NCBI RefSeq assembly: GCF_900185725.1
Contig: NZ_FYAU01000036.1
Location: forward strand, 620,001-684,000
Origin: Stappia sp. TSB10P1A
Lineage (GTDB): Bacteria > Pseudomonadota > Alphaproteobacteria > Rhizobiales > Stappiaceae
Reading direction: 5' to 3'
DNA: 64,000 nt
The notes under the pieces: generated by a model
What the model was told of the DNA's origin: nothing
Seen by the model: only the letters and a program-made list of their open reading frames with translations
The model's database searches: none
Position numbers and translations under genes: made by a program
Shown: piece by piece, positions 1 to 64,000 of the stretch
Layout of the letters: each line of letters opens with the position of its first letter
Position numbering within the stretch: the stretch's first letter is position 1

Positions 1-1430
1 ATCCCGACGACATCGACCTCTACCAACTGGCGGAATCGCTGCTGGAAACCGGCGAGACCACCGTCGACCGCATGTTCCGCATGCGCCATGCCAATGGCGA
101 ATGGGTGTGGCTGCGCGCCCGCGCCGAGGTCCAGACCGAGCCGGGCATCGCCGAGCCGCACCTGATCGGCATCTGCATCGACGTCACCGAGCAGAAGCAG
201 CTTGCCGAGCAGAGCCGCACTGCCGACCTGCGCCTGCGCGATGCGATCGAGACGATTTCCGAGGCCTTCGTCCTGTGGGACACGGAAAACCGTCTGGTGA
301 TGTGCAATTCCAACTATCAGACGCTGCACAATCTGCCGAATTCCGCCATCAAGGCCGGCACGCCCTATGCCCAGGTGATGGCCTCGGCCCGCCAGACCGT
401 GGTTTCGGCGAGCCCCACCATCGGCAGCGACGCCTCCGATCCGTCCTCGTCCTACGAGGCCCAGCTCGCCGACGGCCGCTGGCTGCAGATCTCCGAGCGG
501 CGCACCAAGGACGGCGGCTTCGTCTCGGTCGGCACCGACATCACCGCGCTGAAGCGGCACGAGGAAAAGCTGATGGAGAGCGAGCGGCGGCTGATGGCCA
601 CCGTCGCCGACCTGCGCCAGTCCCGCCAGAAGCTGGAAGTGCAGGCGCAGCAGCTCGTCGAGCTTGCCGAAAAATATTCCGAGGAGAAGACCAAGGCCGA
701 AGAGGCCAACCAGGCGAAGTCCGAATTCCTCGCCAACATCTCGCATGAGCTGCGCACGCCGCTCAACGCCATCATCGGCTTCTCGGAGATCATGGACCAG
801 GGCATGTTCGGCCCGCTCGGCTCCGACAAGTACCGCGAATACTGCGCCGACATCCATGACAGCGGCCGCTATCTGCTGAACGTGATCAACGACATTCTCG
901 ACATGTCGAAGATCGAGGCCGGCCGCATGGAGCTGAAGCGCGAGGCGGTCAATCTCGGCGCCATCGTCACCGACGTGTCGCGCATCATCTCGGCAGCCGC
1001 GGCGGAGAAGACCATTTCCGTCACCTGCGAGACCGAGGAGGGCCTGTCGCTCTCCGCCGACCGGCGCGCCGTCAAGCAGGTGCTGCTCAACCTGCTCGCC
1101 AACGCGGTCAAGTTCACCCCCGACGGCGGCTCGGTGACGCTGGCTGCGACCCACGGCCGGATGGACGGCGCCGATGCGGTGGTCATCGCCATCTCGGACA
1201 CCGGCATCGGCATTCGCGAGAGCGACATCGTCCGGCTCGCCAAGCCCTTCGTGCAGGTGGAGAACCAGTTCACCAAGACGCACAAGGGCTCCGGGCTTGG
1301 CCTTGCCATCGCCCAGTCGCTCGTCAAGTTGCATGACGGCACGATGGAGATCCGCTCCGCCGTCGGCAAGGGCACCACGGTGACCGTCACCCTGCCGGTC
1401 GACATGCGCCCGGCCAGCAAGGCGGCGTGA
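1..1430 (+). CDS. PAS-domain sensor histidine kinase (PleC/PdhS-like), 5' end outside window
   Basis: The reading frame is open from the first bases of the window, so the N-terminus is missing. The visible part has the end of a PAS domain (residues HPDD-like near the edge, then GEWVWLRARAEV), a second PAS domain (about residues 80-170 of the visible part), a short coiled coil, a HisKA dimerisation domain with the phospho-acceptor motif ISHELRTPLN, and a HATPase domain with an N box (LLNLLANAVKFTPDGG), DTGIGI and GSGLGLAI. All catalytic motifs are intact. The stretch FGPLGSDKYREYC..IHDSGRYLLNVI resembles the PleC/DivJ/PdhS group of cell-cycle kinases in Rhizobiales. That subgroup assignment is from memory of the family. 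The kinase role is secure, the cell-cycle role is an inference. A strong terminator follows 40 bases after the stop. Confidence 0.9.
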   Translation, partial: PDDIDLYQLAESLLETGETTVDRMFRMRHANGEWVWLRARAEVQTEPGIAEPHLIGICIDVTEQKQLAEQSRTADLRLRDAIETISEAFVLWDTENRLVMCNSNYQTLHNLPNSAIKAGTPYAQVMASARQTVVSASPTIGSDASDPSSSYEAQLADGRWLQISERRTKDGGFVSVGTDITALKRHEEKLMESERRLMATVADLRQSRQKLEVQAQQLVELAEKYSEEKTKAEEANQAKSEFLANISHELRTPLNAIIGFSEIMDQGMFGPLGSDKYREYCADIHDSGRYLLNVINDILDMSKIEAGRMELKREAVNLGAIVTDVSRIISAAAAEKTISVTCETEEGLSLSADRRAVKQVLLNLLANAVKFTPDGGSVTLAATHGRMDGADAVVIAISDTGIGIRESDIVRLAKPFVQVENQFTKTHKGSGLGLAIAQSLVKLHDGTMEIRSAVGKGTTVTVTLPVDMRPASKAA

Positions 1431-1469
1431 CGGGCGGGGCGAGCGCATCTTCCCTTCGGCGTCTCCGGC

Positions 1470-1493
1470 AAAGGCCCCCTGCGGGGCCTTTTT
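1470..1493 (+). terminator. Rho-independent terminator after the PAS kinase
   Basis: An AAGGCCCC / GGGGCCTT hairpin with a four-base loop is followed by a run of T (1489-1493). It ends the kinase transcript and separates it from the ArsR gene. Confidence 0.85.
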
Positions 1494-1576
1494 CGTTGCC
1501 CGTCCCTCCCCTTTTCGTTGCTCGGTCCTCCCCTGCATGCCTGCGACACCACGCCGCCCACTTGCGCCTTCCAGAA

Positions 1577-1635
1577 AGTTAGGCGGTGACCTAAGTTTCT
1601 ATTGACCTCCTTGTGATAGCTGGATAGTTAGGCAC
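1577..1635 (+). promoter_or_regulatory. Promoter and probable ArsR operator
   Basis: A TTAGG-N6-CCTAA inverted repeat (1579-1594) lies just upstream of a -35-like TTGACC (1602-1607). A -10-like TAGTTA (1625-1630) follows with 17-base spacing. The half-site AGTTAGG recurs at 1626-1632, overlapping the -10 element and abutting the ATG at 1636. If the promoter is right, the mRNA is nearly leaderless. Autoregulation by the downstream ArsR protein is inferred from this layout. Confidence 0.5.
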
Positions 1636-1983
1636 ATGGCTAAGCATGATCCGAAGCTGAACCTCAAATTTGCCGCCCTGAGTGACGAGACCCGCAGGGC
1701 TGTGGTCACGCGCCTCGCACGGGGGCCGGCTTCGGTGAGTGAACTGGCCTCGGCTCACGCCATGGCCCTGCCTTCGTTCATGGGACATCTGGCCAAGCTG
1801 GAAGCAGCGGGCCTGATCGAGACGACGAAGACGGGACGCGTGAGGCATTGCCGGCTATCGGCGGACGGAATCGCACCGGTGACGCACTGGCTGGCGGAGC
1901 AGCAGGCCCTGTGGACCTCGCGGCTGGACCAGTTCGACGCCTATGTCACCCAGCTTGTGAAAGAGAGAAACGATGAAACTTGA
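1636..1983 (+). CDS. ArsR-family winged-helix transcriptional regulator
   Basis: A 115-residue protein with the ArsR/SmtB fold: LSDETRRAVVTRLARG in helix 1-2, SVSELASAHAMALPSFMGHLAKLEAAGLI as helix-turn-helix, and a TGRVRHCRLSADG wing. No CxC metal site is visible, so it is not a classical metal sensor. It belongs to the ArsR group typically paired with SRPBCC proteins. It overlaps the next gene by 11 bases, which indicates translational coupling. It probably represses its own operon through the inverted repeat upstream. Confidence 0.88.
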   Translation: MAKHDPKLNLKFAALSDETRRAVVTRLARGPASVSELASAHAMALPSFMGHLAKLEAAGLIETTKTGRVRHCRLSADGIAPVTHWLAEQQALWTSRLDQFDAYVTQLVKERNDET

Positions 1984-2449
1984 TCCGCAAACCGATCTCA
2001 TCCTGACGCGCACGCTCAAGGCGCCGCGCGCGATCCTTTGGGAATGCTGGACGACGCCCGCGCATATCAAGCACTTCTTCGTGCCGAGGCCCCACAAGGT
2101 GACGGCCTGCGACATCGACCTGCGCGTCGGCGGCCGTTTCAACACCACCTTCGAGGTCGAAGGCAACGAGATGGCGAACGAAGGCGTGTTCCTGGAGGTC
2201 GTGCCGCAGGAGAAGCTGGTCTTCACCGATGCCTATACCGAAGGCTGGAAGCCGGCGCCGGACCCGTTCATGACAGCCCTCCTGCTGCTGGAGGACGCCG
2301 CAGAAGGCGGCACGAAATACACCGCCATTGCCCGGCACCGCTCCACCGATGCGCGCAAGACCCATGAGGACATGGGCTTCCACGACGGCTGGGGCACGGT
2401 GTGTGAACAACTCGACGCCTATGCGCTGGACATCCTGAAGTCGCGATAG
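1973..2449 (+). CDS. SRPBCC (AHSA1-type) ligand-binding domain protein
   Basis: A 158-residue single-domain protein. The N-terminal TRTLKAPRAILWECWTTP, the central VGGRFNTTFEVEGNE and the C-terminal GWGTVCEQLDAYA are typical of the activator-of-Hsp90-ATPase-like (AHSA1/CalC) branch of the START/Bet v1 superfamily, which form a hydrophobic ligand cavity. No catalytic activity can be assigned. The ATG lies inside the end of the ArsR gene. ArsR-SRPBCC pairs are common in Proteobacteria, but their ligand is generally unknown. Confidence 0.85.
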   Translation: MKLDPQTDLILTRTLKAPRAILWECWTTPAHIKHFFVPRPHKVTACDIDLRVGGRFNTTFEVEGNEMANEGVFLEVVPQEKLVFTDAYTEGWKPAPDPFMTALLLLEDAAEGGTKYTAIARHRSTDARKTHEDMGFHDGWGTVCEQLDAYALDILKSR

Positions 2450-2459
2450 GCGCGGGTCC

Positions 2460-2529
2460 GACAGGCTCCACGAGACAGGCGCCACGAGACAGGCGCCACG
2501 AGATGGGCGCCACGAGATGGGCGCCACCA
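2460..2529. repeat. 14-bp tandem repeat, five copies
   Basis: Five consecutive 14-base units of the form GAYRGGCKCCACGA start 11 bases after the SRPBCC stop codon. Units 2 and 3 are identical, and units 4 and 5 share ATGGGCGCCAC. The period is not a multiple of three and no gene covers it. It lies in the convergent spacer before the minus-strand gene ending at 2568. Confidence 0.85.
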
Positions 2530-2567
2530 GACGGTCGGGATCGGGGCGGCGGCGCCGCCCCGGCCGA

Positions 2568-3434
2568 TCAATCGACGAGGCCGTCCTCGTCGAAGAACGC
2601 CTTCTCCTGCACCGCGCCGAAGAGCTGGCCGAGCCCCTGCCCGGCCTCGCTCAGGCTGTTGCAGGCCAGTTCGACCTGCAGGGTCCGCCCCTCATAGAGC
2701 AGGACGCCGCCTTCCATGTCCTTCTCCGGGTCGGCCGGCCCCCGGCTGATCATGCGCTCATAGACGACATAGGTGTAATCCCCGGACACCAGACCGAGGC
2801 GGGTGTCGTAGCCGCCGGAATAGCCGAGCGAATGGATCATGAAGCGTTCGACGCTGCCATCGGCCGTGCCGGGGAGTTCCAGGTCCGGCGCGACCAGCGG
2901 CCCCTGCCGCACGGACAGCGCCGAGACACCGGCGGCGGCGCAGACGGACAGCACGTCGCCGTCCTGGAGTTCGCAGGACAGAAGCACCTGTTCCGTGTCG
3001 AGACAGTGTCCGCCCGAGATGTCGTCGCTGGCGTGATCGGGAACGTTGTCGAAGCCGCTTCTCTCGCTGCCGTTGCAGGGCACCGGCTCGAAGCGGCCGT
3101 GATCGGCGACGATCGCGCCGCCGTCGATCCGCCATCTGTGGTCCCCGACCTGGCGATCCTCCTCGATCTCCGTTTCGACCGTGACATCGAGCCAGTCGCC
3201 CGACCGCGTGCCGGTGATCTTGCTTTCCCAACTGGTGTAATAGCGCTGTTCGTGATCCTGCACGGTGCCGTGCTCGGTTCCTGCAACGGGACCGTCCGTA
3301 TCGGGCAGGTTGAGAACCATCGCCGCCTCGCTCGTCTTGGTCTCCATGGCGAAGCAGCGCTCCTCGGCCATGGCCGCGGACGAAAGAGCGGTCAAACAGG
3401 CGAATGCAAGCGCGGCGCGACGAGGCGTGATCAC
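2568..3434 (-). CDS. Secreted hypothetical protein
   Basis: About 288 residues, not recognised. From the GTG at 3434 the protein begins with ITPRRAALAFACL..LSSAAMA followed by EERC, a clean Sec signal peptide of about 23 residues, so a periplasmic or secreted location is likely. In-frame ATG at 3506 would add 24 residues before the signal and fits less well. The mature part is acidic, has several cysteines that could form disulfides (ERCFAM, VPCNGS, GHCLDT, LSCELQ, SVCAAA, ACNSLS), and reads as a beta-rich domain. No catalytic motif is visible. It stands alone between the convergent ArsR-SRPBCC operon and glnE. Confidence 0.7.
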   Translation of the reverse strand: MITPRRAALAFACLTALSSAAMAEERCFAMETKTSEAAMVLNLPDTDGPVAGTEHGTVQDHEQRYYTSWESKITGTRSGDWLDVTVETEIEEDRQVGDHRWRIDGGAIVADHGRFEPVPCNGSERSGFDNVPDHASDDISGGHCLDTEQVLLSCELQDGDVLSVCAAAGVSALSVRQGPLVAPDLELPGTADGSVERFMIHSLGYSGGYDTRLGLVSGDYTYVVYERMISRGPADPEKDMEGGVLLYEGRTLQVELACNSLSEAGQGLGQLFGAVQEKAFFDEDGLVD

Positions 3435-3649
3435 GGCAATGTCCGATCGAAAAGGCGGCGGAGGACGCAACAGGTTGCGAGAGAATGCAAACAATCCGGT
3501 CGGCATGCAAAGGGAATCCGCAGCGGAAATCCCGTCCTTGCGCAAATCCTTGCACGCGTGCCGACACGGGGTTGAGCGGACGTGCCGCCTACCGCGGGCA
3601 GGTTGGTACGCCGAGCCGGAAGCGCCGTACGGCGCCAGTTCCGGCCGCC

Positions 3650-6600
3650 TCAGCCGGCGGCCGGCTCCACCTTCCCCACCAGCGCCTCGAACGTGCCGCG
3701 CACCCGCCGCTGCGTCTCCGCCATCAGCGCTTCCAGATGGGCGAAATCCGGCGCCTCGCCCGCCAGCACCAGCAGATCCTTGACGCCCTTGGGCACGGCA
3801 TCCGCCTTGAACGGGCCGTCCAGCGTCAGGCGCTGCACCTGGGTCAGGGCATGATAGAGGCGGATGGCCGGCAGCAGCACCTCGGCATCGCCGGCTTCGA
3901 GCAGACCCGCGTCGCGGGTGCGTTCCAGCACCGTCTCCGTCGTCTGCGACAGGATCTGCGGATGCGTCGCCCCATGGACCAGTTGCAGGTACTGGGCGAT
4001 GAACTCCACGTCGACAAGGCCGCCGGCGACCTGCTTCAGGTCCCAGATGTCGGATGTCCCCTTCTCCGCCTCGATCCTCGCACGCATCGACGCCACTTCG
4101 GCGGCCACCGTCTTCGCGTCGCGCGGCCGGGCCAGCGTCTCGCGGATATTGGTCTCGATTCTTGCGGCAAAGGCATCGGAGGAGCGGGCGATCACCCGGG
4201 CCCGGGTCAGCGCCATGTGCTCCCAGGTCCAGGCTTCCTTGGCCTGATAGGTCTCGAAGGCGGCAAGGCGCGTTGCCAGCGGCCCGGCATTGCCCGAGGG
4301 GCGCAGGCGGAAGTCCACCTCGTAGAGCCGCCCCTCCGCCGTCGGCGCCGACAGGGCCGCGACCAGCCGCTGGGTCAGGCGGATGAAATACTGGCTCGGC
4401 GCCAGCGGTCGCTTGCCGTCGGTCTCGGTCACCTCCTCCGGGTGGTCGTAGAGCAGGATGAGATCGAGATCGGACGCCGCCGTCATCTCGCGTCCGCCGA
4501 GCTTGCCCATGGCGACCACGGCCCAGTCCGCGCCCGGCAGCCGGCCGTGGCTTTCCGCCACGTGATCGATCACGAAAGGCATCAGCCCGGCCACCACCGT
4601 CTCGGCAAGGCGCGCCAGCGCCTCGCCCACCTGCAGGGCGTTCAGCGTGTCGGAGAGCAGCCGCAGGCCGATCAGGAACTGCTGCTCCTGCGCGAAGATG
4701 CGCGCCCGGTCGAGCGCGTCCTCGTAGAAGCGGGCAAGGTCGAGGGTGCGGGCCAGACCCGCGCGGAACTCGGCCGAGGTGGGCATGGCGCCGAAAAAGG
4801 CCGGATCCATCACCGCGTCGAGCACATGCACCCGCTTCGACACCACTTCGCCCATGCGCGGGGCGGCGCCCATCACCGTTGCGAGCAGCTTGAGAAGCTG
4901 CGGGTTGGAGCGCAGCAGCGAGAAGAGCTGGACGCCGGCGGGCAGCTTCGACAGAAAGCTGTCGAAGGCCAGCAGCGCCTGGTCGGCATTGTCGGTGCTG
5001 GCCAGTGCCGAGATCAGCACCGGATGCAGCTCGGTCAGCCGCTCGCGCGCCTTGGCCGAACGCACCGCCGGATAGCGGCCGAAATGCCAGGCCCGGATGA
5101 TCTTGCCGGCCTCTTTCGGCCGCTGATAGCCGAGCCGGGTCAGGGTCTCCAGTGTCTCGGGGTCGTCGTCGTCGCCGGTGAAGACCAGGTTGCCGAGGTC
5201 CGAGGCCAGTTCCGGCTCGTTCTCGAACAGGGCCGAATAGTGCTTCTGCACCCGCGTCAGCCGCGCCCGCAACGCCTCCTCGAACGGCTCCAGCTCGGCA
5301 AAGCCCATCAGCCGCGCCACGCGGGCGCGCGCCTCCGCCTCGGCCGGCAGGATATGCGTCTGCTCGTCGTTGACCATCTGGATGCGGTGCTCCACCGCGC
5401 GCAGGAAGCGATAGGCCTCGGTCAGTTCGTCGCGCGCCTCCGCCGCGATCCAGTCGAGCGCGGCGAGCGTTGCCAGCGTCTCCAGCGTGCGCCGGCCGCG
5501 CAATTCGGTGATGCGTCCGCCGGCGATCAACTGCTGCGTCTGGGCGAAGAACTCCACCTCGCGGATGCCGCCGCGTCCCAGCTTGACGTTGTGGCCCGCC
5601 ACCGCGATCCGCCCGTGCCCCTTGTGGACATGGATCTGGCGCTTGATCGAATGCACGTCGGCGATCGCCGCATAGTCGAGATACTTGCGCCAGATGAAGG
5701 GCGAGATTTCCTTCAGGAAGCTCTCGCCGCAGGGCACGTCGCCGGCGCAGGCGCGCGCCTTGATCAAGGCCGCGCGCTCCCAGTTCTGGCCGAGGCTCTC
5801 GTAATAGACCAGCGCTGCCGGGATCGACATGGCCAGCGGCGTGGCGCCGGGGTCCGGACGCAGCCGCAGGTCGGTGCGGAAGACATAGCCGTCCGCCGTG
5901 CGGTCGCCCATCATCTTGACCAGCCGCTTGGTCATGCGGACGAACTCGACAGGCGCCTCCGCCCCGCCCGTCACCGGCGCCAGGCCCGGCTCGTAGAGCA
6001 CGATGAGATCGATGTCGGAGGAGTAGTTCAGCTCCAGAGCGCCGTATTTGCCCATGGCGAGGATCACGAAACCGCAGCCCTGTTCCGGGGCAGCCTCGTT
6101 GCGGATCTCGAACTTGCCGCGCCGGGCGAGATCGCGCAGGCAGAAGCGGATCGCCGCCGTCAGCGCCGCATCGGCGAAGCGGCTGAGGCCGCCGGTCACC
6201 GCGTCGAGATCGAGCGCGCCGGCAATGTCGGCGAGCGCCAGCGTCAGGGCGAGATCCTGCTTCAGCCGCCGCAGGCGGGCCATCACCACGGCCTCGTCGT
6301 CGCCGGCCACCTCGCGGGCCTCGGCGACCAGCCGGTCGACCCGCGCCTGCGGCACATCCGTCAGCAGCGCGGCAAGGCGGGCATGGTCGGCAAGGGCAAG
6401 GTCGCGGAGATAGGGGGCGTTGGTCAGCGCGCCGGCAAGGAAGGATGCCACGCTGCGGCGCCGGTCGGCATCCGGTCCAAGCCCGGCGACGACGTCGGCA
6501 AGATCCTGCAACAGCGCTTCGGCTGCAGCCTCGCTCTCGGCGAGCGGCACCACCCGCAAGGCCGCCAGCAGGGGCATGCCGCCCGTGCCCGCCTCGCTGC

Positions 6601-6685
6601 CGTTCCCCTTGCGGTCGCCGCCATCCGCGGTGCCCTGCGCTGCGACACTGTCGTTCAATCCGTCCTCCCGATCCGCCCGTTGCAC
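3650..6685 (-). CDS. glnE: Bifunctional glutamine synthetase adenylyltransferase / adenylyl-removase
   Basis: A 1011-residue protein of the usual GlnE length. It adds AMP to glutamine synthetase and removes it, in response to PII and glutamine, and so tunes ammonium assimilation in the cytoplasm. Two nucleotidyltransferase domains are visible: MGKYGALELNYSSDIDLI near residues 208-230 (adenylyl-removase half) and MGKLGGREMTAASDLDLI near 723-745 (adenylyltransferase half), each with the G-S/D-DxD metal-binding signature. A helical regulatory linker joins them. It lies 13 bases downstream of the sensor kinase stop and is probably co-transcribed with the two-component pair, an arrangement also known in Rhizobium/Sinorhizobium. 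Confidence 0.97.
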   Translation of the reverse strand: MQRADREDGLNDSVAAQGTADGGDRKGNGSEAGTGGMPLLAALRVVPLAESEAAAEALLQDLADVVAGLGPDADRRRSVASFLAGALTNAPYLRDLALADHARLAALLTDVPQARVDRLVAEAREVAGDDEAVVMARLRRLKQDLALTLALADIAGALDLDAVTGGLSRFADAALTAAIRFCLRDLARRGKFEIRNEAAPEQGCGFVILAMGKYGALELNYSSDIDLIVLYEPGLAPVTGGAEAPVEFVRMTKRLVKMMGDRTADGYVFRTDLRLRPDPGATPLAMSIPAALVYYESLGQNWERAALIKARACAGDVPCGESFLKEISPFIWRKYLDYAAIADVHSIKRQIHVHKGHGRIAVAGHNVKLGRGGIREVEFFAQTQQLIAGGRITELRGRRTLETLATLAALDWIAAEARDELTEAYRFLRAVEHRIQMVNDEQTHILPAEAEARARVARLMGFAELEPFEEALRARLTRVQKHYSALFENEPELASDLGNLVFTGDDDDPETLETLTRLGYQRPKEAGKIIRAWHFGRYPAVRSAKARERLTELHPVLISALASTDNADQALLAFDSFLSKLPAGVQLFSLLRSNPQLLKLLATVMGAAPRMGEVVSKRVHVLDAVMDPAFFGAMPTSAEFRAGLARTLDLARFYEDALDRARIFAQEQQFLIGLRLLSDTLNALQVGEALARLAETVVAGLMPFVIDHVAESHGRLPGADWAVVAMGKLGGREMTAASDLDLILLYDHPEEVTETDGKRPLAPSQYFIRLTQRLVAALSAPTAEGRLYEVDFRLRPSGNAGPLATRLAAFETYQAKEAWTWEHMALTRARVIARSSDAFAARIETNIRETLARPRDAKTVAAEVASMRARIEAEKGTSDIWDLKQVAGGLVDVEFIAQYLQLVHGATHPQILSQTTETVLERTRDAGLLEAGDAEVLLPAIRLYHALTQVQRLTLDGPFKADAVPKGVKDLLVLAGEAPDFAHLEALMAETQRRVRGTFEALVGKVEPAAG

Positions 6686-6697
6686 CGGGCCGTTCCG

Positions 6698-8128
6698 TCA
6701 GTCGCCGCCCGCCGGCCGTCCCTCGCCGTCGCGTCCGGCCGCCGGCAGCCACAACCGCGCCGCCAGTCCGGGCTCCGCGTCCGCCAGTTCCAGCCGCCCG
6801 TGATGCAGGCGCGCCACCGCCGCCACCAGGCTGAGGCCGAGGCCGGAGCCGGGCGCGCTGCGGCTTGCCTCCAGCCGCACGAACCGGTGCAGCACCCGCT
6901 CCTTGTCGGCATCGGCGATGCCGGGTCCGTGGTCGCGCACGCCGAGCAGGACGTCACCGCCCTCCATGCGCGCTTCCAGCTCCACCCTAGCGCCCTCGCC
7001 CGCCTCCTGCCGAGCGTATTTCAATGCGTTTTCGACAAGGTTTATCAGCGCCTGCACCAGCAGCTCGCGGTTTCCCGTCACCGTCAGCCCATCGGCGACG
7101 CGCAGCTCCATGCCGCCGCCATCATCCTCGGCGACCGGCGCGTAGAGCTCGCCCACCTCGCGCACCAGCGCCGAGACATCGATATCGCCGAAGCTGGCGT
7201 CGGAGGATCCGGCCTCGACACGGGCAATGCGCAGCAGCGCGTTGAAGGTGCGGATCAGGGCGTCGCAGTCCTCGATGGTGGTTTCCAGCACCGCGCGCGC
7301 CTTGCTGTCGCCGGCGAGGTCGCCGCGCAGCGCCTCCTCCAGCCGGTTGCGCATGCGGGTCAGCGGCGTCTTGAGGTCATGGGCGATGTTGTCGGAGACA
7401 TCCTTGAGGCCCTGCATCAGCACCTCGATGCGCGTCAGCATCGCGTTGAGGCCGATCGCCAACCGGTCGAACTCGTCGCCGCTGCCTTCCACCGGCAGCC
7501 GCTCGGTGAGGTCGCCCGACATGATGCGCCGGCTGGTCGCGGTCATCGCATCGATGCGCTTCAGCACGCGGCGGCTGACGAAGACCCAGGTGATCAGTCC
7601 GAGCGCCGCCAGCACGAACAGCCAGAAGCGCATCGCCTCGGCCAGCAGCGAGCGGAAATACTGCTGTTCCTGCAGGTCGCGCCCGACCAGCAGGCGAAAG
7701 CCGCCGGAAAGCTGGAACACCCTGACCAGCGCCTCGCGGCGCGCCCCGCCGCCGATCGGGGTGTACATCACCCGCTGCAACTCGCCGCTCTCGCCGGCCA
7801 GCACCCGGTCGTCGAGCTGCTCGATATTGCCGACGAGCTGATTGGCGGCGAAGTCGGTGACGAGATAGAGGCTGGCACCGGGTCGGCGGGAGCGGGCGTC
7901 GACGGCGGCGACAAGCGCGCGAATGCCGCCGATGCGATACTGGTCGGCAAGGCCGGAAATCTCGGCATCGACCGTGTCCACCACCTGGTCGCGCAGGACC
8001 GTCGCGGTGTTCTGCGACAGATAGACGAGGACCGCGCCGGAGGCGAGCGTCAGCGCCGCCAGATAGATCAGCGCCAGCTTGATCGCCGTGGTGCGGAACA
8101 GCCGGCCGGTCGTCGTCGGTTCGCTCAT
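6698..8128 (-). CDS. Two-component sensor histidine kinase (membrane)
   Basis: A 476-residue inner-membrane kinase. TM1 is at about residues 14-36 (KLALIYLAALTLASGAVLVYL) and TM2 at about 165-190 (WLFVLAALGLITWVFV), bounding a periplasmic sensor domain. HAMP follows (RRVLKRIDAMTATSRRIM), then HisKA with DNIAHDLKTPLTRMRN (His near 251) and HATPase with NLVENALKYAR, DHGPGI and GSGLGLSLV. The start at 8128 overlaps the regulator stop by four bases (ATGA), so the pair is translationally coupled. The signal is unknown. Proximity to degP suggests an envelope-related stimulus, which is an inference from context. Confidence 0.93.
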   Translation of the reverse strand: MSEPTTTGRLFRTTAIKLALIYLAALTLASGAVLVYLSQNTATVLRDQVVDTVDAEISGLADQYRIGGIRALVAAVDARSRRPGASLYLVTDFAANQLVGNIEQLDDRVLAGESGELQRVMYTPIGGGARREALVRVFQLSGGFRLLVGRDLQEQQYFRSLLAEAMRFWLFVLAALGLITWVFVSRRVLKRIDAMTATSRRIMSGDLTERLPVEGSGDEFDRLAIGLNAMLTRIEVLMQGLKDVSDNIAHDLKTPLTRMRNRLEEALRGDLAGDSKARAVLETTIEDCDALIRTFNALLRIARVEAGSSDASFGDIDVSALVREVGELYAPVAEDDGGGMELRVADGLTVTGNRELLVQALINLVENALKYARQEAGEGARVELEARMEGGDVLLGVRDHGPGIADADKERVLHRFVRLEASRSAPGSGLGLSLVAAVARLHHGRLELADAEPGLAARLWLPAAGRDGEGRPAGGD

Positions 8129-8814
8129 GCGCCGGCGCGGCCGCTGTCGCGGATCGTGTAGCCGGCGCCGCGCACGGTGTGCAGCAAGGGCCGGTCGAAA
8201 TCCTTGTCGATCTTGGCGCGCAGCCGCGAGATATGGACGTCGATCACGTTGGTCTGCGGGTCGAAGTGATATTCCCACACATGTTCGAGCAGCATCGTGC
8301 GGGTGACCACCTGGCCGGCATGCTGCATCAAGTATTCCAGCAGGCGAAACTCGCGCGGCTGCAGCGGAATGTCCTGGCCCGAGCGCGTCACCGTGTGGCT
8401 CAGCCGGTCGAGCGTCAGGTCGCCGACCGTATAGCTCGTCTCCACCTCCTGCTGGCGCGGTCGGCGGCCGAGCGCCTCCACCCGGGCCAGCAGTTCGGAG
8501 AAGGCGTAGGGCTTGGGCAGGTAGTCGTCGCCGCCGGCGCGCAGGCCGGTCACCCGGTCGTCGACCTGACCGAGCGCGGAGAGCACCAGCACCGGCGTGT
8601 GGTTGCCGTCCGCGCGCAAGCCGGAAATCAGCGACAGGCCGTCGCGCCGCGGCAGCATCCGGTCCACCACCAGCACATCATAGGGGGCGCTGGCGGCCAG
8701 ATCGTAGCCGGTCTCGCCATCGGCGGCATGGTCGACCACATGCCCCGCCTCGCGCAGGGCCTTGGCCAGATAGCTCGCTGCTTCCTTGTCGTCCTCGACA
8801 ATCAGGATCCGCAT
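8125..8814 (-). CDS. OmpR-family response regulator
   Basis: A 229-residue receiver plus winged-helix protein. The receiver has the acidic pair VEDDK, phospho-acceptor Asp in VVDRMLP (near residue 51) and Lys in PKPYAFSELLARV. The C-terminal Trans_reg_C domain has LQPREFRLLEYLMQHAGQ and TNVIDVHISRLRAKID. The ATG at 8814 (MRILIVEDD) was chosen because upstream in-frame residues are not receiver-like. It is the first gene of the regulator-kinase-glnE operon, and a terminator at 8902-8931 isolates it from degP upstream. Confidence 0.93.
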   Translation of the reverse strand: MRILIVEDDKEAASYLAKALREAGHVVDHAADGETGYDLAASAPYDVLVVDRMLPRRDGLSLISGLRADGNHTPVLVLSALGQVDDRVTGLRAGGDDYLPKPYAFSELLARVEALGRRPRQQEVETSYTVGDLTLDRLSHTVTRSGQDIPLQPREFRLLEYLMQHAGQVVTRTMLLEHVWEYHFDPQTNVIDVHISRLRAKIDKDFDRPLLHTVRGAGYTIRDSGRAGA

Positions 8815-8901
8815 GACCTCTTCCGTGTCTTTGGTCTTTGGTCTCGGGCTGGTTCCGGTTGCTGGGTTTAGCATCGGCAGGAGCCCGCGTCGAACGGCAT
8901 G

Positions 8902-8931
8902 AAAAACCCCGGACCGTCTGGCGGTCCGGGG
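8902..8931 (-). terminator. Rho-independent terminator downstream of degP
   Basis: A perfect 10-bp stem CCCCGGACCG / CGGTCCGGGG with loop TCTGG is followed on the minus strand by five T and then CATG. It ends the degP transcript before the regulator gene. Confidence 0.85.
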
Positions 8932-9095
8932 CCCCGGTCCCCTGGCATGCGTCTGGTGGCGGTTGCGGACCTGCCCCTCGCATGCCGGTGACCTTCCGGA
9001 TGCCGCGCCGCCGTTCGGGGGCTTGGCTCGTCGGGCGGCGTCATCCGGTTTCGTTGGCGGCGGCGGCGCACCCTGTCCGGCGCGCCGCCTGCCGC

Positions 9096-10637
9096 TCAGC
9101 CCCTGTTCTGGTCGACCGGTACCGCGACGAAGCGCGAGGCATTGTTCCGCTCGACGCGCAGCAGCACCGACTTGCGACCGTTTTCGCTGGCGGCAAGGGC
9201 GGCTCCGGCGACCTCGCCGGGGTTGCTGACCGGCTGGCCCGCCACCTCGAGGATGACGTCGCCGCGCTGCAGGCCCTTTTCGGCTGCCGGGCTGTCGGCG
9301 GGAATGTCGGTGATGACCACGCCGCGCTCGCCGGCGCCCATCGCGCTTGCCGCCGCCAGTTCCATGCCGAGGCTGTCGACGAAGGCCGTGTCCTTGCCGG
9401 TCGGCTGGACCGCCGCCGTCGCCGGGCCGTCATCCTGCAACCGGCCGAGGATGACCTTGACGTCCTGCTCGCGCCCGTCGCGCCAGACATTGAGGGTGAC
9501 CTCGGTCTCCGGCGGATAGGCGGCGATCATCCGGGCGAGGTCGCGCGGCCCGTCGACCGACTGTCCGTCCACGCTCAGGATCGTGTCGCCGGAGCGGATG
9601 CCGGCCTTGCGCGCCGGGCTGTCGCCCTGGGCGTCGGCGACGATCGCGCCCTTGGCGTCCTTCAGACCGACGCTCTCGGCGATGTCCTTGGACACCGGCT
9701 GGATCTGCACGCCCAGCCAGCCGCGCACCACCGTGCCGTCCTTCTGCAGGTCCTTGACGATCGTGCTGGCCGTCGAGGCCGGAATGGCGAAGGCGATGCC
9801 GACATTGCCGCCCGAGGGCGAGAAGATCGCCGCGTTGACGCCGATCACCTGGCCCTTGACGTTGAAGGCCGGGCCGCCGGAATTGCCCCGGTTCACCGGC
9901 GCGTCGATCTGGATGAAGTCGTCATAGGGACCGGCGCCGATGTCGCGGCCACGGGCCGAGACGATGCCGGCGGTCACCGAGCCGCCGAGGCCGAACGGAT
10001 TGCCGACCGCCACGACCCATTCGCCGACCTGCGGCGCCTCGGGGGCGAACTCCACATACGTGAACGTCTGGCCCGCGCTGTCGACCTTGAGCAGGGCAAG
10101 GTCGGTGCGCTTGTCGGCGCCGATCAGCTTCGCCTCGTATTCGTTGCCGTCATCGGTGATCACCGTGAAGGTCTTGCCGTTGGCCACGACATGCTCGTTG
10201 GTGACCAGATAGCCGTCGCCGGTGATGAAGAAGCCGGACCCCTGGCTCATGCCGTGGCGGCGCGGCTGCTGCTCGCGGCGCTGTTCGCTGCCGAAGGGCT
10301 CGCCGCCGAAGCGCCGGAAGAAGCGCTGCAGCGGGTGATCCTGCGGCAGGTCCTCGAAGCCGGGGATGCCCCCGTCGCGCGACGACATCATCCGCGGCGT
10401 CTCGTCGGTGCGCACCCGCACGCTCACCACCGCCGGCTTCACCGCCGAAACGACAGGCGCGAAGTTCTGCGGCGCCTCGGTTTCGACCCGCACCGGGTCG
10501 GCAAGGGCGAACTGCCCCGGCACCACGGTCTGCAGGCTCATCGCGCCGGCAAGACCCAGCGCCAGGGCACCGGCGACAAGGCCGGCACGGCGGCGCGGCA
10601 GACGGCGGATGGCCGAGGGGATCTGTTTGGTCGACAT
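9096..10637 (-). CDS. degP: Periplasmic serine protease/chaperone of the DegP/HtrA family
   Basis: A 513-residue Do-type protease that degrades or refolds misfolded envelope proteins. The N-terminus is a long Sec signal with an arginine-rich start (RRLPRRRAGLVAGALALG, ending near QFALA). The trypsin-like domain holds the catalytic triad His in TNEHVVAN (near 147), Asp in RTDLALLKV (near 179) and Ser in RGNSGGPAF (near 250). Two PDZ domains follow (GWLGVQIQPV region and the C-terminal GMELAAASAMG..GDVILEVAG region). ATG 10637 is preceded by GGAGAG at suitable spacing. This is the degP1 position found between cycHJKL and the regulator pair in Sinorhizobium-type genomes, from memory. Confidence 0.96.
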   Translation of the reverse strand: MSTKQIPSAIRRLPRRRAGLVAGALALGLAGAMSLQTVVPGQFALADPVRVETEAPQNFAPVVSAVKPAVVSVRVRTDETPRMMSSRDGGIPGFEDLPQDHPLQRFFRRFGGEPFGSEQRREQQPRRHGMSQGSGFFITGDGYLVTNEHVVANGKTFTVITDDGNEYEAKLIGADKRTDLALLKVDSAGQTFTYVEFAPEAPQVGEWVVAVGNPFGLGGSVTAGIVSARGRDIGAGPYDDFIQIDAPVNRGNSGGPAFNVKGQVIGVNAAIFSPSGGNVGIAFAIPASTASTIVKDLQKDGTVVRGWLGVQIQPVSKDIAESVGLKDAKGAIVADAQGDSPARKAGIRSGDTILSVDGQSVDGPRDLARMIAAYPPETEVTLNVWRDGREQDVKVILGRLQDDGPATAAVQPTGKDTAFVDSLGMELAAASAMGAGERGVVITDIPADSPAAEKGLQRGDVILEVAGQPVSNPGEVAGAALAASENGRKSVLLRVERNNASRFVAVPVDQNRG

Positions 10638-10820
10638 GTGTTGCTCTCTCCACATCAGGAACCGGACGGCGTCCGGAGGTCAGGACCCTTCGAGCCGGCG
10701 GTCATTCGCGGGGAAGCGTTCGCCGACTGTCCCGACTGATATGGAACACGCCGCCTTACAGCCGCCTGTCGGCGAAATTAAGCTTTGGTAATGTTGCGGG
10801 AGTGGGTCGGGCGCAGCGGC

Positions 10821-12047
10821 TCACGCTTCGCGGGTGACGATCACAGCCCCGGCCTCGAGCGTGCGATGCACCGGGCAGCGGTCGGCGATCTCCAGCAGCC
10901 GCGCGCGGGTTTCGGCATCCAGATCGCCCTCGATGGTGATCCGCCGTTCGAAGCGGTCGATGCGCCCGTCCCGGCCGCGAAGCTCCTGCGTGCACTCCAG
11001 GCAATCCGCCGCATGCACCTTGCCATGGGTGACCGTGGCCGAGATCCGCGTCACCGCCAGTCCCTTGCGCTCGGCATACATGCGCAGCGTCATCACGGTG
11101 CAGGCGCCGAGCGCCGCCGACAGATAGCCGTAGGGCGAGGGTCCGCTGTCGAGACCGCCGACCGCCTCCGGCTCGTCGGCGATCAGCCGGTGCCGGCCGG
11201 CCACCACCATCGCCTGGAACTTGCCGAGCCCGGTCTCGCTGACCTCGACGCCCTTCGCCTCAACCTGTGCGGCCTCCGCCTCCATGCCGATATAGCGGCT
11301 CGCCCAGGCGGCGATCACGCCCGCCGCATAGGCCGCATCCGCCGGATCGGTCAAGAGGTGGTCGGCACTGTCCAGCGAGACGAAGCTCTTGGGGTGCTTC
11401 GCCGCCACGAAGATGCGTGTGGCATTGTCGATGCCGACCGTCTCGTCGCGCGGCGCGTGCAGCACCAACAGCGCCTTGTGCAGATGCGCGACGCGCTCGC
11501 GCACGTTCTGCTCGGCGATGTCCTCCAGGAACTGCTTCTCGATGGTGAAGCGGCGGCCGGCCAGTTCGACCACCGCCGCGCCGTCGTCGCGGATCCGCTC
11601 GAGATCGGCACGGAAATTCTTCAGGACGTGATCGGCATCGGCCGGCGCGGCGATGGTCGCGACCGCCAGCGCCTCGGGGATTTCATGCGCGGCCGCCAGC
11701 ATCGCGGCGCCGCCCAGCGAATGGCCGATCAGGAGCTTCGGCGCCGCATGGGTCTCGCGCAGGAAGGCGGCGGCCTTGAGAAGATCCGCCACGTTGGAGG
11801 AGAAATTGGTGGAGGCGAAGTCGCCGCCCGAGCCGCCGAGCCCGGTGAAATCGAACCGCAGGACGGCAATGCCCTCGCGGGTCAGCGCTTCGGCGATGCG
11901 CCGGCCGGCCGCCCCGTCCTTGGAACAGGTGAAGCAATGGGCGAACAGCGCATAGGCGCGCACCCGGCCGGTCGGCAGGTCGAGCCGGGCGGACAGTTCG
12001 GCGCCGTCATGGCCCTCGAAGGTCAGTCGGACAGGCTGTGCGGGCAT
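10821..12047 (-). CDS. Alpha/beta-hydrolase - OsmC fusion protein
   Basis: A 408-residue two-domain protein. Residues 1 to about 250 are an alpha/beta hydrolase with nucleophile elbow GHSLGGAAM, an acid in HAPRDETVG and His in SADHLL. The C-terminal 150 residues are OsmC/Ohr-like with the two redox cysteines in LGACTVMTLRMYA and DRCPVHRTLE, the site that reduces organic peroxides. The fusion is a known family, and how the hydrolase contributes is not settled. ATG 12047 (MPAQPVRL) begins the hydrolase fold, and the upstream in-frame extension lies in proline/arginine-rich out-of-frame sequence. It lies between degP and ccmH on the same strand. Confidence 0.93.
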   Translation of the reverse strand: MPAQPVRLTFEGHDGAELSARLDLPTGRVRAYALFAHCFTCSKDGAAGRRIAEALTREGIAVLRFDFTGLGGSGGDFASTNFSSNVADLLKAAAFLRETHAAPKLLIGHSLGGAAMLAAAHEIPEALAVATIAAPADADHVLKNFRADLERIRDDGAAVVELAGRRFTIEKQFLEDIAEQNVRERVAHLHKALLVLHAPRDETVGIDNATRIFVAAKHPKSFVSLDSADHLLTDPADAAYAAGVIAAWASRYIGMEAEAAQVEAKGVEVSETGLGKFQAMVVAGRHRLIADEPEAVGGLDSGPSPYGYLSAALGACTVMTLRMYAERKGLAVTRISATVTHGKVHAADCLECTQELRGRDGRIDRFERRITIEGDLDAETRARLLEIADRCPVHRTLEAGAVIVTREA

Positions 12048-12142
12048 CGGGCTCTCCGTCGTCGGGCGATCTTGTCGTTCGGAACGCGGGTGTCTTTCGA
12101 AGCCCGCGCCGACGCCCAACAAACCACGAAACCGCGAGCCGA

Positions 12143-12634
12143 TCACGCCTCCCTGTCGCGGGACAGGATCCGGTTCAGTTCGGCTTGCTCCTCGCCGGTC
12201 AGCCGTGTCGCGGCGCCGGCCGCGACGGCAGCAGCCCCGCGGCGGCGGCGGGCGCCGAGAAACAGCACCAGCAGGCCGATGGCGAGCGCCAGCGGCGCCA
12301 GGCCCCACAGGGCCACCGTCTGCAGCGTCAGGCGCGGCTTCAGCAGCACGAACTCGCCATAGCGGGCAACCAGGAAGTCGACCACCTCGGCGTTGGTGTC
12401 GCCGGCCACCAACCGCTCGCGCACCAGCACGCGCAGGTCCTTGGCGAGCGGCGCGTCGCTGTCGTCGATCGACTGATTCTGGCAGACCATGCAGCGCAGT
12501 TCGGCGGAGAGCTCCCGCGCCCGCTGCTCGAGCACCGGATCGTCCAGCACCTCGTCCGGCGCCAGCGCGCGCGCCGCCGGCAGGGCCACGGCCAGCATGG
12601 CGAGCGCGAGCAGCAGCAGGCGGAGCGGGCGCAT
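12143..12634 (-). CDS. ccmH: Cytochrome c maturation protein CcmH (CycL)
   Basis: A 163-residue thiol-redox subunit of the cytochrome c haem ligation complex. It has a signal peptide (LLLLALAMLAVALPAARALA), the hallmark LRCMVCQNQSI motif whose two cysteines reduce the apocytochrome CxxCH site, and a C-terminal membrane helix (ALWGLAPLALAIGLLVLFL). The start overlaps the ccmF stop by one base (TGATG). Last gene of the ccmIEFH operon. Confidence 0.95.
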   Translation of the reverse strand: MRPLRLLLLALAMLAVALPAARALAPDEVLDDPVLEQRARELSAELRCMVCQNQSIDDSDAPLAKDLRVLVRERLVAGDTNAEVVDFLVARYGEFVLLKPRLTLQTVALWGLAPLALAIGLLVLFLGARRRRGAAAVAAGAATRLTGEEQAELNRILSRDREA

Positions 12635-14625
12635 CACTCGGCCCCCTGCCCGGCGGCGACCATCTTGCGGGCGGCCGGCTTGGGAGCGCCGACCCGCAGC
12701 CGGCGGTCGAACAGCGACAGCACGGCGCCGAAGCTCATCACCAGGCAGCCGATCCAGATCAAGGTCACCAGCGGCTTGTAATAGAGGCGGATATCGGCGC
12801 CGCCGTCGGCATGGACCTCGCCGATCGACACATAGACCTGCGACAACAGACCGAAGGTGACGATGCCCGCCTCGGTCGTCGGCATGCGCCGCGCGGTGTA
12901 AAGCCGCTTGGCCGGGTCCGCCACCGCGACTTTCACGCCGCCGCGATAGATGTCGAAATGCCCGACATCGTCGACATAGTTGGGGCCGGTGCGCCGCGCC
13001 AGGCCGGCGAAGGCCAGCGAATAGTGGGAGATCTCGACGCTCTCGCCCGGACGGATGGTCAGCACCTTCTCTTCCTGGAAGGCGGAGACGGCGACGATGC
13101 CGAGCAGCGTCAGGCCGATGCCGGCATGGCCGAGCGCCGTGCCCCAGGCCGATCCCGGCAGGCCGGCAAGGCGGGCAAGGCCGGTCGACAGGCCGACATC
13201 GCGGAAGCGGGCGCGCGAGAGGATCTCGGCCGCCGCGCCGCAGATCACCCAGGCGGCGAGGCCGACGCCGAGCGCGGCGAGGATCTTCTCGGCGCCCTCC
13301 ATCCAGGCGGTCACCAGCATCGCCAGCAGCGCCAGGCCGGCGACCGCGTAGAGCCGCTGGCCGACGGCGGCGAGATCGCCGCGCTTCCACGCCAGGAACG
13401 GGCCGAACGGCATCGCCAGCAGCAGCGGGATCATCAGCGGCCCGAAGGTCAGGTTGAAGAAGGGCGGACCGACCGAGATCTTCTCGTCCGTCAGCACCTC
13501 CAGCAGCAGCGGATAGAGCGTGCCGATCAGCACGGCGGCGGTCGCCACCGTCAGCAGCAGGTTGTTCAGCACCAGCGCGCCCTCGCGGCTGACCGGGGCG
13601 AACAGCCCGCCCTGCTTGAGCATCGGCGCGCGCCAGGCATAGAGCGCCAGCGAGCCGCCGATGAAGACCACGAGAATGCCGAGAATGAAGGTGCCGCGCG
13701 CCGGATCGGTGGCGAAGGCATGGACACTGGTCAGCACGCCGGAGCGCACCAGGAACGTGCCGAGCAGCGACAGCGAGAAGGTGAGGATGGCGAGCAGCAC
13801 CGTCCACACTTTCAGCGCCCCGCGCTTTTCCATGACGATGGCGGAATGCAGCAGCGCCGTGCCGGCGAGCCAGGGCATGAACGAGGCGTTCTCGACCGGA
13901 TCCCAGAACCAGTAGCCGCCCCAGCCGAGCTCGTAATAGGCCCAGTAAGAGCCCATGGCGATGCCGAGCGTCAGGAACATCCAGGCGAGCAGCGTCCAGG
14001 GCCGCACCCAGCGGGCCCAGGCCGCGTCGACCCGCCCGAGAATCAGCGCGGCGATGGCGAAGGAGAAGACGATGGAGAAGCCGACATAGCCGACGTAAAG
14101 CAGCGGCGGATGGATCGCCAGGCCCACGTCCTGCAGGATCGGGTTAAGGTCATTGCCCTCGATCGGCGCCGGCGAGGCGCGCAGGAACGGATTGGAGGTC
14201 GCCAGCATGAACAGCAGGAAGGCGGCCGTCACCCAGCCCTGCACGCCGAGCGTTGCGGCCTTCAGTTCCATCGGAATGTTGCGGCCGAAGGCGGCGACCA
14301 GCGCTCCGAACAGCACCAGGATCAGCACCCACAGCAGCAGCGAGCCCTCGTGATTGCCCCACACGCCGGTGATCTTGTAGAGGTCCGGCTTGGCCGAATG
14401 GGAATTCTCGACCACGTTGACGACCGAGAAGTCCGAGACCATGTAGGCCTGCGTCAGCGCCGCGAAGGCGATGCCGACCAGCAGGAACATCATGCCGGCG
14501 ACGGGCGGCGCCACCGCCATCAGCCGGCGGTCGCCGGTTACCGCGCCCCAGACCGGCACGACGCTCTGCAGCGCCGACAGCACGAAGGCCAGAATCAGCG
14601 CGAAATGGCCGATCTCGATGATCAT
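12634..14625 (-). CDS. ccmF: Haem lyase subunit CcmF (CycK)
   Basis: A 663-residue polytopic inner-membrane protein, the usual CcmF length, that joins haem from CcmE to apocytochrome c with CcmH and CcmI. About 14-15 hydrophobic helices are visible. The tryptophan-rich haem-handling motif is present as GWGGYWFWDPVENASF, with conserved HPPLLYVGYVGF and a large periplasmic segment near the C-terminus. It is translationally coupled to ccmH. Confidence 0.97.
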   Translation of the reverse strand: MIIEIGHFALILAFVLSALQSVVPVWGAVTGDRRLMAVAPPVAGMMFLLVGIAFAALTQAYMVSDFSVVNVVENSHSAKPDLYKITGVWGNHEGSLLLWVLILVLFGALVAAFGRNIPMELKAATLGVQGWVTAAFLLFMLATSNPFLRASPAPIEGNDLNPILQDVGLAIHPPLLYVGYVGFSIVFSFAIAALILGRVDAAWARWVRPWTLLAWMFLTLGIAMGSYWAYYELGWGGYWFWDPVENASFMPWLAGTALLHSAIVMEKRGALKVWTVLLAILTFSLSLLGTFLVRSGVLTSVHAFATDPARGTFILGILVVFIGGSLALYAWRAPMLKQGGLFAPVSREGALVLNNLLLTVATAAVLIGTLYPLLLEVLTDEKISVGPPFFNLTFGPLMIPLLLAMPFGPFLAWKRGDLAAVGQRLYAVAGLALLAMLVTAWMEGAEKILAALGVGLAAWVICGAAAEILSRARFRDVGLSTGLARLAGLPGSAWGTALGHAGIGLTLLGIVAVSAFQEEKVLTIRPGESVEISHYSLAFAGLARRTGPNYVDDVGHFDIYRGGVKVAVADPAKRLYTARRMPTTEAGIVTFGLLSQVYVSIGEVHADGGADIRLYYKPLVTLIWIGCLVMSFGAVLSLFDRRLRVGAPKPAARKMVAAGQGAE

Positions 14626-14687
14626 CCCCGATCGTCTCCCTCAACTCGGCAGGCGATATCGCCCGCGCGCGGCCGGATCGGGTCCGG

Positions 14688-15125
14688 CTAGTCCTCGCCC
14701 TGCCAGACGCCCTTGCCCTTGAGCGCCTCGGCCACTTCCTTCGGCATGTAGTTCTCGTCGTGCTTGGCCAGCACGTTGTCGGCATGGAACCAGCCGTCGC
14801 CCTTCATCACGCCTTCGGCGACGACGCCCTGTCCCTCGCGGAACAGATCGGGCAGCAGGCCGACATAGACCACATTGACGCTTTCCACCGTGTCGGTCAC
14901 GGCGAAACGCACCTCGGCATTCATGCCGCGCTCGACGCTGCCGTCCTCGACCAGTCCGCCGAGGCGGATGCGCTGGCCGTCCGGCAACTGTTTGCCAACG
15001 ATGTCGCTGGGGCTCTGGAAGAAGACGATCTGGTCGTTCAGCGCCACCAGGATCAGTGCCACCGCAACGGCCAGCACGCCGCCGGCGGCCGCGATCATCG
15101 TCATGCGTCTTTGCTTGCGGGTCAT
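14688..15125 (-). CDS. ccmE: Haem chaperone CcmE (CycJ)
   Basis: A 145-residue membrane-anchored periplasmic haem chaperone. ATG 15125 (MTRKQRRMTMI) starts a short basic tail and one TM helix (AAAGGVLAVAVALILVAL), followed by an OB-fold domain. The haem-binding histidine is seen in VLAKHDENYMP near the C-terminus, with the conserved Tyr four residues later. It lies between ccmI and ccmF. Confidence 0.96.
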   Translation of the reverse strand: MTRKQRRMTMIAAAGGVLAVAVALILVALNDQIVFFQSPSDIVGKQLPDGQRIRLGGLVEDGSVERGMNAEVRFAVTDTVESVNVVYVGLLPDLFREGQGVVAEGVMKGDGWFHADNVLAKHDENYMPKEVAEALKGKGVWQGED

Positions 15126-15168
15126 CTTGCTTCGTCCGTTCCCGTCGCTGCCCACCAGTTTGTGCCGC

Positions 15169-16326
15169 TCAGGAGCCTTCGCCCAGTTCGCGGGCCAGTT
15201 GCCGCACGCCGGCGACGGCGGCCGGGTCATCCTTCAGCGCCTCGCCGGCGCGCGCAATGACCTCGCGCAAACGGTCGCGCTCGCCCAGCACGTCGAGCGC
15301 GCGCATCAGCCGCATCCAGTCTTCCATGCTGCCGCCGTCCTCGGCAAGCCGCCGATCCAGCCCGTCGACCATGGAGCGGATCATCTCCTGCCGGTCGCTC
15401 TCCGCCATCTCTGACGCGGCCTCGATCTGTTCGCGGCTCGGCCCTGGCGCTGCAGGCGCCGCCGCCGTTTCGGCGGTCTCGACGCCGAGCTTGGCGAGTT
15501 CCAGCCGCGCGGCCTCGGCCCAGGCCTCGCCGCCGCGCGCATCGGCCAGCAGGGCGCGCCAGGCGGCGACCGCCTCGTCCCTGCGGTCTTCCTGGGTCAG
15601 CGCCAGCGCCAGGAAGAAGCGCGGCTTCACCGCTCCGGCCTCCAGCTTCACCGCCCGTTCGAACGCGGCGCGCGCCTCGGCGCTGACGATGCCGTTATTG
15701 GCGACGACCAGCGCCTCGCCGCGATCGGTCTCCCGGCGCGGATCGGAGCCCAGAAGCCGGATCGCGGCGGCATAGGCGGCGGCGGCGTCCTCCGCCCGCC
15801 CCATGCGCATATAGACCGGCGCCAGCACGTCCCAGCCGCGCCCGTCCCCCGGGTTGTCGGCGAGATGCCGCTCGACCCGCGCCACCAGTTCGGGCAGCGA
15901 GCGGCCGTCCGCCGGCATCTCCAGGCGGGCGGCCAGCGGCTGGTCGGGCATGTCGGGCGAGCCGAAGGCGAGATAGGCGGCGACGGCGCCGAGCGGCACC
16001 AGGGCCAGCGCCAGTCCCTGCACCAGGCGCAGCCGGGCCACGGCCGCGGCCTTGCCCGCCTCCCCTGTCTGCGAGCCGGTCTGGCGTGCCTCGCGGTCGG
16101 CGGCGATCAGCCGCCTGGCGATCTCCGTGCGCGCGGCCTGCGCCGCCTCCGGCGAGATCAGGCCCCGGTCGAGATCGCGATCGACCTCGGCCAGTTGGGC
16201 CTTGTAGACCTCGGCATCGTGCAAGGCGGCGACCGCGGCCTCGTCGCGGCCGGAACGGGCGAGCGGAACCAGCACGGCGAGCGCGGCCAGCACCGTCAGG
16301 ATGGAGAAAGCGATCCAAAGCGTCAT
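15169..16326 (-). CDS. ccmI: Cytochrome c biogenesis protein CcmI (CycH)
   Basis: A 385-residue apocytochrome c chaperone and first gene of the ccm operon. Two N-terminal membrane helices (IAFSILTVLAALAVLVPL and LVQGLALALVPLGAVAAYLAF) flank a cytoplasmic loop with DRDLDRGLISPEAAQAARTEIARRL, typical of CcmI. The periplasmic C-terminal half carries TPR-type repeats (GWDVLAPVYMRMGRAEDAAAAYA; RPRFFLALALTQE-like region). The promoter should lie in the 190-base gap upstream (16327-16516). Confidence 0.94.
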   Translation of the reverse strand: MTLWIAFSILTVLAALAVLVPLARSGRDEAAVAALHDAEVYKAQLAEVDRDLDRGLISPEAAQAARTEIARRLIAADREARQTGSQTGEAGKAAAVARLRLVQGLALALVPLGAVAAYLAFGSPDMPDQPLAARLEMPADGRSLPELVARVERHLADNPGDGRGWDVLAPVYMRMGRAEDAAAAYAAAIRLLGSDPRRETDRGEALVVANNGIVSAEARAAFERAVKLEAGAVKPRFFLALALTQEDRRDEAVAAWRALLADARGGEAWAEAARLELAKLGVETAETAAAPAAPGPSREQIEAASEMAESDRQEMIRSMVDGLDRRLAEDGGSMEDWMRLMRALDVLGERDRLREVIARAGEALKDDPAAVAGVRQLARELGEGS

Positions 16327-16516
16327 GAGGAGGATATAGACCGTGCCGCGGCGATTTCCGCAAGTATAAGCGACCTGTGACAGGCGGTCGCGCCGAAACG
16401 ACCCCGATCACGATCCGTTCAACGGCGACACGTCGCCCGGCCGCCCCGCGTGCCTCCGCCCGCCCGGTGCACCGGCGAGGTCGGCCAAGATCAGGGAATG
16501 GGATCAGGAGACGAGA

Positions 16517-17926
16517 TCAGGAGGCGATCTGCCGGGCGTCCGGCTTCGGCGTCAGCGCCGCCTTGCGGCTGCGCCGCAACTGGTCGGCATAGTCCTTGCC
16601 GTAAAAGGCCTCGCACAGTTCGATGGCGATATCGACGGCGACGAGATGCGCCTTGCGCGTCGTCTCGCCGGCCTCGGCGAGGGCCGAGAGCAGCGCCCGC
16701 GTCTTGATCTCCAGCGACTGATCGAGCGCCTGACGGGTGCGGGCGGTGATCTCGTTGACGGCGAGATTCTCCGCCGCGTCGCGCATCTTGCCGACCAGCA
16801 TCACGCCGCGATGGGCGCCGTCCAGCAGCGCGCCGTCGATCTGCGGCTCGCCGTCGGCGTCGAGCGTCGGAACCACGAGCAGGCGGCGGATGTTGCCGGT
16901 GGCCAGTTCCAGGTCGCGGGCGATCAGGTTCGACAGGATGCGGCGCGTTTCGGCCACCCGCTTGTGCCAGGCCGGCTTTTCCGTCAGGTCGAACTGCCGG
17001 TCGAGCACCTTGACGATGCGGGTGTAAGCGTCGATCGCGCTGGAGAGTTTCAGGTTGCTGCAATCGCCGCAGGCGATGCCGGCCTGGCGTTCCACCTCCG
17101 ACAGGGCCATTTCGGCGAAGACCGCATAGCGGCTCTCGGCGATCTTGCGAATCGATGTCGAGCCGGCGAGCGCCGCCGCCAGCGACAGCATCGATTCCGG
17201 CGCTTCCACCCGGTTCAGCACGACGGAGGCGACCAGCGCCCTCTCGTCCGGATGCCGGTCGGTCACCGCCTTGATGCGGATCAGCGCCGGGCTGCCCGGC
17301 TTGAAATCCCATTCGGTCAGCCGCTCCGGCAGGCTTTCGCGCAGCGCCTCCAGCCAGCCGCCCTCGCGGAAGGCGGCGACCAGATCCTCCGCGTCGCGTA
17401 GCGCCCGCTCGCCGCCCAGCAGCATGCTGGTCTTCTGGTGGACGCGGTCGTCGGCGCGCGCCTCCGCCAGCGCCTTTTCCATCGGCAGAAGCACGTTGCG
17501 GCGCAGCGACACCGCCAGTTCGATCACCTCGTCCGGCTCGGTTTCCAGCCGCCGGCAGCGCTCGACCGCCTGGGCCACCCGGTCCGGCGCCACATCGCGG
17601 GAGATCCAGGTCCAGATCAGGGGCAGGCTGGCGCGGGCGATGCGGCCGCGCTCCTTGGCGGGCAGCGTCTCGCCGACCAGCATGTCCTCGACCGGCGCGA
17701 AGAACAGCCGTTGCAGCCAGCTTTCGCGCGGCGCCGCGTCGAGCACGATGCCGGTGTCGCGGCGCACCGCGCTCAGGCACGCATCGAGAATGAGATCGAG
17801 ATGGGGATCGTCGGACCCGCGCGCCCGCGCCCCTTCCAGCCCCCGCAACAGGGTGTGGATGGCACGCGGCGACAGCGCCTGCAGATAGGACCGGATCTTT
17901 GCCGTCAGATAGTGCCGGTCGGGCAT
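16517..17926 (-). CDS. Conserved hypothetical helical protein
   Basis: A 469-residue protein that I cannot assign to a family with confidence. It is predominantly alpha-helical, without signal peptide or membrane segments, with heat-like runs (EVIELAVSLRRNVLLPMEKAL; ALVASVVLNRVEAP) and a CGDC pair near residue 290. It sits alone on the minus strand between the ccm operon and a lipoprotein gene, with gaps of about 190 bases on both sides. Confidence 0.75.
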   Translation of the reverse strand: MPDRHYLTAKIRSYLQALSPRAIHTLLRGLEGARARGSDDPHLDLILDACLSAVRRDTGIVLDAAPRESWLQRLFFAPVEDMLVGETLPAKERGRIARASLPLIWTWISRDVAPDRVAQAVERCRRLETEPDEVIELAVSLRRNVLLPMEKALAEARADDRVHQKTSMLLGGERALRDAEDLVAAFREGGWLEALRESLPERLTEWDFKPGSPALIRIKAVTDRHPDERALVASVVLNRVEAPESMLSLAAALAGSTSIRKIAESRYAVFAEMALSEVERQAGIACGDCSNLKLSSAIDAYTRIVKVLDRQFDLTEKPAWHKRVAETRRILSNLIARDLELATGNIRRLLVVPTLDADGEPQIDGALLDGAHRGVMLVGKMRDAAENLAVNEITARTRQALDQSLEIKTRALLSALAEAGETTRKAHLVAVDIAIELCEAFYGKDYADQLRRSRKAALTPKPDARQIAS

Positions 17927-18114
17927 CGGGCAGCGCTCGAAGGGGGCTGTTGGATCATCCGGCGATAATTTCAGATAATGTTTAACCGAATCTTGGCGAT
18001 CGCCGCCCCTCGCGCGGAGCAGGAAACCTCACCGCGCGAGTTCACGCCCGCGCCGAATGGCGGCCTGTTCGGGGCCTTCCTGATCGGCTCCTTGCGGGAG
18101 ATCCGGCGGCAGGC

Positions 18115-18567
18115 TCAGATGATCGGCTGCCAGGCGCCGTCCTGGGCGCGGCAGGCGGCGCCGCGCATCGAGCGTTCGACGCCCTGCGTGCTGACCACAT
18201 GGGTGTAGTCGCGGCACAGGGTGTTGTTGACCTGGTAGCTGGGACCGGTGACGACACGGCCGCTGACGCCGGAACTGCGGTTCTGCCACTGCACCGTCTC
18301 GCCGGTGCGATTGGTGCCGAGCGCCCCGCGCAGCGCGGTGGCGGCGGCCCGCCGGTCGCCGATCGCCAGTCCCTGCCCCGCTTCCGTGCGCAGCAGGTCG
18401 GCGAGCACCAGATCGGCCTCCGACTGCTGCACGGTCGGCGCGCTGAAGGCGCTGCCGAACAGGCTGCCGCCGACGACGACAGGCCCGGAGCCGACCGTTT
18501 CGGTGGAGCCGCAAGCGCCCGTGGCAGCGGCCAGGGCCATGGCAATGGCGAGTCTCACGGCCTTCAT
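18115..18567 (-). CDS. Small surface-antigen-like lipoprotein (RT0821/Lpp0805 type)
   Basis: About 150 residues. ATG 18567 gives a short hydrophobic signal (LAIAMALAAATGAC) ending in a plausible lipobox cysteine. The ATG seven codons upstream (18588) is an alternative start. The central part (LVLADLLRTEAGQGLAIGDRRAA) and the C-terminus (NNTLCRDYTHVV..RGAACRAQDGAW) match the pattern of 17-kDa/RT0821 surface proteins: a helical segment, then a small beta domain with paired cysteines. Probable outer-membrane lipoprotein of unknown role. It is alone, 255 bases downstream of feuQ. Confidence 0.75.
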   Translation of the reverse strand: MKAVRLAIAMALAAATGACGSTETVGSGPVVVGGSLFGSAFSAPTVQQSEADLVLADLLRTEAGQGLAIGDRRAAATALRGALGTNRTGETVQWQNRSSGVSGRVVTGPSYQVNNTLCRDYTHVVSTQGVERSMRGAACRAQDGAWQPII

Positions 18568-18822
18568 CCGCGCTTGCCCTCGTTTCATCCCTCTAGCTCC
18601 GGCTCCGCTACCGGGCCCCACTACCGGGTCCTCTACCGGACCCGAGGCCAGATGCGCGTCAACCGGAGCGGCGGCGCACAGGCGCCGCCGAAAGCCCAAA
18701 TGACCGGACGGTAACCGCCAACCGGGAGGAAGGATCGGCCCGAAATCCCTGTCAAAACGTTACACACGTATTTGTGGCCGAACTGCGTCCGTTCAAGACC
18801 CTCGGACACCGTCCCGCCACCC

Positions 18823-20229
18823 TCAGATCGCCGGCAGCGTCAGCCGCGCCGACAGGCCGCCGCCGCCCTGCCCGCGGTCGCGGGCCAGCGCCAGGTCGCC
18901 GCCGTAAAGGGCCGCCAGATCGACGACGATCGACAGGCCGAGGCCGGTGCCCGGCACCGTCTCGTCGAGGCGGCGGCCGCGCTTCAGCGCCTCGGCCATC
19001 TCGCTCTCGCCCAGGCCCGGCCCGTCGTCGGCAATGGTGAGGACGATCCGCTCCGCGCCCTCGCCCTTGCCGCTGGCGGCAACGCTCACCCGCACCCGCG
19101 AGGTCGCCCACTTGCAGGCATTGTCGATCAGGTTGCCGGTCATCTCCTCCAGGTCCTGCTCCTCGCCGCGAAAGCGCAAGCGTGTCTTCATGTCGAGGGA
19201 GATGTCGATGCCGCGATCCCGGTGGATGCGCGTCATCGCCCGGATCAGCCGCGCCAGCACCGGCTCCACGTCGCAAGAGACGCCGATCACCCGGCGCTGC
19301 GCCGCCATGCGGGCGCGCTCCAGATGGTGGTTGACCTGCGCGCGCATCACCTCGGCCTGTTCGGCCACCTTGCCGGCGAACGGCGCCTGCTGGCCGCGCA
19401 CCTCGTTGAGGATGACGCTGAGCGGCGTCTTCAGCGCGTGGGCGAGATTGCCGACATGGGTGCGGGCGCGTTCCACCACCTCGCGGTTGGAGCGCACCAG
19501 CGCGTTCAGTTCCACCGCCAGCGGCTTCAGTTCCGGCGGCAGGTTCTCGTCGACGGTCTGGGCATCGCCCCGCCGCACCGCCGCCAGCGAGGCGCTCAGC
19601 GCCGCCAGCGGCCGCAGGCCGACGCGGACCTGCAGGAAGATCGCCCCGACAAGGCCGATCCCCAGCACCAGCAGCGTCAGGGCCACCTGGCCGGCGAAGT
19701 CGGTTTCGCGCTCGCGCAGTTCCGCCGTCTCGCCGGCGACCGCGATGCGATAGGCGGCGGCCTCGCCGAAGATGATGGTCCGCTGCAGCACGCGCAACTG
19801 CGCCGAGCGCGGGCCGACGACGAGCGAGCGCAGCACCTCGCCGGGCGGCGGCGCCTCCAGTTGCAGCCGGTCGCCCAGCAGCGACATGGAGGAGAACAGC
19901 ACCTCGCCGGTCTCCGCCCGCATCACCAGCCAGTACCAGCCCGAGGCCGGTAGGTCGAAGCGCGGGTCGCCGAGATTGCCCGGCTCGGCCGGCTCGCTCG
20001 GCGTTCCGGCGGCCATCTCGCCGATGATTGCCTTGAGATAGACGTCGAGGCGCGCGTCGAACTCCCGTTCGCTCGCCTCCCGGTACATGGCGACGAGCAC
20101 GAAGCCGGTCACCAGCAGCGCCGCCAGCGACCACAGGGCCGCCACCAGGATCAGCCGGGTGGCGATCGAGTGCTGGCGGCGGCGCCGTCCGGCGGCGGGC
20201 TGCTCCGCCTGCGGTTCGACGTCAGGCAT
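18823..20229 (-). CDS. feuQ: Sensor histidine kinase, FeuQ/PhoQ-like
   Basis: A 468-residue inner-membrane kinase. TM1 is near residues 28-50 (LILVAALWSLAALLVTGFVLV), followed by a periplasmic PhoQ-type sensor region, TM2 (ALTLLVLGIGLVGAIFLQV), HAMP, HisKA with GNLAHALKTPLSVI (His near 263) and HATPase with GNLIDNACKWA, DDGPGL and GTGLGLSIV. Start codon 20229 lies inside the regulator gene (8-base overlap). In rhizobia FeuPQ controls cyclic glucan export and envelope functions. That role is inferred here by similarity of the whole pair. Confidence 0.85.
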   Translation of the reverse strand: MPDVEPQAEQPAAGRRRRQHSIATRLILVAALWSLAALLVTGFVLVAMYREASEREFDARLDVYLKAIIGEMAAGTPSEPAEPGNLGDPRFDLPASGWYWLVMRAETGEVLFSSMSLLGDRLQLEAPPPGEVLRSLVVGPRSAQLRVLQRTIIFGEAAAYRIAVAGETAELRERETDFAGQVALTLLVLGIGLVGAIFLQVRVGLRPLAALSASLAAVRRGDAQTVDENLPPELKPLAVELNALVRSNREVVERARTHVGNLAHALKTPLSVILNEVRGQQAPFAGKVAEQAEVMRAQVNHHLERARMAAQRRVIGVSCDVEPVLARLIRAMTRIHRDRGIDISLDMKTRLRFRGEEQDLEEMTGNLIDNACKWATSRVRVSVAASGKGEGAERIVLTIADDGPGLGESEMAEALKRGRRLDETVPGTGLGLSIVVDLAALYGGDLALARDRGQGGGGLSARLTLPAI

Positions 20230-20887
20230 CCGGCTCGCCGATCCGGTAGCCGAGGCCGCGCACCGTCTCGATCAGGTCGCTGTCGAGCTTCTTGCGCAGC
20301 CGCCCGACAAACACCTCGATCGTGTTGGAATCGCGGTCGAAATCCTGGTCGTAGAGATGTTCGATCAGCTCGGTGCGCGAGACCACGCGGCCCTTGTGAT
20401 GCATCAGGTAGGAGATCAGGCGGAACTCGTGCGAGGTCAGCTTGATCGTCGCCCCGTCCTTGGTCACCTTGCCGGCGCGGATGTCGAGGCGGAAAGGACC
20501 GACGCTGATCTCGTTGCTGGCATGGCCGGCCGCGCGGCGCAGCAGGGCGCGCAGCCGCGCCACCACCTCCTCCATGTGGAAGGGCTTGGCGACATAGTCG
20601 TCGGCGCCCGCGTCGATGCCGGCGACCTTGTCCGACCAGCGGTCGCGGGCGGTGAGGATCAGCACCGGCATGGCGCGCCCGTCGCGGCGCCAGCGCTCCA
20701 GCACCGACAGCCCGTCGAGCACCGGCAGGCCGAGATCCAGCACCACCGCGTCATAGGGTTCCGTATCGCCTAGGAAATGCCCCTCCTCGCCGTCGAAGGC
20801 GGTGTCGACCACATAGCCCGCCTCGCCCAGCGCCTCGACGAGCTGGCGGTTGAGGTCCTTGTCGTCTTCCACAACGAGCAGTCTCAT
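20222..20887 (-). CDS. feuP: OmpR-family response regulator, FeuP/PhoP-like
   Basis: A 221-residue protein. The receiver domain carries VEDDKDLNRQLVEAL, phospho-Asp in VVLDLGLPVLDG (near residue 51) and AKPFHMEEVVARL. The winged helix has LTSHEFRLISYLMHH, LYDQDFDRDSNTIEVF and GRLRKKLDSDLIETV, which closely follow the FeuP sequences I recall from Rhizobium. Upstream at 20932 is a small PepSY-type gene on the same strand, likely in the same operon. Confidence 0.87.
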   Translation of the reverse strand: MRLLVVEDDKDLNRQLVEALGEAGYVVDTAFDGEEGHFLGDTEPYDAVVLDLGLPVLDGLSVLERWRRDGRAMPVLILTARDRWSDKVAGIDAGADDYVAKPFHMEEVVARLRALLRRAAGHASNEISVGPFRLDIRAGKVTKDGATIKLTSHEFRLISYLMHHKGRVVSRTELIEHLYDQDFDRDSNTIEVFVGRLRKKLDSDLIETVRGLGYRIGEPDA

Positions 20888-20931
20888 GGTCGGGCCTGTT
20901 CCTTACCGCGATTGATGTTCGCAGGCACCGC

Positions 20932-21237
20932 TCAGCGCAGCACCTGTCCCGAGCGGGCGTCGATCACCCGCTCCTGCACCCGCCCGCCGGCCAGCACCGA
21001 CAGCACATAGACGAGCTGCCCGCCCTGCCGGCACAGTTCGGCGCGCACGATCTCGCCGCCGGCACTGCCGGCGACGCTGCCGAGCGGGCGCGCCTCGCCG
21101 GCTTCCACGGCCTGTCGCGCCTCGCGCTGGCTCAGGCACTCAGCCTGCGCCGTGGCGGGAACAAGGAGGGCAAGCGTCACCGCCAGCGCCAATGCGACGC
21201 GACGCGGGACCTTGCGAATATGTAGCTGCCTGACCAT
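20932..21237 (-). CDS. Small periplasmic PepSY-like protein
   Basis: A 101-residue protein with a clear signal peptide from ATG 21237 (RVALALAVTLALLVPATAQA) and a mature part of about 75 residues beginning ECLSQREARQAVEAGEA and ending RVIDARSGQVLR. The pattern of a short helix then a beta-hairpin ending in a DaxTG-like DARSG is the PepSY fold, often a periplasmic modulator next to PhoPQ-like systems. It lies 44 bases upstream of feuP, so it may feed that sensor. The functional link is inferred. Confidence 0.78.
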   Translation of the reverse strand: MVRQLHIRKVPRRVALALAVTLALLVPATAQAECLSQREARQAVEAGEARPLGSVAGSAGGEIVRAELCRQGGQLVYVLSVLAGGRVQERVIDARSGQVLR

Positions 21238-21309
21238 GCGTCTTCCATAGCGGGGTTCGCCTGAATAGCACATGAACGCAAGGTGCAGGAGCTGCACGAA
21301 AAACGCCGC

Positions 21310-21714
21310 TCAGCCGCCCCTGCCGCCGCGCAGGCTGCGTGCCACCCCTTGCGCCCCGTCGACCAGGAACAGCGACAGCACGATGCCGCCGGCCCACTCA
21401 TCCAGCGGTGCCGGCAGCGCCGCCACGTTCCAGGAGAAGCGGAAGATCGAATCGGCGATCACCGCCGCCCACCACACACCAAGCGGCAGCACGAACAGCA
21501 GCCGGCCGATCCGCCCGGCGGACAGGAGATGGCCCTGTTCGGCGATCAGCACCTTGCGCGCCTCGGCCCGTGCCTGCATCTCGGCGCGGATCTCCTCCAC
21601 CGCGAGTTCCGCGGCCAGTTCCCCCTCCCGCTCCTTCGCCGACAGGCGCCGCTCCATCAGTCCGACCAGCGCCTTGAGCAGCGGCCCGGCGAGAAGGGCG
21701 AGCAGCGCGCTCAT
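21310..21714 (-). CDS. 3TM-type phage holin-like protein
   Basis: A 134-residue protein. The N-terminal half is amphipathic and charged (LMERRLSAKEREGELAAELAVEEI). The C-terminal half has two to three membrane helices (LLFVLPLGVWWAAVIADSIF; EWAGGIVLSLFLVDGA). This layout matches small 3TM holins found beside phage endolysins. ATG 21714 overlaps the previous stop by four bases. It is the last gene of the lysis cassette that follows GTA g15. Holin assignment rests on topology and context. Confidence 0.7.
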   Translation of the reverse strand: MSALLALLAGPLLKALVGLMERRLSAKEREGELAAELAVEEIRAEMQARAEARKVLIAEQGHLLSAGRIGRLLFVLPLGVWWAAVIADSIFRFSWNVAALPAPLDEWAGGIVLSLFLVDGAQGVARSLRGGRGG

Positions 21715-21932
21715 CGGCCGCCCTCCCTGTTCCGGTCGCACCAGCCGGCCGGCCCGCGCGTCACGTGGCGCAGCGCGATATTGGCGAGGTTGACGGCCAC
21801 CACCAGCCACAGCGCCTCGCGCGGGCCGAGCGCGGCCGCCCAGTCGATCCCGGCGAGAAAGCCCGCCATCTCGGCGGCGATCACCGCAAGGCCGGTGGCA
21901 AGATTGAGGGCAAGGGTTCTCCAGCCGCGCAT
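21711..21932 (-). CDS. Pam3-gp28-like small holin
   Basis: A 73-residue membrane protein with two helices (ALNLATGLAVIAAEMAGFLAGI and ALWLVVAVNLANIALRHVT), ending in a short polar tail. The pattern RGWRTLALNL...NIALRHVTRGP is what I recall for Pam3-gp28-family putative holins. It overlaps the next gene by ATGA and follows the endolysin by 38 bases. Confidence 0.72.
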   Translation of the reverse strand: MRGWRTLALNLATGLAVIAAEMAGFLAGIDWAAALGPREALWLVVAVNLANIALRHVTRGPAGWCDRNREGGR

Positions 21933-21970
21933 GGCGGTCTCCTTTTCGCAAAGTTTGGGGATGAAAGGGA

Positions 21971-22567
21971 TCAGCTCCGGCGCAGCCGGGCGAGCAGTGC
22001 CAGCACCAGGCCTGCGAGGCGGGCGAGCAGGCTGCCGCCGGTCTGCGGGACACCACTGGGAGCCGCAACGCCGCTCCCCTTGCCGTCACCATAATCGCCG
22101 GTCAGCAGCAGCCGCGCCTCTTCCTGGCGCCGGCGCACCAGCCCGGCGAGCTTGCGCCCGCCGGCGGTGTTGTAATTGGCGCCGAGGATGCCGGCCGCGC
22201 CTTTGACATCGCCGGCCTTGAGCGCGGTCGCCCAGCGCCACTGCAGCGCCCGCGGCCCCAGATTGTAGGCGACCGAGCAGGCCGCGTCGTGCCGGTGCTG
22301 CGGCAGCGTGCCGAGCGCCTTCGTCACCTCGCGCCCGTATTCCTCGTCGATCAGCCGCCGCAGCAGGCGGTCGGCCTCGGCGCGCGAGATCCGGTCACCG
22401 GGCGCGAGCGCGCGGCCATGCGCCTTGCGCCAGCTCTCGGCGAAGAGCCGGCTCCCCATGGTGAAGCCATAGCCGATGGTCAGCACCCCGACCGGATCAC
22501 GGTACGCGCCCGCGACAAATCCCTCGTGCCTGGCGACAAAGGCCAGGCCCCGTTCGCTCACCTTCAT
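21971..22567 (-). CDS. Endolysin: T4-type lysozyme (glycoside hydrolase 24)
   Basis: A 198-residue muramidase that cleaves peptidoglycan glycan strands. The catalytic triad has T4-lysozyme spacing: Glu15 (ARHEGFVAG), Asp24 (AYRDPVG) and Thr30 (VLTIGYG). The body of the fold follows (AACSVAYNLGPRALQWRWATAL; GLVRRRQEEARLLL). No N-terminal signal is visible, so holin help is expected. The last 25 residues are hydrophobic (LLARLAGLVLALLARLRRS), an unusual C-terminal membrane-active tail. It starts 26 bases after the GTA baseplate gene ends and so looks like part of the GTA operon. Confidence 0.9.
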   Translation of the reverse strand: MKVSERGLAFVARHEGFVAGAYRDPVGVLTIGYGFTMGSRLFAESWRKAHGRALAPGDRISRAEADRLLRRLIDEEYGREVTKALGTLPQHRHDAACSVAYNLGPRALQWRWATALKAGDVKGAAGILGANYNTAGGRKLAGLVRRRQEEARLLLTGDYGDGKGSGVAAPSGVPQTGGSLLARLAGLVLALLARLRRS

Positions 22568-22592
22568 GGGTCTCTCCCTTGCGTGGATGAAA

Positions 22593-25500
22593 TCAGGGAT
22601 GGAGTTCGAAGAGGCCTGCGAGCCCCGGGCCGACGCTCGCCGAGAGCTGCCGCACCCTTAAGCGGAACAGCGTCTGCGGCCCGCCGAAGGCGGCCGTCTC
22701 CTGCGCCGCCGTCAGGGTTGCCAGCGGGCTTGTCACGCTCGCCGACCAGCGGGCGATACCACCCGCATCCAGCAGTTCTGCGAGATACTCCTCGCGCTCC
22801 TCGCTCAGCGGCACGTCGCCCTCGCGCCAGCCGTCGCCGCCGATGCGCGTGCGGCGGATCCACTCGAACCGCACCTCGCCGCCCGCCAACCGCCGCGCGC
22901 GGCCATGCACCGGCGCGAAAGGCATCAGCCCGCGCGCCGTCGCCGTATGGGAAAGGTCGATGCGGGCGAGGCTGTCGAGCGCATGCCCGGCCGGCAGCGC
23001 CGCGTAGAAGAAGCCGATGCCGATCTCGTCGAGGGTCAGCGGCAGCGGCAGCAGCGCGTCGTCGATCAGCACCACCCGGCTGCCGGCCGGCGTCGGCGCG
23101 CGCGCCGCGTCTTCCGTGCCCTGCTGGCCGCGCAAGAGCATGGAGAGGCGGTAGCGGCGCGGGCCGACCAGTTCGCTACCGGCGAATTGCAGCACTTCCA
23201 GCCCGCCGGCCCCGCCCAGCACCGCCAGCGCATTGGCCCCCGACAGCACCGCCTCCTCGCTCGCCGAGGACAGGGTGCCGCCGGAAATCTCCACCACCGG
23301 CCGGCTGCCCCGGTCCCACACCGCCACAGGTCCCGGCGGCAACTCGTTCACCAGCGTGCCGATCAGCGCCGGGCTCTCGGCCCTTGCGTGACGGACGGGC
23401 GACAACCCGTCGCGCCAGCGATAGACGTCGACCGCCCCCGGCCAGGGCGCGCCGAACACCGCAAGGCGCGGGGCCTGCGGCGCGCTGTCGCCGGGCAGCG
23501 GCGGCAGGTCGAGGATCACCGCCTCCACCCCGCCGGCCGTCGCGGTGATGCTGCGCGGCCGCGCCTCGCCGCCGATGGCGCGGGCAGCGCTCGGCGGCGG
23601 CCGGCGCACCACCCTGCCGGTCAGCCGCCGCCCCTCCGCCTCCTCCACGCCGTCGATGCGGATGTCGAGCGCCTCCTCGCGCCCCAGCAGCGGGTCGGCG
23701 AGAAGCCGCACCACGTCGCCGGGCTCCGGTTCCAGCCGCCCCGGCGGCAGCGCCAGCCGCGCCTCCTCGCGTTCGTTCCAGCGCCGCAGCAGCAGCCGGT
23801 CGGCAAGTCCCGCCGCCAGCGCCGGGTCGAGGGTCGCGCCGAGATCCAGCTCTTCCACCCGCGCGCCATGCCCCTCGATCCGCCGTGAGGAGACGACGAA
23901 GCGCCGGTGCTCGCGGGTCGCATCACGCGCGGCGATCCGCACCTCCGCCGGCAGTTCGGCCATCTCGCCGCGCCGCAAGGACAGCGCCGGCCGGTCGCCG
24001 TCGCCGGCGAGGATCGCGCCCGCATCCAGTTCGGTGATGGCCGGCGACCAGGCCGGCAGCAGCGCCAGCGCCTCGCCCCGGTCGACCGCGACCGCGCCAT
24101 GCGCCTCGATCAAGGGCGCCAGCACGTCGCGCGGTGCCACCGGGCCGGCCAGCGCGATCCCGTCCAGGGTGCCTGTCAGGCCACCGAGCCGGATCAGATC
24201 ATCCGGCAGGCCAAAGTCCGCGGCGATCGCCCGCACCAGCCCGGCCAGCGACAGACCGCCGAGCCGGCCGTTCAGCCAGTGGCCGGCGCGCCAGTTGCTG
24301 CCGTCGGCCCACAGGTCCGTCGCCGTCGGAAAGGCCGGAAACGGCCGCGCGTCCCAGGCCCACAGGTGAATGCGTGCCGGATCGACCATCGGCCCGCCAT
24401 AGAGCGGCGAGACCGGGTTGTCGCCGGCGGTAAGGTCCGGATGCCAGCCCGACCAGTGGCCGATCACCGCCTCCAGCGCCCGGCGCTGGATCAGGTCGTC
24501 GCGGCCGCCGTCGGAAAAGCGCGGCCAGGCGGATTCGGAGGATTTCGCGTCGAAGAAGACATTCGGCTGGTTGGCGCCGCGGCTGATCGCCGGCACGCCC
24601 AGTTCCGTCAGCCAGATCGGCTTGGACTGCGGCACCCAGGCCGTCGGCGCGCCGACCTCCGCCCCGCCGACCCGCTCCACATGCGGGTTCGACCACCAGC
24701 CCTTCAAGTCCTTGGCGCGGTACACCCAGGGCTTGCCGTGCGCCCCGTCGCTGATCGGTGAGCGCTGCCCGGCGCGCCGGTCCGCCTCGCTCGCATAATA
24801 CCAGTCGTGATCCTCGCCGCCCACGACCGCCCCGGCCAGCGCCGCGATGTCGTAAGGATCGTCATGGCCGTCCGGGTCGCCGTCCTCGCGCTGGTCGGCG
24901 AGCGGGAAGTACGCATCGATGCCGACCGCATCGATCTGCGGATCGGCCCAGAGCGGATCGAGCGGAAAGCGCAACTCGCCTCCCTCCCGCTGGTACGCAC
25001 CATATTCGCTCCAGTCGGCCGCATAGGTGATCGCCGCCTCGGGGAGAAGTGCGCGCACCTGCCCGGCCAACTGGCGCAGCACCTCGACGAAGGGGAAGCT
25101 GCCGGGCCCGTCGCTGAGCCTTGTCAGGCCGCGCATTTCCGAGCCGATCAGGAAGGCATCGACCCCGCCGGCCGCCTTGGCGAGCGCGGCGTGATGCAGC
25201 ACGAAGCGGCGATAGCTCCACTCGCCGGGGCCAGAATACGACACCCCGTCGCCCGACGGCGCGAACTGCCCCGCATGCGCCGTGCCGGCAAAGGCCGCGA
25301 TCTCGGCGCCCGCCGCCGCCGTTCCATCCGGCGAGCCGTCAAGGCCGGGCGCCAGCGCGCCGGTGATGCGCCCGCGCCAGGGATGCGGCGCCTGTTCCGC
25401 CCCGCCGTAAGGGTCGGGCCGGCCGTTGCCGGGCGGCACGTCCATCAGCAGGAAGGGATAGAGCGCGACCTTCAGCCCGCGCGCCTTCAGGTCGCGGATC

Positions 25501-26504
25501 GCCCGCACGACGCTCGCGTCCGACGGCGTGCCGCCATAGGCGGGCAGGCCCTCGTGCCGGCTCACCTCCTCGGCCACCGCGCCGGAGAGGCCTGCGACCA
25601 GCCATGTCGCGCCGCGCGTCTGGCGGCCGCGCGTTTCCACCTTGGGGCGCAGCGTGCAGTGGCCGGCGCGCAGGTCGTCGCCGAACCACGCCGTCACCAG
25701 CGCCACCTGCTCCAGGTTCGGGCACAGCGCCTGCAGCTCGTCGAGCGAGGCGGTCCAGTTGCTCGGCGCGTGGGAGACGTGGCGGTTGGCGCGTTCGGAG
25801 ACGCCCGGCCGCACGGTCCAGGTCACTTCCGCCGGCTCGTAGACGAATTCGCCCGCGCCGGGGATGATCGTCACCGCCCGCACCATCTCCTCCAGCGGCT
25901 CGACAGTGCGCACCACCTCGAAGGTCAGTTGCGGCAACCGGTCGCCGAACTCCTCGAGCGGCAGCCGCTCGAACACCGCATAGGCGGTGCCGCGATAGGC
26001 GGGCGTTGCCTCCTGCAGCGCCGCGATCAGCGGGTCGGGCGGCTGGCCCGCCTCGCCCTTGTAGAGCCGCCAGGTGACGCCGGTCAGTTCCAGCGGCTTG
26101 CCGTCCGCCCAGATCGCCCCGACATGCGAGATCGGCCCCTGGCACAGCGCCACGGCGAAGCTTGCGTGATAGCGGTAGCTGCGCACCCGCGTGCCGCCTC
26201 CGCCGCCGCCCTTGCCGCCGCTGGTTTCCTCGCGCACCTCCTCCTCGAAGCGGGTCGCCCAGATCACCTGCCCGGCAAGCCGCACCCGGCCATAGACCAG
26301 CGGCAGCGGCGCCCCTTCCGCCGAGGATTGCACGGAGAGATCCGACAGCCGCCGCCCCTCGATGGTGCGGGTCTGGCCGAACAGCCGCTGGTCGAGCGCA
26401 TGGCCGGCCAGCGCGCCGGCCGCCTGGCCGAGGATCGCGCCGGTGCTGCCGAGAAAGGCGGCGCCCAGCGCCTTGCCGGCGGCCGCCAGAACAAGCGTTG
26501 CCAT
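22593..26504 (-). CDS. GTA g15: baseplate/tail megaprotein with TIM-barrel domain
   Basis: A 1303-residue protein matching RcGTA g15 (rcc01698), the tail-tip protein that contacts the host. It begins with a glycine/alanine-rich hydrophobic segment, then a tail-hub-like region, a glycoside-hydrolase-like TIM barrel with GIDAYFPLADQ, KPIWLTELGVPA and the PFPAFPTATDLW region, and a C-terminal phage-tail domain (PLLGREEALDIRIDGVEEAEG). Start 26504 overlaps the g14 stop by one base (TGATG). It is the last structural gene of the cluster. The barrel in RcGTA-type proteins is thought to bind surface glycans. Confidence 0.95.
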   Translation of the reverse strand: MATLVLAAAGKALGAAFLGSTGAILGQAAGALAGHALDQRLFGQTRTIEGRRLSDLSVQSSAEGAPLPLVYGRVRLAGQVIWATRFEEEVREETSGGKGGGGGGTRVRSYRYHASFAVALCQGPISHVGAIWADGKPLELTGVTWRLYKGEAGQPPDPLIAALQEATPAYRGTAYAVFERLPLEEFGDRLPQLTFEVVRTVEPLEEMVRAVTIIPGAGEFVYEPAEVTWTVRPGVSERANRHVSHAPSNWTASLDELQALCPNLEQVALVTAWFGDDLRAGHCTLRPKVETRGRQTRGATWLVAGLSGAVAEEVSRHEGLPAYGGTPSDASVVRAIRDLKARGLKVALYPFLLMDVPPGNGRPDPYGGAEQAPHPWRGRITGALAPGLDGSPDGTAAAGAEIAAFAGTAHAGQFAPSGDGVSYSGPGEWSYRRFVLHHAALAKAAGGVDAFLIGSEMRGLTRLSDGPGSFPFVEVLRQLAGQVRALLPEAAITYAADWSEYGAYQREGGELRFPLDPLWADPQIDAVGIDAYFPLADQREDGDPDGHDDPYDIAALAGAVVGGEDHDWYYASEADRRAGQRSPISDGAHGKPWVYRAKDLKGWWSNPHVERVGGAEVGAPTAWVPQSKPIWLTELGVPAISRGANQPNVFFDAKSSESAWPRFSDGGRDDLIQRRALEAVIGHWSGWHPDLTAGDNPVSPLYGGPMVDPARIHLWAWDARPFPAFPTATDLWADGSNWRAGHWLNGRLGGLSLAGLVRAIAADFGLPDDLIRLGGLTGTLDGIALAGPVAPRDVLAPLIEAHGAVAVDRGEALALLPAWSPAITELDAGAILAGDGDRPALSLRRGEMAELPAEVRIAARDATREHRRFVVSSRRIEGHGARVEELDLGATLDPALAAGLADRLLLRRWNEREEARLALPPGRLEPEPGDVVRLLADPLLGREEALDIRIDGVEEAEGRRLTGRVVRRPPPSAARAIGGEARPRSITATAGGVEAVILDLPPLPGDSAPQAPRLAVFGAPWPGAVDVYRWRDGLSPVRHARAESPALIGTLVNELPPGPVAVWDRGSRPVVEISGGTLSSASEEAVLSGANALAVLGGAGGLEVLQFAGSELVGPRRYRLSMLLRGQQGTEDAARAPTPAGSRVVLIDDALLPLPLTLDEIGIGFFYAALPAGHALDSLARIDLSHTATARGLMPFAPVHGRARRLAGGEVRFEWIRRTRIGGDGWREGDVPLSEEREEYLAELLDAGGIARWSASVTSPLATLTAAQETAAFGGPQTLFRLRVRQLSASVGPGLAGLFELHP

Positions 26505-26950
26505 CAGCGCGCCTCCGGAAAGGCGAAGACGGCGGCGATCCGCCGCCGCCAGGCCGGCACCAGGGGGCTTTCGGAGACCGACAGGCCCTCGTAGGCGTGG
26601 ATCATCGCAGGCCCCGCGCCCGCCAGATCGCTGGAGAGGAAGCCCGCATGCTTCACCGGCGCCCCGTCGCGCCAGCGGAACAGCAGCACGTCGCCGGGCT
26701 GCGCCTCGTCGAGACTGCGTTCCTGCATGTGCCGGCGCGCGGCGGCGAGCAGCGTCTCGCGCGCATCCGCCTCGGCCCAGTCGCGGCTATAGGGGGGCGG
26801 CGCCTCCGGCTCCGTGCCGTGGATCGCCCGCCACACCCCGCGCACCAGGCCGAGGCAGTCGCAGCCCGCGCCCCGGCAGCTTCCCTGATGGCGATAGGGC
26901 GTGCCGATCCAGCGCCGCGCCTCGCCAAGGATGTCGCTTCGCAGAACCAT
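26504..26950 (-). CDS. GTA g14: NlpC/P60-type tail peptidase
   Basis: A 148-residue cysteine peptidase (rcc01697 type), thought to open recipient peptidoglycan during DNA entry. The catalytic cysteine lies in GAGCDCLGLVRGVW, the histidine in PVKHAGFLSS, with GTPYRHQGSC near the N-terminus as in NlpC/P60 tail proteins. One-base stop/start overlap with g15. Confidence 0.93.
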   Translation of the reverse strand: MVLRSDILGEARRWIGTPYRHQGSCRGAGCDCLGLVRGVWRAIHGTEPEAPPPYSRDWAEADARETLLAAARRHMQERSLDEAQPGDVLLFRWRDGAPVKHAGFLSSDLAGAGPAMIHAYEGLSVSESPLVPAWRRRIAAVFAFPEAR

Positions 26951-26978
26951 CGCCTGCCTCCCGTGATCGTGAAGTCTT

Positions 26979-27857
26979 TCAGCGCACCAGCGCGCCGCCG
27001 TCGTTCTCCGCCGCCCCGCGGCTCGGATAGGCCAGCACCCGCTCGGAGCCCGGCATATGCGGAAAGCCCTGGAAGTTGAGCGCGTTGGCGAATTTCTCGC
27101 GGCAACTGGCGAAGCGCTTGTCGCAGCCGGCGGTCAGCCGCGCGGCCGTGCCCTCGGCCACTTGCTGGACGAGCGGCGTCATCAGTTCGACGATCCGCAC
27201 GCCCTCCTCCACCCGGTCGGAGACCACCTCGCCGACCAGCCCGCCGGCCTCGATCCGCCCGCCGGCGAACCAGTCGCGCGGCGGCCCGGCAATGCCCTCC
27301 ACCCTGATCCGCCCGGCGGTCGAGCCCGCCGCCACCGTTCCCTCCAGCCGGAAGCCGCCGGCGATGAGATCCAGCCGGCAGCGCCCGTCGCCGAGATCGG
27401 CGTCGCACAGATGCGAGAACACCCGCCCTTGCGGGATGTCGAGCAGATGCGCCAGCCCGCGCAGCTCGGCGCGGAACGCATTGCCGGCCCGCGTCACCTC
27501 GCCGATGACGGCGCGGCGCAGCAGCATCCGGTGCTCCGGCGCCTGCCAGTCGACCAGGAAGATCTCGACCCGCCCGCCGTCCCACAATCCGGCGGCAAGG
27601 TCCGCTTCGGCGATCCGGTCGGAGGCAAGGATGCCGGCGGCCTCGCTGGTGCCGGCGGCGAAATCCGGGGCCATGTCCGTGGCGCTCGCCTCGAAGCCGA
27701 GCTCGGGGCGGAACTCCGTCCCCTCGAAGGACAGCACCCGGTCATGGTCGGTGAAGCCGAGCACGATGCCGTCGGCCCGTGTCAGCCGCCAGCAGGTGGC
27801 GAGCGTCGTTGCCTGCGCGCCCGCGCGCGCGGCCAACCCCGGCGGAACCGTCCTCAT
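26979..27857 (-). CDS. GTA g13: hub protein (DUF2163)
   Basis: A 292-residue tail hub protein (rcc01696 type). N-terminal LAARAGAQATTLATCWRLTRADG..GFTDHDR is the DUF2163 signature. The C-terminal GCDKRFASCREKFANALNFQGFPHMPG is the conserved cysteine-containing BR0599-like end, which in RcGTA holds an iron-sulfur cluster (family knowledge). It overlaps g12 by ATGA. Confidence 0.94.
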   Translation of the reverse strand: MRTVPPGLAARAGAQATTLATCWRLTRADGIVLGFTDHDRVLSFEGTEFRPELGFEASATDMAPDFAAGTSEAAGILASDRIAEADLAAGLWDGGRVEIFLVDWQAPEHRMLLRRAVIGEVTRAGNAFRAELRGLAHLLDIPQGRVFSHLCDADLGDGRCRLDLIAGGFRLEGTVAAGSTAGRIRVEGIAGPPRDWFAGGRIEAGGLVGEVVSDRVEEGVRIVELMTPLVQQVAEGTAARLTAGCDKRFASCREKFANALNFQGFPHMPGSERVLAYPSRGAAENDGGALVR

Positions 27858-28510
27858 GGCGCCTCTCCCCCGTCCGGGGTTATTTCCACGAGCGGGATCG
27901 TCGGCACGCGCCCGGCCTCGAAATGGGTGAGGCTCAGCTCCAGCCGGTCGGTGTCGAAGCGCACCGGCACGTCGAAGCGAAAGCCGGCGGTGACGATCGC
28001 CCCCGCTGCCGGCGCCGCGGTAAGCGTCACCAACCCGGTCGCGGGATCGCAGGCAAAGCCCGTCCCCTCGGCGAGCTCCGTGCCGCCGACGGCGACCCGC
28101 ACGGAGCCTGTCACCGGCTTTTCGATCCGCCGCAGCGCCGCGCCCGCGCCGGTGCCGTAGGTCTTGGCAAGCGCAAACTCTACCCGCGTCCCGTCGCCCG
28201 TGCCGATCCGGCAGTCGAGCGGGCCGACCGTGTTGCCGCTCGCCGCCGACAGGTTGTCGAAGGGATCGCGGAAGCGGAAGCCGGTCAGCCGCCCGCGCAT
28301 GCGCTCGAAGAAGCCAGCGACCTCCTGCAGGTCGGCGAGCGAGCGCACGCCCGTGCCGGCGTCATAGCGCCGCCGCGACCCGGCCCAGCGGGCATTGCGC
28401 ATCTCGGCGCCGGAGGCGAGCGTCACCACCTCCGTGCGCCATTGCGGCCCGCCGCTGGCGCCGAAGGCGACGCCGAGCGGGAACCGCTCCTCGATGAATC
28501 CGGGCGTCAT
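27854..28510 (-). CDS. GTA g12: distal tail protein (DUF2460)
   Basis: A 218-residue protein (rcc01695 type) that begins the baseplate. The start at 28510 (MTPGFIEERFPLG) fits the family, since FIEERFP..VAFGASGGPQWRTEVV and GRLTGFRFRDPFDN are the DUF2460 core. It lies downstream of the plus-strand YdcH gene that interrupts the cluster, so it is separated from g11 by about 400 bases. Confidence 0.93.
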   Translation of the reverse strand: MTPGFIEERFPLGVAFGASGGPQWRTEVVTLASGAEMRNARWAGSRRRYDAGTGVRSLADLQEVAGFFERMRGRLTGFRFRDPFDNLSAASGNTVGPLDCRIGTGDGTRVEFALAKTYGTGAGAALRRIEKPVTGSVRVAVGGTELAEGTGFACDPATGLVTLTAAPAAGAIVTAGFRFDVPVRFDTDRLELSLTHFEAGRVPTIPLVEITPDGGEAP

Positions 28511-28627
28511 CGCGGCCCTCCAGCTTTTTTCGATGAGGCGAAACAAAACGCGTCGAATTTGATCTTCCTCAAGGTCCGCTCCGCCGCGGCGGGGCAGTCT
28601 CTTCGCGTCACAGGAGATCTACCGAAC

Positions 28628-28867
28628 ATGGGTCATGTTCCCCACGAGTTGCATGAGGAATTCCCGGACAAGACTGCGGCGTTGCACGAGTTGAAGACGT
28701 CCAACGGCCACTTCGCGCGGCTCGCCGAGAAGTATCACGAGGTCAACAGGGAGATTCACCGGGTCGAGACCGATGTGACGCCAGCCTCCGACGAGGTTCT
28801 GGAAACGCTCAAGAAGCAGCGCCTTCGCCTGAAGGACGAAATCGCGGCGATGCTCGCCGCCACCTGA
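28628..28867 (+). CDS. YdcH-family (DUF465) small coiled-coil protein
   Basis: A 79-residue protein on the opposite strand to all surrounding GTA genes. Two amphipathic helices (HELHEEFPDKTAALHELKTSNGHF and TDVTPASDEVLETLKKQRL) ending LRLKDEIAAML are the DUF465/YdcH hallmark. AGGAGA at 28612-28617 lies 10 bases before the ATG. The family is widespread and its role is unknown. It sits between g12 and g11 with its own promoter space (28511-28627), so it is either a captured host gene or a regulator/cargo of the GTA. Confidence 0.88.
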   Translation: MGHVPHELHEEFPDKTAALHELKTSNGHFARLAEKYHEVNREIHRVETDVTPASDEVLETLKKQRLRLKDEIAAMLAAT

Positions 28868-28903
28868 TACGCCGGTGCCTGAGCCCCTCCTCTTCGGGCC
28901 CGA

Positions 28904-28941
28904 CGTTAAAGCCCGCGCCGTCCCCGTCCGACGGCGCGGGC
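28904..28941 (-). terminator. Terminator-like hairpin overlapping the end of g11
   Basis: A 12-bp perfect stem GCCCGCGCCGTC / GACGGCGCGGGC (28911-28922 and 28930-28941) encodes the last residues of g11 and on the minus strand is followed by TTTAACG. It could terminate the g1-g11 transcript. The T-run is short, so this is tentative. Confidence 0.45.
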
Positions 28942-29484
28942 AACCATTGTTGCGATCTGCGCTTCCGAACGGGCGAAGCTCTCCGCATCCCTTGCCTCCA
29001 CATTGAAGACGATCTGCGGCACGCCCTGTCCGCCGCTTCCCGCGGCAACGCCGAGCCGGCCGCTCGCATCGCGCGACAGCGGCAGCACCGCCTCCGCCCC
29101 CGCCTCGCCCATCAGCCCGAGCGCGCCCGCGCCGCCTCCCGGCAGCGGAAAATAGCCGGGCGCTGCGACCACCCCGCCCTTGGCGAAGGGCAGGATGCCG
29201 CCGCCGGAAAATCCCGATGCCAGCCCTGAGAACAGCCGTCCGGCAAGGCCGGAAATCCCGCTGGAGATCCCCTGTTCCACCGGGGAGAGCGCCGCGCTCA
29301 GGGCCCGGTTCGACAGCGACAACGCCGCCGAGCGCAGCACCTGCTCCAGCGAGCGCCCGTCGACCAGCGCCTGGCGCAGCCCGCGCGACAGCACCCCGGC
29401 CGCCTCGCGCGAGGCGGAGCGCACATCCTCCATCGCCGTGCGCAGCCGCTCGGCCTCCTCAAGCTCCAGTCCGTCCGCGCTCAT
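28906..29484 (-). CDS. GTA g11: short tail tape-measure protein
   Basis: A 192-residue protein (rcc01694 type), far shorter than siphophage tape measures because GTA tails are short. ATG 29484 (MSADGLELEEAERLRTAM) opens with a helix. The middle is a glycine/alanine-rich hydrophobic segment (SALSPVEQGISSGISGLAG; GGGILPFAKGGVVAAPGYF), and GLMGEAGAEAVLPLSRD followed by VVFNVEARDAESFARSEAQI-like C-terminus are conserved in the family. It overlaps g10.1 by 26 bases. Confidence 0.92.
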   Translation of the reverse strand: MSADGLELEEAERLRTAMEDVRSASREAAGVLSRGLRQALVDGRSLEQVLRSAALSLSNRALSAALSPVEQGISSGISGLAGRLFSGLASGFSGGGILPFAKGGVVAAPGYFPLPGGGAGALGLMGEAGAEAVLPLSRDASGRLGVAAGSGGQGVPQIVFNVEARDAESFARSEAQIATMVARAVGRGRRGL

Positions 29485-29755
29485 CCACGCCCTCCTGCCG
29501 TTCCGTGTTGCCATCCGCCGCGTCGGGGAAGCGCCGCATCAAGGCGTCCAGTCCGGCGCGCCGCAGCGGCGCCTGTTGGCTCGCGCGCCCGCCATTCAGC
29601 CCGGCCAGCAGCGCCGCCACTTCGCGCGGCGTCGCCCGCCAGAAGCTCTCCGGCGGCCAGCCGAGCCGGCCCATGCACAGGCCCATCGCCGCGTCCCAGG
29701 GAAAAGGACGGATCTCCGCCGCGCCCGCCTGCGGCCCTGCGGGCGCGGCGCTCAA
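29459..29755 (-). CDS. GTA g10.1: tail assembly chaperone-like protein
   Basis: A 98-residue protein (rcc01693 type). RPFPWDAAMGLCMGRLGWPPESFWRATPREVAALLAGL is the phage tail assembly chaperone signature (TIGR02216-like, from memory). It overlaps both neighbours: ATGA with g10 upstream and 26 bases with g11 downstream, as expected for chaperone/tape-measure coupling. Confidence 0.88.
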   Translation of the reverse strand: MSAAPAGPQAGAAEIRPFPWDAAMGLCMGRLGWPPESFWRATPREVAALLAGLNGGRASQQAPLRRAGLDALMRRFPDAADGNTERQEGVDERGRTGA

Positions 29756-30111
29756 GGGTCCGGCGGCGGATCGCCGTCGTTGCTGTTGAGAAAGGTCGCC
29801 CGCAGCAGCTCCGCCGCCAGCAGCGCCAGCCCCGTGATGCCGTCGGCGTGGTCGAGCCGGTCGACCTCCTCGTCGCAGATCGTTTCGCCGGCGCCGCGCA
29901 GGCCGGCGCCGAGGATGCGGATGACGTCGCGCGCCGACAGCCGCGCCTCGGCGAAGCGCCCGGTCAGCGCCGCCAGGTCCTCGGCCCCGTAGGCCGCCTC
30001 CAGTTCCGCCAGCGCGCCGAGCGTCAGCACGAGGCGGCGGTTTCTCCCGCCGAGCCGTGCCGCCACCTCGCCGCGACGGCGATTCGCCGTCAGGCTTCTC
30101 TCCCCCGCCAT
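29752..30111 (-). CDS. GTA g10: gene transfer agent family protein
   Basis: A 119-residue protein (rcc01692 type). NRRRGEVAARLGGRNRRLVLTLGALAELEAAYG is the conserved start of the GTA gp10 family (DUF3356-like), implicated in tail assembly. It begins two bases after g9 ends and is coupled to g10.1 by ATGA. Confidence 0.88.
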   Translation of the reverse strand: MAGERSLTANRRRGEVAARLGGRNRRLVLTLGALAELEAAYGAEDLAALTGRFAEARLSARDVIRILGAGLRGAGETICDEEVDRLDHADGITGLALLAAELLRATFLNSNDGDPPPDP

Positions 30112-30113
30112 GG

Positions 30114-30527
30114 TCAGGACGCCGTGAAGCTGATCTCGCCGGCCGATTCCAGCGCCAGTTCGTAGGTCACCTCGCCGTCATGGGTGCCGGCATAGTCGAG
30201 CGCCGTCACCTGAAACGGCCCGGCGATCGTGCCGAAGTCCGGCACCACCACCTGCCAGACGCGGATCGTCCCGTCGAAGAACATCGTCCGCACGGTCTCG
30301 TCCGCCGCCTTGTCGCGGAACACGCCGCCGCCGGAGATGCTGGCCGAGCGGGTGCCGGCGCCGGCCAGCAATTCGCGCCAGCGCCCGAAACTGTCGCCGT
30401 CGGTGATATCGACGCTGCCGGCGTTGAGCGCGATCCGCCGCGCCTTCAGCCCGGCCATGGTGACGAAGCCACCGCTGCCGGTCGCGTCGCATTTCAGCAA
30501 AAGATTCCTGCCTGCCTGTGCAGCCAT
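30114..30527 (-). CDS. GTA g9: major tail tube protein (TP901-1 family)
   Basis: A 137-residue tail tube protein (rcc01691 type). Conserved GRNLLLKCDATGSGGFVTMAGLKARRIALN at the start, then VDITDGDSFGRWRELLAGAGTRSASISGGGVFRD, and the terminal YELALESAGEISF are typical of TP901-1 family GTA tubes. The spacing to g8 is 34 bases. Confidence 0.94.
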   Translation of the reverse strand: MAAQAGRNLLLKCDATGSGGFVTMAGLKARRIALNAGSVDITDGDSFGRWRELLAGAGTRSASISGGGVFRDKAADETVRTMFFDGTIRVWQVVVPDFGTIAGPFQVTALDYAGTHDGEVTYELALESAGEISFTAS

Positions 30528-30561
30528 GTCCGCCTCCGTTCCTGTCGTCCTGATCCGCTTT

Positions 30562-30972
30562 CTATTCCGCCGGCTCGCTCACCAGCCGCAGCCGCAGCCG
30601 GCCGCGCCAGGTGCGTCCATCGGCCAGCCGCTCGCTGCGCTCGTCGATCGCCCCGGCATTGACCAGCACGTGCCCGTCGAGAAATCCTTCGACGCCGCTC
30701 AGCACCGCCTCGCGGGCCGCCGCCATCAGCGCGGCGACCTCGCCGCGCGCGTCTTTTCGCGAATGCACCAGGATTTCCGCCTCGTGCTCCTCGCCCTCCT
30801 CCGCGCTCGACAGCAGCGGCCGCGAGACGAGGGCGCCGAGTTCGATGAAAGGATGCACGGCCCCGCGCGGGGCCCCGTCATGCACCCGCTCGCCGCCCGT
30901 CAGCGCGATCAGATCGGCATCGGCCCGCAGGGCCTTCACCAGCGCTGCCCGCAGGGCCGCTTGCGCGCTCAT
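30562..30972 (-). CDS. GTA g8: tail terminator (DUF3168)
   Basis: A 136-residue protein (rcc01690 type). LRAALVKALRADADLIALTGG..RVHDGAP and HPFIELGALVSRPLLSS define DUF3168. The C-terminal GRTWRGRLRLRLVSE closes the fold. Start 30972 overlaps the g7 stop by four bases. Confidence 0.92.
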   Translation of the reverse strand: MSAQAALRAALVKALRADADLIALTGGERVHDGAPRGAVHPFIELGALVSRPLLSSAEEGEEHEAEILVHSRKDARGEVAALMAAAREAVLSGVEGFLDGHVLVNAGAIDERSERLADGRTWRGRLRLRLVSEPAE

Positions 30973-31301
30973 CGTCCCTCCTCCTCGATGAGGCAGGCGA
31001 CAAAGCCGCTCCGCCGCGCCGTGTCGTCGACGGCGAGCACGCGGAAGCGCCGCGCACCCTCGCTCAGCCGCCAGCCGCCGGCAATGCCGGTGCCGGTGCG
31101 CAGCCGCGCCACATGGGTGGCGATGCCGTCGTGCCGCCCGCCCGCCTGCCGCTCGGCAAGGCTGGCCGGCGCCAGCGCCACGAAGACGAGACCGGTATCG
31201 GTGAAGATCGTCTCCGCCTCGCCGTCCGCCGCCTCGATCCGCTCGGGCCGCTCCAGCCGCATCGCGCGGTCGAGCGGGCCCGCTCCCGCTCGCCCGTTCA
31301 C
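30969..31301 (-). CDS. GTA g7: head-tail connector stopper
   Basis: A 110-residue protein (rcc01689 type). The start is the GTG at 31301, which forms a GTGA overlap with the g6 stop. Upstream in-frame residues lie within the g6 coding sequence in another frame. Conserved features are LERPERIEAADGEAETIF, VFVALAPASLAERQAGG and RFRVLAVDDTARRSGFVACLIEEE, typical of phage head-tail adaptors. Confidence 0.9.
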   Translation of the reverse strand: MNGRAGAGPLDRAMRLERPERIEAADGEAETIFTDTGLVFVALAPASLAERQAGGRHDGIATHVARLRTGTGIAGGWRLSEGARRFRVLAVDDTARRSGFVACLIEEEGR

Positions 31302-31867
31302 AGCCGCACCATCCGGTAGCTGCCGGCAAGGCTTGCGACCGCCGGCGGCAGGCCGAGCGAAGCCGGATCCAGCCCCGGCTCGCGGTGCTCGAACCAATGG
31401 GCGACCAGCAGCAGCACCGCCTGGCGCAGCGGCGCCGGCACCGCGGCCGGGTCCGTGCCATATCCGGCGGTGAAGTCGATCTCGATGCCGTTGAAGCCTG
31501 TGATCCCGGCCGGTGCGCTCGTCGCCACCTTCAGCCGCGGCGGGCTGGTCGCCGCCTCCAGGCGGTAGTCGGCCTGGTCCAGCGCCACCGGCAGCCCGTC
31601 GCCGTCATAGACGGTGACCGCCTCGACGGAGGCGACCGGGGCGACCGGCAGCCGCACCACCCGGCCCGGCGGCCAGGCATCCAGATAGAGCCGCCAGCCC
31701 TGCGCGATCAGCGCCCGGCGCGTCGCCAGCTCGATCTGCGCCCGCGCGGCGGCGATCAGCCGGCCGAGCAGCGCGTCCTCCTCGCCGGATGTCACGCGCA
31801 ACTGCGCGCGCGCCTCCTCCAGCGTCACCGGCTCCACTGCCGGCGGCGTCGTCACGATCGCGGTCAT
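31298..31867 (-). CDS. GTA g6: head-tail adaptor
   Basis: A 189-residue protein (rcc01688 type). PAVEPVTLEEARAQLRV..EEDALLGRLIAAARAQIE is the N-terminal signature of phage gp6-like connectors, and FNGIEIDFTAGYG and PAPLRQAVLLLVAHWFEHREP are the conserved core. Follows g5 by 74 bases and is coupled to g7. Confidence 0.93.
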   Translation of the reverse strand: MTAIVTTPPAVEPVTLEEARAQLRVTSGEEDALLGRLIAAARAQIELATRRALIAQGWRLYLDAWPPGRVVRLPVAPVASVEAVTVYDGDGLPVALDQADYRLEAATSPPRLKVATSAPAGITGFNGIEIDFTAGYGTDPAAVPAPLRQAVLLLVAHWFEHREPGLDPASLGLPPAVASLAGSYRMVRL

Positions 31868-31941
31868 CGCATCCCCATCCGCTGTCCGTTCCGCATGACC
31901 GGGCGGGGGAGCCCCGCCCGGCCTCTCGTCCGCCGCCGCCG

Positions 31942-33306
31942 TTACGCGGCGAAGACCAGCAGCTTGATCGCGTCGAAGTCCTGCATGCCGCCGCCCACGC
32001 GCTTGGTCGTGTAGAACAGCACGTAGGGCTTGGCCGAATAGGGATCGCGCAGGATCCGCACCCCGGCCCGGTCGACCACCAGATAGCCCCGGCGGAAGTC
32101 GCCGAAGGCGATGGCCGGCGCGCCGGCGGCGATGTCCGGCATGTCCTCGGCCTCGGTGACCGGGAAGCTCATCAGGGTCGCCGGGGCGCCGAGGCTTGCC
32201 GGCGGCTGCCACAGGTAGTTGCCCTCGCCGTCCTTCATCTTGCGCAGCACGCCCTGCGTCCGCCGGTTCATCACGAAGCGGGCGTTCTGGCGGTAGCCGG
32301 CCTTCAGCGCATAGACGAGGTCGATCAGCACGTCGCCCGGATCGCTCGCCGGGAAACCCGCATCGACGCCGGTCGGCAGCGTGCCGACATTGCCCCAGCT
32401 CCAGCTCGCCTCGGCAACACGCGGATAGTCGAGGAAGCCGCGCGGCCGGTTGACGCCGTTGCCGGCGACAAAAGCCGCGCCCTCCTGTTCGGCGAAGGCC
32501 AGTTCCACCTCCTCGGCGATCCAGGCGTCGACATCGACCGCCGCATCGTCGAGCAGCGAGGCGGTCGCCGCCGGCATGGCGTAGAGCTCCATCGTCGGGA
32601 AGGCGAGTTCGGCCAGCGTCGGCGAGCCGGTTTCGGGCCGCGCCGCCGTCTCCGCCACCCAGCCCGACTGCGGGCCGGAGATCGAGAACGGCTTCTTGAA
32701 GACGCTGGCCGAGACCTGCCGCGAGCCGGCGATGGCGCGGATCGGCGAGACCGCCGTCATCCGGCGCAGGATGCCGGCCTCCGTCTCCTCCGGCACCAGA
32801 TAGCCGCCGTCGGGATCGGAGCCGATGGACAGCGCCTTCTGTTCGAGCGAGCGCAGGCCCTCCTCCTGGCCCTTGCGCATATAGGCGAGGAAGGCGCCGC
32901 GATGTTCGCCCGTCGCCGCGCTCTCGCGGGTCCTGTTGCCGGCGGCCTCGGCCTCGCGCGGCGGACGGGCCGCCTTCAGCGCCAGCGCGTCGAGGCGCTG
33001 CTGCTGGCGGTCGATCTCCGCCTCGATGCGGGCGAGCTTCTCGCCGGTCAGCACATCGGCGCTGCCGCGCTGCTCGATCTCCGACAGGCGCTCGTCGTTC
33101 ACCTCGCGAAACGCGGTGAAGGCGGCGCGCATGTCGTCGAGCTCGCGCTCCAGTCCGGGGCCGGCGGCAGGTGTGGCACCGCGCCCGGTCACCGCCTTGG
33201 TTTCCACCCCCTTGGTTTCCATTCCCTTGATTTCCATTCCCTTGGTTTCGGGGGCGTGGCGCGTCAGCGCCGGCTGCTCGGCCGGACGGGGATTGCTGCT
33301 GGTCAT
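31942..33306 (-). CDS. GTA g5: HK97-type major capsid protein
   Basis: A 454-residue capsid precursor (rcc01687 type). ATG 33306 was chosen because any longer start would run into the protease gene. The first 140 residues are a scaffolding delta domain with a four-copy five-residue repeat ([TI]KG[MV]E, 33193-33252) and a coiled coil (ERELDDMRAAFTAFREVNDERL), to be cut off by g4. The HK97 core then starts near SDPDGGYLVPEETEAGIL, with SVFKKPFSISGPQSGWVAET, FMNRRTQGVLRK-like spine helix and GDFRRGYLVVDRAGV..RDPYS at the end. Confidence 0.96.
   Translation of the reverse strand: MTSSNPRPAEQPALTRHAPETKGMEIKGMETKGVETKAVTGRGATPAAGPGLERELDDMRAAFTAFREVNDERLSEIEQRGSADVLTGEKLARIEAEIDRQQQRLDALALKAARPPREAEAAGNRTRESAATGEHRGAFLAYMRKGQEEGLRSLEQKALSIGSDPDGGYLVPEETEAGILRRMTAVSPIRAIAGSRQVSASVFKKPFSISGPQSGWVAETAARPETGSPTLAELAFPTMELYAMPAATASLLDDAAVDVDAWIAEEVELAFAEQEGAAFVAGNGVNRPRGFLDYPRVAEASWSWGNVGTLPTGVDAGFPASDPGDVLIDLVYALKAGYRQNARFVMNRRTQGVLRKMKDGEGNYLWQPPASLGAPATLMSFPVTEAEDMPDIAAGAPAIAFGDFRRGYLVVDRAGVRILRDPYSAKPYVLFYTTKRVGGGMQDFDAIKLLVFAA
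33193..33252. repeat. Four 15-bp repeats inside the capsid delta domain
   Basis: Four in-frame units of the form CCCTTGGTTTCCATT (plus-strand reading) encode KGME/KGVE-type pentads near residues 20-38 of the capsid precursor. Units 2 and 3 differ by one base. Confidence 0.85.
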
Positions 33307-33380
33307 GATCTGCGAAACTCCATTGCCCTGGTTGAGAGGTCCGGCGCTGCCAGCGCCGGTCGGGCGGCCCTGCGGCCGCC

Positions 33381-33959
33381 TCACGAGTCGAGCGCGCCTT
33401 GCGCGCGGCTCGTGGCAGTGGGCCCGGCATCGAGCCGGGCCATCGGGTGCAGCGGGAAGGTCACGAGCGACACCTCCCACAGGTCGATGTCGAAGATCCG
33501 CCGCAGCCCGCTCTGCGGATCGCGGCGGGCGGAGCGGGTGCGAAAGCCGATGGAGAGCCCGTCCAGCGCGCCGGCCGCCACCAGCGCGGCGGCATCGCGG
33601 CCCGTGCGCGTGTCGGTGACGAGCCGCCCGCTCAGATAGAGCCCGCGGGCGTCTTCCCTGGCGCTGTCCCACACGCCGATCGGCCGGGCCGGATCGTGCT
33701 GCCACAGGAAGCGGATGCCTTGCGCCCCGCGCTCGGCAAGGCTGCGGCGGAACGCCCCGCGCATCACCATGTCGAGCGCGTCGTCCGGCGTGCCGAAGAG
33801 GCTGGCATAGCCGGAAATCCGTGTCGGGCGAACGAGAGCTCGCCCGCCCTTCGGCTCCGCCCCGCCGCCGTCGCGGCCGAAGCGCCCCGCCGCCAGCGCC
33901 CGCATCGCCAGCGCCGCGTTGTCGCGCCCTGCCGGGCTTTCCGCCTGCACCCGGCTCAT
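33381..33959 (-). CDS. GTA g4: HK97-family prohead protease
   Basis: A 192-residue serine protease (rcc01686 type) that matures the capsid. Conserved ISGYASLFGTPDD, GAFRRSL, the catalytic His in RFLWQHDPARPIG and Ser in AGALDGLSIGFRT, then DLWEVSLVTFPLHP. ATG 33959 overlaps the 60-residue ORF upstream by four bases. The usual low-complexity C-terminal tail is short. Confidence 0.94.
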   Translation of the reverse strand: MSRVQAESPAGRDNAALAMRALAAGRFGRDGGGAEPKGGRALVRPTRISGYASLFGTPDDALDMVMRGAFRRSLAERGAQGIRFLWQHDPARPIGVWDSAREDARGLYLSGRLVTDTRTGRDAAALVAAGALDGLSIGFRTRSARRDPQSGLRRIFDIDLWEVSLVTFPLHPMARLDAGPTATSRAQGALDS

Positions 33960-34138
33960 GCGCGGGCCCCGGCGCTCACCGCGCTTTTTTCGAGCGCTGC
34001 GCGCAGCACCAGCACGAAACGGGCGAACACGGCCCGATGCGCCCGCTTCACATGCGGCGCGCAGCGGATCGCCTCACATCCGGACATCTGGAAACCGGGC
34101 ACGCGCGCGCCCGCGCGCGCCCCAACACGGTGCGTCAT
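33956..34138 (-). CDS. Small ORF in the g3-g4 interval
   Basis: A possible 60-residue basic protein from ATG 34138, ending with an ATGA overlap to the protease gene, the same coupling used elsewhere in the cluster. It has two cysteines (SGCEAIRCAPH) and a helix AHRAVFARFVLVLRAALEKS. GTA clusters of this type carry small genes between portal and protease (RcGTA g3.5 region). I do not recognise the sequence, and the high GC makes chance ORFs possible. Confidence 0.5.
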   Translation of the reverse strand: MTHRVGARAGARVPGFQMSGCEAIRCAPHVKRAHRAVFARFVLVLRAALEKSAVSAGARA

Positions 34139-34227
34139 GATCTGGATCTCCCTTTTGGTGAGTTCGAAATGCGAGCGGCCGGGGGCCCCAGTCCCTCGGT
34201 TGCCCCCCGGCTCCGCCCCCTGCGGTC

Positions 34228-34371
34228 GTCTTCCCGGACGGCGCGCAGCGCCGAGCCGGGACCGGGGAGCCGAGGGCGTATGAGGAGCGCTCACGCAAGA
34301 AGCTACAACCGCCGTGCCTCTCCGATCCCGGGTCGCGGCTTCGCCTTGCCCGGGAGGACGCAAGGAGAGGA
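34228..34371. repeat. Dispersed palindromic repeat element inside the GTA cluster
   Basis: A copy of the element that also occurs at 38426-38562, 38669-38821 and 39290-39439: a flank with TCTTCCCGGACGG, a GAGCCGGG block, GCGCTCA, then CCGCCGTGCCTC and the palindromic TCCCGGGTCGCG...CTTGCCCGGGA ending GACGCAAGGAGAGG. It fills most of the 278-base gene-free gap 34139-34416 between two small GTA genes. No transposase gene is present. Confidence 0.75.
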
Positions 34372-34416
34372 AAGTTTCCGGACTGGCGCCCGCCCCGCGC
34401 TCCCCCGCCCCGCCCC

Positions 34417-34605
34417 CTACTCGTCGCCGATCATCCGGTTGAGCCGGGCGATGGCCTCGACGAAATCGTCGAAGCGGCGGTTGGAGCGGACCATCTCGCG
34501 CAAGCTCCACACCAGCAGGCTCGACGAGGAGCCCGCCCATAGCAGCAGCACCAAGTGGGCAAGGTCCCCGCGTGCCGCCACCTCGCGCAGCGCCGGCTCC
34601 ATCAT
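34417..34605 (-). CDS. GTA small head-region membrane protein (g3.5 position)
   Basis: A 62-residue protein with one membrane helix (LAHLVLLLWAGSSSSLLVWSL) followed by a charged helix (REMVRSNRRFDDFVEAIARLNRMIG). ATG 34605 overlaps the portal stop by four bases, so it is translated with g3. By position it corresponds to the small head-formation gene after the portal in RcGTA. The sequence match is not established. Confidence 0.7.
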   Translation of the reverse strand: MMEPALREVAARGDLAHLVLLLWAGSSSSLLVWSLREMVRSNRRFDDFVEAIARLNRMIGDE

Positions 34606-35804
34606 GCGCCGTCCGCCCCAGAGGCTTCCGCGCCAGAGCTTTCCGCGCCGTAGCCGACCGCCTGCCGCTTCTCAGCTCGCGTCAGGAACGAGGCCCGCTC
34701 GACCCGCTCCCACAGGGCCGCGCGCTCGGTCGACAGCGCCTCGATAGCATCGGCATCGGGCACCAGCCGCAGGTCCGCCTGCCCGGCCGGGGAAAGCCAC
34801 CGCGCCAACGCCTCGCCGACGCGGGCGGCCAGCGGCAGCACGGTCTGGCGCCAGAAGGCGCGGTTGGCCTCCTGGTAGTTGGCGAAAGTGTTGTCGCCGG
34901 GGATCGCCAGCAGCATCGGCGGCACGCCGAAGGCGAGCGCGATCTCGCGCGCCGCCTGGTTCTTCGCCTCGATGAAATCCATGTCGCGCGGGGTGAAGCC
35001 CATCGGCTTCCAGTCGAGCCCGCCTTCCAGGAGAAGCGGCCGCCCGGCATTGGCCGGGCCCTGGTAGCCGGCCTCCAGCTCGCCCTTCAGCCGGTCGAAC
35101 TGCTCGTCGGTCAGGTTCGCCGCATCCGCCCCGCCATAGACCAGCGCGCCGGAGGGGCGCGCCGCATTGTCGAGCAGCGCCTTGTTCCAGGCCCCGGCGG
35201 CGTTGTGCAGGTCGAGGCTGACTTGCGCCGCCTCCAGCGGCGCGAACCCGTAATGATCGTTGAGCGGGTGGAACACCTTCAGATGCAGCACCGAAGGGTG
35301 CCCGTCGCGCGGGTCGGCGGGAAAGCGCACCGTGCGTCCGGCGACCGTGTAATCGAACGCCTCCGGCCAGCCGTCGCGCCCCGGCACCACGCGCACCCGG
35401 TCGGGCCGCAGCGCGTGCAGCTCGCGCGGGTTGCCGTCGATGTCGACCCGCTCCAGATAGGCATTGCCGGCGACCTGCAGGTAGCCGTGAACCTCCTCCA
35501 GCAGCCCCTGCCCCGACTGGCCCGGCGCGGGCCGCGCCAGCAGCTCCAGCAGCGGATGCGTGTCGAGTTCGCGCGCCCCCTCGTAGAGCACCAGCGGCAC
35601 GCTGGCCGCCGCCTCCGCCACCATGCGCACGGCCCGGTGCACCACCGGGTTGCGCGCATATCCCTCGCGGGCGAGCGCCGCATAATCGCGCGGCGTCCAC
35701 ACCGCCCGCCCGGCGCCCGAAAGCGCCAGCAGCGGCCCGGCGCGCGAGGCCTTGGCCTCGGCTGACGGGCGACGAAAAGAGTCAAGAAGGTCGCGCAACC
35801 CCAT
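34602..35804 (-). CDS. GTA g3: portal protein (HK97 family)
   Basis: A 400-residue portal (rcc01684 type). Core features: ALAREGYARNPVVHRAVRMVAEAAASVPLVLYEG, the PGQSGQGLLEEVHGYLQVAGNAYLE region, HLKVFHPLNDHYGFAPLEAA, WNKALLDNAARPSGALV, and KNQAAREIALAFGVPPMLLAIPGDNTF near the C-terminus. Forms the dodecameric ring for DNA entry. Follows the terminase by 113 bases. Confidence 0.96.
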   Translation of the reverse strand: MGLRDLLDSFRRPSAEAKASRAGPLLALSGAGRAVWTPRDYAALAREGYARNPVVHRAVRMVAEAAASVPLVLYEGARELDTHPLLELLARPAPGQSGQGLLEEVHGYLQVAGNAYLERVDIDGNPRELHALRPDRVRVVPGRDGWPEAFDYTVAGRTVRFPADPRDGHPSVLHLKVFHPLNDHYGFAPLEAAQVSLDLHNAAGAWNKALLDNAARPSGALVYGGADAANLTDEQFDRLKGELEAGYQGPANAGRPLLLEGGLDWKPMGFTPRDMDFIEAKNQAAREIALAFGVPPMLLAIPGDNTFANYQEANRAFWRQTVLPLAARVGEALARWLSPAGQADLRLVPDADAIEALSTERAALWERVERASFLTRAEKRQAVGYGAESSGAEASGADGA

Positions 35805-35917
35805 GATCCAGAATCCTTTTTCCGGTCGACTTGAGAGATTGAGTCCGCTGCCTGAGACGGTGATTCAAACAGATCGATTCAGATGCTTCGCATCGTGATT
35901 CAACGTGGCCGGAGGCC

Positions 35918-37252
35918 TCACAGGCTGCGCAGGCGCGGGCTCGCCGCCGGCCTCAACGCGAGTTCGTGCAGCGCATAGACCAGCGCGTCGAGCCGGTCGG
36001 GCGAGTGGCCGGCCGACAGCCCGTCGGGGGCGAATTCCGCCATCTCGTCCTCCAACTCGGGAAAGGCGCCGACATGGCGCACCCGGCCCTGCTCGTAGAG
36101 CATGGCGACCGGCTCGGCGCGCAGCCACTTGCCCCGCCGCGCCCGCACCTCGGCAACCGGCACGCCGGGGTCGACGCCGTTGATCACCGCGCCGACCATC
36201 TCGCCGCCCTGGTTCACCTCGGCGACCAGGCAATCGGCCCCGAGCGACCGCCACAGCTCCACCGCCGCGCGGGCCCAGCGCGCCGGCTTTGCCGCCCGCA
36301 GGCTCGCATCCGCCAGCACATGGACGATGCCCGCCGCGTCGATGCCGGCGGCGATGATCCCGCAGGCGTCCGAGCGGCGGGACGAACCCGCCGGCGGATC
36401 GACCGCGACGACGATGCGGGTAAGCTCCTCCGGCCGCCGGTCGCTGCGGCAGCGCTCCAGCGCGTCGCGGCTCCACATCGCGCCTTCGCGCTCGCCGACG
36501 ATCTCGCCGTCCAGCTCCTGCCGCGCCAGCCGGGTGCCGCGATAGCGGTTGCGGATCGCGGTGATGAAGCCCTTGGCGAGATGCGCCGCATTGGCCTCCG
36601 TCGCCGCGCGGGTCACCACCGTGCCATCGTCCCCGATCAGCCGCTTCAACAGCGGGATCGGGCGCGGCGTCGTCGTCACCAGTTGGCGGGGATGGGCGCC
36701 GAGCCGCAGGCCGAATTGCAGCATGTCCCAGGTCTCCTGCACATGCCGCCACTTGGCCAGTTCGTCGCACCAGGCGATCTCGAATTGCGGCCCGCGCAGC
36801 GCGTCCGGATCCTCGGAGGAAAACACCTGCGCCACCGCGCCGCACGGCCATTCCAGCCGCCGGCGCGAAGGCAGCCATTGCGGCCGCTCGGACGGCGGAT
36901 GCACGGACAGCAGGCCGGAGACGCCCTCCACCATCACCTCGCGCGCATCCATCTGCGTTTCGCCGACCAGGGCGATGCGCAACTCGCCGCCCCGCCCTTG
37001 ACGCGCGGCCGCAGTCACCGCCGCGCGCAGCCACTCGGCTCCGGCGCGGGTCTTGCCGGCGCCGCGCCCGCCGAGCAGCAGCCACACCCGCCAGTCGCCC
37101 TGCGGCGCAAGCTGGTGCTGATGCGCCCAGATGGGCCAGTCATGGCGCAGGAAGCGCAGTTCCGCCGCCGTCAGCCGCGCCAGGAAGTCCGGCAGCCGCC
37201 CCTTCGCCGCACAGGCGGTCAAGGCGCTGCGCAAGCTCGTGCCTGAGTGCAT
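35918..37252 (-). CDS. GTA g2: large terminase subunit
   Basis: A 444-residue packaging ATPase-nuclease (rcc01683 type). Walker A is GGRGAGKT at residues 61-68, Walker B is in FEIAWCDELAKW, and the coupling motif is QLVTTTPRP. The RNase H-like nuclease domain has VVAVDPPAGSS, VAEVNQGGEMV and SPDRLDALVYALHELAL with the acidic residues in place. ATG 37252 lies inside g1, with a 113-base overlap. The N-terminal ELRFLRHDWPIWAHQHQLAP is family-conserved, so the overlap is real and not a start artefact. Confidence 0.96.
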   Translation of the reverse strand: MHSGTSLRSALTACAAKGRLPDFLARLTAAELRFLRHDWPIWAHQHQLAPQGDWRVWLLLGGRGAGKTRAGAEWLRAAVTAAARQGRGGELRIALVGETQMDAREVMVEGVSGLLSVHPPSERPQWLPSRRRLEWPCGAVAQVFSSEDPDALRGPQFEIAWCDELAKWRHVQETWDMLQFGLRLGAHPRQLVTTTPRPIPLLKRLIGDDGTVVTRAATEANAAHLAKGFITAIRNRYRGTRLARQELDGEIVGEREGAMWSRDALERCRSDRRPEELTRIVVAVDPPAGSSRRSDACGIIAAGIDAAGIVHVLADASLRAAKPARWARAAVELWRSLGADCLVAEVNQGGEMVGAVINGVDPGVPVAEVRARRGKWLRAEPVAMLYEQGRVRHVGAFPELEDEMAEFAPDGLSAGHSPDRLDALVYALHELALRPAASPRLRSL

Positions 37253-37832
37253 CCTCGTCCCTCCCTGCCGGGTCCAGTTCCCGCACGCCGCTGCGCAGCT
37301 CGACCAGCACGTCGAGCGTCCGGGCGAGAATGCCGAGCGTGCGAGCATTGCGCTCGGCCAGTTGCGAGGCCTCCGTCCGGTCGAGCTTGAGCGTGCGGGC
37401 GCGGCCGATTTCCAGCTCGATCGCCTCCACCTGCCGCTCGAACGCCTCCGCCAGCCGCCCCACCAGGCAGGCAAGGCCCTGCGTGTCGCCGGCGGCGATC
37501 AGCCCGCGCACGTCGCCCGAGCGCACCCAGCCTTCCGCCTGGATGTGGCGCAGCACCGTGCTTTTCGCGACGCAGAACCGCTTCACCACCCCGTCGGCGT
37601 CCAGCGCGCCGCTCTCGTAGAGCTGCCGCGCCTCAGCCCACGCCTCGACGCCCAGATGCACCGGCACCTTGCGGTCGGGGGAGGCTGCTTCGGGCGGGGG
37701 TTGCTTTTTGCTCCTGGCGTCCGCCGCGTCGGGATGTGCCGGTGGGGTCCCGGCCTCCGCCGCCTTGCCCCTGGCTTCGGCCTGTTCCGGGGATTGCGCG
37801 GCACCGTCCGCTGGCGCCTTTGAACCGGCCAT
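37140..37832 (-). CDS. GTA g1: small terminase-like protein
   Basis: A 230-residue protein, first gene of the cluster. The N-terminal 60 residues are low complexity (Ala/Pro/Glu/Lys). A helix-turn-helix follows (GALDADGVVKRFCVAKSTVLRHIQAEGW), then long helices (LAEAFERQVEAIELEIGRARTLKLDRTEASQLAERNARTL, split by short turns) consistent with a small terminase oligomer. GGGAGGAG lies four bases before the ATG. The C-terminus is read in a frame overlapping g2. Assignment rests on position, HTH and coiled coil. Confidence 0.85.
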   Translation of the reverse strand: MAGSKAPADGAAQSPEQAEARGKAAEAGTPPAHPDAADARSKKQPPPEAASPDRKVPVHLGVEAWAEARQLYESGALDADGVVKRFCVAKSTVLRHIQAEGWVRSGDVRGLIAAGDTQGLACLVGRLAEAFERQVEAIELEIGRARTLKLDRTEASQLAERNARTLGILARTLDVLVELRSGVRELDPAGRDEDALRHELAQRLDRLCGEGAAAGLPGAADGGGTALPAP

Positions 37833-38096
37833 CGGCTCCTCCCTTGCTTGATGTCGGGATCATGTTCGGCAAAGATCGGAAGACCGCCCGAGAAAGTGGC
37901 CCGACCTCACATCCTCTCCGGGCGTCACCCCGAGAAAGTGGCACGACCTCACATCCTCTCGGCCGTCACCCCGGCCGCAGGCGAAGCCGGAGAGCCGGGG
38001 CCTATTGGCTGCCAGAGCGGTTGCGGGGACACAGAAACCTCTCCCAGCGTCGTCCCGCACGCAGCCTCTCCCTGCGTCCTCCCGGACGACGCAAAG

Positions 38097-38424
38097 GGAG
38101 GCTGGAGAAAAAACACCTGCTGAGGGTGCCAATGGTTCCCGGTTCTGCGCTGCGCTGGACCGGGATGACCTCCGAGAGTGTGGCAGCACCTCGCATCCCC
38201 TCTGCCGTCACCCCGAGAAAGTAGCCCGACCTCACATCCCCTCGGCCGTCACCCCGGCCAAGCGCAAGCGCGCGCCGGGGCCTATTGGCTGCCAGAGCGG
38301 CAGCGACGAAACCCGGCCCGTGCCCCACTCCCTGTCTGTCGTCCCGGTCTCAGTGAAGCCGAAGACCGGGAACCAGTAACCACGAACGGTTCGGCTCAGG
38401 CTGCGGAGCCAGCATGTTGAAGCT
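38097..38424. repeat. Long direct repeat A, copy 1
   Basis: About 328 bases, nearly identical to 38814-39140. Runs from GGCTGGAGAAAAAACACC to GCCAGCATGTTGAAGCT and contains two palindromic modules. Confidence 0.85.
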
Positions 38425-38425
38425 A

Positions 38426-38626
38426 CGGAGGCGAAGCCGGAGATCCGGGATCGGCGAGCCGGGGGCCTTGCCGCAGCGCTCAGACAAAAGAGGCAACCGC
38501 CCTGCCTCCCCGGTCCCGGGTCGCGCTTGCGCTTGCCCGGGAAGACGCAAAGGAGAGGGTGGAGCGTCAAAAACACCTGCCAGAAACACAAATGGCGGCC
38601 GAACCAATCGGTCCGCCGCCATCACA
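38426..38626. repeat. Long direct repeat B, copy 1
   Basis: About 200 bases, repeated almost exactly at 39302-39500. It includes the palindromic CCCGGGTCGCG...TTGCCCGGG core and ends in a hairpin, ATGGCGG / CCGCCAT with inner CCGA / TCGG (38592-38622). Confidence 0.85.
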
Positions 38627-38668
38627 CACTGCCCCTCCCCACGTCCTCCCGCGCACCGTCCTCTCTTT

Positions 38669-38821
38669 CGTCCTCCCGGACGACGGCGAAGCCGGAGATC
38701 CGGGATCGGAGAGCCGAGGGCGGTGGCAGCAGCGCTCAGGCAAGACAGGCGGCAAACGCCGTGCCTCCCCGGTCCCGGGTCGCGCTCACGCTTGCCCGGG
38801 AAGACGCCGAGGAGAGGCTGG
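38669..38821. repeat. Dispersed palindromic element, diverged copy
   Basis: A third version of the CCGGGTCGCG..TTGCCCGGGA element, more diverged than the B copies, abutting the start of repeat A copy 2. Confidence 0.75.
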
Positions 38822-39140
38822 AGAAAAAACACCCGCCAAGGGTGCCAATGGTTCCCGGTTCTGCGCTGCGCTGGACCGGGATGACCTCCGAGAGGGTGGC
38901 AGCACCTCACATCCCCTCTGGGCGTCACCCCGAGAAAGTGGCCCGACCTCGCATCCCCTCGGCCGTCACCCCGGCCAAGCGAAGCGCGCGCCGGGGCCTA
39001 TTGGCTGCCAGAGCGGCAGCGACGAAACCCGGCCCGTGCCCCACTCCCTGCCTGTCGTCGCGGTCTCAGTGAAGCCGAAGACCGGAACCAGTAACCACGA
39101 ACGGTTCGGCTCAGGCTGCGGAGCCAGCATGTTGAAGCTT
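38814..39140. repeat. Long direct repeat A, copy 2
   Basis: Second copy of 38097-38424 with scattered substitutions and a 2-base length difference. At its right end it departs from copy 1, where a 160-base insert (39140-39301) separates it from repeat B copy 2. Confidence 0.85.
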
Positions 39141-39168
39141 CCGCCGGCGTCCTTGCCACGACCTCCAG

Positions 39169-39206
39169 CGGACACTGGACGCCTGCCTGCGCAGGCGTGA
39201 CAGCCG
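39169..39206. repeat. REP-like element, first orientation
   Basis: CACTGGACGCCTGCCTGCGCAGG followed by CGTGACAGCC (written here in two parts). The reverse complement occurs at 47842-47878 as GGCTGTCATACCTGCGCAGG and CAGGCGTCCAGTATCC. The two copies point in opposite directions about 8.6 kb apart. Confidence 0.7.
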
Positions 39207-39301
39207 AGGAGTGGCACATGCGCTTCGCACCACATCCGTCCTTCCGCGCGCAGCCTCTCCCCGCGTCCTCCCGGACGCAGCCTCTCCTTCGTCCTCCCGG
39301 A

Positions 39302-39500
39302 CGGAGGCGAAGCCGGAGATCCGGGATCGGCGAGCCGGGGGCCTTGCCGCAGCGCTCAGACAAAAGAGGCAACCGCCCTGCCTCCCCGGTCCCGGGTCGC
39401 GCTTGCGCTTGCCCGGGAAGACGCCAAGGAGAGGGTGGAGCGTCAAAAACACCCGCCAGAAACACAAATGGCGGCCGAACCTCCCGGTCCGCCGCCATCG
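39302..39500. repeat. Long direct repeat B, copy 2
   Basis: Second copy of 38426-38626, again ending in the ATGGCGG / CCGCCAT hairpin (39468-39498). It marks the end of the repeat block. Confidence 0.85.
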
Positions 39501-39655
39501 CCAGGCCGCACCTATGCGACCATGCCTGAACCCTACCCGAGCACCGTTACGGTGTCAAGGATTTTTTTCCTAACCCGTCAAAGAACAAGAACTACAGCGT
39601 CTCGCTTGTAACCCGCCCCGGAAACATAGAATCACCAAAAAAGAAATCAGAACAC

Positions 39656-39973
39656 CTACTCTTCCTCGAGGTCGCGAAGTGGCAGCAACGCAGGAAGATC
39701 GTACTTTGATCTATGCTTCATCTCATCCCTCTCAATACGAGATAGAATACGCCTCATGTGAGACCGCATTACGTATTCAATTTTTTCGATCTCCGATTGA
39801 TCCATGGGAACTTCCAGAGTCGATTTATCTATTCCCGCTTCCAATAAAGTCTTCTTTACATGAAGACTTACATCCGGTGAAGAATTAACACAGAGATGCG
39901 TAAGAAGGTAGGAAATCATCACCTGCTGACAATTTATAACTATTTCAAGTGCTTTTTGCGTATCCTTGCTCAT
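39656..39973 (-). CDS. Hypothetical protein in an AT-rich patch
   Basis: A 105-residue cytoplasmic, mainly helical protein from ATG 39973 (MSKDTQKALEIVINCQQV), preceded by AAAGG. It is not recognised. Its codon use and base composition are clearly AT-richer than the neighbours, and it lies between the repeat block and the YcgN gene, which suggests horizontal acquisition. A start 11 codons upstream (40006) is also possible. Features: ISYLLTHLCVNSSPDVSLHV and a charged C-terminus (RRILSRIERDEMKHRS..DLEEE). Confidence 0.6.
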   Translation of the reverse strand: MSKDTQKALEIVINCQQVMISYLLTHLCVNSSPDVSLHVKKTLLEAGIDKSTLEVPMDQSEIEKIEYVMRSHMRRILSRIERDEMKHRSKYDLPALLPLRDLEEE

Positions 39974-40064
39974 GCTGCCTTTCCCAAAAAATGACTCAAC
40001 ATACAAATTGCAGCATAATAGATTTTTATCGTCTACCTACACTTTAATCCGCACACTCCATCCC

Positions 40065-40634
40065 TCACTCAATAAACCCCACCCGCACCTTCTCGTCCAT
40101 CGGGTTCTCGCCCGGCCAGTCGGCGAGGAAGTTCTCATAGTCTTCCAGCGGGATGCCGTCCTCGGGGAAGGTCTGCCCGCGCACCGAGATGCCGGCGGCG
40201 TGCACGCTCTCCGGGTCGCCGGAGACCAAAGGGTGCCACCAGTAGAGATCGCGCCCTTCGGCGACCAGCCGGTAGGCACAGGTCGGCGGCAGCCAGGCGA
40301 GCTGCGGCACCAGCTCGGCGGTGAGCTGCAGGCAGTCGGACACGGTGGCGAAGCGGTTGTCGTAGTCGGAGCAGCGGCAGCTCTCGCCGTCGAGCAGGGT
40401 GCAGGCGAGCGAGGTCCAGACGACCTCGCCGGTGTCCCAGTCCTCCAGCTTGTTGAGGCAGCAGCGGCCGCAGCCGTCGCACAGGGCTTCCCACTCGGCC
40501 GGGCTCAGCTCGCCGAGCCGCCGGCCGGTCCAGAACGGCGCGCCGCCCGCGGCGATATCCGTCCCGGCCCCTTCTGCCCCAGCGTTGTCCGTCCCGCCCC
40601 CTGCCGCCCCTTGTGCGTTGCTGTCCTGAGGCAT
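40065..40634 (-). CDS. YcgN/UPF0260-family cysteine-cluster protein
   Basis: About 189 residues. The cysteine cluster [14 protein letters not shown], then [17 protein letters not shown] and VSDCLQL is the YcgN family signature and probably binds metal or an Fe-S cluster. [25 protein letters not shown] and [11 protein letters not shown] are also conserved. The N-terminal 35 residues are low complexity, so the true start may be later than ATG 40634. Divergent from the penicillin-binding protein gene. Function unknown. Confidence 0.9.
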
Positions 40635-40757
40635 TCGTGATCCATCCACCGCCGGCATATCCTTGAAAGGCCCGGCGGATCGGAGGTAAAACGGATCGCG
40701 CCGGGTTGCTCCCGCAGCGGGAGCCTGCCCACGGCCATAGCAGAACGGAAGACCAAG

Positions 40758-42974
40758 GTGAACCAGCGATCCGGCGATGCCGACCCGCAGGACAGCCCGC
40801 AGCCGGCGCCCGCTTCAGGGAAAGGGCCGGCGACGCGCCGCCCGTTCGGCGCCCGCATGCGCTCGGCGATGCTGTCGGTGGATGCCTTTGTCGACACCGC
40901 CCTGTGGCGGTCGTTCTCGTCGCTGCGCCGGGGGATCGAGGCCTATTCGGCCTGGCTGCGCCGGTTCCGCGCCCGCGGCGCCGGGCGCGTTGCCGCCGAG
41001 CTTGCCTCCGACGGGGTCACCTTCGGCCTGCTCGGCCTCGTGCTGATGCTGGCGCTTGCCCAGGACGCGTTCCAGCAGACCGAGCGCGCCGACTGGCGCA
41101 CCACCGAGGATTTCTCCGTCACCTTCCTCGACCGCTTCGGCAACGAGATCGGCAAGCGCGGCATCCTGCTCAACGACACGGTGCCGCTGGAGGAGATCCC
41201 GGACCACCTGATCAAGGCGGCGCTGGCGACCGAGGACCGGCGCTTCTTCTATCATTTCGGCATCGACGTGATGGGCACCGCCCGCGCCATGGTGGAGAAT
41301 GTGCGCGCCCGCACCGTGGTGCAGGGCGGCTCGTCGATCACCCAGCAGCTCGCCAAGAACCTGTTCCTCACCAACGAGCGGACGCTGGAGCGCAAGATCA
41401 ACGAGGCCTTCCTGGCGCTGTGGCTGGAGATGAACCTCTCCAAGCGCGAGATCCTGAAACTCTATCTCGACCGCGCCTATATGGGCGGCGGCACGTTCGG
41501 CGTCGCGGCGGCGTCGGAGTTCTATTTCGGCAAGAACGTGCGCGAGCTCAGCCTGGCGGAATCGGCCATGCTCGCGGGCCTGTTCAAGGCGCCGACCAAA
41601 TACGCCCCGCATATCAACCTGCCGGCGGCGCGGGCGCGGGCCAACGACGTGCTGACCAACATGGTGCAGGCCGGCTTCATGACCGAGGGCCAGGTGATCG
41701 GCGCGAGGCGCAATCCGGCGCTCGCCATCGACCGCAGCAAGGACCGCTCGCCGGACCATTTCCTCGACTATGCCTTCACCGAGGTGCGCGAGCTGGCGCG
41801 CAGCCATCCCGAGCTTGCCAACGACCGCATCGTCATCGTGCGCACCACGCTCGATCCCGGCCTGCAGCGCCAGACCGAGCAGGCGCTGCTGGAAAACCTG
41901 CGCGAACACGGCGAGCGCTACAGGGTGCGCGAGGGCGCGGTCGCCGTCCTGGTGCCGGAGACCGGCGCCGTGCGCGCCATGGTCGGCGGGCGCGACTATG
42001 GCGAGAGCCAGTTCAACCGCGCGGTCGCGGCGGTGCGCCAGCCCGGCTCCTCGTTCAAGCCCTTCGTCTACATCACCGCCTTCATGAACGGCTACACCCC
42101 GGCCTCGGTGGTGCCGGACGCGCCGATCTCCATCGGCGGCTGGAGCCCGCGCAACTATTCGCGCGGCTATGCCGGGCCGGTGACGCTGAAGACCGCCCTG
42201 ACCAAGTCGATCAACACCGTGCCGGTGCGCCTTGCCCAGGCGATCGGCCGCGACAAGATCGTCGAATATGCGACGGCGATGGGCATCACCACCGAATTGA
42301 AGATCACCCGGCCGCTGCCGCTCGGCGTCGCCGAGGTCACCGTCATCGACATGGCCGCCTCCTATGCCAGCTTCGCCAGCGGCGGGCTGAAGGTGACGCC
42401 GACCACGATCCTCGAGGTGCGCAACTCCGCCGGCAGGATGATCTACCAGCAGGCGAGCGACCGGGCGCCGCCGCAGCGCCTGTTTCCGGAGGAGAAGGCC
42501 GGCGAGATGAACGACGTGCTGGTCAACGCGGTGGAAAACGGCACCGGCCGCCGCGCCCGCGTGCCCGGCGTCACCGTCGCCGGCAAGACCGGCACCACCC
42601 AGGCCTATCGCGACGCCTGGTTCGTCGGCTATACCGGCAACTACGCGGCGGCGGTGTGGTTCGGCAATGACGATTTCACCTCCACCGCCCGGATGACCGG
42701 CGGCAGCCTGCCGGCGATGACCTGGCAGGTGATCATGGACTATGCGCACAAGGGCATCGAGCTGCGGCCGATGCCCGGCGTCGACCGGCCGGCCCGCGGG
42801 GACGGCGCCGTTCCGGTAGCGGAGGGCGCCGGCGCCGACCGGCCGCGCCTCCTGAGGGTGCAGTCGATCGCCGTCTTGCGGGAGATCGGCGCCCGGCTGG
42901 ATGCCATCGGCAAGCGCGCCGAGGCCCCGGCCGCCGCCACGCCGCCCGCACAGGCGGAGCCCGTCGCCCGGTGA
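40758..42974 (+). CDS. Class A penicillin-binding protein (PBP1A family)
   Basis: About 738 residues: bifunctional peptidoglycan synthase. A cytoplasmic N-terminus is followed by a TM helix near 89-105 ([16 protein letters not shown]). The glycosyltransferase domain (GT51) has [14 protein letters not shown] (catalytic Glu near 158), [12 protein letters not shown] and [13 protein letters not shown]. The transpeptidase domain has the nucleophile motif SSFK (near 430), SxN-type region SINTVP and KTGTT (near 611). The first codon is GTG. An ATG about 34 codons in is an alternative. Followed by a DUF1214 gene with GTGA overlap. Confidence 0.93.
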
Positions 42975-43630
42975 CGCTCGCCCTTTCCCGCGATCCGGAA
43001 ACCGACGGTCTTGTGCCCGACCGGGTGCCGCCGATCCTGCGGCGGCGGCGGCGCAGCCTCGCGCTCGATCTTGCCATCGTCGTCGCCATCGCCCTCGGCG
43101 TCGGCTTCTCCACCGCGTATCTGGCGGTCGACCGGACGCCGGCCTTCGGCACCTTGCGGCTCGGCGTGTGGGAGGCGCGGCCGCGCCAGGGCACGCGCGA
43201 GGCCGATCCCTATTCCACCGCCACCCATGCGCGCAGCGGCCGCGTGCCGCTGGCCGGCGGCGAGGGGCTGATGTTCCTTGCCGCGACCGACAGCGCCGGC
43301 GATGTCCTGTCGCCGCGCTGCGACTACGAGATTTCCGGCCAGACCGCCCCGGCGCGACTGTGGACGCTGGTGGCGCTGGATGGCGAGATGCGGCTGGTCG
43401 CCGGCGCCGCGCCGCGCAGCGGGCTGAACAGCCGCCACCTGCTGCGCCGCCCCGGCGGCGACTTCACCATCACCGCCGCGCCGCGCGCCCGGCCGGGCAA
43501 CTGGCTGCCGACCTCCGACACCGCCGACGGGCTGGTGCTGGCGCTGCGGCTCTACGACACGCCGCTGACCACCGGCACCGGCGTTGCCAATGTGCCGATG
43601 CCCGAGATCCGCCGGGGGCTTTGCCGATGA
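42971..43630 (+). CDS. DUF1214 membrane-anchored protein
   Basis: A 219-residue protein starting at GTG 42971, which overlaps the preceding TGA. One TM helix (LAIVVAIALGVGFSTAYLAV) then a periplasmic DUF1214 domain with DYEISGQTAPARLWTLV, FTITAAPRARPGNWLPTSD and LALRLYDTPL. It overlaps the next gene by ATGA. DUF1214 and DUF1254 domains usually occur as one protein or adjacent genes. Function unknown. Confidence 0.88.
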   Translation: MTLALSRDPETDGLVPDRVPPILRRRRRSLALDLAIVVAIALGVGFSTAYLAVDRTPAFGTLRLGVWEARPRQGTREADPYSTATHARSGRVPLAGGEGLMFLAATDSAGDVLSPRCDYEISGQTAPARLWTLVALDGEMRLVAGAAPRSGLNSRHLLRRPGGDFTITAAPRARPGNWLPTSDTADGLVLALRLYDTPLTTGTGVANVPMPEIRRGLCR

Positions 43631-44244
43631 GCGCGCCCGCCGCCCGCTCACGCCCCTCCCGCTCGGCACGGCTGCGCCAGGCCGTCGATGGCATGGTGCT
43701 GGCGCGTTTCGCGCTGCTGCTGCTCGCCGGCCTGTTTCTCGGCGGCATCATTCACATCGCCACCGTGCTCGGCGTGCCGGGCCAGGTGCCGGAAACCGCC
43801 TATGCGCGGGTCGCCGCCTTCGGTCCCGACGGGGCGTTCAACCGCCTGCCGGACGTGGCGCCGGGGGCCGAGCCGCTGCCGATGCTCGACCCGATGATGA
43901 TCCACGCCGCCTGCCGTTTCGACCTTGCCGAGGGGCCGCTGAAGATCGAGGCGGCGCTGCCGCCGCCCTTCTGGTCCTTCGCCCTGTTCGATGCCGGCGG
44001 GCGGGCGATCTACAGCCTCAACGACCGCACCTCCGGGGCCGGCGGCCGGCTGGACGTGCTGGTGCTCACCACCGAGCAGCTCAGCGTGCTGCGCGAGAAC
44101 CCGCCGGAGGGGCTGGAAGACCTGATCGTCATCGAGACCGACGCCCTGCACGGCTATGCCCTGCTGCGCGCCTTCGACGGCGATCCGCTCTACCGCGACC
44201 GTATCGAGGCGGCGCTGGCGCAGGCGAGCTGCCGCAGGTTGTGA
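43627..44244 (+). CDS. DUF1254 membrane-anchored protein
   Basis: A 205-residue protein with one TM helix (FALLLLAGLFLGGIIHIATVL) and the short DUF1254 domain form found with DUF1214 partners: TAYARVAAFGPDGAFNRLPD, FWSFALFDAGGRAIYSLNDR and a terminal cysteine. ATG 43627 overlaps the upstream stop. With PBP and DUF1214 it forms a three-gene coupled operon in which envelope localisation is the only shared clue. Confidence 0.87.
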   Translation: MSAPAARSRPSRSARLRQAVDGMVLARFALLLLAGLFLGGIIHIATVLGVPGQVPETAYARVAAFGPDGAFNRLPDVAPGAEPLPMLDPMMIHAACRFDLAEGPLKIEAALPPPFWSFALFDAGGRAIYSLNDRTSGAGGRLDVLVLTTEQLSVLRENPPEGLEDLIVIETDALHGYALLRAFDGDPLYRDRIEAALAQASCRRL

Positions 44245-44286
44245 CACACCCGGCGCTCCGGCGCTGATATCGATCGAAGGGTTCGC

Positions 44287-45357
44287 ATGTTTCAAAAACC
44301 CGCCCTCCGCCTCTGCGCGGCCTCGCTCCTTTGGATCGGCACCATGCTCCCCGTTGATGCGCAATCGCTGAACGAACAGCTTGAGACGAGCTTTGCGGCC
44401 GGAGAGCTGCCCGGCCTGCACGGCGCCATCGCCGATTTTCAGGGCAAGCGGCTGGCGGAGGTGTATTTTCCCGGCGAGGACGAGCGCTGGGGCCAGCCGC
44501 AGGGCCTGCAGGACCACACGGCCGCCTCGCTGCACGACCTGCGCTCGGTGACCAAGTCCGTCGTCGGCCTGCTCTACGGGATCGCCCTTGCCGAGGGCAA
44601 GGTTCCCGCCCCGGACGCGCCGCTTTACGTGCAGTTCCCGCAATATCCGGACCTCATGGCACAGCCCGGCCGCGAGCTCATTCTGGTCCGGCACGCGCTG
44701 TCGATGCAGATGGGGACCGAGTGGGACGAGGACCTTCCCTACAGCGATCCGCGCAACAGCGAGATCGCGATGGAAAACGCCCCGGACCGCTACCGCTTCA
44801 TCCTCGAACAGCCGATCCGCGAGGCGCCGGGCGGGGCCTGGATCTATAGCGGCGGCGCCGTCGCCCTGCTGGGAAAGCTGATCGAAAACGGCACCGGCCT
44901 GCCGCTCGACCGCTATGCCGCCGAAAAACTCTTCGCGCCGCTCGGCATTACGACCTTCGAGTGGGTCGCCGGCGCCGACGGCGCGCCGTCCGCCGCCTCC
45001 GGCCTGCGGCTGACGCTGCCGGATCTGGCGCGGATCGGCCAGCTCGTCGCCGATTATGGTGTCCATGACGGGCGGCAGATCGTGCCCCGCGACTGGCTGG
45101 AGCTGTCGTTCGAGCCGCGGGCAACGGTCAACGACGTCACGCGCTACGGCTATCTCTGGTATCTGGCGGGCACGCCGGAGCGGCCCATCGCCATCGCCGT
45201 CGGCAATGGCGGCCAGCGGCTGACCGTGCAGCCCGACCCGGGCCTCGTCGTCGCCTCCTTCGCGGGCCGCTACAACGATCCCGAGAGCTGGCAGACCTCC
45301 TTCAAGGTCCTGATCGACTTCGCCGTGCCCGAGGCAAAGCGGCTGCTCGGCAAATAG
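44287..45357 (+). CDS. Secreted serine hydrolase (beta-lactamase/class C PBP family)
   Basis: A 356-residue protein with a signal peptide (LRLCAASLLWIGTMLPVDAQS). The active-site SxxK is S87-V-T-K90 (DLRSVTKSVVGLL), the second motif appears as IYSGGAVALLG (Tyr near 184) and the C-terminal part has AVGNGGQRLTV, the HxG-like region altered to NGG. It is a periplasmic or secreted esterase, peptidase or beta-lactamase-like enzyme. The substrate is not predictable. Confidence 0.88.
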   Translation: MFQKPALRLCAASLLWIGTMLPVDAQSLNEQLETSFAAGELPGLHGAIADFQGKRLAEVYFPGEDERWGQPQGLQDHTAASLHDLRSVTKSVVGLLYGIALAEGKVPAPDAPLYVQFPQYPDLMAQPGRELILVRHALSMQMGTEWDEDLPYSDPRNSEIAMENAPDRYRFILEQPIREAPGGAWIYSGGAVALLGKLIENGTGLPLDRYAAEKLFAPLGITTFEWVAGADGAPSAASGLRLTLPDLARIGQLVADYGVHDGRQIVPRDWLELSFEPRATVNDVTRYGYLWYLAGTPERPIAIAVGNGGQRLTVQPDPGLVVASFAGRYNDPESWQTSFKVLIDFAVPEAKRLLGK

Positions 45358-45555
45358 CCGAGGCGCGGCGGACCTCGCCGCACCGCTCTCCTTCCTCCCT
45401 GCCGGCCGCGGATAGCCCGATCCGCGCCAGAGCCCGCGCCCGCGCCCGGCACGGGGCGATATCGCCCCGCTCTCCCCCCTTGCCGGGCCGTTCGACCGCC
45501 GGCAAAGCCGCCGCGCCACGCGCGAAAAACCGCCCTGCAACTTCACTTATCCCCG

Positions 45556-45598
45556 TACGGGTATTTTTCCCGTAATGATTTAGGAATATAAACCTAAA
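45556..45598. promoter_or_regulatory. Two inverted repeats upstream of the GafY-like gene
   Basis: TACGGG-N7-CCCGTA (45556-45574, T-rich spacer) is followed by TTTAGG-N8-CCTAAA (45579-45598, A/T spacer), the only AT-rich sequence in this stretch. It ends 20 bases before the ATG at 45619. These look like operator sites for a repressor or activator of the gafYZ-like operon. The TACGGG palindrome could also be a terminator for the serine hydrolase gene. Confidence 0.5.
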
Positions 45599-45618
45599 AT
45601 TGATAAGTGGAGGCAGGA

Positions 45619-46149
45619 ATGACTGGACTATCCGGAATTTCGGACCTCGCCGGCCTTGCCGGCGCCATGCCCGCCCATCGCTCCCCGCGGCCGGCGGGGG
45701 GAGCTGCGCGGGGCGCGGGACTGCTCGTCACCGCCTGTGTCCTGTCGGTGTTCGAGGTGGAGGAGGCCGACCTGTCGCAGCCCAGCCGGGGCCGGGCACA
45801 GGTGGCGCTCGCCCGCCAGGTGGCGATGTATCTGCATCACGTCATCCTCGCGCGCACGCTCACCGACATCGCCCGCGAGTTCGGGCGCGACCGCACCACC
45901 GTCGCCCATGCCTGCCGGCTGGTCGAGGACCGGCGCGACGAGCCGGAGTTCGACACGATGATCGGCGGGCTGGAGACCGCGCTGCAGGTCGGGCTCGCCG
46001 CCCTGCCCGCCCGGCCGCCATCGACCCGCTCCCTGGCCACCCGTCTCCCGGCCACCCGCCCCCTGACCGCCCATCCCCTGACCACCCGTGCCCAGGCCAC
46101 CCGTGCCCAGGCCACCCGCCCCCTTCCCACCCACGGGACGGAGGCGTGA
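45619..46149 (+). CDS. GafY-like regulator with DnaA-C-type helix-turn-helix
   Basis: A 176-residue protein. ATG 45619 has an ideal GGAGG five bases upstream. The central RGRAQVALARQVAMYLHHVILARTLTDIAREFGRDRTTVAHACRLVEDRR (approximately residues 50-100, quoted here only to locate it: key parts RQVAMYL, DIAREFGRDRTTVAHA) is a DnaA domain IV-like DNA-binding fold. The C-terminal tail is seven five-residue repeats of the xxATR type (46030-46134). With the DUF6456-like gene next, it matches the GafY/GafZ pair that activates GTA genes in Caulobacter, and the fused GafA of Rhodobacter, from memory. Confidence 0.75.
   Translation: MTGLSGISDLAGLAGAMPAHRSPRPAGGAARGAGLLVTACVLSVFEVEEADLSQPSRGRAQVALARQVAMYLHHVILARTLTDIAREFGRDRTTVAHACRLVEDRRDEPEFDTMIGGLETALQVGLAALPARPPSTRSLATRLPATRPLTAHPLTTRAQATRAQATRPLPTHGTEA
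46030..46134. repeat. Seven 15-bp repeats encoding an ATR-type tail
   Basis: Seven consecutive in-frame 15-base units encode SLATR, LPATR, PLTAH, PLTTR, AQATR, AQATR and PLPTH. Units 5 and 6 are nearly identical in DNA. This forms a threonine/arginine-rich C-terminal tail on the GafY-like protein. Confidence 0.9.
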
Positions 46150-46152
46150 GCC

Positions 46153-47025
46153 ATGGCGCCCTCGCAACGCGCGCTGGACCGTCTTCTCGCCCGGCTCGGC
46201 ACGGCGCCCGCCTGGCAGCTTCAGCAAACCGCCGACAAGAGCCTGCGGCTGTGCGCCGTGCCCGCCCGGCGCGGAGGCGCCGGCCCCGGCGGCACCAGGA
46301 CCGGCCCCGGAGGCGCCCGCCCAGACGGCGCCCCCACCTCGCCCATCTCTCCCTCGCCCGCCTCTCCCTCGCCGGCCCCCTCTCTCGCCCCCTCTCTCGC
46401 TGTGGATCCGGCGCAGTTGCGCGCCGCCTTTGCCGCCGGGCTGGTGGAGCGGGGCGGCGGCGGCCTCACTCTGTCGCCCGCCGGCCGCGCCCGGCTGCGC
46501 CGTCTCGCCTCCGGCGAGGAGGATTTCGCCGCCCAGCACCGGGAGATCGGCACCCGCCGCATCGCCATTGCCGGGGCGGCCGACGAGATCGTCACCGTCA
46601 ATCATGCCGAGAGCCCGCTCGCCTGGCTGCGCCGGCGGCGCGGCCGCGACGGCGAGCCGATCCTCGACGAGGGGCAGTTCGCCGCCGGCGAGCGGCTGCG
46701 CGCCGATCACGCCTTTGGCGCCATCGTGCCGGGGATGCGCAGCATGGCCTGGTCGGCGCTCGGCAGCGGCGCGGGCGGCGGCAGCACGCGCGATCCGCGC
46801 GGCGGGCTGGTCGAGCTCACCGACGCCACTTTGGCCGCCCGCGCGCGGCTGGAGCGGGCGATCCGGGAGGTCGGGCCGGAACTCGCCGGCGTGCTGATCG
46901 ACGTATGTTGCGAGCTCAAGGGGCTGGAGCAGGTCGAGCGGGAGCGGCGCTGGCCGCCGCGCTCGGCCAAGGTGGTGCTGCTGCTCGGCCTCACCCGCCT
47001 CGCCCGCCACTACGGCACCGGCTGA
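46153..47025 (+). CDS. GafZ-like protein (DUF6456 type)
   Basis: A 290-residue protein starting three bases after the GafY-like stop. An N-terminal helical segment is joined by a Pro/Ser/Ala linker (SPISPSPASPSPAPSLAPS) to a C-terminal domain with NHAESPLAWLRRRRGRDGEP, FAAGERLRADHAFG, LVELTDATLAARARLERAI and VLIDVCCELKGLEQVERERRWP. This is the DUF6456 domain as I recall it. In Caulobacter, GafZ is reported to act with RNA polymerase on the GTA promoter as an antiterminator. The transfer of that role here is inference from family and proximity to a GTA cluster. Confidence 0.75.
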   Translation: MAPSQRALDRLLARLGTAPAWQLQQTADKSLRLCAVPARRGGAGPGGTRTGPGGARPDGAPTSPISPSPASPSPAPSLAPSLAVDPAQLRAAFAAGLVERGGGGLTLSPAGRARLRRLASGEEDFAAQHREIGTRRIAIAGAADEIVTVNHAESPLAWLRRRRGRDGEPILDEGQFAAGERLRADHAFGAIVPGMRSMAWSALGSGAGGGSTRDPRGGLVELTDATLAARARLERAIREVGPELAGVLIDVCCELKGLEQVERERRWPPRSAKVVLLLGLTRLARHYGTG

Positions 47026-47402
47026 GCGCGCCTCCTCGCTCCCGTCTTCTTTCTCACCGTCTCGATCCCCTGTCGCCTCGCTGCCCTTGCACCGTTCCCC
47101 TTGCACCGCCCCCTCCTCGGCGTCTTCCCGGGCAAGCGAAGCGCGACCCGGAACCGGCGAGCCACGGCGGTTGCGGCATCTTTCGGGAGCGCGCCTCCTG
47201 CGCCCCCGGCCCGACCCCACATCTGCGTTTGCGCCGTCCGGGAGGGCGCAATGAAGGGACAGCGCGCGGGAGGACAGCCGGTGGATGGAGCTCGGCCGTG
47301 CGTCCCCGCCGCCGCTCTGGAAACCAATAGGCCCCGGCGCGCGCTTCGCTTGGCCGGGGTGACGGCAGAGGGGATGCGAGGCCTTTGCCATTCTCTTCGG
47401 CT

Positions 47403-47847
47403 GTCATCCCGGCCGCGCGTCAGCGCAGAGCCGGGAACTATTGGCAACCCCGGCAGGCGTGAGGCGGGGCGGCGTCGCCTCCCTCTCGGACGTCATCCCG
47501 GCCGCAGGCGAAGCCGGAGAGCCGGGAACCATTGGCAACCTCGGCAGGCGTGAGACCGGGCGGCGTCGCCTCCCTCTCGGAGGTCATCCCGGCCGCGCGC
47601 AGCGCAGAGCCGGGAACCATTGGCAACCTCGGCAGGCGTGAGGCCGGGCGGCGTCGCCTCCCTCTCGGAGGTCATCCCGGCCGCGCGCAGCGCAGAGCCG
47701 GGAACCATTGGCAACCCCGGCAGGCGTGAGGCGGGGCGGCGTCGCCTCCCTCTCGGAGGTCATCCCGGCCGCGCGCAGCGCAGAGCCGGGAACCATTGGC
47801 GACCCCGGCAGGCGTGAGGCGGGGCGGCGTCGCCTCCCCCAAGGCTG
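47403..47847. repeat. 88-bp tandem repeat, five copies
   Basis: GTCATCCCGG starts at 47403, 47492, 47583, 47671 and 47759, giving periods of 89, 91, 88 and 88. Each unit has a palindromic half (GTCATCCCGGCCGCGC...GCAGAGCCGGGAACCATTGG) and a spacer half (CGGCAGGCGTGAGG..GGCGGCGTCGCCTCCCTCTCGG). Units 3-5 are almost identical, which implies recent expansion. The array stops at 47847, where a REP-like element takes over. Confidence 0.9.
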
Positions 47848-47878
47848 TCATACCTGCGCAGGCAGGCGTCCAGTATCC
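47842..47878. repeat. REP-like element, second orientation
   Basis: Reverse complement of the element at 39169-39206, attached to the end of the 88-bp array. Confidence 0.7.
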
Positions 47879-48119
47879 GCCGGGGCGTGTTGTTGCGCAT
47901 CGGCCGCAGCTACGGCCCGGGCAGCCTCCGCCCGCCTCTTTTCCGCCGGCACCGCCCCCTTCGCCCACCTCTCCTTGCGTCATTCCGGACAAGGCGAAGC
48001 CGCGCACCGGAACCGGCGAGCCACGGCGGTCGTGGCATCTTTCGGGAGCGCGCCTCCTGCGCCCCCGGCCCCATCCCGCATCTGCGCTCGCGCGCCGGCC
48101 GGGAGAGCACCCCCCCCCT

Positions 48120-48551
48120 TCAGGCGTCGGCCAGCGCGGCGCGGGCGTCGGCGCGGATGCGTTCGACCATCGACTTGAGGCCGTTGGCGCGCTGCGCCGA
48201 CAGGTGCTCCTTGAGGCCGATGCGGGAAAAGATCGCGTCGAGATCGGTCTCGGCGATCTCCGCGGCGCTGCGCCCGGAATAGGTGGCGAGCACGATGGCG
48301 ACCAGCCCCTTGACGATATGGGCGTCGCTGTCGCCCTGGAACACCAGGCGGGGGGCGCCGTCCGCGCCCTGCTCCACCGACTTGACCAGCCAGACCTGCG
48401 AGGCGCAGCCGCGCACCTTGTTGGCGTCGGTGCGTTCCTCGTCGGGAAACTCCGGCAGCATCCGCCCCAGCTCGATCACATAGCGGTAGCGGTCGTCCCA
48501 GTCGTCGAGCAGGTCGAAATTCTCAAGGATGTCGTCGAGCGGCGGGATCAT
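48120..48551 (-). CDS. sufE: SufE-type sulfur acceptor for Fe-S cluster assembly
   Basis: A 143-residue protein of normal SufE length. The family start DDILENFDLLDDWDDRYRYVIELG, the active-site cysteine in VRGCASQVWL (near residue 49) and the C-terminal LKEHLSAQRANGLKSMVERI are all present. It accepts persulfide sulfur from a SufS-type cysteine desulfurase. No other suf gene is in the window, so it is an isolated sufE, as is common in Rhizobiales. Confidence 0.94.
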   Translation of the reverse strand: MIPPLDDILENFDLLDDWDDRYRYVIELGRMLPEFPDEERTDANKVRGCASQVWLVKSVEQGADGAPRLVFQGDSDAHIVKGLVAIVLATYSGRSAAEIAETDLDAIFSRIGLKEHLSAQRANGLKSMVERIRADARAALADA

Positions 48552-48689
48552 GGGCAGCCATCAGTTTTGGGCGGTCTTTGGGCGGTCTTCGAGCTGCCTT
48601 CGAGCGGAGCGCGAAGCGGAGCGGACTTTCGTGACCCGCTATATAGTCCGTGCGGCAAGAGATGGGAACCGGGGGGCTGTTGCTGTTAG

Positions 48690-48893
48690 CAGAAGGTGCT
48701 CGACGCATGGCTGGTCACTTGCAACACCGAGCGCCCGCATCTGGGCCGCAACATGAACGGGCGAACCCCGCTTCCGGCCTTCACCGAAGGCCTGACCGGC
48801 AAGCCGTCGCAACCAATGCAGAAACCGAAAGGAGACAGGCTGACAGCCAACCCGAAACAGGCTTCAATGCCCCACGAAACCCGCGCCGCCTGA
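48690..48893 (+). pseudogene. IS481-type transposase C-terminal remnant
   Basis: An in-frame fragment beginning after a TAG at 48687, reading KVLDAWLVTCNTERPHLG, RNMNGRTPLPAF and a lysine/proline tail ending at TGA. NTERPHLGRNMNGRTP is the hallmark C-terminal end of IS481-family transposases. The catalytic domain is absent, so only the last 65 or so residues remain. It sits exactly at the border where GC-rich core DNA gives way to AT-rich sequence. Confidence 0.85.
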
Positions 48894-48995
48894 AACCGCT
48901 TCAAAACGCGGTACTGTCAGGGGAATACCGTCTCTGTACATCCAGAATTCTGCAACACCTAAATTTCTGCTCTCGCCCTGCAATTTACGCCTCAC

Positions 48996-50378
48996 TCAGC
49001 GACTCTTCCTGTTTGCGGATGCCGCCTTCTGTTTCTCCCATAACCCGTAGATGTTTTCCGACAATCTAAATATTTGGTGCTCGATGCGACTATCATCTAT
49101 CGAAAGCATCAAGGTGTTCGCAAGCATCGGGAATTTCAAACGAACCTGATCAACGGTAACATCGTACGTCAAAACTACAATCGAAATCTCCCCTTTAACG
49201 TTTCTAGCAAAAATTGTTTCCCGCTCCTTCTGAAGCCATCCCTCCGACTCCAAATACTGACTGGATACGAAAATTATGGCTACCTCAGCCTTCATTATCG
49301 CCTGCTCCATACCGCTAAGCAGACTCTCGCCTGTTATGAATTGCTTGTCGCTAATTATATCAACATCAGCGTCAACCAAAAAGGATATTATCCTGTCCGC
49401 GATCTTCTTGTCTAAGTGGCTATACGAAAAGAATACCTTAGGACGGATCGAAGCATCTTTCTCATAGGCCTCCTCGATCCTAGTCAGCACATCGATAAAA
49501 GCCAACCTAGCCGACCTCGGGTACCGCTCGTCAGCTTTGATAAAAGCAATCGCCTCATTTGCGCACTGTGAAAAATCTGCAGGATTGTCTTTTTGAAGAA
49601 GGCAAGAGACACAGAGCAACTCAGGCTTCGTCTTGAACGCTCCACTGAATCCAATGTCGAAATGTCTTTTCAGATAATCTAAAAAAATCGGTTCACTCAA
49701 CCTATAAAACGATGGAATTATACTTTCCAAGCAATAAAAGTAACGCGTAACAAGATAACACCAAGCAACTGCCCTGAAGTGCTTTTCATTGAAAACATCC
49801 ATGTGAATATGTATATCTGCCAATATTTTTTCAAAATCCCTAGTTATATATCTGATATTCTCCACCATTTTATCTTCTTCTTGATAGCTACGAAATAAGG
49901 TATACTGCGAGTGACGCATATAGATTTCATATTGCGAAACATCAAATTTTGCGATTTCATTCGATGAAATCATATACTCCCACTCAGGAGTGTATAAAAT
50001 CTGATCCAGCACACTCTTCGCTTGCCCGAACCGGTCCTGCAAAAAAAGACTTGAAGCATACCTCGAGAAAACCAATGGATCTTTGAAAACAATAGCATTC
50101 ACGTCACGGGCAGCAGCCGCTTCTTGAAACGCAATTTCATCTTGGGCCATAATATATGAGTAAATTCGCTCCGCTATCATAAGTCCTGGTCTATCATCAA
50201 GCGCAGCCATCTTGAGACTAATAGGTCCAATCTTCTCCTTCAGATCCATATCCTCTATCATAGACTTAGTTACTTCACTCACCTCCCTGCTCCGCATCGT
50301 TAGAAACATATACCCAAGTTGTAAAAAAATTAACCTCTCTCTCCCCCAGTCCCGATAGCTTTCAGAAATATTTTTCAT
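48996..50378 (-). CDS. TIR-domain protein with N-terminal helical domain
   Basis: A 460-residue protein. Residues 1 to about 310 are helical and not recognised, perhaps TPR-like (QLGYMFLTMRSREVSEV; ASSLFLQDRFGQAKSVLDQIL). Residues 315-440 form a TIR domain: VFFSYSHLDKKIADRI as strand A and helix A, DADVDIISDKQFITGESLL (BB-loop region), AEVAIIFVSSQYLESEG and W381-L-Q-K-E385, which matches the WCxxE-type position of the NADase glutamate. It is coupled by ATGA (50375-50378) to the RelA/SpoT gene. AT-rich and unlike its surroundings. Bacterial TIR domains commonly destroy NAD or make cyclic signals in antiphage defence. That role here is inferred. Confidence 0.85.
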   Translation of the reverse strand: MKNISESYRDWGRERLIFLQLGYMFLTMRSREVSEVTKSMIEDMDLKEKIGPISLKMAALDDRPGLMIAERIYSYIMAQDEIAFQEAAAARDVNAIVFKDPLVFSRYASSLFLQDRFGQAKSVLDQILYTPEWEYMISSNEIAKFDVSQYEIYMRHSQYTLFRSYQEEDKMVENIRYITRDFEKILADIHIHMDVFNEKHFRAVAWCYLVTRYFYCLESIIPSFYRLSEPIFLDYLKRHFDIGFSGAFKTKPELLCVSCLLQKDNPADFSQCANEAIAFIKADERYPRSARLAFIDVLTRIEEAYEKDASIRPKVFFSYSHLDKKIADRIISFLVDADVDIISDKQFITGESLLSGMEQAIMKAEVAIIFVSSQYLESEGWLQKERETIFARNVKGEISIVVLTYDVTVDQVRLKFPMLANTLMLSIDDSRIEHQIFRLSENIYGLWEKQKAASANRKSR

Positions 50379-51517
50379 GTTTTTCCGCCCTCACCCTCAC
50401 CAAAAGGCCGCTTAATTTGGACATAAGCTTCATAAATCTTATTATAAATTTTTCGCATATCTTCGTCGACGCTGGCGCCGTCTTTGCCGATCAGGGATTG
50501 ATACAACTCCCCCGCTTCTTGCACGAGACGCAGCGCCTTGTCTTCAGTATCGAAATAAACTGCCCTGACCTTACTAATATCTTTATTCGCTCCCGTGTAA
50601 TAATACGAATACTCTTCAACGGTTTTACCGGAAATATTTCGTATCACGTCCCTTAGATCGTCGATAGCACTATAGTGATACTTTAGGGCAGCAAAAGCGT
50701 TTCGCAGAAGCCCAACTTTTGGATCGCTCTCCGATATCAAACCAGACTTTATTTTCTCATAGACAAACCGATGCTCTTCGGATGACCATAGATGCTCTAG
50801 AGTTGTCCTCAATTGACATTCAATTGGGAATCCGACGATTAGACCCCTCTGCTCTTCGCTCATCTCTCCATAAAGTTGCTCCAGCGTCTGCGCCTCGGCA
50901 ATATATCGATTTTCTCGGGATGTTGCTCGAAAGTTCAGCAACTTATCGGAAGAGCCTAGCCAAGTCCGCTCCGCTCTCGTAAAATTTAGATAGCAATGAA
51001 GAGATTCATAGTTTGTGTATTTTGTTTCATCAGCAGGCTTACCATTATCCTCCTTCAATCCCAGTTTTGTTACCATTCTCATATAGCGAGATTCTCGATT
51101 TTCATATTTTCTAAACGGAGCACTATACAACTCAAATCCGCTATCAAGAATAGTAAGTTCTTCATACTGAAGAAGCGCCTTAAATGTACTAATGAGAGCA
51201 GATTCATCAATGCAAATTATACGGCAGCCTATGAAATCCTTAACTATCTCCTGAAGTCTAATTTCACCAACACCTCCTGATCGCTTCATTTCCTTGAGGA
51301 TTTTATTGAGCGCAGACAGGGAACCTTTCTTTCTGACCTCAAAAATTATATCACCCTTCCTATCCAGTGTATTTATCATCCCAATGAGCTCGTATCTAAT
51401 TCTATTTTCTATGTAATTGAGAAAGCGCTGGTTTTCATCGGATTCATACTCACTAGTAAATTTTTTTTCAGAGTATTTAAGGAATTCGTCGATCGGATAC
51501 CGCTTATTAAACATCAT
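50375..51517 (-). CDS. RelA/SpoT-domain protein, partner of the TIR protein
   Basis: A 380-residue protein with a RelA/SpoT nucleotidyltransferase fold. The motifs line up: VRKKGSLSALNK (61-72), DFIGCRI (94-100), YTNYESLH (167-174), ECQLRT (233-238) and HLWSSEEH (242-249), the last three being the synthetase-type G-loop/Glu-Gln-Arg signatures. No HD hydrolase, TGS or ACT domains are present, so this is a small alarmone-synthetase type protein. The C-terminal 130 residues are helical (VRNISGKTVEEYSYYY region) and not recognised. First gene of a two-gene operon with the TIR protein. It may make a nucleotide signal or modify nucleotides or RNA, by analogy with known toxic RelA/SpoT-domain proteins. 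Confidence 0.87.
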   Translation of the reverse strand: MMFNKRYPIDEFLKYSEKKFTSEYESDENQRFLNYIENRIRYELIGMINTLDRKGDIIFEVRKKGSLSALNKILKEMKRSGGVGEIRLQEIVKDFIGCRIICIDESALISTFKALLQYEELTILDSGFELYSAPFRKYENRESRYMRMVTKLGLKEDNGKPADETKYTNYESLHCYLNFTRAERTWLGSSDKLLNFRATSRENRYIAEAQTLEQLYGEMSEEQRGLIVGFPIECQLRTTLEHLWSSEEHRFVYEKIKSGLISESDPKVGLLRNAFAALKYHYSAIDDLRDVIRNISGKTVEEYSYYYTGANKDISKVRAVYFDTEDKALRLVQEAGELYQSLIGKDGASVDEDMRKIYNKIYEAYVQIKRPFGEGEGGKT

Positions 51518-51544
51518 TTATCACATCCGCATTTTATATTGGAT

Positions 51545-51760
51545 TTATGGTGAAAACTCTCGATCGAAAGACCTCACGCTCTCCAACACTATTGGGCCAT
51601 CTCCACCGTCACGAATAAAACAAACTGCCTTGCCGCGACATCTTCGCGCTAATTTGCGTTCTAGGTGGCTCGACTTTTGGGGCCAATCAAGCCTTATCCC
51701 GTTCTTGGAAATATAGCGTCTAATGCCGGCCGTATTCAACTCGCAATACCTCAAAAACAA
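51545..51760 (-). CDS. Possible small ORF upstream of the RelA/SpoT gene
   Basis: A 71-residue frame that would start at a TTG and end 27 bases before the RelA/SpoT ATG. It contains RRYISKNGIRLDWPQKSSHLER and GKAVCFIRDGGDG, which read like real protein. The start abuts the terminator at 51750-51799 and no good ribosome site is seen. It may be a decayed gene end or a third small member of the operon. Confidence 0.3.
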   Translation of the reverse strand: MFLRYCELNTAGIRRYISKNGIRLDWPQKSSHLERKLARRCRGKAVCFIRDGGDGPIVLESVRSFDREFSP

Positions 51761-51799
51761 AAACCCCGCGGGTGAACAGGGCAGCAGTTCACCCGCGGG
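51750..51799 (-). terminator. Strong Rho-independent terminator
   Basis: A perfect 13-bp stem CCCGCGGGTGAAC / GTTCACCCGCGGG (51765-51777 and 51787-51799) is followed on the minus strand by GGTTTTTGTTTTTG. It stops minus-strand transcripts coming from the DUF5330 gene before the RelA/SpoT-TIR operon. Confidence 0.9.
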
Positions 51800-52042
51800 C
51801 GGCGGAAGGGTCCGCCTTCAGTTTGCGCAAAACTGCAAGAGACTTGCAGACGGTTCCGGACGGTGGGCGAGCCCGCCGGTCCGGGGACAAGCGGCCGGAC
51901 AAGCGGTCCCGCCAATCCGGGGATAGTGTCCAGGCGGCGGCGTCCGCTGCGGCAATTTAGTCGGCCGGTCATCCGTCGGCCACCAGCCGGTCAGCGACGG
52001 AGCCGCCGGGACAGAGGCCGGCTCGTCTCAGCCCGGACCTGA
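51800..52042. other. Non-coding spacer right of the AT-rich operon
   Basis: GC-rich again. It holds short imperfect CCGGACAAGCGG repeats (51885-51915) and no credible gene. The composition change at about 51760 marks the right border of the AT-rich island. No tRNA or attachment-site duplication was found at either border by eye. Confidence 0.6.
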
Positions 52043-52582
52043 TCAGGCCGGGCGGTCGGCGCCCTTCGGCCGGGGCAGCGGCACCGGACCGTTGCCGGGA
52101 AGCTGGCCCACAGACTGGCCCACAGACTGGCCGACGATCTGACCCGCAGCCGGACCGGTTGCCTGATTGCCAGTCTGTCCGGTTGCCTGATTGGCAGCCG
52201 GGTCGCCGGCGGCCGGGGCCGTGCTGCCCGTCCGGGCCGGGGCCGCGCCTTCGGCCAGGCTCCAGACCGGCTCAAGGTCGGCGGCGGTCAGCGTGCCGGT
52301 CGCGCCGGTGGTGAGTTCGCCGTTCTCGTCGAGGTATTCGTAGATCATCCGCGCGCTGACCTTGGCCTTGGCGCCGATCTGCGAGATCGCCTGGCCGCCG
52401 GTCTCGCAGGTCTGCGGGTTGCGCTCGCAGAAGCTCGACAGGTCGCTGATCGTCGACTGGGCCGCGAAGAACGCGGCGACCGGGTTGATGCCGATGCCGT
52501 CCTTGCCGTCCTCGCCGGTGTCGATGGGCAGGATCAGCAGCACGAGCGCGATCCAGAATGCGCATCTCAGAAGAAAGAACAT
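52043..52582 (-). CDS. DUF5330 protein
   Basis: A 179-residue protein from ATG 52582 with an N-terminal TM or signal segment (FFLLRCAFWIALVLLILPI). The conserved part has GINPVAAFFAAQSTISDLSSFCERNPQTCETGGQA, the DUF5330 pattern with two cysteines, followed by a Gln/Gly/Ala-rich tail with repeats of VGQS and QATG type. Likely a periplasmic protein of unknown function. Divergent from the DivJ-like kinase. A terminator lies 245 bases downstream. Confidence 0.8.
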   Translation of the reverse strand: MFFLLRCAFWIALVLLILPIDTGEDGKDGIGINPVAAFFAAQSTISDLSSFCERNPQTCETGGQAISQIGAKAKVSARMIYEYLDENGELTTGATGTLTAADLEPVWSLAEGAAPARTGSTAPAAGDPAANQATGQTGNQATGPAAGQIVGQSVGQSVGQLPGNGPVPLPRPKGADRPA

Positions 52583-52931
52583 GGGTGCCGCCCTTGGCTG
52601 TCGTGTCATGTTCGGGAGCCGGTCGCCGAGATCGGTCGCCGGACCCGTTATGCCCGCAATCTAGCACGGACCCGCCAATGCCGGGTTGAGTCGCCGCTCT
52701 CAATTTTCCGCAATTTCGAGACGAGTTTTCGCAAAATTCGTCTCAAATTTTATCGAAATTCCCAAGCCCTGCCAAAGGCCCGCCAAGGGTCCGCCAGCGC
52801 GCCGAACCGCCCTGCCGATCCACCGTGAAAACCTGAGGTTTCATGGTTCCTTAAACCGTTCCTGTGACCATTGCGGGCATGAGATCGAACCCCCGGCGCT
52901 CCGCCGGAAAGACAGGCCGGAAAAGGCAGGA
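52583..52931. promoter_or_regulatory. Divergent promoter region with palindromes
   Basis: A 349-base region between DUF5330 (minus) and the DivJ-like kinase (plus). It contains GAGACGAGTTTT-CGC-AAAATTCGTCTC (52718-52744), a near-perfect 12-bp inverted repeat, and AAACCT-G-AGGTTT (52829-52841). These are candidate operators for one or both genes. No gene is seen. Confidence 0.6.
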
Positions 52932-54824
52932 ATGATGCCAGTATTGCAGGATCGGCTGAGGCTTGCGGCAAGCCATGTCGATGCCCTGGTCCACCCGGAC
53001 GCGGCCCGTCAGGCGGCCGCGCGCGCCAGCCACGGCGCCTTCATCCGCGGGCATCTGGCCTGCGGCGCGCTGGCGCTCGTCCTGCTGCCGCTGCTGCTCG
53101 CCTTCAATGGAATCACCACCCCTGCCGCCGCCCTGATTCTCGGCTGGCTGACGGCGCATCTGCCGCTCGCCATGTATGTCTCGCGCACCGGGGATCTGGC
53201 GCGGGGACAGATCGCCTCGGCGGTGCTGTTCGCGCTGAGCTTCGGCGCGCTCGCCGCGCTCACCGGCGGCGCCGCTTCGCCGGTGCTGCCGCTGCTGGTG
53301 CTGGCCCCGGTCGAGGCGGCGCTGTCCGGCCGCCGGCGCGCCGTCGTGTTCGTTGCCGCGCTGACACTGGCATTGGCGCTGGCATTGGCGCTCGGCCCCT
53401 CGCTGGCCGGCCTGACACTGACGGATGTGCCGGCCGAGATCGGCGGTTTCCTGCCGGTATCCCTGGCTGTTGCGGCGGTTGCCGTGCTCTATGCCGGGCT
53501 GCTGGCGCTGCGTCTTGGCGCGGCGCTCGATCGCCGCGAGGCCGCGCTTCTCCAACGCGAGGCATGGGCGTCGACGGGCGCGCGGCTTGCCGGCGAGGCG
53601 ATGCTGCGGCATGGGCCCGGCGGGCGCGTGGAAGAGGTCGGCGAGGCGGCCGCGCGCCTCCTCGCCCTCGGCTCTGCGGCTGCCGCCGAGCGGGAGTTGA
53701 CCGGCGACGGGCTGTTCGCCCGCATCCATGTCGGCGACCGGCCGGCCTATCTCAAGGCGTTGAGCGACACGGCGGCGGAGGGCCGGCCGCAGCACCTGCG
53801 CCTGCGGCTGCGCCGGGGCGCCAGCCGTCCGGGCGAGGCCGGCCGCGCCGCCCATGCCGTCGTCGACATGACCTTCCACCCGGAGCCCGGCGGCGAGGCG
53901 GGCATCGTTAGCGTGCTGCGCGACGTCACCGCCGAGGCGGCGCTGGCGGCCGAGCGCGACGCGGCGCTCGCCGAGGCCGAAAAGGCGCGCGAGGCGCATT
54001 CGCGCTTCCTTGCCGTCGTCGGCCACGAGCTGCGCACGCCGCTGAACGCCATTCTCGGCTTCTCCGACCTGTTGCAAAGCGAAGCGCCGAACGCCGCCGC
54101 GGACGACCCGCAGCGGGTGCGCGACTTTGCCGGAACCATCCACCAGTCGGGCAGCCACCTGCTGCATCTGGTCAACGACATGCTCAACATGGCGCGGATC
54201 GAGAGCGGCCATTTCGAGATCGCCGCCGAGCGCTTCGACCTGCGCACCTGCCTCGACAGTTGCCGGCGGATGATGGAGCCGGAGGCGTCGCGGCTCGGCC
54301 TGCGGCTGTCGGCGGACCTGCCGCTGTCGCTCGGCGAGGTGCAGGCAGATCCGCGTGCCTGCCGCCAGATCGCGTTGAATCTGCTGTCGAATGCGCTGAA
54401 ATTCACGCCGCGGGGCGGCCGCGTCGTGCTGTTTGCCAGGTGCGAGCCGCAGGGCTTCGTCTTCGGCGTGCGCGACACCGGCATCGGCATCGCGCACGCC
54501 GATCAGGAGCGGATTACCGAGCCCTTCGTGCAGGCCAGTGCCGGCCTTGCCCGGCTGCATGACGGCGCCGGCCTCGGCCTTGCCGTGGTCAAGGGCTTGA
54601 CCAGCTTGAGCGGCGGGCGGATGACGCTGGACAGCCGCGAGGGCGAAGGCACCTGCGTCAGCATCGCCCTGCCGGCCGTGCCGCCGGCGCCGCAAGCCTC
54701 AAGGGGGACAGTGGAGGAGGCGGCCGGGGGCGCCACAGGGAGAGCGACAGTTACGGACAGGCTCGCGGCAGCTCGGGGGGAGGCCGGCCGCGGCATCGGA
54801 CATGACCTCAAGCGCAGCGCATGA
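52932..54824 (+). CDS. Membrane sensor histidine kinase, DivJ-like
   Basis: A 630-residue protein. Residues 35-200 have about six membrane helices (ALVLLPLLLAF; LILGWLTAHLPLAM; PVLPLLVLAPVEAAL; FVAALTLALALALAL; VSLAVAAVAVLYAGLLAL). A PAS-like domain follows (about 210-335), then HisKA with VVGHELRTPLNAILGFSDLL (His near 364) and HATPase with LNLLSNALKFTPRGG, DTGIGIAHAD and GAGLGLAVV. The layout of a six-helix N-terminus, PAS and kinase is that of DivJ, the cell-cycle kinase of Alphaproteobacteria. The identity is likely but not proven. It overlaps the next gene by ATGA. Confidence 0.87.
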   Translation: MMPVLQDRLRLAASHVDALVHPDAARQAAARASHGAFIRGHLACGALALVLLPLLLAFNGITTPAAALILGWLTAHLPLAMYVSRTGDLARGQIASAVLFALSFGALAALTGGAASPVLPLLVLAPVEAALSGRRRAVVFVAALTLALALALALGPSLAGLTLTDVPAEIGGFLPVSLAVAAVAVLYAGLLALRLGAALDRREAALLQREAWASTGARLAGEAMLRHGPGGRVEEVGEAAARLLALGSAAAAERELTGDGLFARIHVGDRPAYLKALSDTAAEGRPQHLRLRLRRGASRPGEAGRAAHAVVDMTFHPEPGGEAGIVSVLRDVTAEAALAAERDAALAEAEKAREAHSRFLAVVGHELRTPLNAILGFSDLLQSEAPNAAADDPQRVRDFAGTIHQSGSHLLHLVNDMLNMARIESGHFEIAAERFDLRTCLDSCRRMMEPEASRLGLRLSADLPLSLGEVQADPRACRQIALNLLSNALKFTPRGGRVVLFARCEPQGFVFGVRDTGIGIAHADQERITEPFVQASAGLARLHDGAGLGLAVVKGLTSLSGGRMTLDSREGEGTCVSIALPAVPPAPQASRGTVEEAAGGATGRATVTDRLAAARGEAGRGIGHDLKRSA

Positions 54825-55762
54825 GCGCAAGGAAGAAGACTGACAGCATGAGCCGTTCGCCCCGAAACCAGCCCGCCCCCGCCGCCCGGCGCGGGCGACG
54901 CCACGAACCGCTGGCCCCGCCCCGTCCCGCGACGTCGCAGGGGCTCGGTGCCGTGGCGCTCGACAATCCGGTGGCGGCCGGCGGCTGGCTGGTCATGGCG
55001 CTGACCGGCGGGCTGATCATCGCCAACGCGCTCGCCTTCCAGTCCGGCAGCCACCCGGCGCCGCTGTTCGCCACCCGCGACAACGCCCGGGCCGCGGCAC
55101 CGTCGGCACCGGCCGTCACCCAGGCCCAGTTGGAGCGGGAACAACTGGTGCGCGACGTGCAGTTGGAGCTGCGCCGCCTCGGCATGTATGGCGGCTTGCT
55201 GGACGGGGTGAACGGGCCGGCGACCGAGCGCGGGGTGCGGGCCTATCAGCGCGCGCGCGGCCTTCCCGAGACCGGCGACATCGACACGGCGCTGCTGGCG
55301 CGCCTCGCCATGGACACGGGCGGGGCGAGCGACGGCCTGCCTCCCCTGCCCCCGCTGCCGCCGGAGACCGCACCCGGTCACTCGTCGAGCCAGCCCGCCC
55401 CTTCGTCGGCGCAGGGGCCCGAGGGAGCCACCGGCACGGTTCGCACCATTCGGGTGACGCCGCCGGTGCCGGCCCCGTCCGCGCCGCGTGCGCAGCCCGT
55501 CGCCACGCCCGCCGCCTCCGGACCGGTGCCGCCCGCCCCGGTCGGCGGCCAGGCGCTCAGCGGCGAGCGCGCCCGCATCGCCCGGCTGCAGGCGGCGCTG
55601 TCGGAAATGGGCTATGGTCCCCTCGACGTCGACGGCTTCGCCGGCGAGCAGACCGCCAATGCCATCCGCCGCTTCGAGCTCGACCGGGGCCTTGCCATCA
55701 CCGGCGTGCTCGGCCCGGTGGTCGAGCAGGAGATCGGCAAGGTGCTCGGCCGGCCGCTTTAA
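54821..55762 (+). CDS. Membrane-anchored peptidoglycan-binding protein
   Basis: A 313-residue protein coupled to the DivJ-like gene by ATGA. A basic N-terminus leads to one TM helix (GGWLVMALTGGLIIANAL). Two PG_binding_1 domains follow: LVRDVQLELRRLGMYGG..VNGPATERGVRAYQRARG near 110-145 and RLQAALSEMGYGPLDVDGFAGEQTANAIRRFE near 255-290, joined by a Pro/Ala/Ser linker. It probably holds peptidoglycan at the inner face of the cell wall. Context suggests a link to polar or division functions. Confidence 0.88.
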   Translation: MSARKKTDSMSRSPRNQPAPAARRGRRHEPLAPPRPATSQGLGAVALDNPVAAGGWLVMALTGGLIIANALAFQSGSHPAPLFATRDNARAAAPSAPAVTQAQLEREQLVRDVQLELRRLGMYGGLLDGVNGPATERGVRAYQRARGLPETGDIDTALLARLAMDTGGASDGLPPLPPLPPETAPGHSSSQPAPSSAQGPEGATGTVRTIRVTPPVPAPSAPRAQPVATPAASGPVPPAPVGGQALSGERARIARLQAALSEMGYGPLDVDGFAGEQTANAIRRFELDRGLAITGVLGPVVEQEIGKVLGRPL

Positions 55763-55813
55763 CGCCCCGTAGGGCCCCGATCGAAACCGGATGCCCCGCG
55801 CGAAAGGATCGCC

Positions 55814-56155
55814 ATGCGACTGACTTCCGGCTTCTGGGTCTCCGCCCTGATCCGACGCTGCTTCGGCGAGAACGCCTACGCCGGTGTCGTCTCGAAGGGC
55901 GCGGAGGAAGCCGGCGCCATCTACCTGGTGGTCGACCGGCGCGACGGCACCTGCGACCTCTACGGCCCTGCCCCGCAAAGCCTGTTCATGGACGCCCCCG
56001 TCGGCGACCGGCTGTTCGAGCGCCTCGCCGAGCGCGCCGAACGGGAGAGCGTCGAGGCTCGGCTCGCCTCCGAGCGGCGGATGGACCCGGACATCTGGGT
56101 CGTCGAGATCGAGGACCGCGAGGGCCGCACCTTCTGGGACGTCGCGTCCGATTGA
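55814..56155 (+). CDS. DUF1491 family protein
   Basis: A 113-residue cytoplasmic protein. MRLTSGFWVSALIRRCFGENAYA and the C-terminal RMDPDIWVVEIEDREGRTF are the DUF1491 signatures, and KGAEEAGAIYLVVDRRDG and DLYGPAP lie between. The family is restricted to Alphaproteobacteria and has no known function. It lies 51 bases after the peptidoglycan-binding gene, likely in the same operon. Confidence 0.9.
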   Translation: MRLTSGFWVSALIRRCFGENAYAGVVSKGAEEAGAIYLVVDRRDGTCDLYGPAPQSLFMDAPVGDRLFERLAERAERESVEARLASERRMDPDIWVVEIEDREGRTFWDVASD

Positions 56156-56265
56156 GCGCCGATCCCTTGCCGCCGATCCCTGGCCGCCGATCCCTGGCCG
56201 CTGGCCTCTACCCCCGCCTCTGCCCGCCCGCCGCATACTGCTCGCGACGGATGGGAGCAGGGCCG

Positions 56266-56532
56266 ATGGGGAAGAAGTATACGGGCAGCAGCGGTGACGG
56301 GGATAAGCCGTTTTCGGACCTCCAGGCGCGGGTGAGCGCGCGGCTCGGCATGCCGGCGGGGATATCTCCCACCGACGGGATCCGCTGGCTGGAGCGCGCG
56401 GCAGCCCAGGAGCGGCAGCTCGGCCTTGCCCGCTCCTGGGCGCACGATCCCAACCGGCTGCTGGCCCTGCGGCAGGCCCTGGCCTTGAGCGCCGCCACAG
56501 CCCGCCAGCACGGGAACGGTGCCCCGCCGTGA
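56266..56532 (+). CDS. Small hypothetical protein
   Basis: An 88-residue protein (MGKKYTGSSGDGDKPFSDL). A start five codons upstream (56251) is possible. Helical, with GISPTDGIRWLERAAAQERQLGLARSW. I do not recognise it. It converges with the ABC permease gene, which ends 18 bases away. Coding potential is moderate. Confidence 0.5.
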   Translation: MGKKYTGSSGDGDKPFSDLQARVSARLGMPAGISPTDGIRWLERAAAQERQLGLARSWAHDPNRLLALRQALALSAATARQHGNGAPP

Positions 56533-56550
56533 GACCCGCGCTCGGCGTGC

Positions 56551-58269
56551 TCAGTCCTTCCAGGGGATGGCGCCGGCCGGCACATGGCGGGCGAGCGCAT
56601 TGACCGCCAGCATCACCAGCACCGTCGCCGCCACGGTGACGCTCGACATGGCGGCGGCAAGCGTCGTGTAGCCGCCGTCCTCATAGTTGAAGATCGTCGT
56701 GCCGATGGTCTCATTGCCCGCCGACCACAGCAGCGCGGACACCGTCACCTCGTTGTAGGAGGTGAGGAAGACGAGGATAGCGCCGGAGGCCGCCGCCGGC
56801 GCGACCAGCGGGGCATGCACCCGGTAGAGCCGGCGGAAGAAGCCCGCCCCCGAGACCCGCGCGGCATCGTCGAGGCTGGCATCCACCTGCATATAGGCGG
56901 CCATCACCGCGTTGAGGCCGATGGCGAGGAACACCGCCACATAGGCGACGAGGATGATCGCCATGGTGCCGTAGAGGCTGACGCCGAGCACCGGCAGCGG
57001 GCGCAGGAACATCAGGATGAAGGCGATCGACATGACGAGGCCGGGCACCGCATAGGCGACGTCCGCCTGGGCGGCGGCAAGACCGGCGATCCGGCGCGCC
57101 GCGCCCCGGCGCATGGCGAGGAAATAGCCGAGCAGGATCGACAAGGCGGCGATCAGCAGGGCGGCAAGCGCGGCCGCCGCCGTGGAATTGGCGAAGGCGC
57201 GCAGCGTCACCGCCTGGCGGAACAGGATCTCGGCGTAGTTCTCCAGCGTCAGGCTGCTTGCGACCAGCGGCAAGCCGTAGGTGCGCATCAGCGAGGTGGC
57301 GAACAGCGACAGCGCCGGCAGCAGCAAGGTGGCGGCGAGCAGCAGCCAGACCGTCGCCTCCACCGGCAGCCGGGCGCGGCCGAGATCGACGGCCAGCGGC
57401 TGTTGCGGCAGGCCGACCAGCGCGTTGCGCAGGCGCCGCTGCAGCAGCACCTGGATGCCGACAAGGCCGAGGGTAACGATGGCGAGCAGGATCGAGATCA
57501 GCGCCACGTCGCCGAGCACCGAGGGGCCGTAGCCCGCGAGCCGGCGCCAGATCAGCACCGGCAGGGTGGTGTAGCGCGCCGGAATGCCGATCAGCGCATT
57601 GATGCCGAAATTGCCGAGCGCGCTGACGAAGGCGAGCACGAAGCCGGCCAGCAGCGAGGGCGCCAGCAGCGGCAGGGTGATGCGCCACAGCAGGCGCGGC
57701 GCGCGGGCACCGGAGACGCGGGCGGCATCGCTGAGCTCGCGCGGGAAGGCGCGCAGGCCCGCCCGCACCACCAGGAAGACGATGGGCATGTGCTGGAACG
57801 AGAGCAGCGCCACGAGGCCGGTCAGCGAATAGACCGGATGCGGCGCGCCGGCCGCCGGGGCCAGTCCCAGCGCCTGCAGCACCGGGGATGCCGGCCCCAG
57901 CGCCTGGCTCCAGGCGATCGCCGTCACATGCGGCGGGATCATCATCGGCAGCAGGATAAGGAAGACCAGCGGCGCCTTCGCCCGCACATTGGTGAGGCCG
58001 AGGGCCAGCGCCAGCACGGTGCCGAGCGCCGTGGCAAGGCAGGCGGACAGGAAGCTGCTTTCCAGCGAATTCCACAGCGCCCGCTGGACGGAGCGCGAGG
58101 CGAGCGTGTCGGCAAGGGGGCTGAGCGACAGCCCGCCGCCCTCCCCGGTCAGGCCGATGGCGAAGAGCAGCGCCAGCGGCACGCCGCACAGCAGCGTGAC
58201 CAGAAAGGCGACGGCGGCGAGGGAGAGCCCCTCGCCGCCGGCGATCGCGAAGGCGGACGGACTGCGCAA
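56551..58269 (-). CDS. ABC transporter permease, Fe(3+)-type
   Basis: A 572-residue double-length permease with about 12 membrane helices, the FbpB/AfuB layout. Two cytoplasmic EAA loops are visible (ELSDAARVSGARAPRLLWRITLPLL and ASLDDAARVSGAGFFRRLYRVHAPLV), one per half, which contact the ATPase. It lies seven bases after the binding-protein gene, so the two form an operon. The ATPase is encoded about 4 kb away on the other strand (62176-63228). Confidence 0.92.
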   Translation of the reverse strand: MRSPSAFAIAGGEGLSLAAVAFLVTLLCGVPLALLFAIGLTGEGGGLSLSPLADTLASRSVQRALWNSLESSFLSACLATALGTVLALALGLTNVRAKAPLVFLILLPMMIPPHVTAIAWSQALGPASPVLQALGLAPAAGAPHPVYSLTGLVALLSFQHMPIVFLVVRAGLRAFPRELSDAARVSGARAPRLLWRITLPLLAPSLLAGFVLAFVSALGNFGINALIGIPARYTTLPVLIWRRLAGYGPSVLGDVALISILLAIVTLGLVGIQVLLQRRLRNALVGLPQQPLAVDLGRARLPVEATVWLLLAATLLLPALSLFATSLMRTYGLPLVASSLTLENYAEILFRQAVTLRAFANSTAAAALAALLIAALSILLGYFLAMRRGAARRIAGLAAAQADVAYAVPGLVMSIAFILMFLRPLPVLGVSLYGTMAIILVAYVAVFLAIGLNAVMAAYMQVDASLDDAARVSGAGFFRRLYRVHAPLVAPAAASGAILVFLTSYNEVTVSALLWSAGNETIGTTIFNYEDGGYTTLAAAMSSVTVAATVLVMLAVNALARHVPAGAIPWKD

Positions 58270-58276
58270 ATCCCGG

Positions 58277-59257
58277 TTACCCGCCGAAGATCTCTTCGAA
58301 CTTCATCTTGTTGGCGGCGTCGCCCTCGAGCGCGGCGGCCGGATCGAAGTCGAGCAGCTTGATCTTGTCGCGGGCCGGGAAGCCTTCCGGAGCGGGCACG
58401 CCCGGATGCGCCGGCAGGTAGCCCTGCGAGGCGGCAAGGGCCTGGCCCTCTTCCGAGATCAGGAAGTCGACGAAGGCCTTGGCGGCCTCGACATTCTTCG
58501 CGGTCTTGAGGATCGCGACCGGCTCGGTGACGGCGGAGACGCCCTCCTGCGGGAAGACGAAAGCCACCGGCGCGCCCTCGGCCGCGCCGCGGATCGCCAT
58601 GAAGTCGACCAGGAAGCCGTAGAGCTTCTCGCCGCCGGCAACCGCCTTGTAGACGCCGCCATTGGCGCCCTGGGCCAGCGCGCCCTGCTCGGCAAGCCCC
58701 TCGTAGAAGGCCCAGCCGAGGTCCGGATGGCTGGTCACCGAGACCATGTGGATGGTCGCCGCGCCCGAGGTCAGCGGCGACGGCATGACGAAGCTGTCCT
58801 TCGCCTCCGGCTTCAACAGGTCCTTGTAGGACGCCGGCACCATCGCGGCGCCGGTGTTGTAGACGATGCCGGTGGTGATCAGCTTGGTGGAGAAATAGGT
58901 GCGGTCGGCATCCATGATCGCCGGATCGTAGGCCGAAACGTCGGCGCCCTCATGCGCCAGCAGCCGGCCTTCCTTCTTCAGGCTTTCCATCGTCACCGTG
59001 TCGGCGATCAGCAGCAGGTCCGGCTGCGGGTCGCCGGCGGCGAATTCGGCCTCGAGCTTGGCCATCACCTTGGGCGTGCCGTCGCGCACCCACTCGACCT
59101 CGACGCCCGGATGCTTCGCCTTGAAGGCGTCGACGGTCTGCTGCGCGTCGGCATTGGGCTGCGAGGTGTAGAGCACCAGCTTGCCGGACAGGTCGGCAAA
59201 GGCGGGCGTTGCGAGCGAAACCGTCAGAACGGCCGCGAGCAGCTTGGTCTTGATCAT
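58277..59257 (-). CDS. Periplasmic substrate-binding protein, Fe(3+)/phosphonate ABC type
   Basis: A 326-residue protein with signal peptide from ATG 59257 (LLAAVLTVSLATPAFADL). The mature part has LVLYTSQPNADAQQTVDAFKAKHPGVEVEW, DTVTMESLKKEGRL, YNTGAAMVPASYKDLL and FPQEGVSAVTEPVAIL, typical of the Fe(3+)/2-aminoethylphosphonate-type family. Iron is the more likely substrate, but the tyrosine ligands were not verified, so the substrate is uncertain. Confidence 0.88.
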   Translation of the reverse strand: MIKTKLLAAVLTVSLATPAFADLSGKLVLYTSQPNADAQQTVDAFKAKHPGVEVEWVRDGTPKVMAKLEAEFAAGDPQPDLLLIADTVTMESLKKEGRLLAHEGADVSAYDPAIMDADRTYFSTKLITTGIVYNTGAAMVPASYKDLLKPEAKDSFVMPSPLTSGAATIHMVSVTSHPDLGWAFYEGLAEQGALAQGANGGVYKAVAGGEKLYGFLVDFMAIRGAAEGAPVAFVFPQEGVSAVTEPVAILKTAKNVEAAKAFVDFLISEEGQALAASQGYLPAHPGVPAPEGFPARDKIKLLDFDPAAALEGDAANKMKFEEIFGG

Positions 59258-59385
59258 GCGAAACCCCGTGACTGGCGTGAGCATCCCGTTCGACGAAACG
59301 GGCGAACACGGGCCATAGCAGGCGCATGTAACAGTTTCTTGTGCGCCGGCCCAGATGCCGGGATTATTGCAAGGCTCGCCGGGCG

Positions 59386-60564
59386 TCAGCCGGCATCGCG
59401 GCGCGAGGGGGCGGTGGCGGCAGAGGATGGCGGGGCGACCGTCCGTCCGCCCTGGCCGTCGTGGCGCTCCGCATGGGAGAGGCCGCCATAGGGCGAGGCG
59501 AGGCCGGCCGCGCGGGCCCGGCCGAGGACGGCGCGCGGCGCCTCCTCGCGGGCGTCGGCAAGCTGCGCCAGGGCGGCGGCGGGCCCGGCGCACAGCCCCT
59601 CCATCACCAGCATCGCGGCGCGCGGCGTCACCCGGTCATGCAGGGCAATGAGGCCGCGCAGGTGCTCCAGCGGGGCGGTCTGGCCGAGCACCCGCACCAG
59701 GACGCGGCCGCTTTCGCTGTCGCCGGTGCCGAGCGCCCGGAGCGCCAGCACCAGGGCTTCGCCGCCAGGATCATCGACGATGCGCGCGGCGATGTCCGCC
59801 GGCAGCGCCAGCGCATGGGCCAGACGCGCCGCGAAGACGGCAACGCCGCCGGAGAGCGCCGCCGCGACCAGGGCCTCCAGCACGGCGGGCTTGAAGGCGA
59901 CGTTGAGCAGCCTGGGGTCGCCCCGGCGGGCCAGTTCTGCGAGCGCCCGCGCCTCGGCGGCGGCGATCGCCTCCATGCGGCCCGTGCGGTCGAGATCGAG
60001 GAACAGGGCGAAGAGCAGCGGCGCCGGCAGGGCATGGCGGCGGGCAAGGTCGGCGGCGAGCGCCCGCAGCATCTCCTCGCGTTCCGACAAGAGCTCCAGC
60101 ACCCGGTCGCCGGGAGGGCAGTCGGGGCGGGCCAGCAGCACTTTCAGCGTCGAAAGGTCCGCATGGCGCAGCAGCACATGAGCCACGGGTTCGGGCATCT
60201 GCGAGCGCGCGGCGATGGCCCGGTGCACGGCGGCGTCGCCGCTGGCGGCGCGGGCGATCAGATCCGGTTCGGACAGGGCGCCCTCGCCCGCGAGCGCGGC
60301 GGCGGCGATGCCGCTGTCGGGATCGGCGGCAAGCAGGCTGAGACACTCCTGCGGCGCCGCCGGGGCGGCGGCGAGCAGCCGGGCGATGACGAGCCGCTGG
60401 CTCGCCGGCGTGTCGGGCAGGAGCTGGCGGAAGAGCTCGGCGAAGATGCGCCGTTCGGCGACGTCGTGCCCCTCGCGCGCGACATAGAGCTCGGTGGCGG
60501 CGAGCAGCAGCCCGGCCTTGCGGGCATCGCCCGGCTCCATTGCCAGATCGAGGACGCCGTCCAT
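59386..60564 (-). CDS. DUF2336 domain protein
   Basis: About 392 residues from ATG 60564 (an in-frame ATG at 60660 would add 32 low-complexity residues). All-helical repeats: RKAGLLLAATELYVARE near the start, RRIFAELFRQLLPDTPASQRLVIARLLAAAP, then DPDSGIAAAALAGEGALSEPDLIARAASG and HALALPADIAARIVDDPGGEALVLALRALG. This is DUF2336, an alphaproteobacterial heat-like repeat family of unknown function. It stands between the transporter genes and a divergent small protein. Confidence 0.82.
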   Translation of the reverse strand: MDGVLDLAMEPGDARKAGLLLAATELYVAREGHDVAERRIFAELFRQLLPDTPASQRLVIARLLAAAPAAPQECLSLLAADPDSGIAAAALAGEGALSEPDLIARAASGDAAVHRAIAARSQMPEPVAHVLLRHADLSTLKVLLARPDCPPGDRVLELLSEREEMLRALAADLARRHALPAPLLFALFLDLDRTGRMEAIAAAEARALAELARRGDPRLLNVAFKPAVLEALVAAALSGGVAVFAARLAHALALPADIAARIVDDPGGEALVLALRALGTGDSESGRVLVRVLGQTAPLEHLRGLIALHDRVTPRAAMLVMEGLCAGPAAALAQLADAREEAPRAVLGRARAAGLASPYGGLSHAERHDGQGGRTVAPPSSAATAPSRRDAG

Positions 60565-60881
60565 CGGACGATGGTGCGCGCGGCGACGGTCGTCCGCGCT
60601 CTCGGAAAGAGCCGCGCCGGGAGGCGGAGACTTGCTGGAACCATCGAAGGATCTGGACACGGGCCGTGACTGCCTGCGTTACGCATCTACACGCGCCCGC
60701 CGCCGGATTTCTCCGAAGTGAACCTACCGGAAGCGGACTGCGTAAAACTGCCAGAAAAGCGTTAGCGAGTTGTTAACCCTGACTCGTTCCTACTCACCTT
60801 ACGGCAGTTGGTACAGCGTGACCTGCCAGGGGTCTGGGGCCGGCGCGCCACCGCGCACCGGGTTGGCTCACGGAGGGTGCT
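60565..60881. other. Divergent intergenic region
   Basis: A 317-base region between the DUF2336 gene and the small protein at 60882. GGAGG at 60872-60876 is the ribosome site for 60882. The AT-richer stretch 60725-60795 (with GTTAGCGAGTTGTTAACC) is the probable promoter. No gene is seen. Confidence 0.5.
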
Positions 60882-61106
60882 ATGGGCACCGTGCTGAACT
60901 TTCATTGCGGCTATCGACCGGGACGTCCCATCCGTCGCGGCCTGCCGCGCGGCCGGACCGGGCCGGCGGAAATCGTCATCTTCCCCGGCGTGCGGATCGA
61001 ACGTCGCGACGGCGCCGGAACGCTTGATCTCGGCGCGCGAATCGGGCGCAAACAGGATAGCCTTGGGCATCCGGGTCTGGAGCGCGATCCCGGCAAGGCT
61101 CACTGA
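60882..61106 (+). CDS. Small conserved hypothetical protein
   Basis: A 74-residue basic protein with a good GGAGG five bases before the ATG. The middle AEIVIFPGVRIERRDGAGTLDL resembles a short motif (IVIFPGVRIER) common in small Rhizobiales proteins of unknown role, from memory. The C-terminal part is low complexity. Confidence 0.68.
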   Translation: MGTVLNFHCGYRPGRPIRRGLPRGRTGPAEIVIFPGVRIERRDGAGTLDLGARIGRKQDSLGHPGLERDPGKAH

Positions 61107-61227
61107 GCCGGACCACCCGTCCCAACACGGGGCGCGGGGGGCTCGACGGGAAAGAGCGAAGGTGACGATCCGCCGTCCGACAGCGCATGCGACCCTGGCC
61201 GAACGGCCTCCGGTCGCGGAGCGTCCG

Positions 61228-62049
61228 ATGATCAGACACCGCGCGGGACGCGCTCTCGCGGGCGTGCTTCTGGTTGCCTGTACCGGGCTGACGCTCGCCG
61301 CCTGCCAGCGGCCAACCGGCGATTTCGGCCGTGCCGCACCTTCGGTGATCCACGACCGGCTGATGCCGGAGGCCGGGGCGGAACTTGCCGTGTCGCGCGG
61401 CGAGCCGATGTCGCGCTTCAACCTCACCGATGACGAACGCGAGATGCGCGATCGCGGCTGGACGCTGATCCGCCCACCGGCCAGCGAAGACTGGATCGAG
61501 GGCACGCGCGTCGAACTGATCCGCACCCGCATCCTGCCGGAGACCGCCAGCAAGCTCGACCCCGACCGCTACTACTCCTATCTGCGCTCCGACCGCTACC
61601 GCTCCAGCGAGGTGCGCTACGACAAGGTGGCCGCCGATGCCCGCGCCGACGCGGCCCTCGTTCCGCCGTTCTGCGAGGTGGCGACGCGGGTGATGAAGGC
61701 GGACGTGGAGCGGCTGCGCGCCCTCGGCCGGCGCGACATCTCCACCAAGGAGGAACTGGCCGGCGCCCAGGCGCGCGTTTGGGAGAACCGGCGCTATGTC
61801 GACTGGGCGAGCCAGGCGCTGCGCTACCGCCTCGTCTCCTATCGCACCGCCATCGACGCGCTGGAGATCGAAACGCCGTCCCATTCCAAGGTGTGGGACG
61901 CCAATGTCGCCTGGAAGAAGCTCGCCGCCGAGGTGGTGCTGCTGGAAAAGGGCTGCGAGGCGATCAACCGCTACGGCCAGGAGGCGGAGGCACGGCGCTC
62001 GCGCATCTATTCCAACTGGGGCACGGAACGGCCGGCACCGAAGAAGTGA
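61228..62049 (+). CDS. Lipoprotein of unknown function
   Basis: A 273-residue protein from ATG 61228. Signal II peptide LLVACTGLTLAAC with lipobox LAAC. The mature part is helical and polar (FNLTDDEREMRDRGWTLI; LDPDRYYSYLRSDRYRSSEVRY; STKEELAGAQARVWENRRYVDWAS). No family is recognised. Likely anchored in the inner or outer membrane. It precedes the ABC ATPase gene by 126 bases. Confidence 0.78.
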   Translation: MIRHRAGRALAGVLLVACTGLTLAACQRPTGDFGRAAPSVIHDRLMPEAGAELAVSRGEPMSRFNLTDDEREMRDRGWTLIRPPASEDWIEGTRVELIRTRILPETASKLDPDRYYSYLRSDRYRSSEVRYDKVAADARADAALVPPFCEVATRVMKADVERLRALGRRDISTKEELAGAQARVWENRRYVDWASQALRYRLVSYRTAIDALEIETPSHSKVWDANVAWKKLAAEVVLLEKGCEAINRYGQEAEARRSRIYSNWGTERPAPKK

Positions 62050-62175
62050 GCCGGCGGATCCGCTGTCATGCGATCCTCACACAGTCATGCGAAGGGGCTC
62101 GGCTGCGGGCGGCTCCCGCACCGCCGCGCCCCTCGTCAGGCCGCTTTCCCGATCCGAACACAGAACCGGAGTCCC

Positions 62176-63228
62176 ATGTCGGTTTCCCTTCGCGCGCTGA
62201 CCAAGCGCTTCGGCCAGCAGACGGCCGTCCGCGACATCTCGCTGGACGTGGAGGCGGGCAGCTTCTTCGCCATTCTGGGTCCCTCCGGCTGCGGCAAATC
62301 GACCTTGCTGCGGCTGATCGCCGGACTGGAGACGCCGGACGGAGGCGAGATCGCCATCGGCGGCGAGACGGTCGCCTCCCGCTCCCGCCATGTGCCGCCG
62401 GAAGCGCGCAATGTCGGCGTCGTGTTCCAGTCCTATGCGCTGTGGCCGCATATGAGCGTGCGCGACAACGTCGCCTTTCCGGTCGAAAGCGCCGGCCTTG
62501 CCGCCAGCGACCGCAAGCAACGGGTCGAGGGCAGCCTCGACAAGGTGGGGCTCTCGGCCTTCGCGGCGCGCAAGCCCGCCTCGCTGTCGGGCGGCCAACG
62601 CCAGCGCGTCGCCCTCGCCCGCTGCCTTGCCCAGCAGGCCGGCACCATCCTGATGGACGAGCCGCTTGCCAATCTCGACCCGCATCTGCGCCAGTCGATG
62701 GAGGAGGAACTGGCGCTGTTCCATCGCCAGACCGGGGCGACGACGCTCTACATCACCCACGACCAGCGCGAGGCGATGGCGCTGGCCGACCGCATCGCCA
62801 TCCTGTGGGAGGGGCGCCTGCTGCAGGCGGCGAGCCCCGAGACGGTCTATCTGCGCCCGGCGAGCGAATCGGTGGCGCGCTTCATCGGCCGCACGGCGCT
62901 GACCCGCGTCGAGGTGGAGACGGTGGGGGCCGGATTGGCCCGGGTGCGCGCCGGCGCCCACGCTCTCGAGGTTCGCGCCGCGCCGCAGGCGCGCGCCGGC
63001 GCGGGCACGGTGATGCTGCGGCCCGAAGACGTCGAGATTGCCGGAGACGATGGCGCGCCGCGCGCAAGGGTGCTGCATGCAAGCTATCGCGGCGGTTTCT
63101 TCGAGGCGACGGCGACCCTTGCCGGCATCGACGAACCGCTGGTGCTGCACCTTGCCCGCAGGGTGGCGCCCGGCGAGGAGGTGCCGGTGCGTCTCGCCGG
63201 CGGCTGGCTGCTGCCGCAGGACGGCTGA
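62176..63228 (+). CDS. ABC transporter ATP-binding protein, Fe(3+)-type
   Basis: A 350-residue ATPase. Walker A is GPSGCGKST (35-43), Q-loop VFQSYALWPHM, signature LSGGQRQRVALARCLA, Walker B TILMDEPLANLD and switch His in YITHDQREAMAL. The C-terminal TOBE domain (about 270-345) completes an FbpC/PotA-type subunit. It is the only ATPase in the window and is the likely partner of the permease/binding protein on the opposite strand 3-4 kb away. Confidence 0.93.
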   Translation: MSVSLRALTKRFGQQTAVRDISLDVEAGSFFAILGPSGCGKSTLLRLIAGLETPDGGEIAIGGETVASRSRHVPPEARNVGVVFQSYALWPHMSVRDNVAFPVESAGLAASDRKQRVEGSLDKVGLSAFAARKPASLSGGQRQRVALARCLAQQAGTILMDEPLANLDPHLRQSMEEELALFHRQTGATTLYITHDQREAMALADRIAILWEGRLLQAASPETVYLRPASESVARFIGRTALTRVEVETVGAGLARVRAGAHALEVRAAPQARAGAGTVMLRPEDVEIAGDDGAPRARVLHASYRGGFFEATATLAGIDEPLVLHLARRVAPGEEVPVRLAGGWLLPQDG

Positions 63229-63310
63229 TCCCCAATCGCCGGGCCCCAATCGCCGGATCACAATCGCCGGCCGGCACGCGCCCCCTTCAAAAGGGGCAAG
63301 CCCCTCAAAA

Positions 63311-63348
63311 GCAAAGACCGCCGCGGAGGGATCCGCGGCGGTCTTTGC
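63311..63348. terminator. Bidirectional Rho-independent terminator
   Basis: A perfect 17-bp stem GCAAAGACCGCCGCGGA / TCCGCGGCGGTCTTTGC with loop GGGA lies between the ABC ATPase gene and the convergent mucR gene, so it serves both. Confidence 0.9.
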
Positions 63349-63413
63349 TTTATGGCCGAAATCTCAAGGTCGACGTTCCGGCCCTACAGCCGCGCCAGAC
63401 CTTTCGGCAGGGC

Positions 63414-63830
63414 TTAGCGGCCGCGCTTGCGCTGCTGGCCGAGGCCCATCTTCTTGGCCAGTTCCGAACGGGCCGCCGCGTAGTTCGGCGCGACCATCGG
63501 ATAGTCGCTCGGCAGGCCCCACTTCTCGCGGTACTCTTCCGGCGACATGTCGTAATGGGTGCGCAGGTGCCGCTTGAGCGACTTGAACTTCTTTCCGTCC
63601 TCAAGGCAGATGATGTAGTCGGGCGTCACCGACTTCTTCACCGGAACGGCCGGACGCAGCGGCTCCGGCTCGGGCTCGACGGTCGAGCCGCTGGTCCGCT
63701 GGAGCGCATTGTAAACCTCGTTGATCAGACCGGCGAGGTCGGACGAGGCAACGGTGTTGTTGGACACATAGGCCGAGACGATTTCGGCGGTCAGGTCGAT
63801 GAGATTGTCGTCGGCGACCGTATCAGTCAT
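63414..63830 (-). CDS. mucR: MucR/Ros-family zinc-finger transcriptional regulator
   Basis: A 138-residue protein from ATG 63830 ([18 protein letters not shown]). The zinc-finger segment [21 protein letters not shown] has the Cys, Asp and two His ligands of the MucR type, and [35 protein letters not shown] is the family end. The N-terminal helices drive oligomerisation. MucR represses many genes (exopolysaccharide, motility, cell cycle) by binding AT-rich DNA and represses itself. Confidence 0.95.
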
Positions 63831-64000
63831 TATTCCACCCATCAGTTTATTCGGAACTTTTGCGAAATAGACCGACAAAAGTACGGTCAGACAAGCTCAG
63901 CGTACTGTTTCGTTACTGACGCGAGGCAATATCTGACTACGATTCTGCCGACCGAAAGCCATGTGTGTCGTATATATCGACAAAAAGGCAATCACAAGAG
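63831..64000 (-). promoter_or_regulatory. mucR promoter region, AT-rich
   Basis: AT-richer than the surrounding genes, with T-rich and A-rich steps (63844-63890, 63965-63990). This fits autoregulation by MucR. Exact -35/-10 boxes cannot be fixed. The window ends within it. Confidence 0.45.

Follow-up and report, generated by a model that had tools for sequence, protein, structure and literature searches.

A pair of overlapping genes, encoding a RelA/SpoT-type synthetase (P0001, 380 aa) and a TIR protein (P0002, 460 aa), lies on a short insertion in the window, that is, the 64,000 nucleotides of DNA analysed here. Judging from the sequences, the parts are of known kinds and it is most likely their combination that is new, a RelA/SpoT synthetase of the conflict type being joined to a new sort of partner. 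The pair looks like an anti-virus suicide module, found only once in this analysis. The gene pair is real and foreign and both enzymes are apparently intact. We prefer, tentatively and with a probability of roughly 0.4, to read the two genes as a conflict module that was acquired horizontally, is of the abortive-infection or toxin-antitoxin type and encodes two enzymes.

The insertion occupies positions 48677 to 51754 (3,078 bp; 3.08 kb) and has a GC content of 43.6%, compared to 70.4% for the rest of the window. The initial annotation had described two AT-rich genes in a GC-rich chromosome, lying beside a transposon remnant and coupled by a four-base overlap, and this description was borne out, including the coordinates and strand of both ORFs and the overlap. 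The RelA/SpoT gene (50375 to 51517, minus strand) has a GC content of 41.0%, and 40.4% at third positions, while the TIR gene (48996 to 50378, minus strand) has 41.8% and 46.6% respectively. They share the four nucleotides ATGA at 50375 to 50378, minus strand, comprising the stop of P0001 and the start of P0002. The left end of the insertion, at about 48677 to 48945, is a truncated transposon remnant on the plus strand containing the C-terminus of a transposase and one transposon end. We take it to be IS481-like from its transposase motifs. Two diverged partial matches to this remnant (79% and 78%) were found on another contig of the same genome. The stretch upstream of P0001 within the insertion (51518 to 51754, minus strand) contains one weak sigma-70-like match (51739 to 51710), which is no promoter evidence in itself.

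Evidence for the insertion goes beyond base composition. A genus search gave 13 congeners beside the genome itself, the matching site was fetched from all of them and it was empty in 13/13. In the four closest congeners (L037–L040), DNA similarity extends up to 48,675–48,676 and starts again from 51,755–51,760 with 27–36 bp between. For the remaining nine, the genes on either side align and no alignment falls within 48,677–51,754. The comparison supports a recent foreign origin, by horizontal acquisition, for the insertion and the two genes that it carries. The genes flanking the insertion are conserved across the genus and no defence genes were identified near it. Given this conservation in the congeners, the insertion is isolated and no part of a defence island.

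P0001 is, on its residues and its predicted structure, a RelA/SpoT protein of the synthetase-only type in which the active-site set is complete, with a predicted SYNTH fold at residues ∼9–260, followed by a helical C-terminus at ∼262–368. Pfam gave a RelA_SpoT match with E 1.7e-5 and 25.5 bits, just below the 27-bit cut-off, with RmuC (E 0.056) as the sole further row and no hydrolase domain. There was no match in NCBIfam and only weak rows in PADLOC, the best being PDC-S33 (E 0.013) over the 20 residues 226–245. Given that the RelA_SpoT score falls below the curated cut-off, the assignment as a synthetase leans on the active-site residues and the SYNTH fold. The residues were examined using an alignment of 69 rows made up of P0001, 67 proteins from viral contigs and one Bacillota synthetase. 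All 14 invariant columns of this alignment are kept in P0001 (R62, K64, K72, D94, R99, Y170, S172, H174, E233, Q235, R237, W244, H249 and Y253), in agreement with the earlier view of a RelA/SpoT protein without a hydrolase domain and with its active-site motifs complete. The G-loop glycine, present in 61/69 rows, is N169 in P0001.

Structure prediction, proposed for each protein in the initial annotation, was informative for P0001 and not for P0002, the latter when modelled alone having a pLDDT of only 42.5. The AlphaFold model of P0001, made from the 69-row alignment, has a mean pLDDT of 66.7 and a pTM of 0.57. Ten-residue pLDDT means are 72–92 across residues 11–120, residues 126–142 and 182–211 are poor and the helical C-terminus is weak. 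The top PDB match of the model in Foldseek was RelP (E 3.5e-7). VIA-align gave RelQ with Z 13.7 over 177 residues at 3.6 Å, RelP with Z 13.0, CapRel with Z 10.4 over 170 residues at 3.3 Å, Tas1 with 8.2 and FaRel2 with 6.6, while the C-terminal part matched just short helical stretches of unrelated proteins with Z about 5. When BFVD was searched with the model, the one match below E 0.001 was a RelA/SpoT protein of an uncultured phage. The host genome contains its own long Rel (C49:137793, a 741-aa frame), thus P0001 is not the housekeeping enzyme. The sequence YXXY, the form of the autoinhibitory motif of toxSAS and CapRel, occurs in P0001 at 303 and 362 but was dropped as a candidate feature since 60% of shuffles of that region also hold one. 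It is commoner than expected in the relatives (27/167 against 12.8 expected).

RelP and RelQ, the small alarmone synthetases, are the closest solved folds to P0001 (Z 13.0–13.7) and its best sequence-profile matches. P0001 differs from them in being longer and strongly diverged (14–20% identity when the structures are aligned), in its origin outside the genus and in the coupling of its gene to that of a TIR protein. The SYNTH fold and the active-site residues are also common to P0001, CapRel, which is a fused toxSAS with antiphage action, and the toxSAS FaRel2, as these are presented in excerpts from PMC9712102 and PMC11782079. By motif spacing only, R64, K66, S70, K74, D90, R95, Y128, E145 and Q147 of FaRel2, as given in the excerpt from PMC11782079, are identical in P0001 and R77 of FaRel2 is K75, that is, nine identical and one R-to-K change out of ten. 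On the same basis of motif spacing, the FaRel2 motif counterparts in P0001 are the 14 invariant residues and S68. CapRel is of similar length (373 aa versus 380 aa) but its alignment spans only residues 9–267 of the P0001 model, and beyond these there are low-confidence helices where the pseudo-zinc-finger antitoxin domain of CapRel would be compared. Neither CapRel nor FaRel2 was among the matches of the sequence searches with P0001 and with alignment A1, and in place of their arrangements the partner of P0001 is a TIR protein. As regards PDC-S33, whose status as a defence candidate is implied by the PADLOC library, one relative of P0001 (L304) matches over its full length and four others (L303, L306, L063 and L187) match too, whereas P0001 itself does not match the model beyond the 20 residues given above.

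P0002 is a probable NAD-destroying TIR protein with the predicted NADase site kept. Pfam gave TIR_2 at residues 315–408 (E 3.8e-13, 50.4 bits) and the whole TIR domain is placed at ∼313–440. W381 and E385 lie at the positions stated initially and align with the W-x-x-x-E of Cat1. The top PADLOC match was the candidate PDC-S66 (E 3.3e-12) over residues 303–431, and the PADLOC models that contain a TIR align mainly to the TIR part of P0002. The sole NCBIfam match, to a retron-TIR model, scored 36.3 bits, far short of its cut-off of 600, and covered the TIR part only. The large N-terminal domain, residues 1–312, had been described as lacking a family assignment, and a Pfam search up to E 10 indeed gave nothing for it. 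In 299 genomes its only credible match was in its own genome, one match with E 0.008 over 85 residues being taken as chance. Pfam and PADLOC showed no SAVED, STING or SLOG domain in P0002. Two candidate similarities of the N-terminus were rejected. A TPR fold was not accepted, its best position score of 7/8 being reached by 26/500 shuffles and lying at a place other than that suspected, and a resemblance to the C-termini of the RelA/SpoT fusions L036 and L062 was not significant (hhalign E 0.38 and 0.4; best BLASTP E 0.23).

The TIR with its W-x-x-x-E is common to P0002 and the TIR effectors of CBASS, Thoeris, CRISPR (Cat1) and retrons, but the partner here is a RelA/SpoT-type synthetase. The CD-NTase synthase of CBASS is missing, P0001 matching RelA_SpoT and no CD-NTase model, and ThsA (SIR2-SLOG) of Thoeris is missing also, the two genes of the insertion having no SIR2 or SLOG match. 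With toxin-antitoxin pairs, P0001 and P0002 have in common that the genes are adjacent and coupled, here by the ATGA overlap. No description of a RelA/SpoT-TIR pair was found in the titles and abstract openings among the best matches in the PMC open-access literature, which agrees with the initial statement that no named system with this pair is known.

A second RelA/SpoT-TIR pair was sought in plasmids, phages, IMG/VR, sampled genomes and 230 stretches around other RelA/SpoT genes, and within the sensitivity of these searches none was found. The recurrence of the pair in other genomes, on which the initial annotation had set store, was thus not observed. Searching with P0001 by tblastn gave no relatives in plasmids, at either E 1e-3 or E 10, or in phages, and searching IMG/VR with P0001 and alignments A1, A2 and A4 did not confirm any relative there. 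Matches to P0001 were found only in its own genome among 61 related genomes (1/61) and in the class sample (1/385), and in the phylum sample in two of 398, its own genome and G592; the class, phylum and relatives' samples overlap. The relative in G592 is a 639-aa RelA/SpoT protein with 24–28% identity on a 5-kb contig with no detected TIR. The A2 profile run over genome contigs gave one locus among the matches listed (596 stretches), an ordinary Bacillota synthetase, and P0002 had no match in the genome containing it. With A1, matches were obtained in 12 of 149 Bacillota genomes, all of them short frames covering parts of the model only, and these went into the TIR scan described below. The A4 profile of SAS-type RelA/SpoT domains, made from P0001, the G592 protein and ten plasmid relatives, gave matches in 56/279 phylum genomes and 12/275 class genomes, the genome of P0001 being within each, and two related alignments gave 49 and 61 viral loci. 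In a search of 120 genomes with the RelA_SpoT family, housekeeping Rel overwhelmed the matches and P0001 was missed in its own genome; that route is therefore insensitive to P0001. For P0002, no relatives were found in phages or in IMG/VR, and two matches in plasmids with 28–29% identity covered the TIR part only. In these searches P0001 has remote relatives only, and no relative was found for the 312-aa N-terminus of P0002.

The presence of a TIR near the other RelA/SpoT genes was examined using a profile of P0002 and the two plasmid TIR proteins. The 230 stretches (79 + 11 around genome matches, 110 viral loci and 30 earlier loci) contain 7,558 ORFs; a few share the same gene, some end at contig ends and one (L185) has no detected RelA/SpoT ORF. 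No TIR was found in any of them at E 0.05, a threshold that more diverged TIRs may escape. As a control, P0002 alone or together with one plasmid TIR recovered the left-out TIR proteins with E 2.3e-7 or better. Pfam searches of 60 same-strand neighbours (72 minus 12 short ones) showed no TIR among the best 25 of 87 families, and the same was true among the best 25 of 43 families for 28 further, mostly viral, neighbours. Given the single instance, 'defence system' is a label that we infer. Of the interpretation given initially, the enzymes, the overlap, the foreign origin and the lack of a description of the pair among the literature matches were upheld. Its recurrence was not, and the signal-maker logic is a possible reading.

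Viral contigs often carry related synthetases, and small plasmids carry them too, mostly as solitary genes. In the viral loci, 84 of 112 RelA/SpoT ORFs are 331–400 aa long and 67 of the 112 lack a neighbour on the same strand within 60 nt. Where a partner recurs, it is a ParA-like ATPase, DndB or NA37. The ParA-like ATPase was tested with Pfam in L109, L113, L289 and one of the 28 further neighbours (taken as L290) and assigned by size and position in the others, and the DndB partner adjoins a DndA/SspA-type desulfurase. In character the partners resemble sensors or proteins associated with DNA, and none is an obvious killing effector. One fusion, L132, joins a RelA/SpoT protein with TPR and RyR. 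A SIR2_2 gene near a RelA/SpoT gene in Fusobacterium (L064) was not accepted as a parallel, another gene intervening. In a quick tree of 148 rows, P0001 grouped with six RelA/SpoT proteins of 458–682 aa, that of G592 included, with SH-aLRT 91. The branch of P0001, at 2.96, is far longer than the median of 0.33, which makes this placement unsure.

The case for a conflict module draws upon the empty sites in congeners, the 14/14 synthetase positions, the SYNTH fold, W381/E385, the gene overlap, the viral and plasmid relatives, the match of relatives to PDC-S33 and the pairings of relatives with the ParA-like ATPase, DndB and NA37. Counted against it are that the pair was found once only, that the PDC-S33 match of P0001 itself is marginal (E 0.013) and that no defence genes were identified nearby. 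In such a module, P0001 and P0002 would be co-produced and held in a resting complex, with the large N-terminal domain of P0002 acting as sensor and restrainer within it. A phage trigger would release the complex, the synthetase would then move pyrophosphate onto a nucleotide or tRNA and the TIR domain would consume NAD+, and the infected cell would thereby stop growing. We lean, by analogy, to regulation of this complex type over a diffusible signal since the related synthetases pair with varied sensor-like or DNA-associated partners and since the host's own Rel makes an ordinary alarmone a poor infection-specific signal.

Signalling of the CBASS or Thoeris kind is possible, if unlikely. Upon infection P0001 would make an unusual nucleotide, not ordinary ppGpp, which would bind the N-terminal domain of P0002 and cause destruction of NAD+. 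The nucleotide-transferase and TIR sites are both intact in one operon, N169 in place of the G-loop glycine might change the acceptor, and an excerpt from PMC7159879 names RelA domains among the nucleotide-generating domains of conflict systems, hence the general idea of this fold in such systems is already in print. The N-terminal domain of P0002, however, matches no known nucleotide-sensor family, ordinary (p)ppGpp from the host's own long Rel would fire the system in starvation, and the proteins that repeatedly accompany related synthetases are not killers. The stronger form of the proposal, in which a RelA/SpoT-type enzyme makes a nucleotide specific to infection and a new sensor domain, fused to a TIR NADase, detects it, with the stringent-response fold in place of a CD-NTase or TIR as the second-messenger maker, is a shade less likely still.

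That the two genes are unrelated cargo, overlapping by chance on a mobile fragment and each acting alone, is as improbable as the signalling scheme. It fits with the failure to find a second pair in anything searched and with the mostly solitary state of the related synthetases, but the 4-nt overlap and the similarly low GC of the two genes argue for joint inheritance. A classical toxin-antitoxin pair, with P0001 as a toxSAS-like toxin, P0002 as its antitoxin and the TIR as a mere scaffold or sensor, is more doubtful than either. The overlap of the genes suits it, but a toxin gene ahead of its antitoxin gene is an unusual order and counts against this explanation. The toxSAS toxins are known to be neutralised by a partner or a fused domain, but P0002, with 460 aa and the W381/E385 of TIR NADases, is unlike the small antitoxins of that literature (excerpts from PMC11782079 and PMC9712102). 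It is very improbable that the genes are unexpressed and decaying on a fragment damaged by a transposon, despite the truncated transposon remnant adjoining them and the very long branch of P0001, since both frames are open and all active-site positions checked are kept.

RelA/SpoT enzymes in conflict with phage are known chiefly as toxins modifying tRNA or ATP. If the conflict-module reading is true, an operon coupling a RelA/SpoT enzyme to a TIR NADase would represent a stringent-response fold built into NAD-depleting immunity, and the pair would be a compact system for asking whether an alarmone-type nucleotide gates a TIR. Synthetases of this broad kind with their varied partners suggest that modular systems of this sort form a larger set, as yet poorly mapped.

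A two-gene arrangement recurred around the RelA/SpoT genes for which surrounding stretches were fetched (L-numbers, with coordinates counted within each stretch), namely a gene for a ParA-like ATPase (AAA_31) directly upstream of one for a short RelA/SpoT synthetase. It was found at L109:2897-4766, L113:4017-5791, L071:2850-4540 and the viral loci L289-L294 and L296. Pfam was run on L109, L113, L289 and one further locus; the remaining loci, L071 included, were assigned from size, position or by eye. The ATPase has ∼340–390 amino acids and its partner ∼220–250, with a spacing of −4 to +13 nt in most pairs. Those of the short synthetases that were tested cluster with one another in a quick tree of RelA/SpoT proteins (148 rows).

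Tandem pairs of RelA/SpoT genes were observed in L147, L148, L149, L153, L154 and L159-L164. Each copy encodes ∼390–470 amino acids, the spacing is mostly 0–58 nt and the two copies fall into separate clades of the tree. Solitary genes (357–389 amino acids) were present on phage-like or very small replicons: a 3.5-kb Klebsiella plasmid (L065), a Bacteroides record with phage genes (L069) and a 5.1-kb Paracoccus plasmid (L070). Large RelA/SpoT proteins were also seen. One of 840 amino acids (L132:4041-6563) bears TPR and RyR domains, and two others have 1024 (L300:1557-4631) and 994 (L301:4134-7118) amino acids, for which a Pfam scan gave no match outside the RelA/SpoT part.

In the window itself, an ∼88-bp tandem repeat seems to occupy 47400-47890, because successive stretches spaced ∼88–91 bp apart all match a single congener segment.

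In Fusobacterium vincentii (L064:2058-4606) a SIR2_2 gene, an unassigned gene and a RelA/SpoT gene follow one another on one strand. Two genomes that belong to different families (L145:3690-5773 and L151:3690-5761) each have a gene for an NA37 nucleoid-associated protein that overlaps one of the RelA/SpoT type. A DndB-family gene (Pfam E-values 6.2e-7 and 3.1e-13, respectively) lies directly upstream of a RelA/SpoT gene of the type of PADLOC defence candidate PDC-S33 at L303:2199-6065 and L306:2391-6339. A convergent desulfurase gene adjoins both pairs, its match to DndA/SspA being tested for L303 only. L303 and L306 are DNA-phosphorothioation loci that contain a RelA/SpoT gene.
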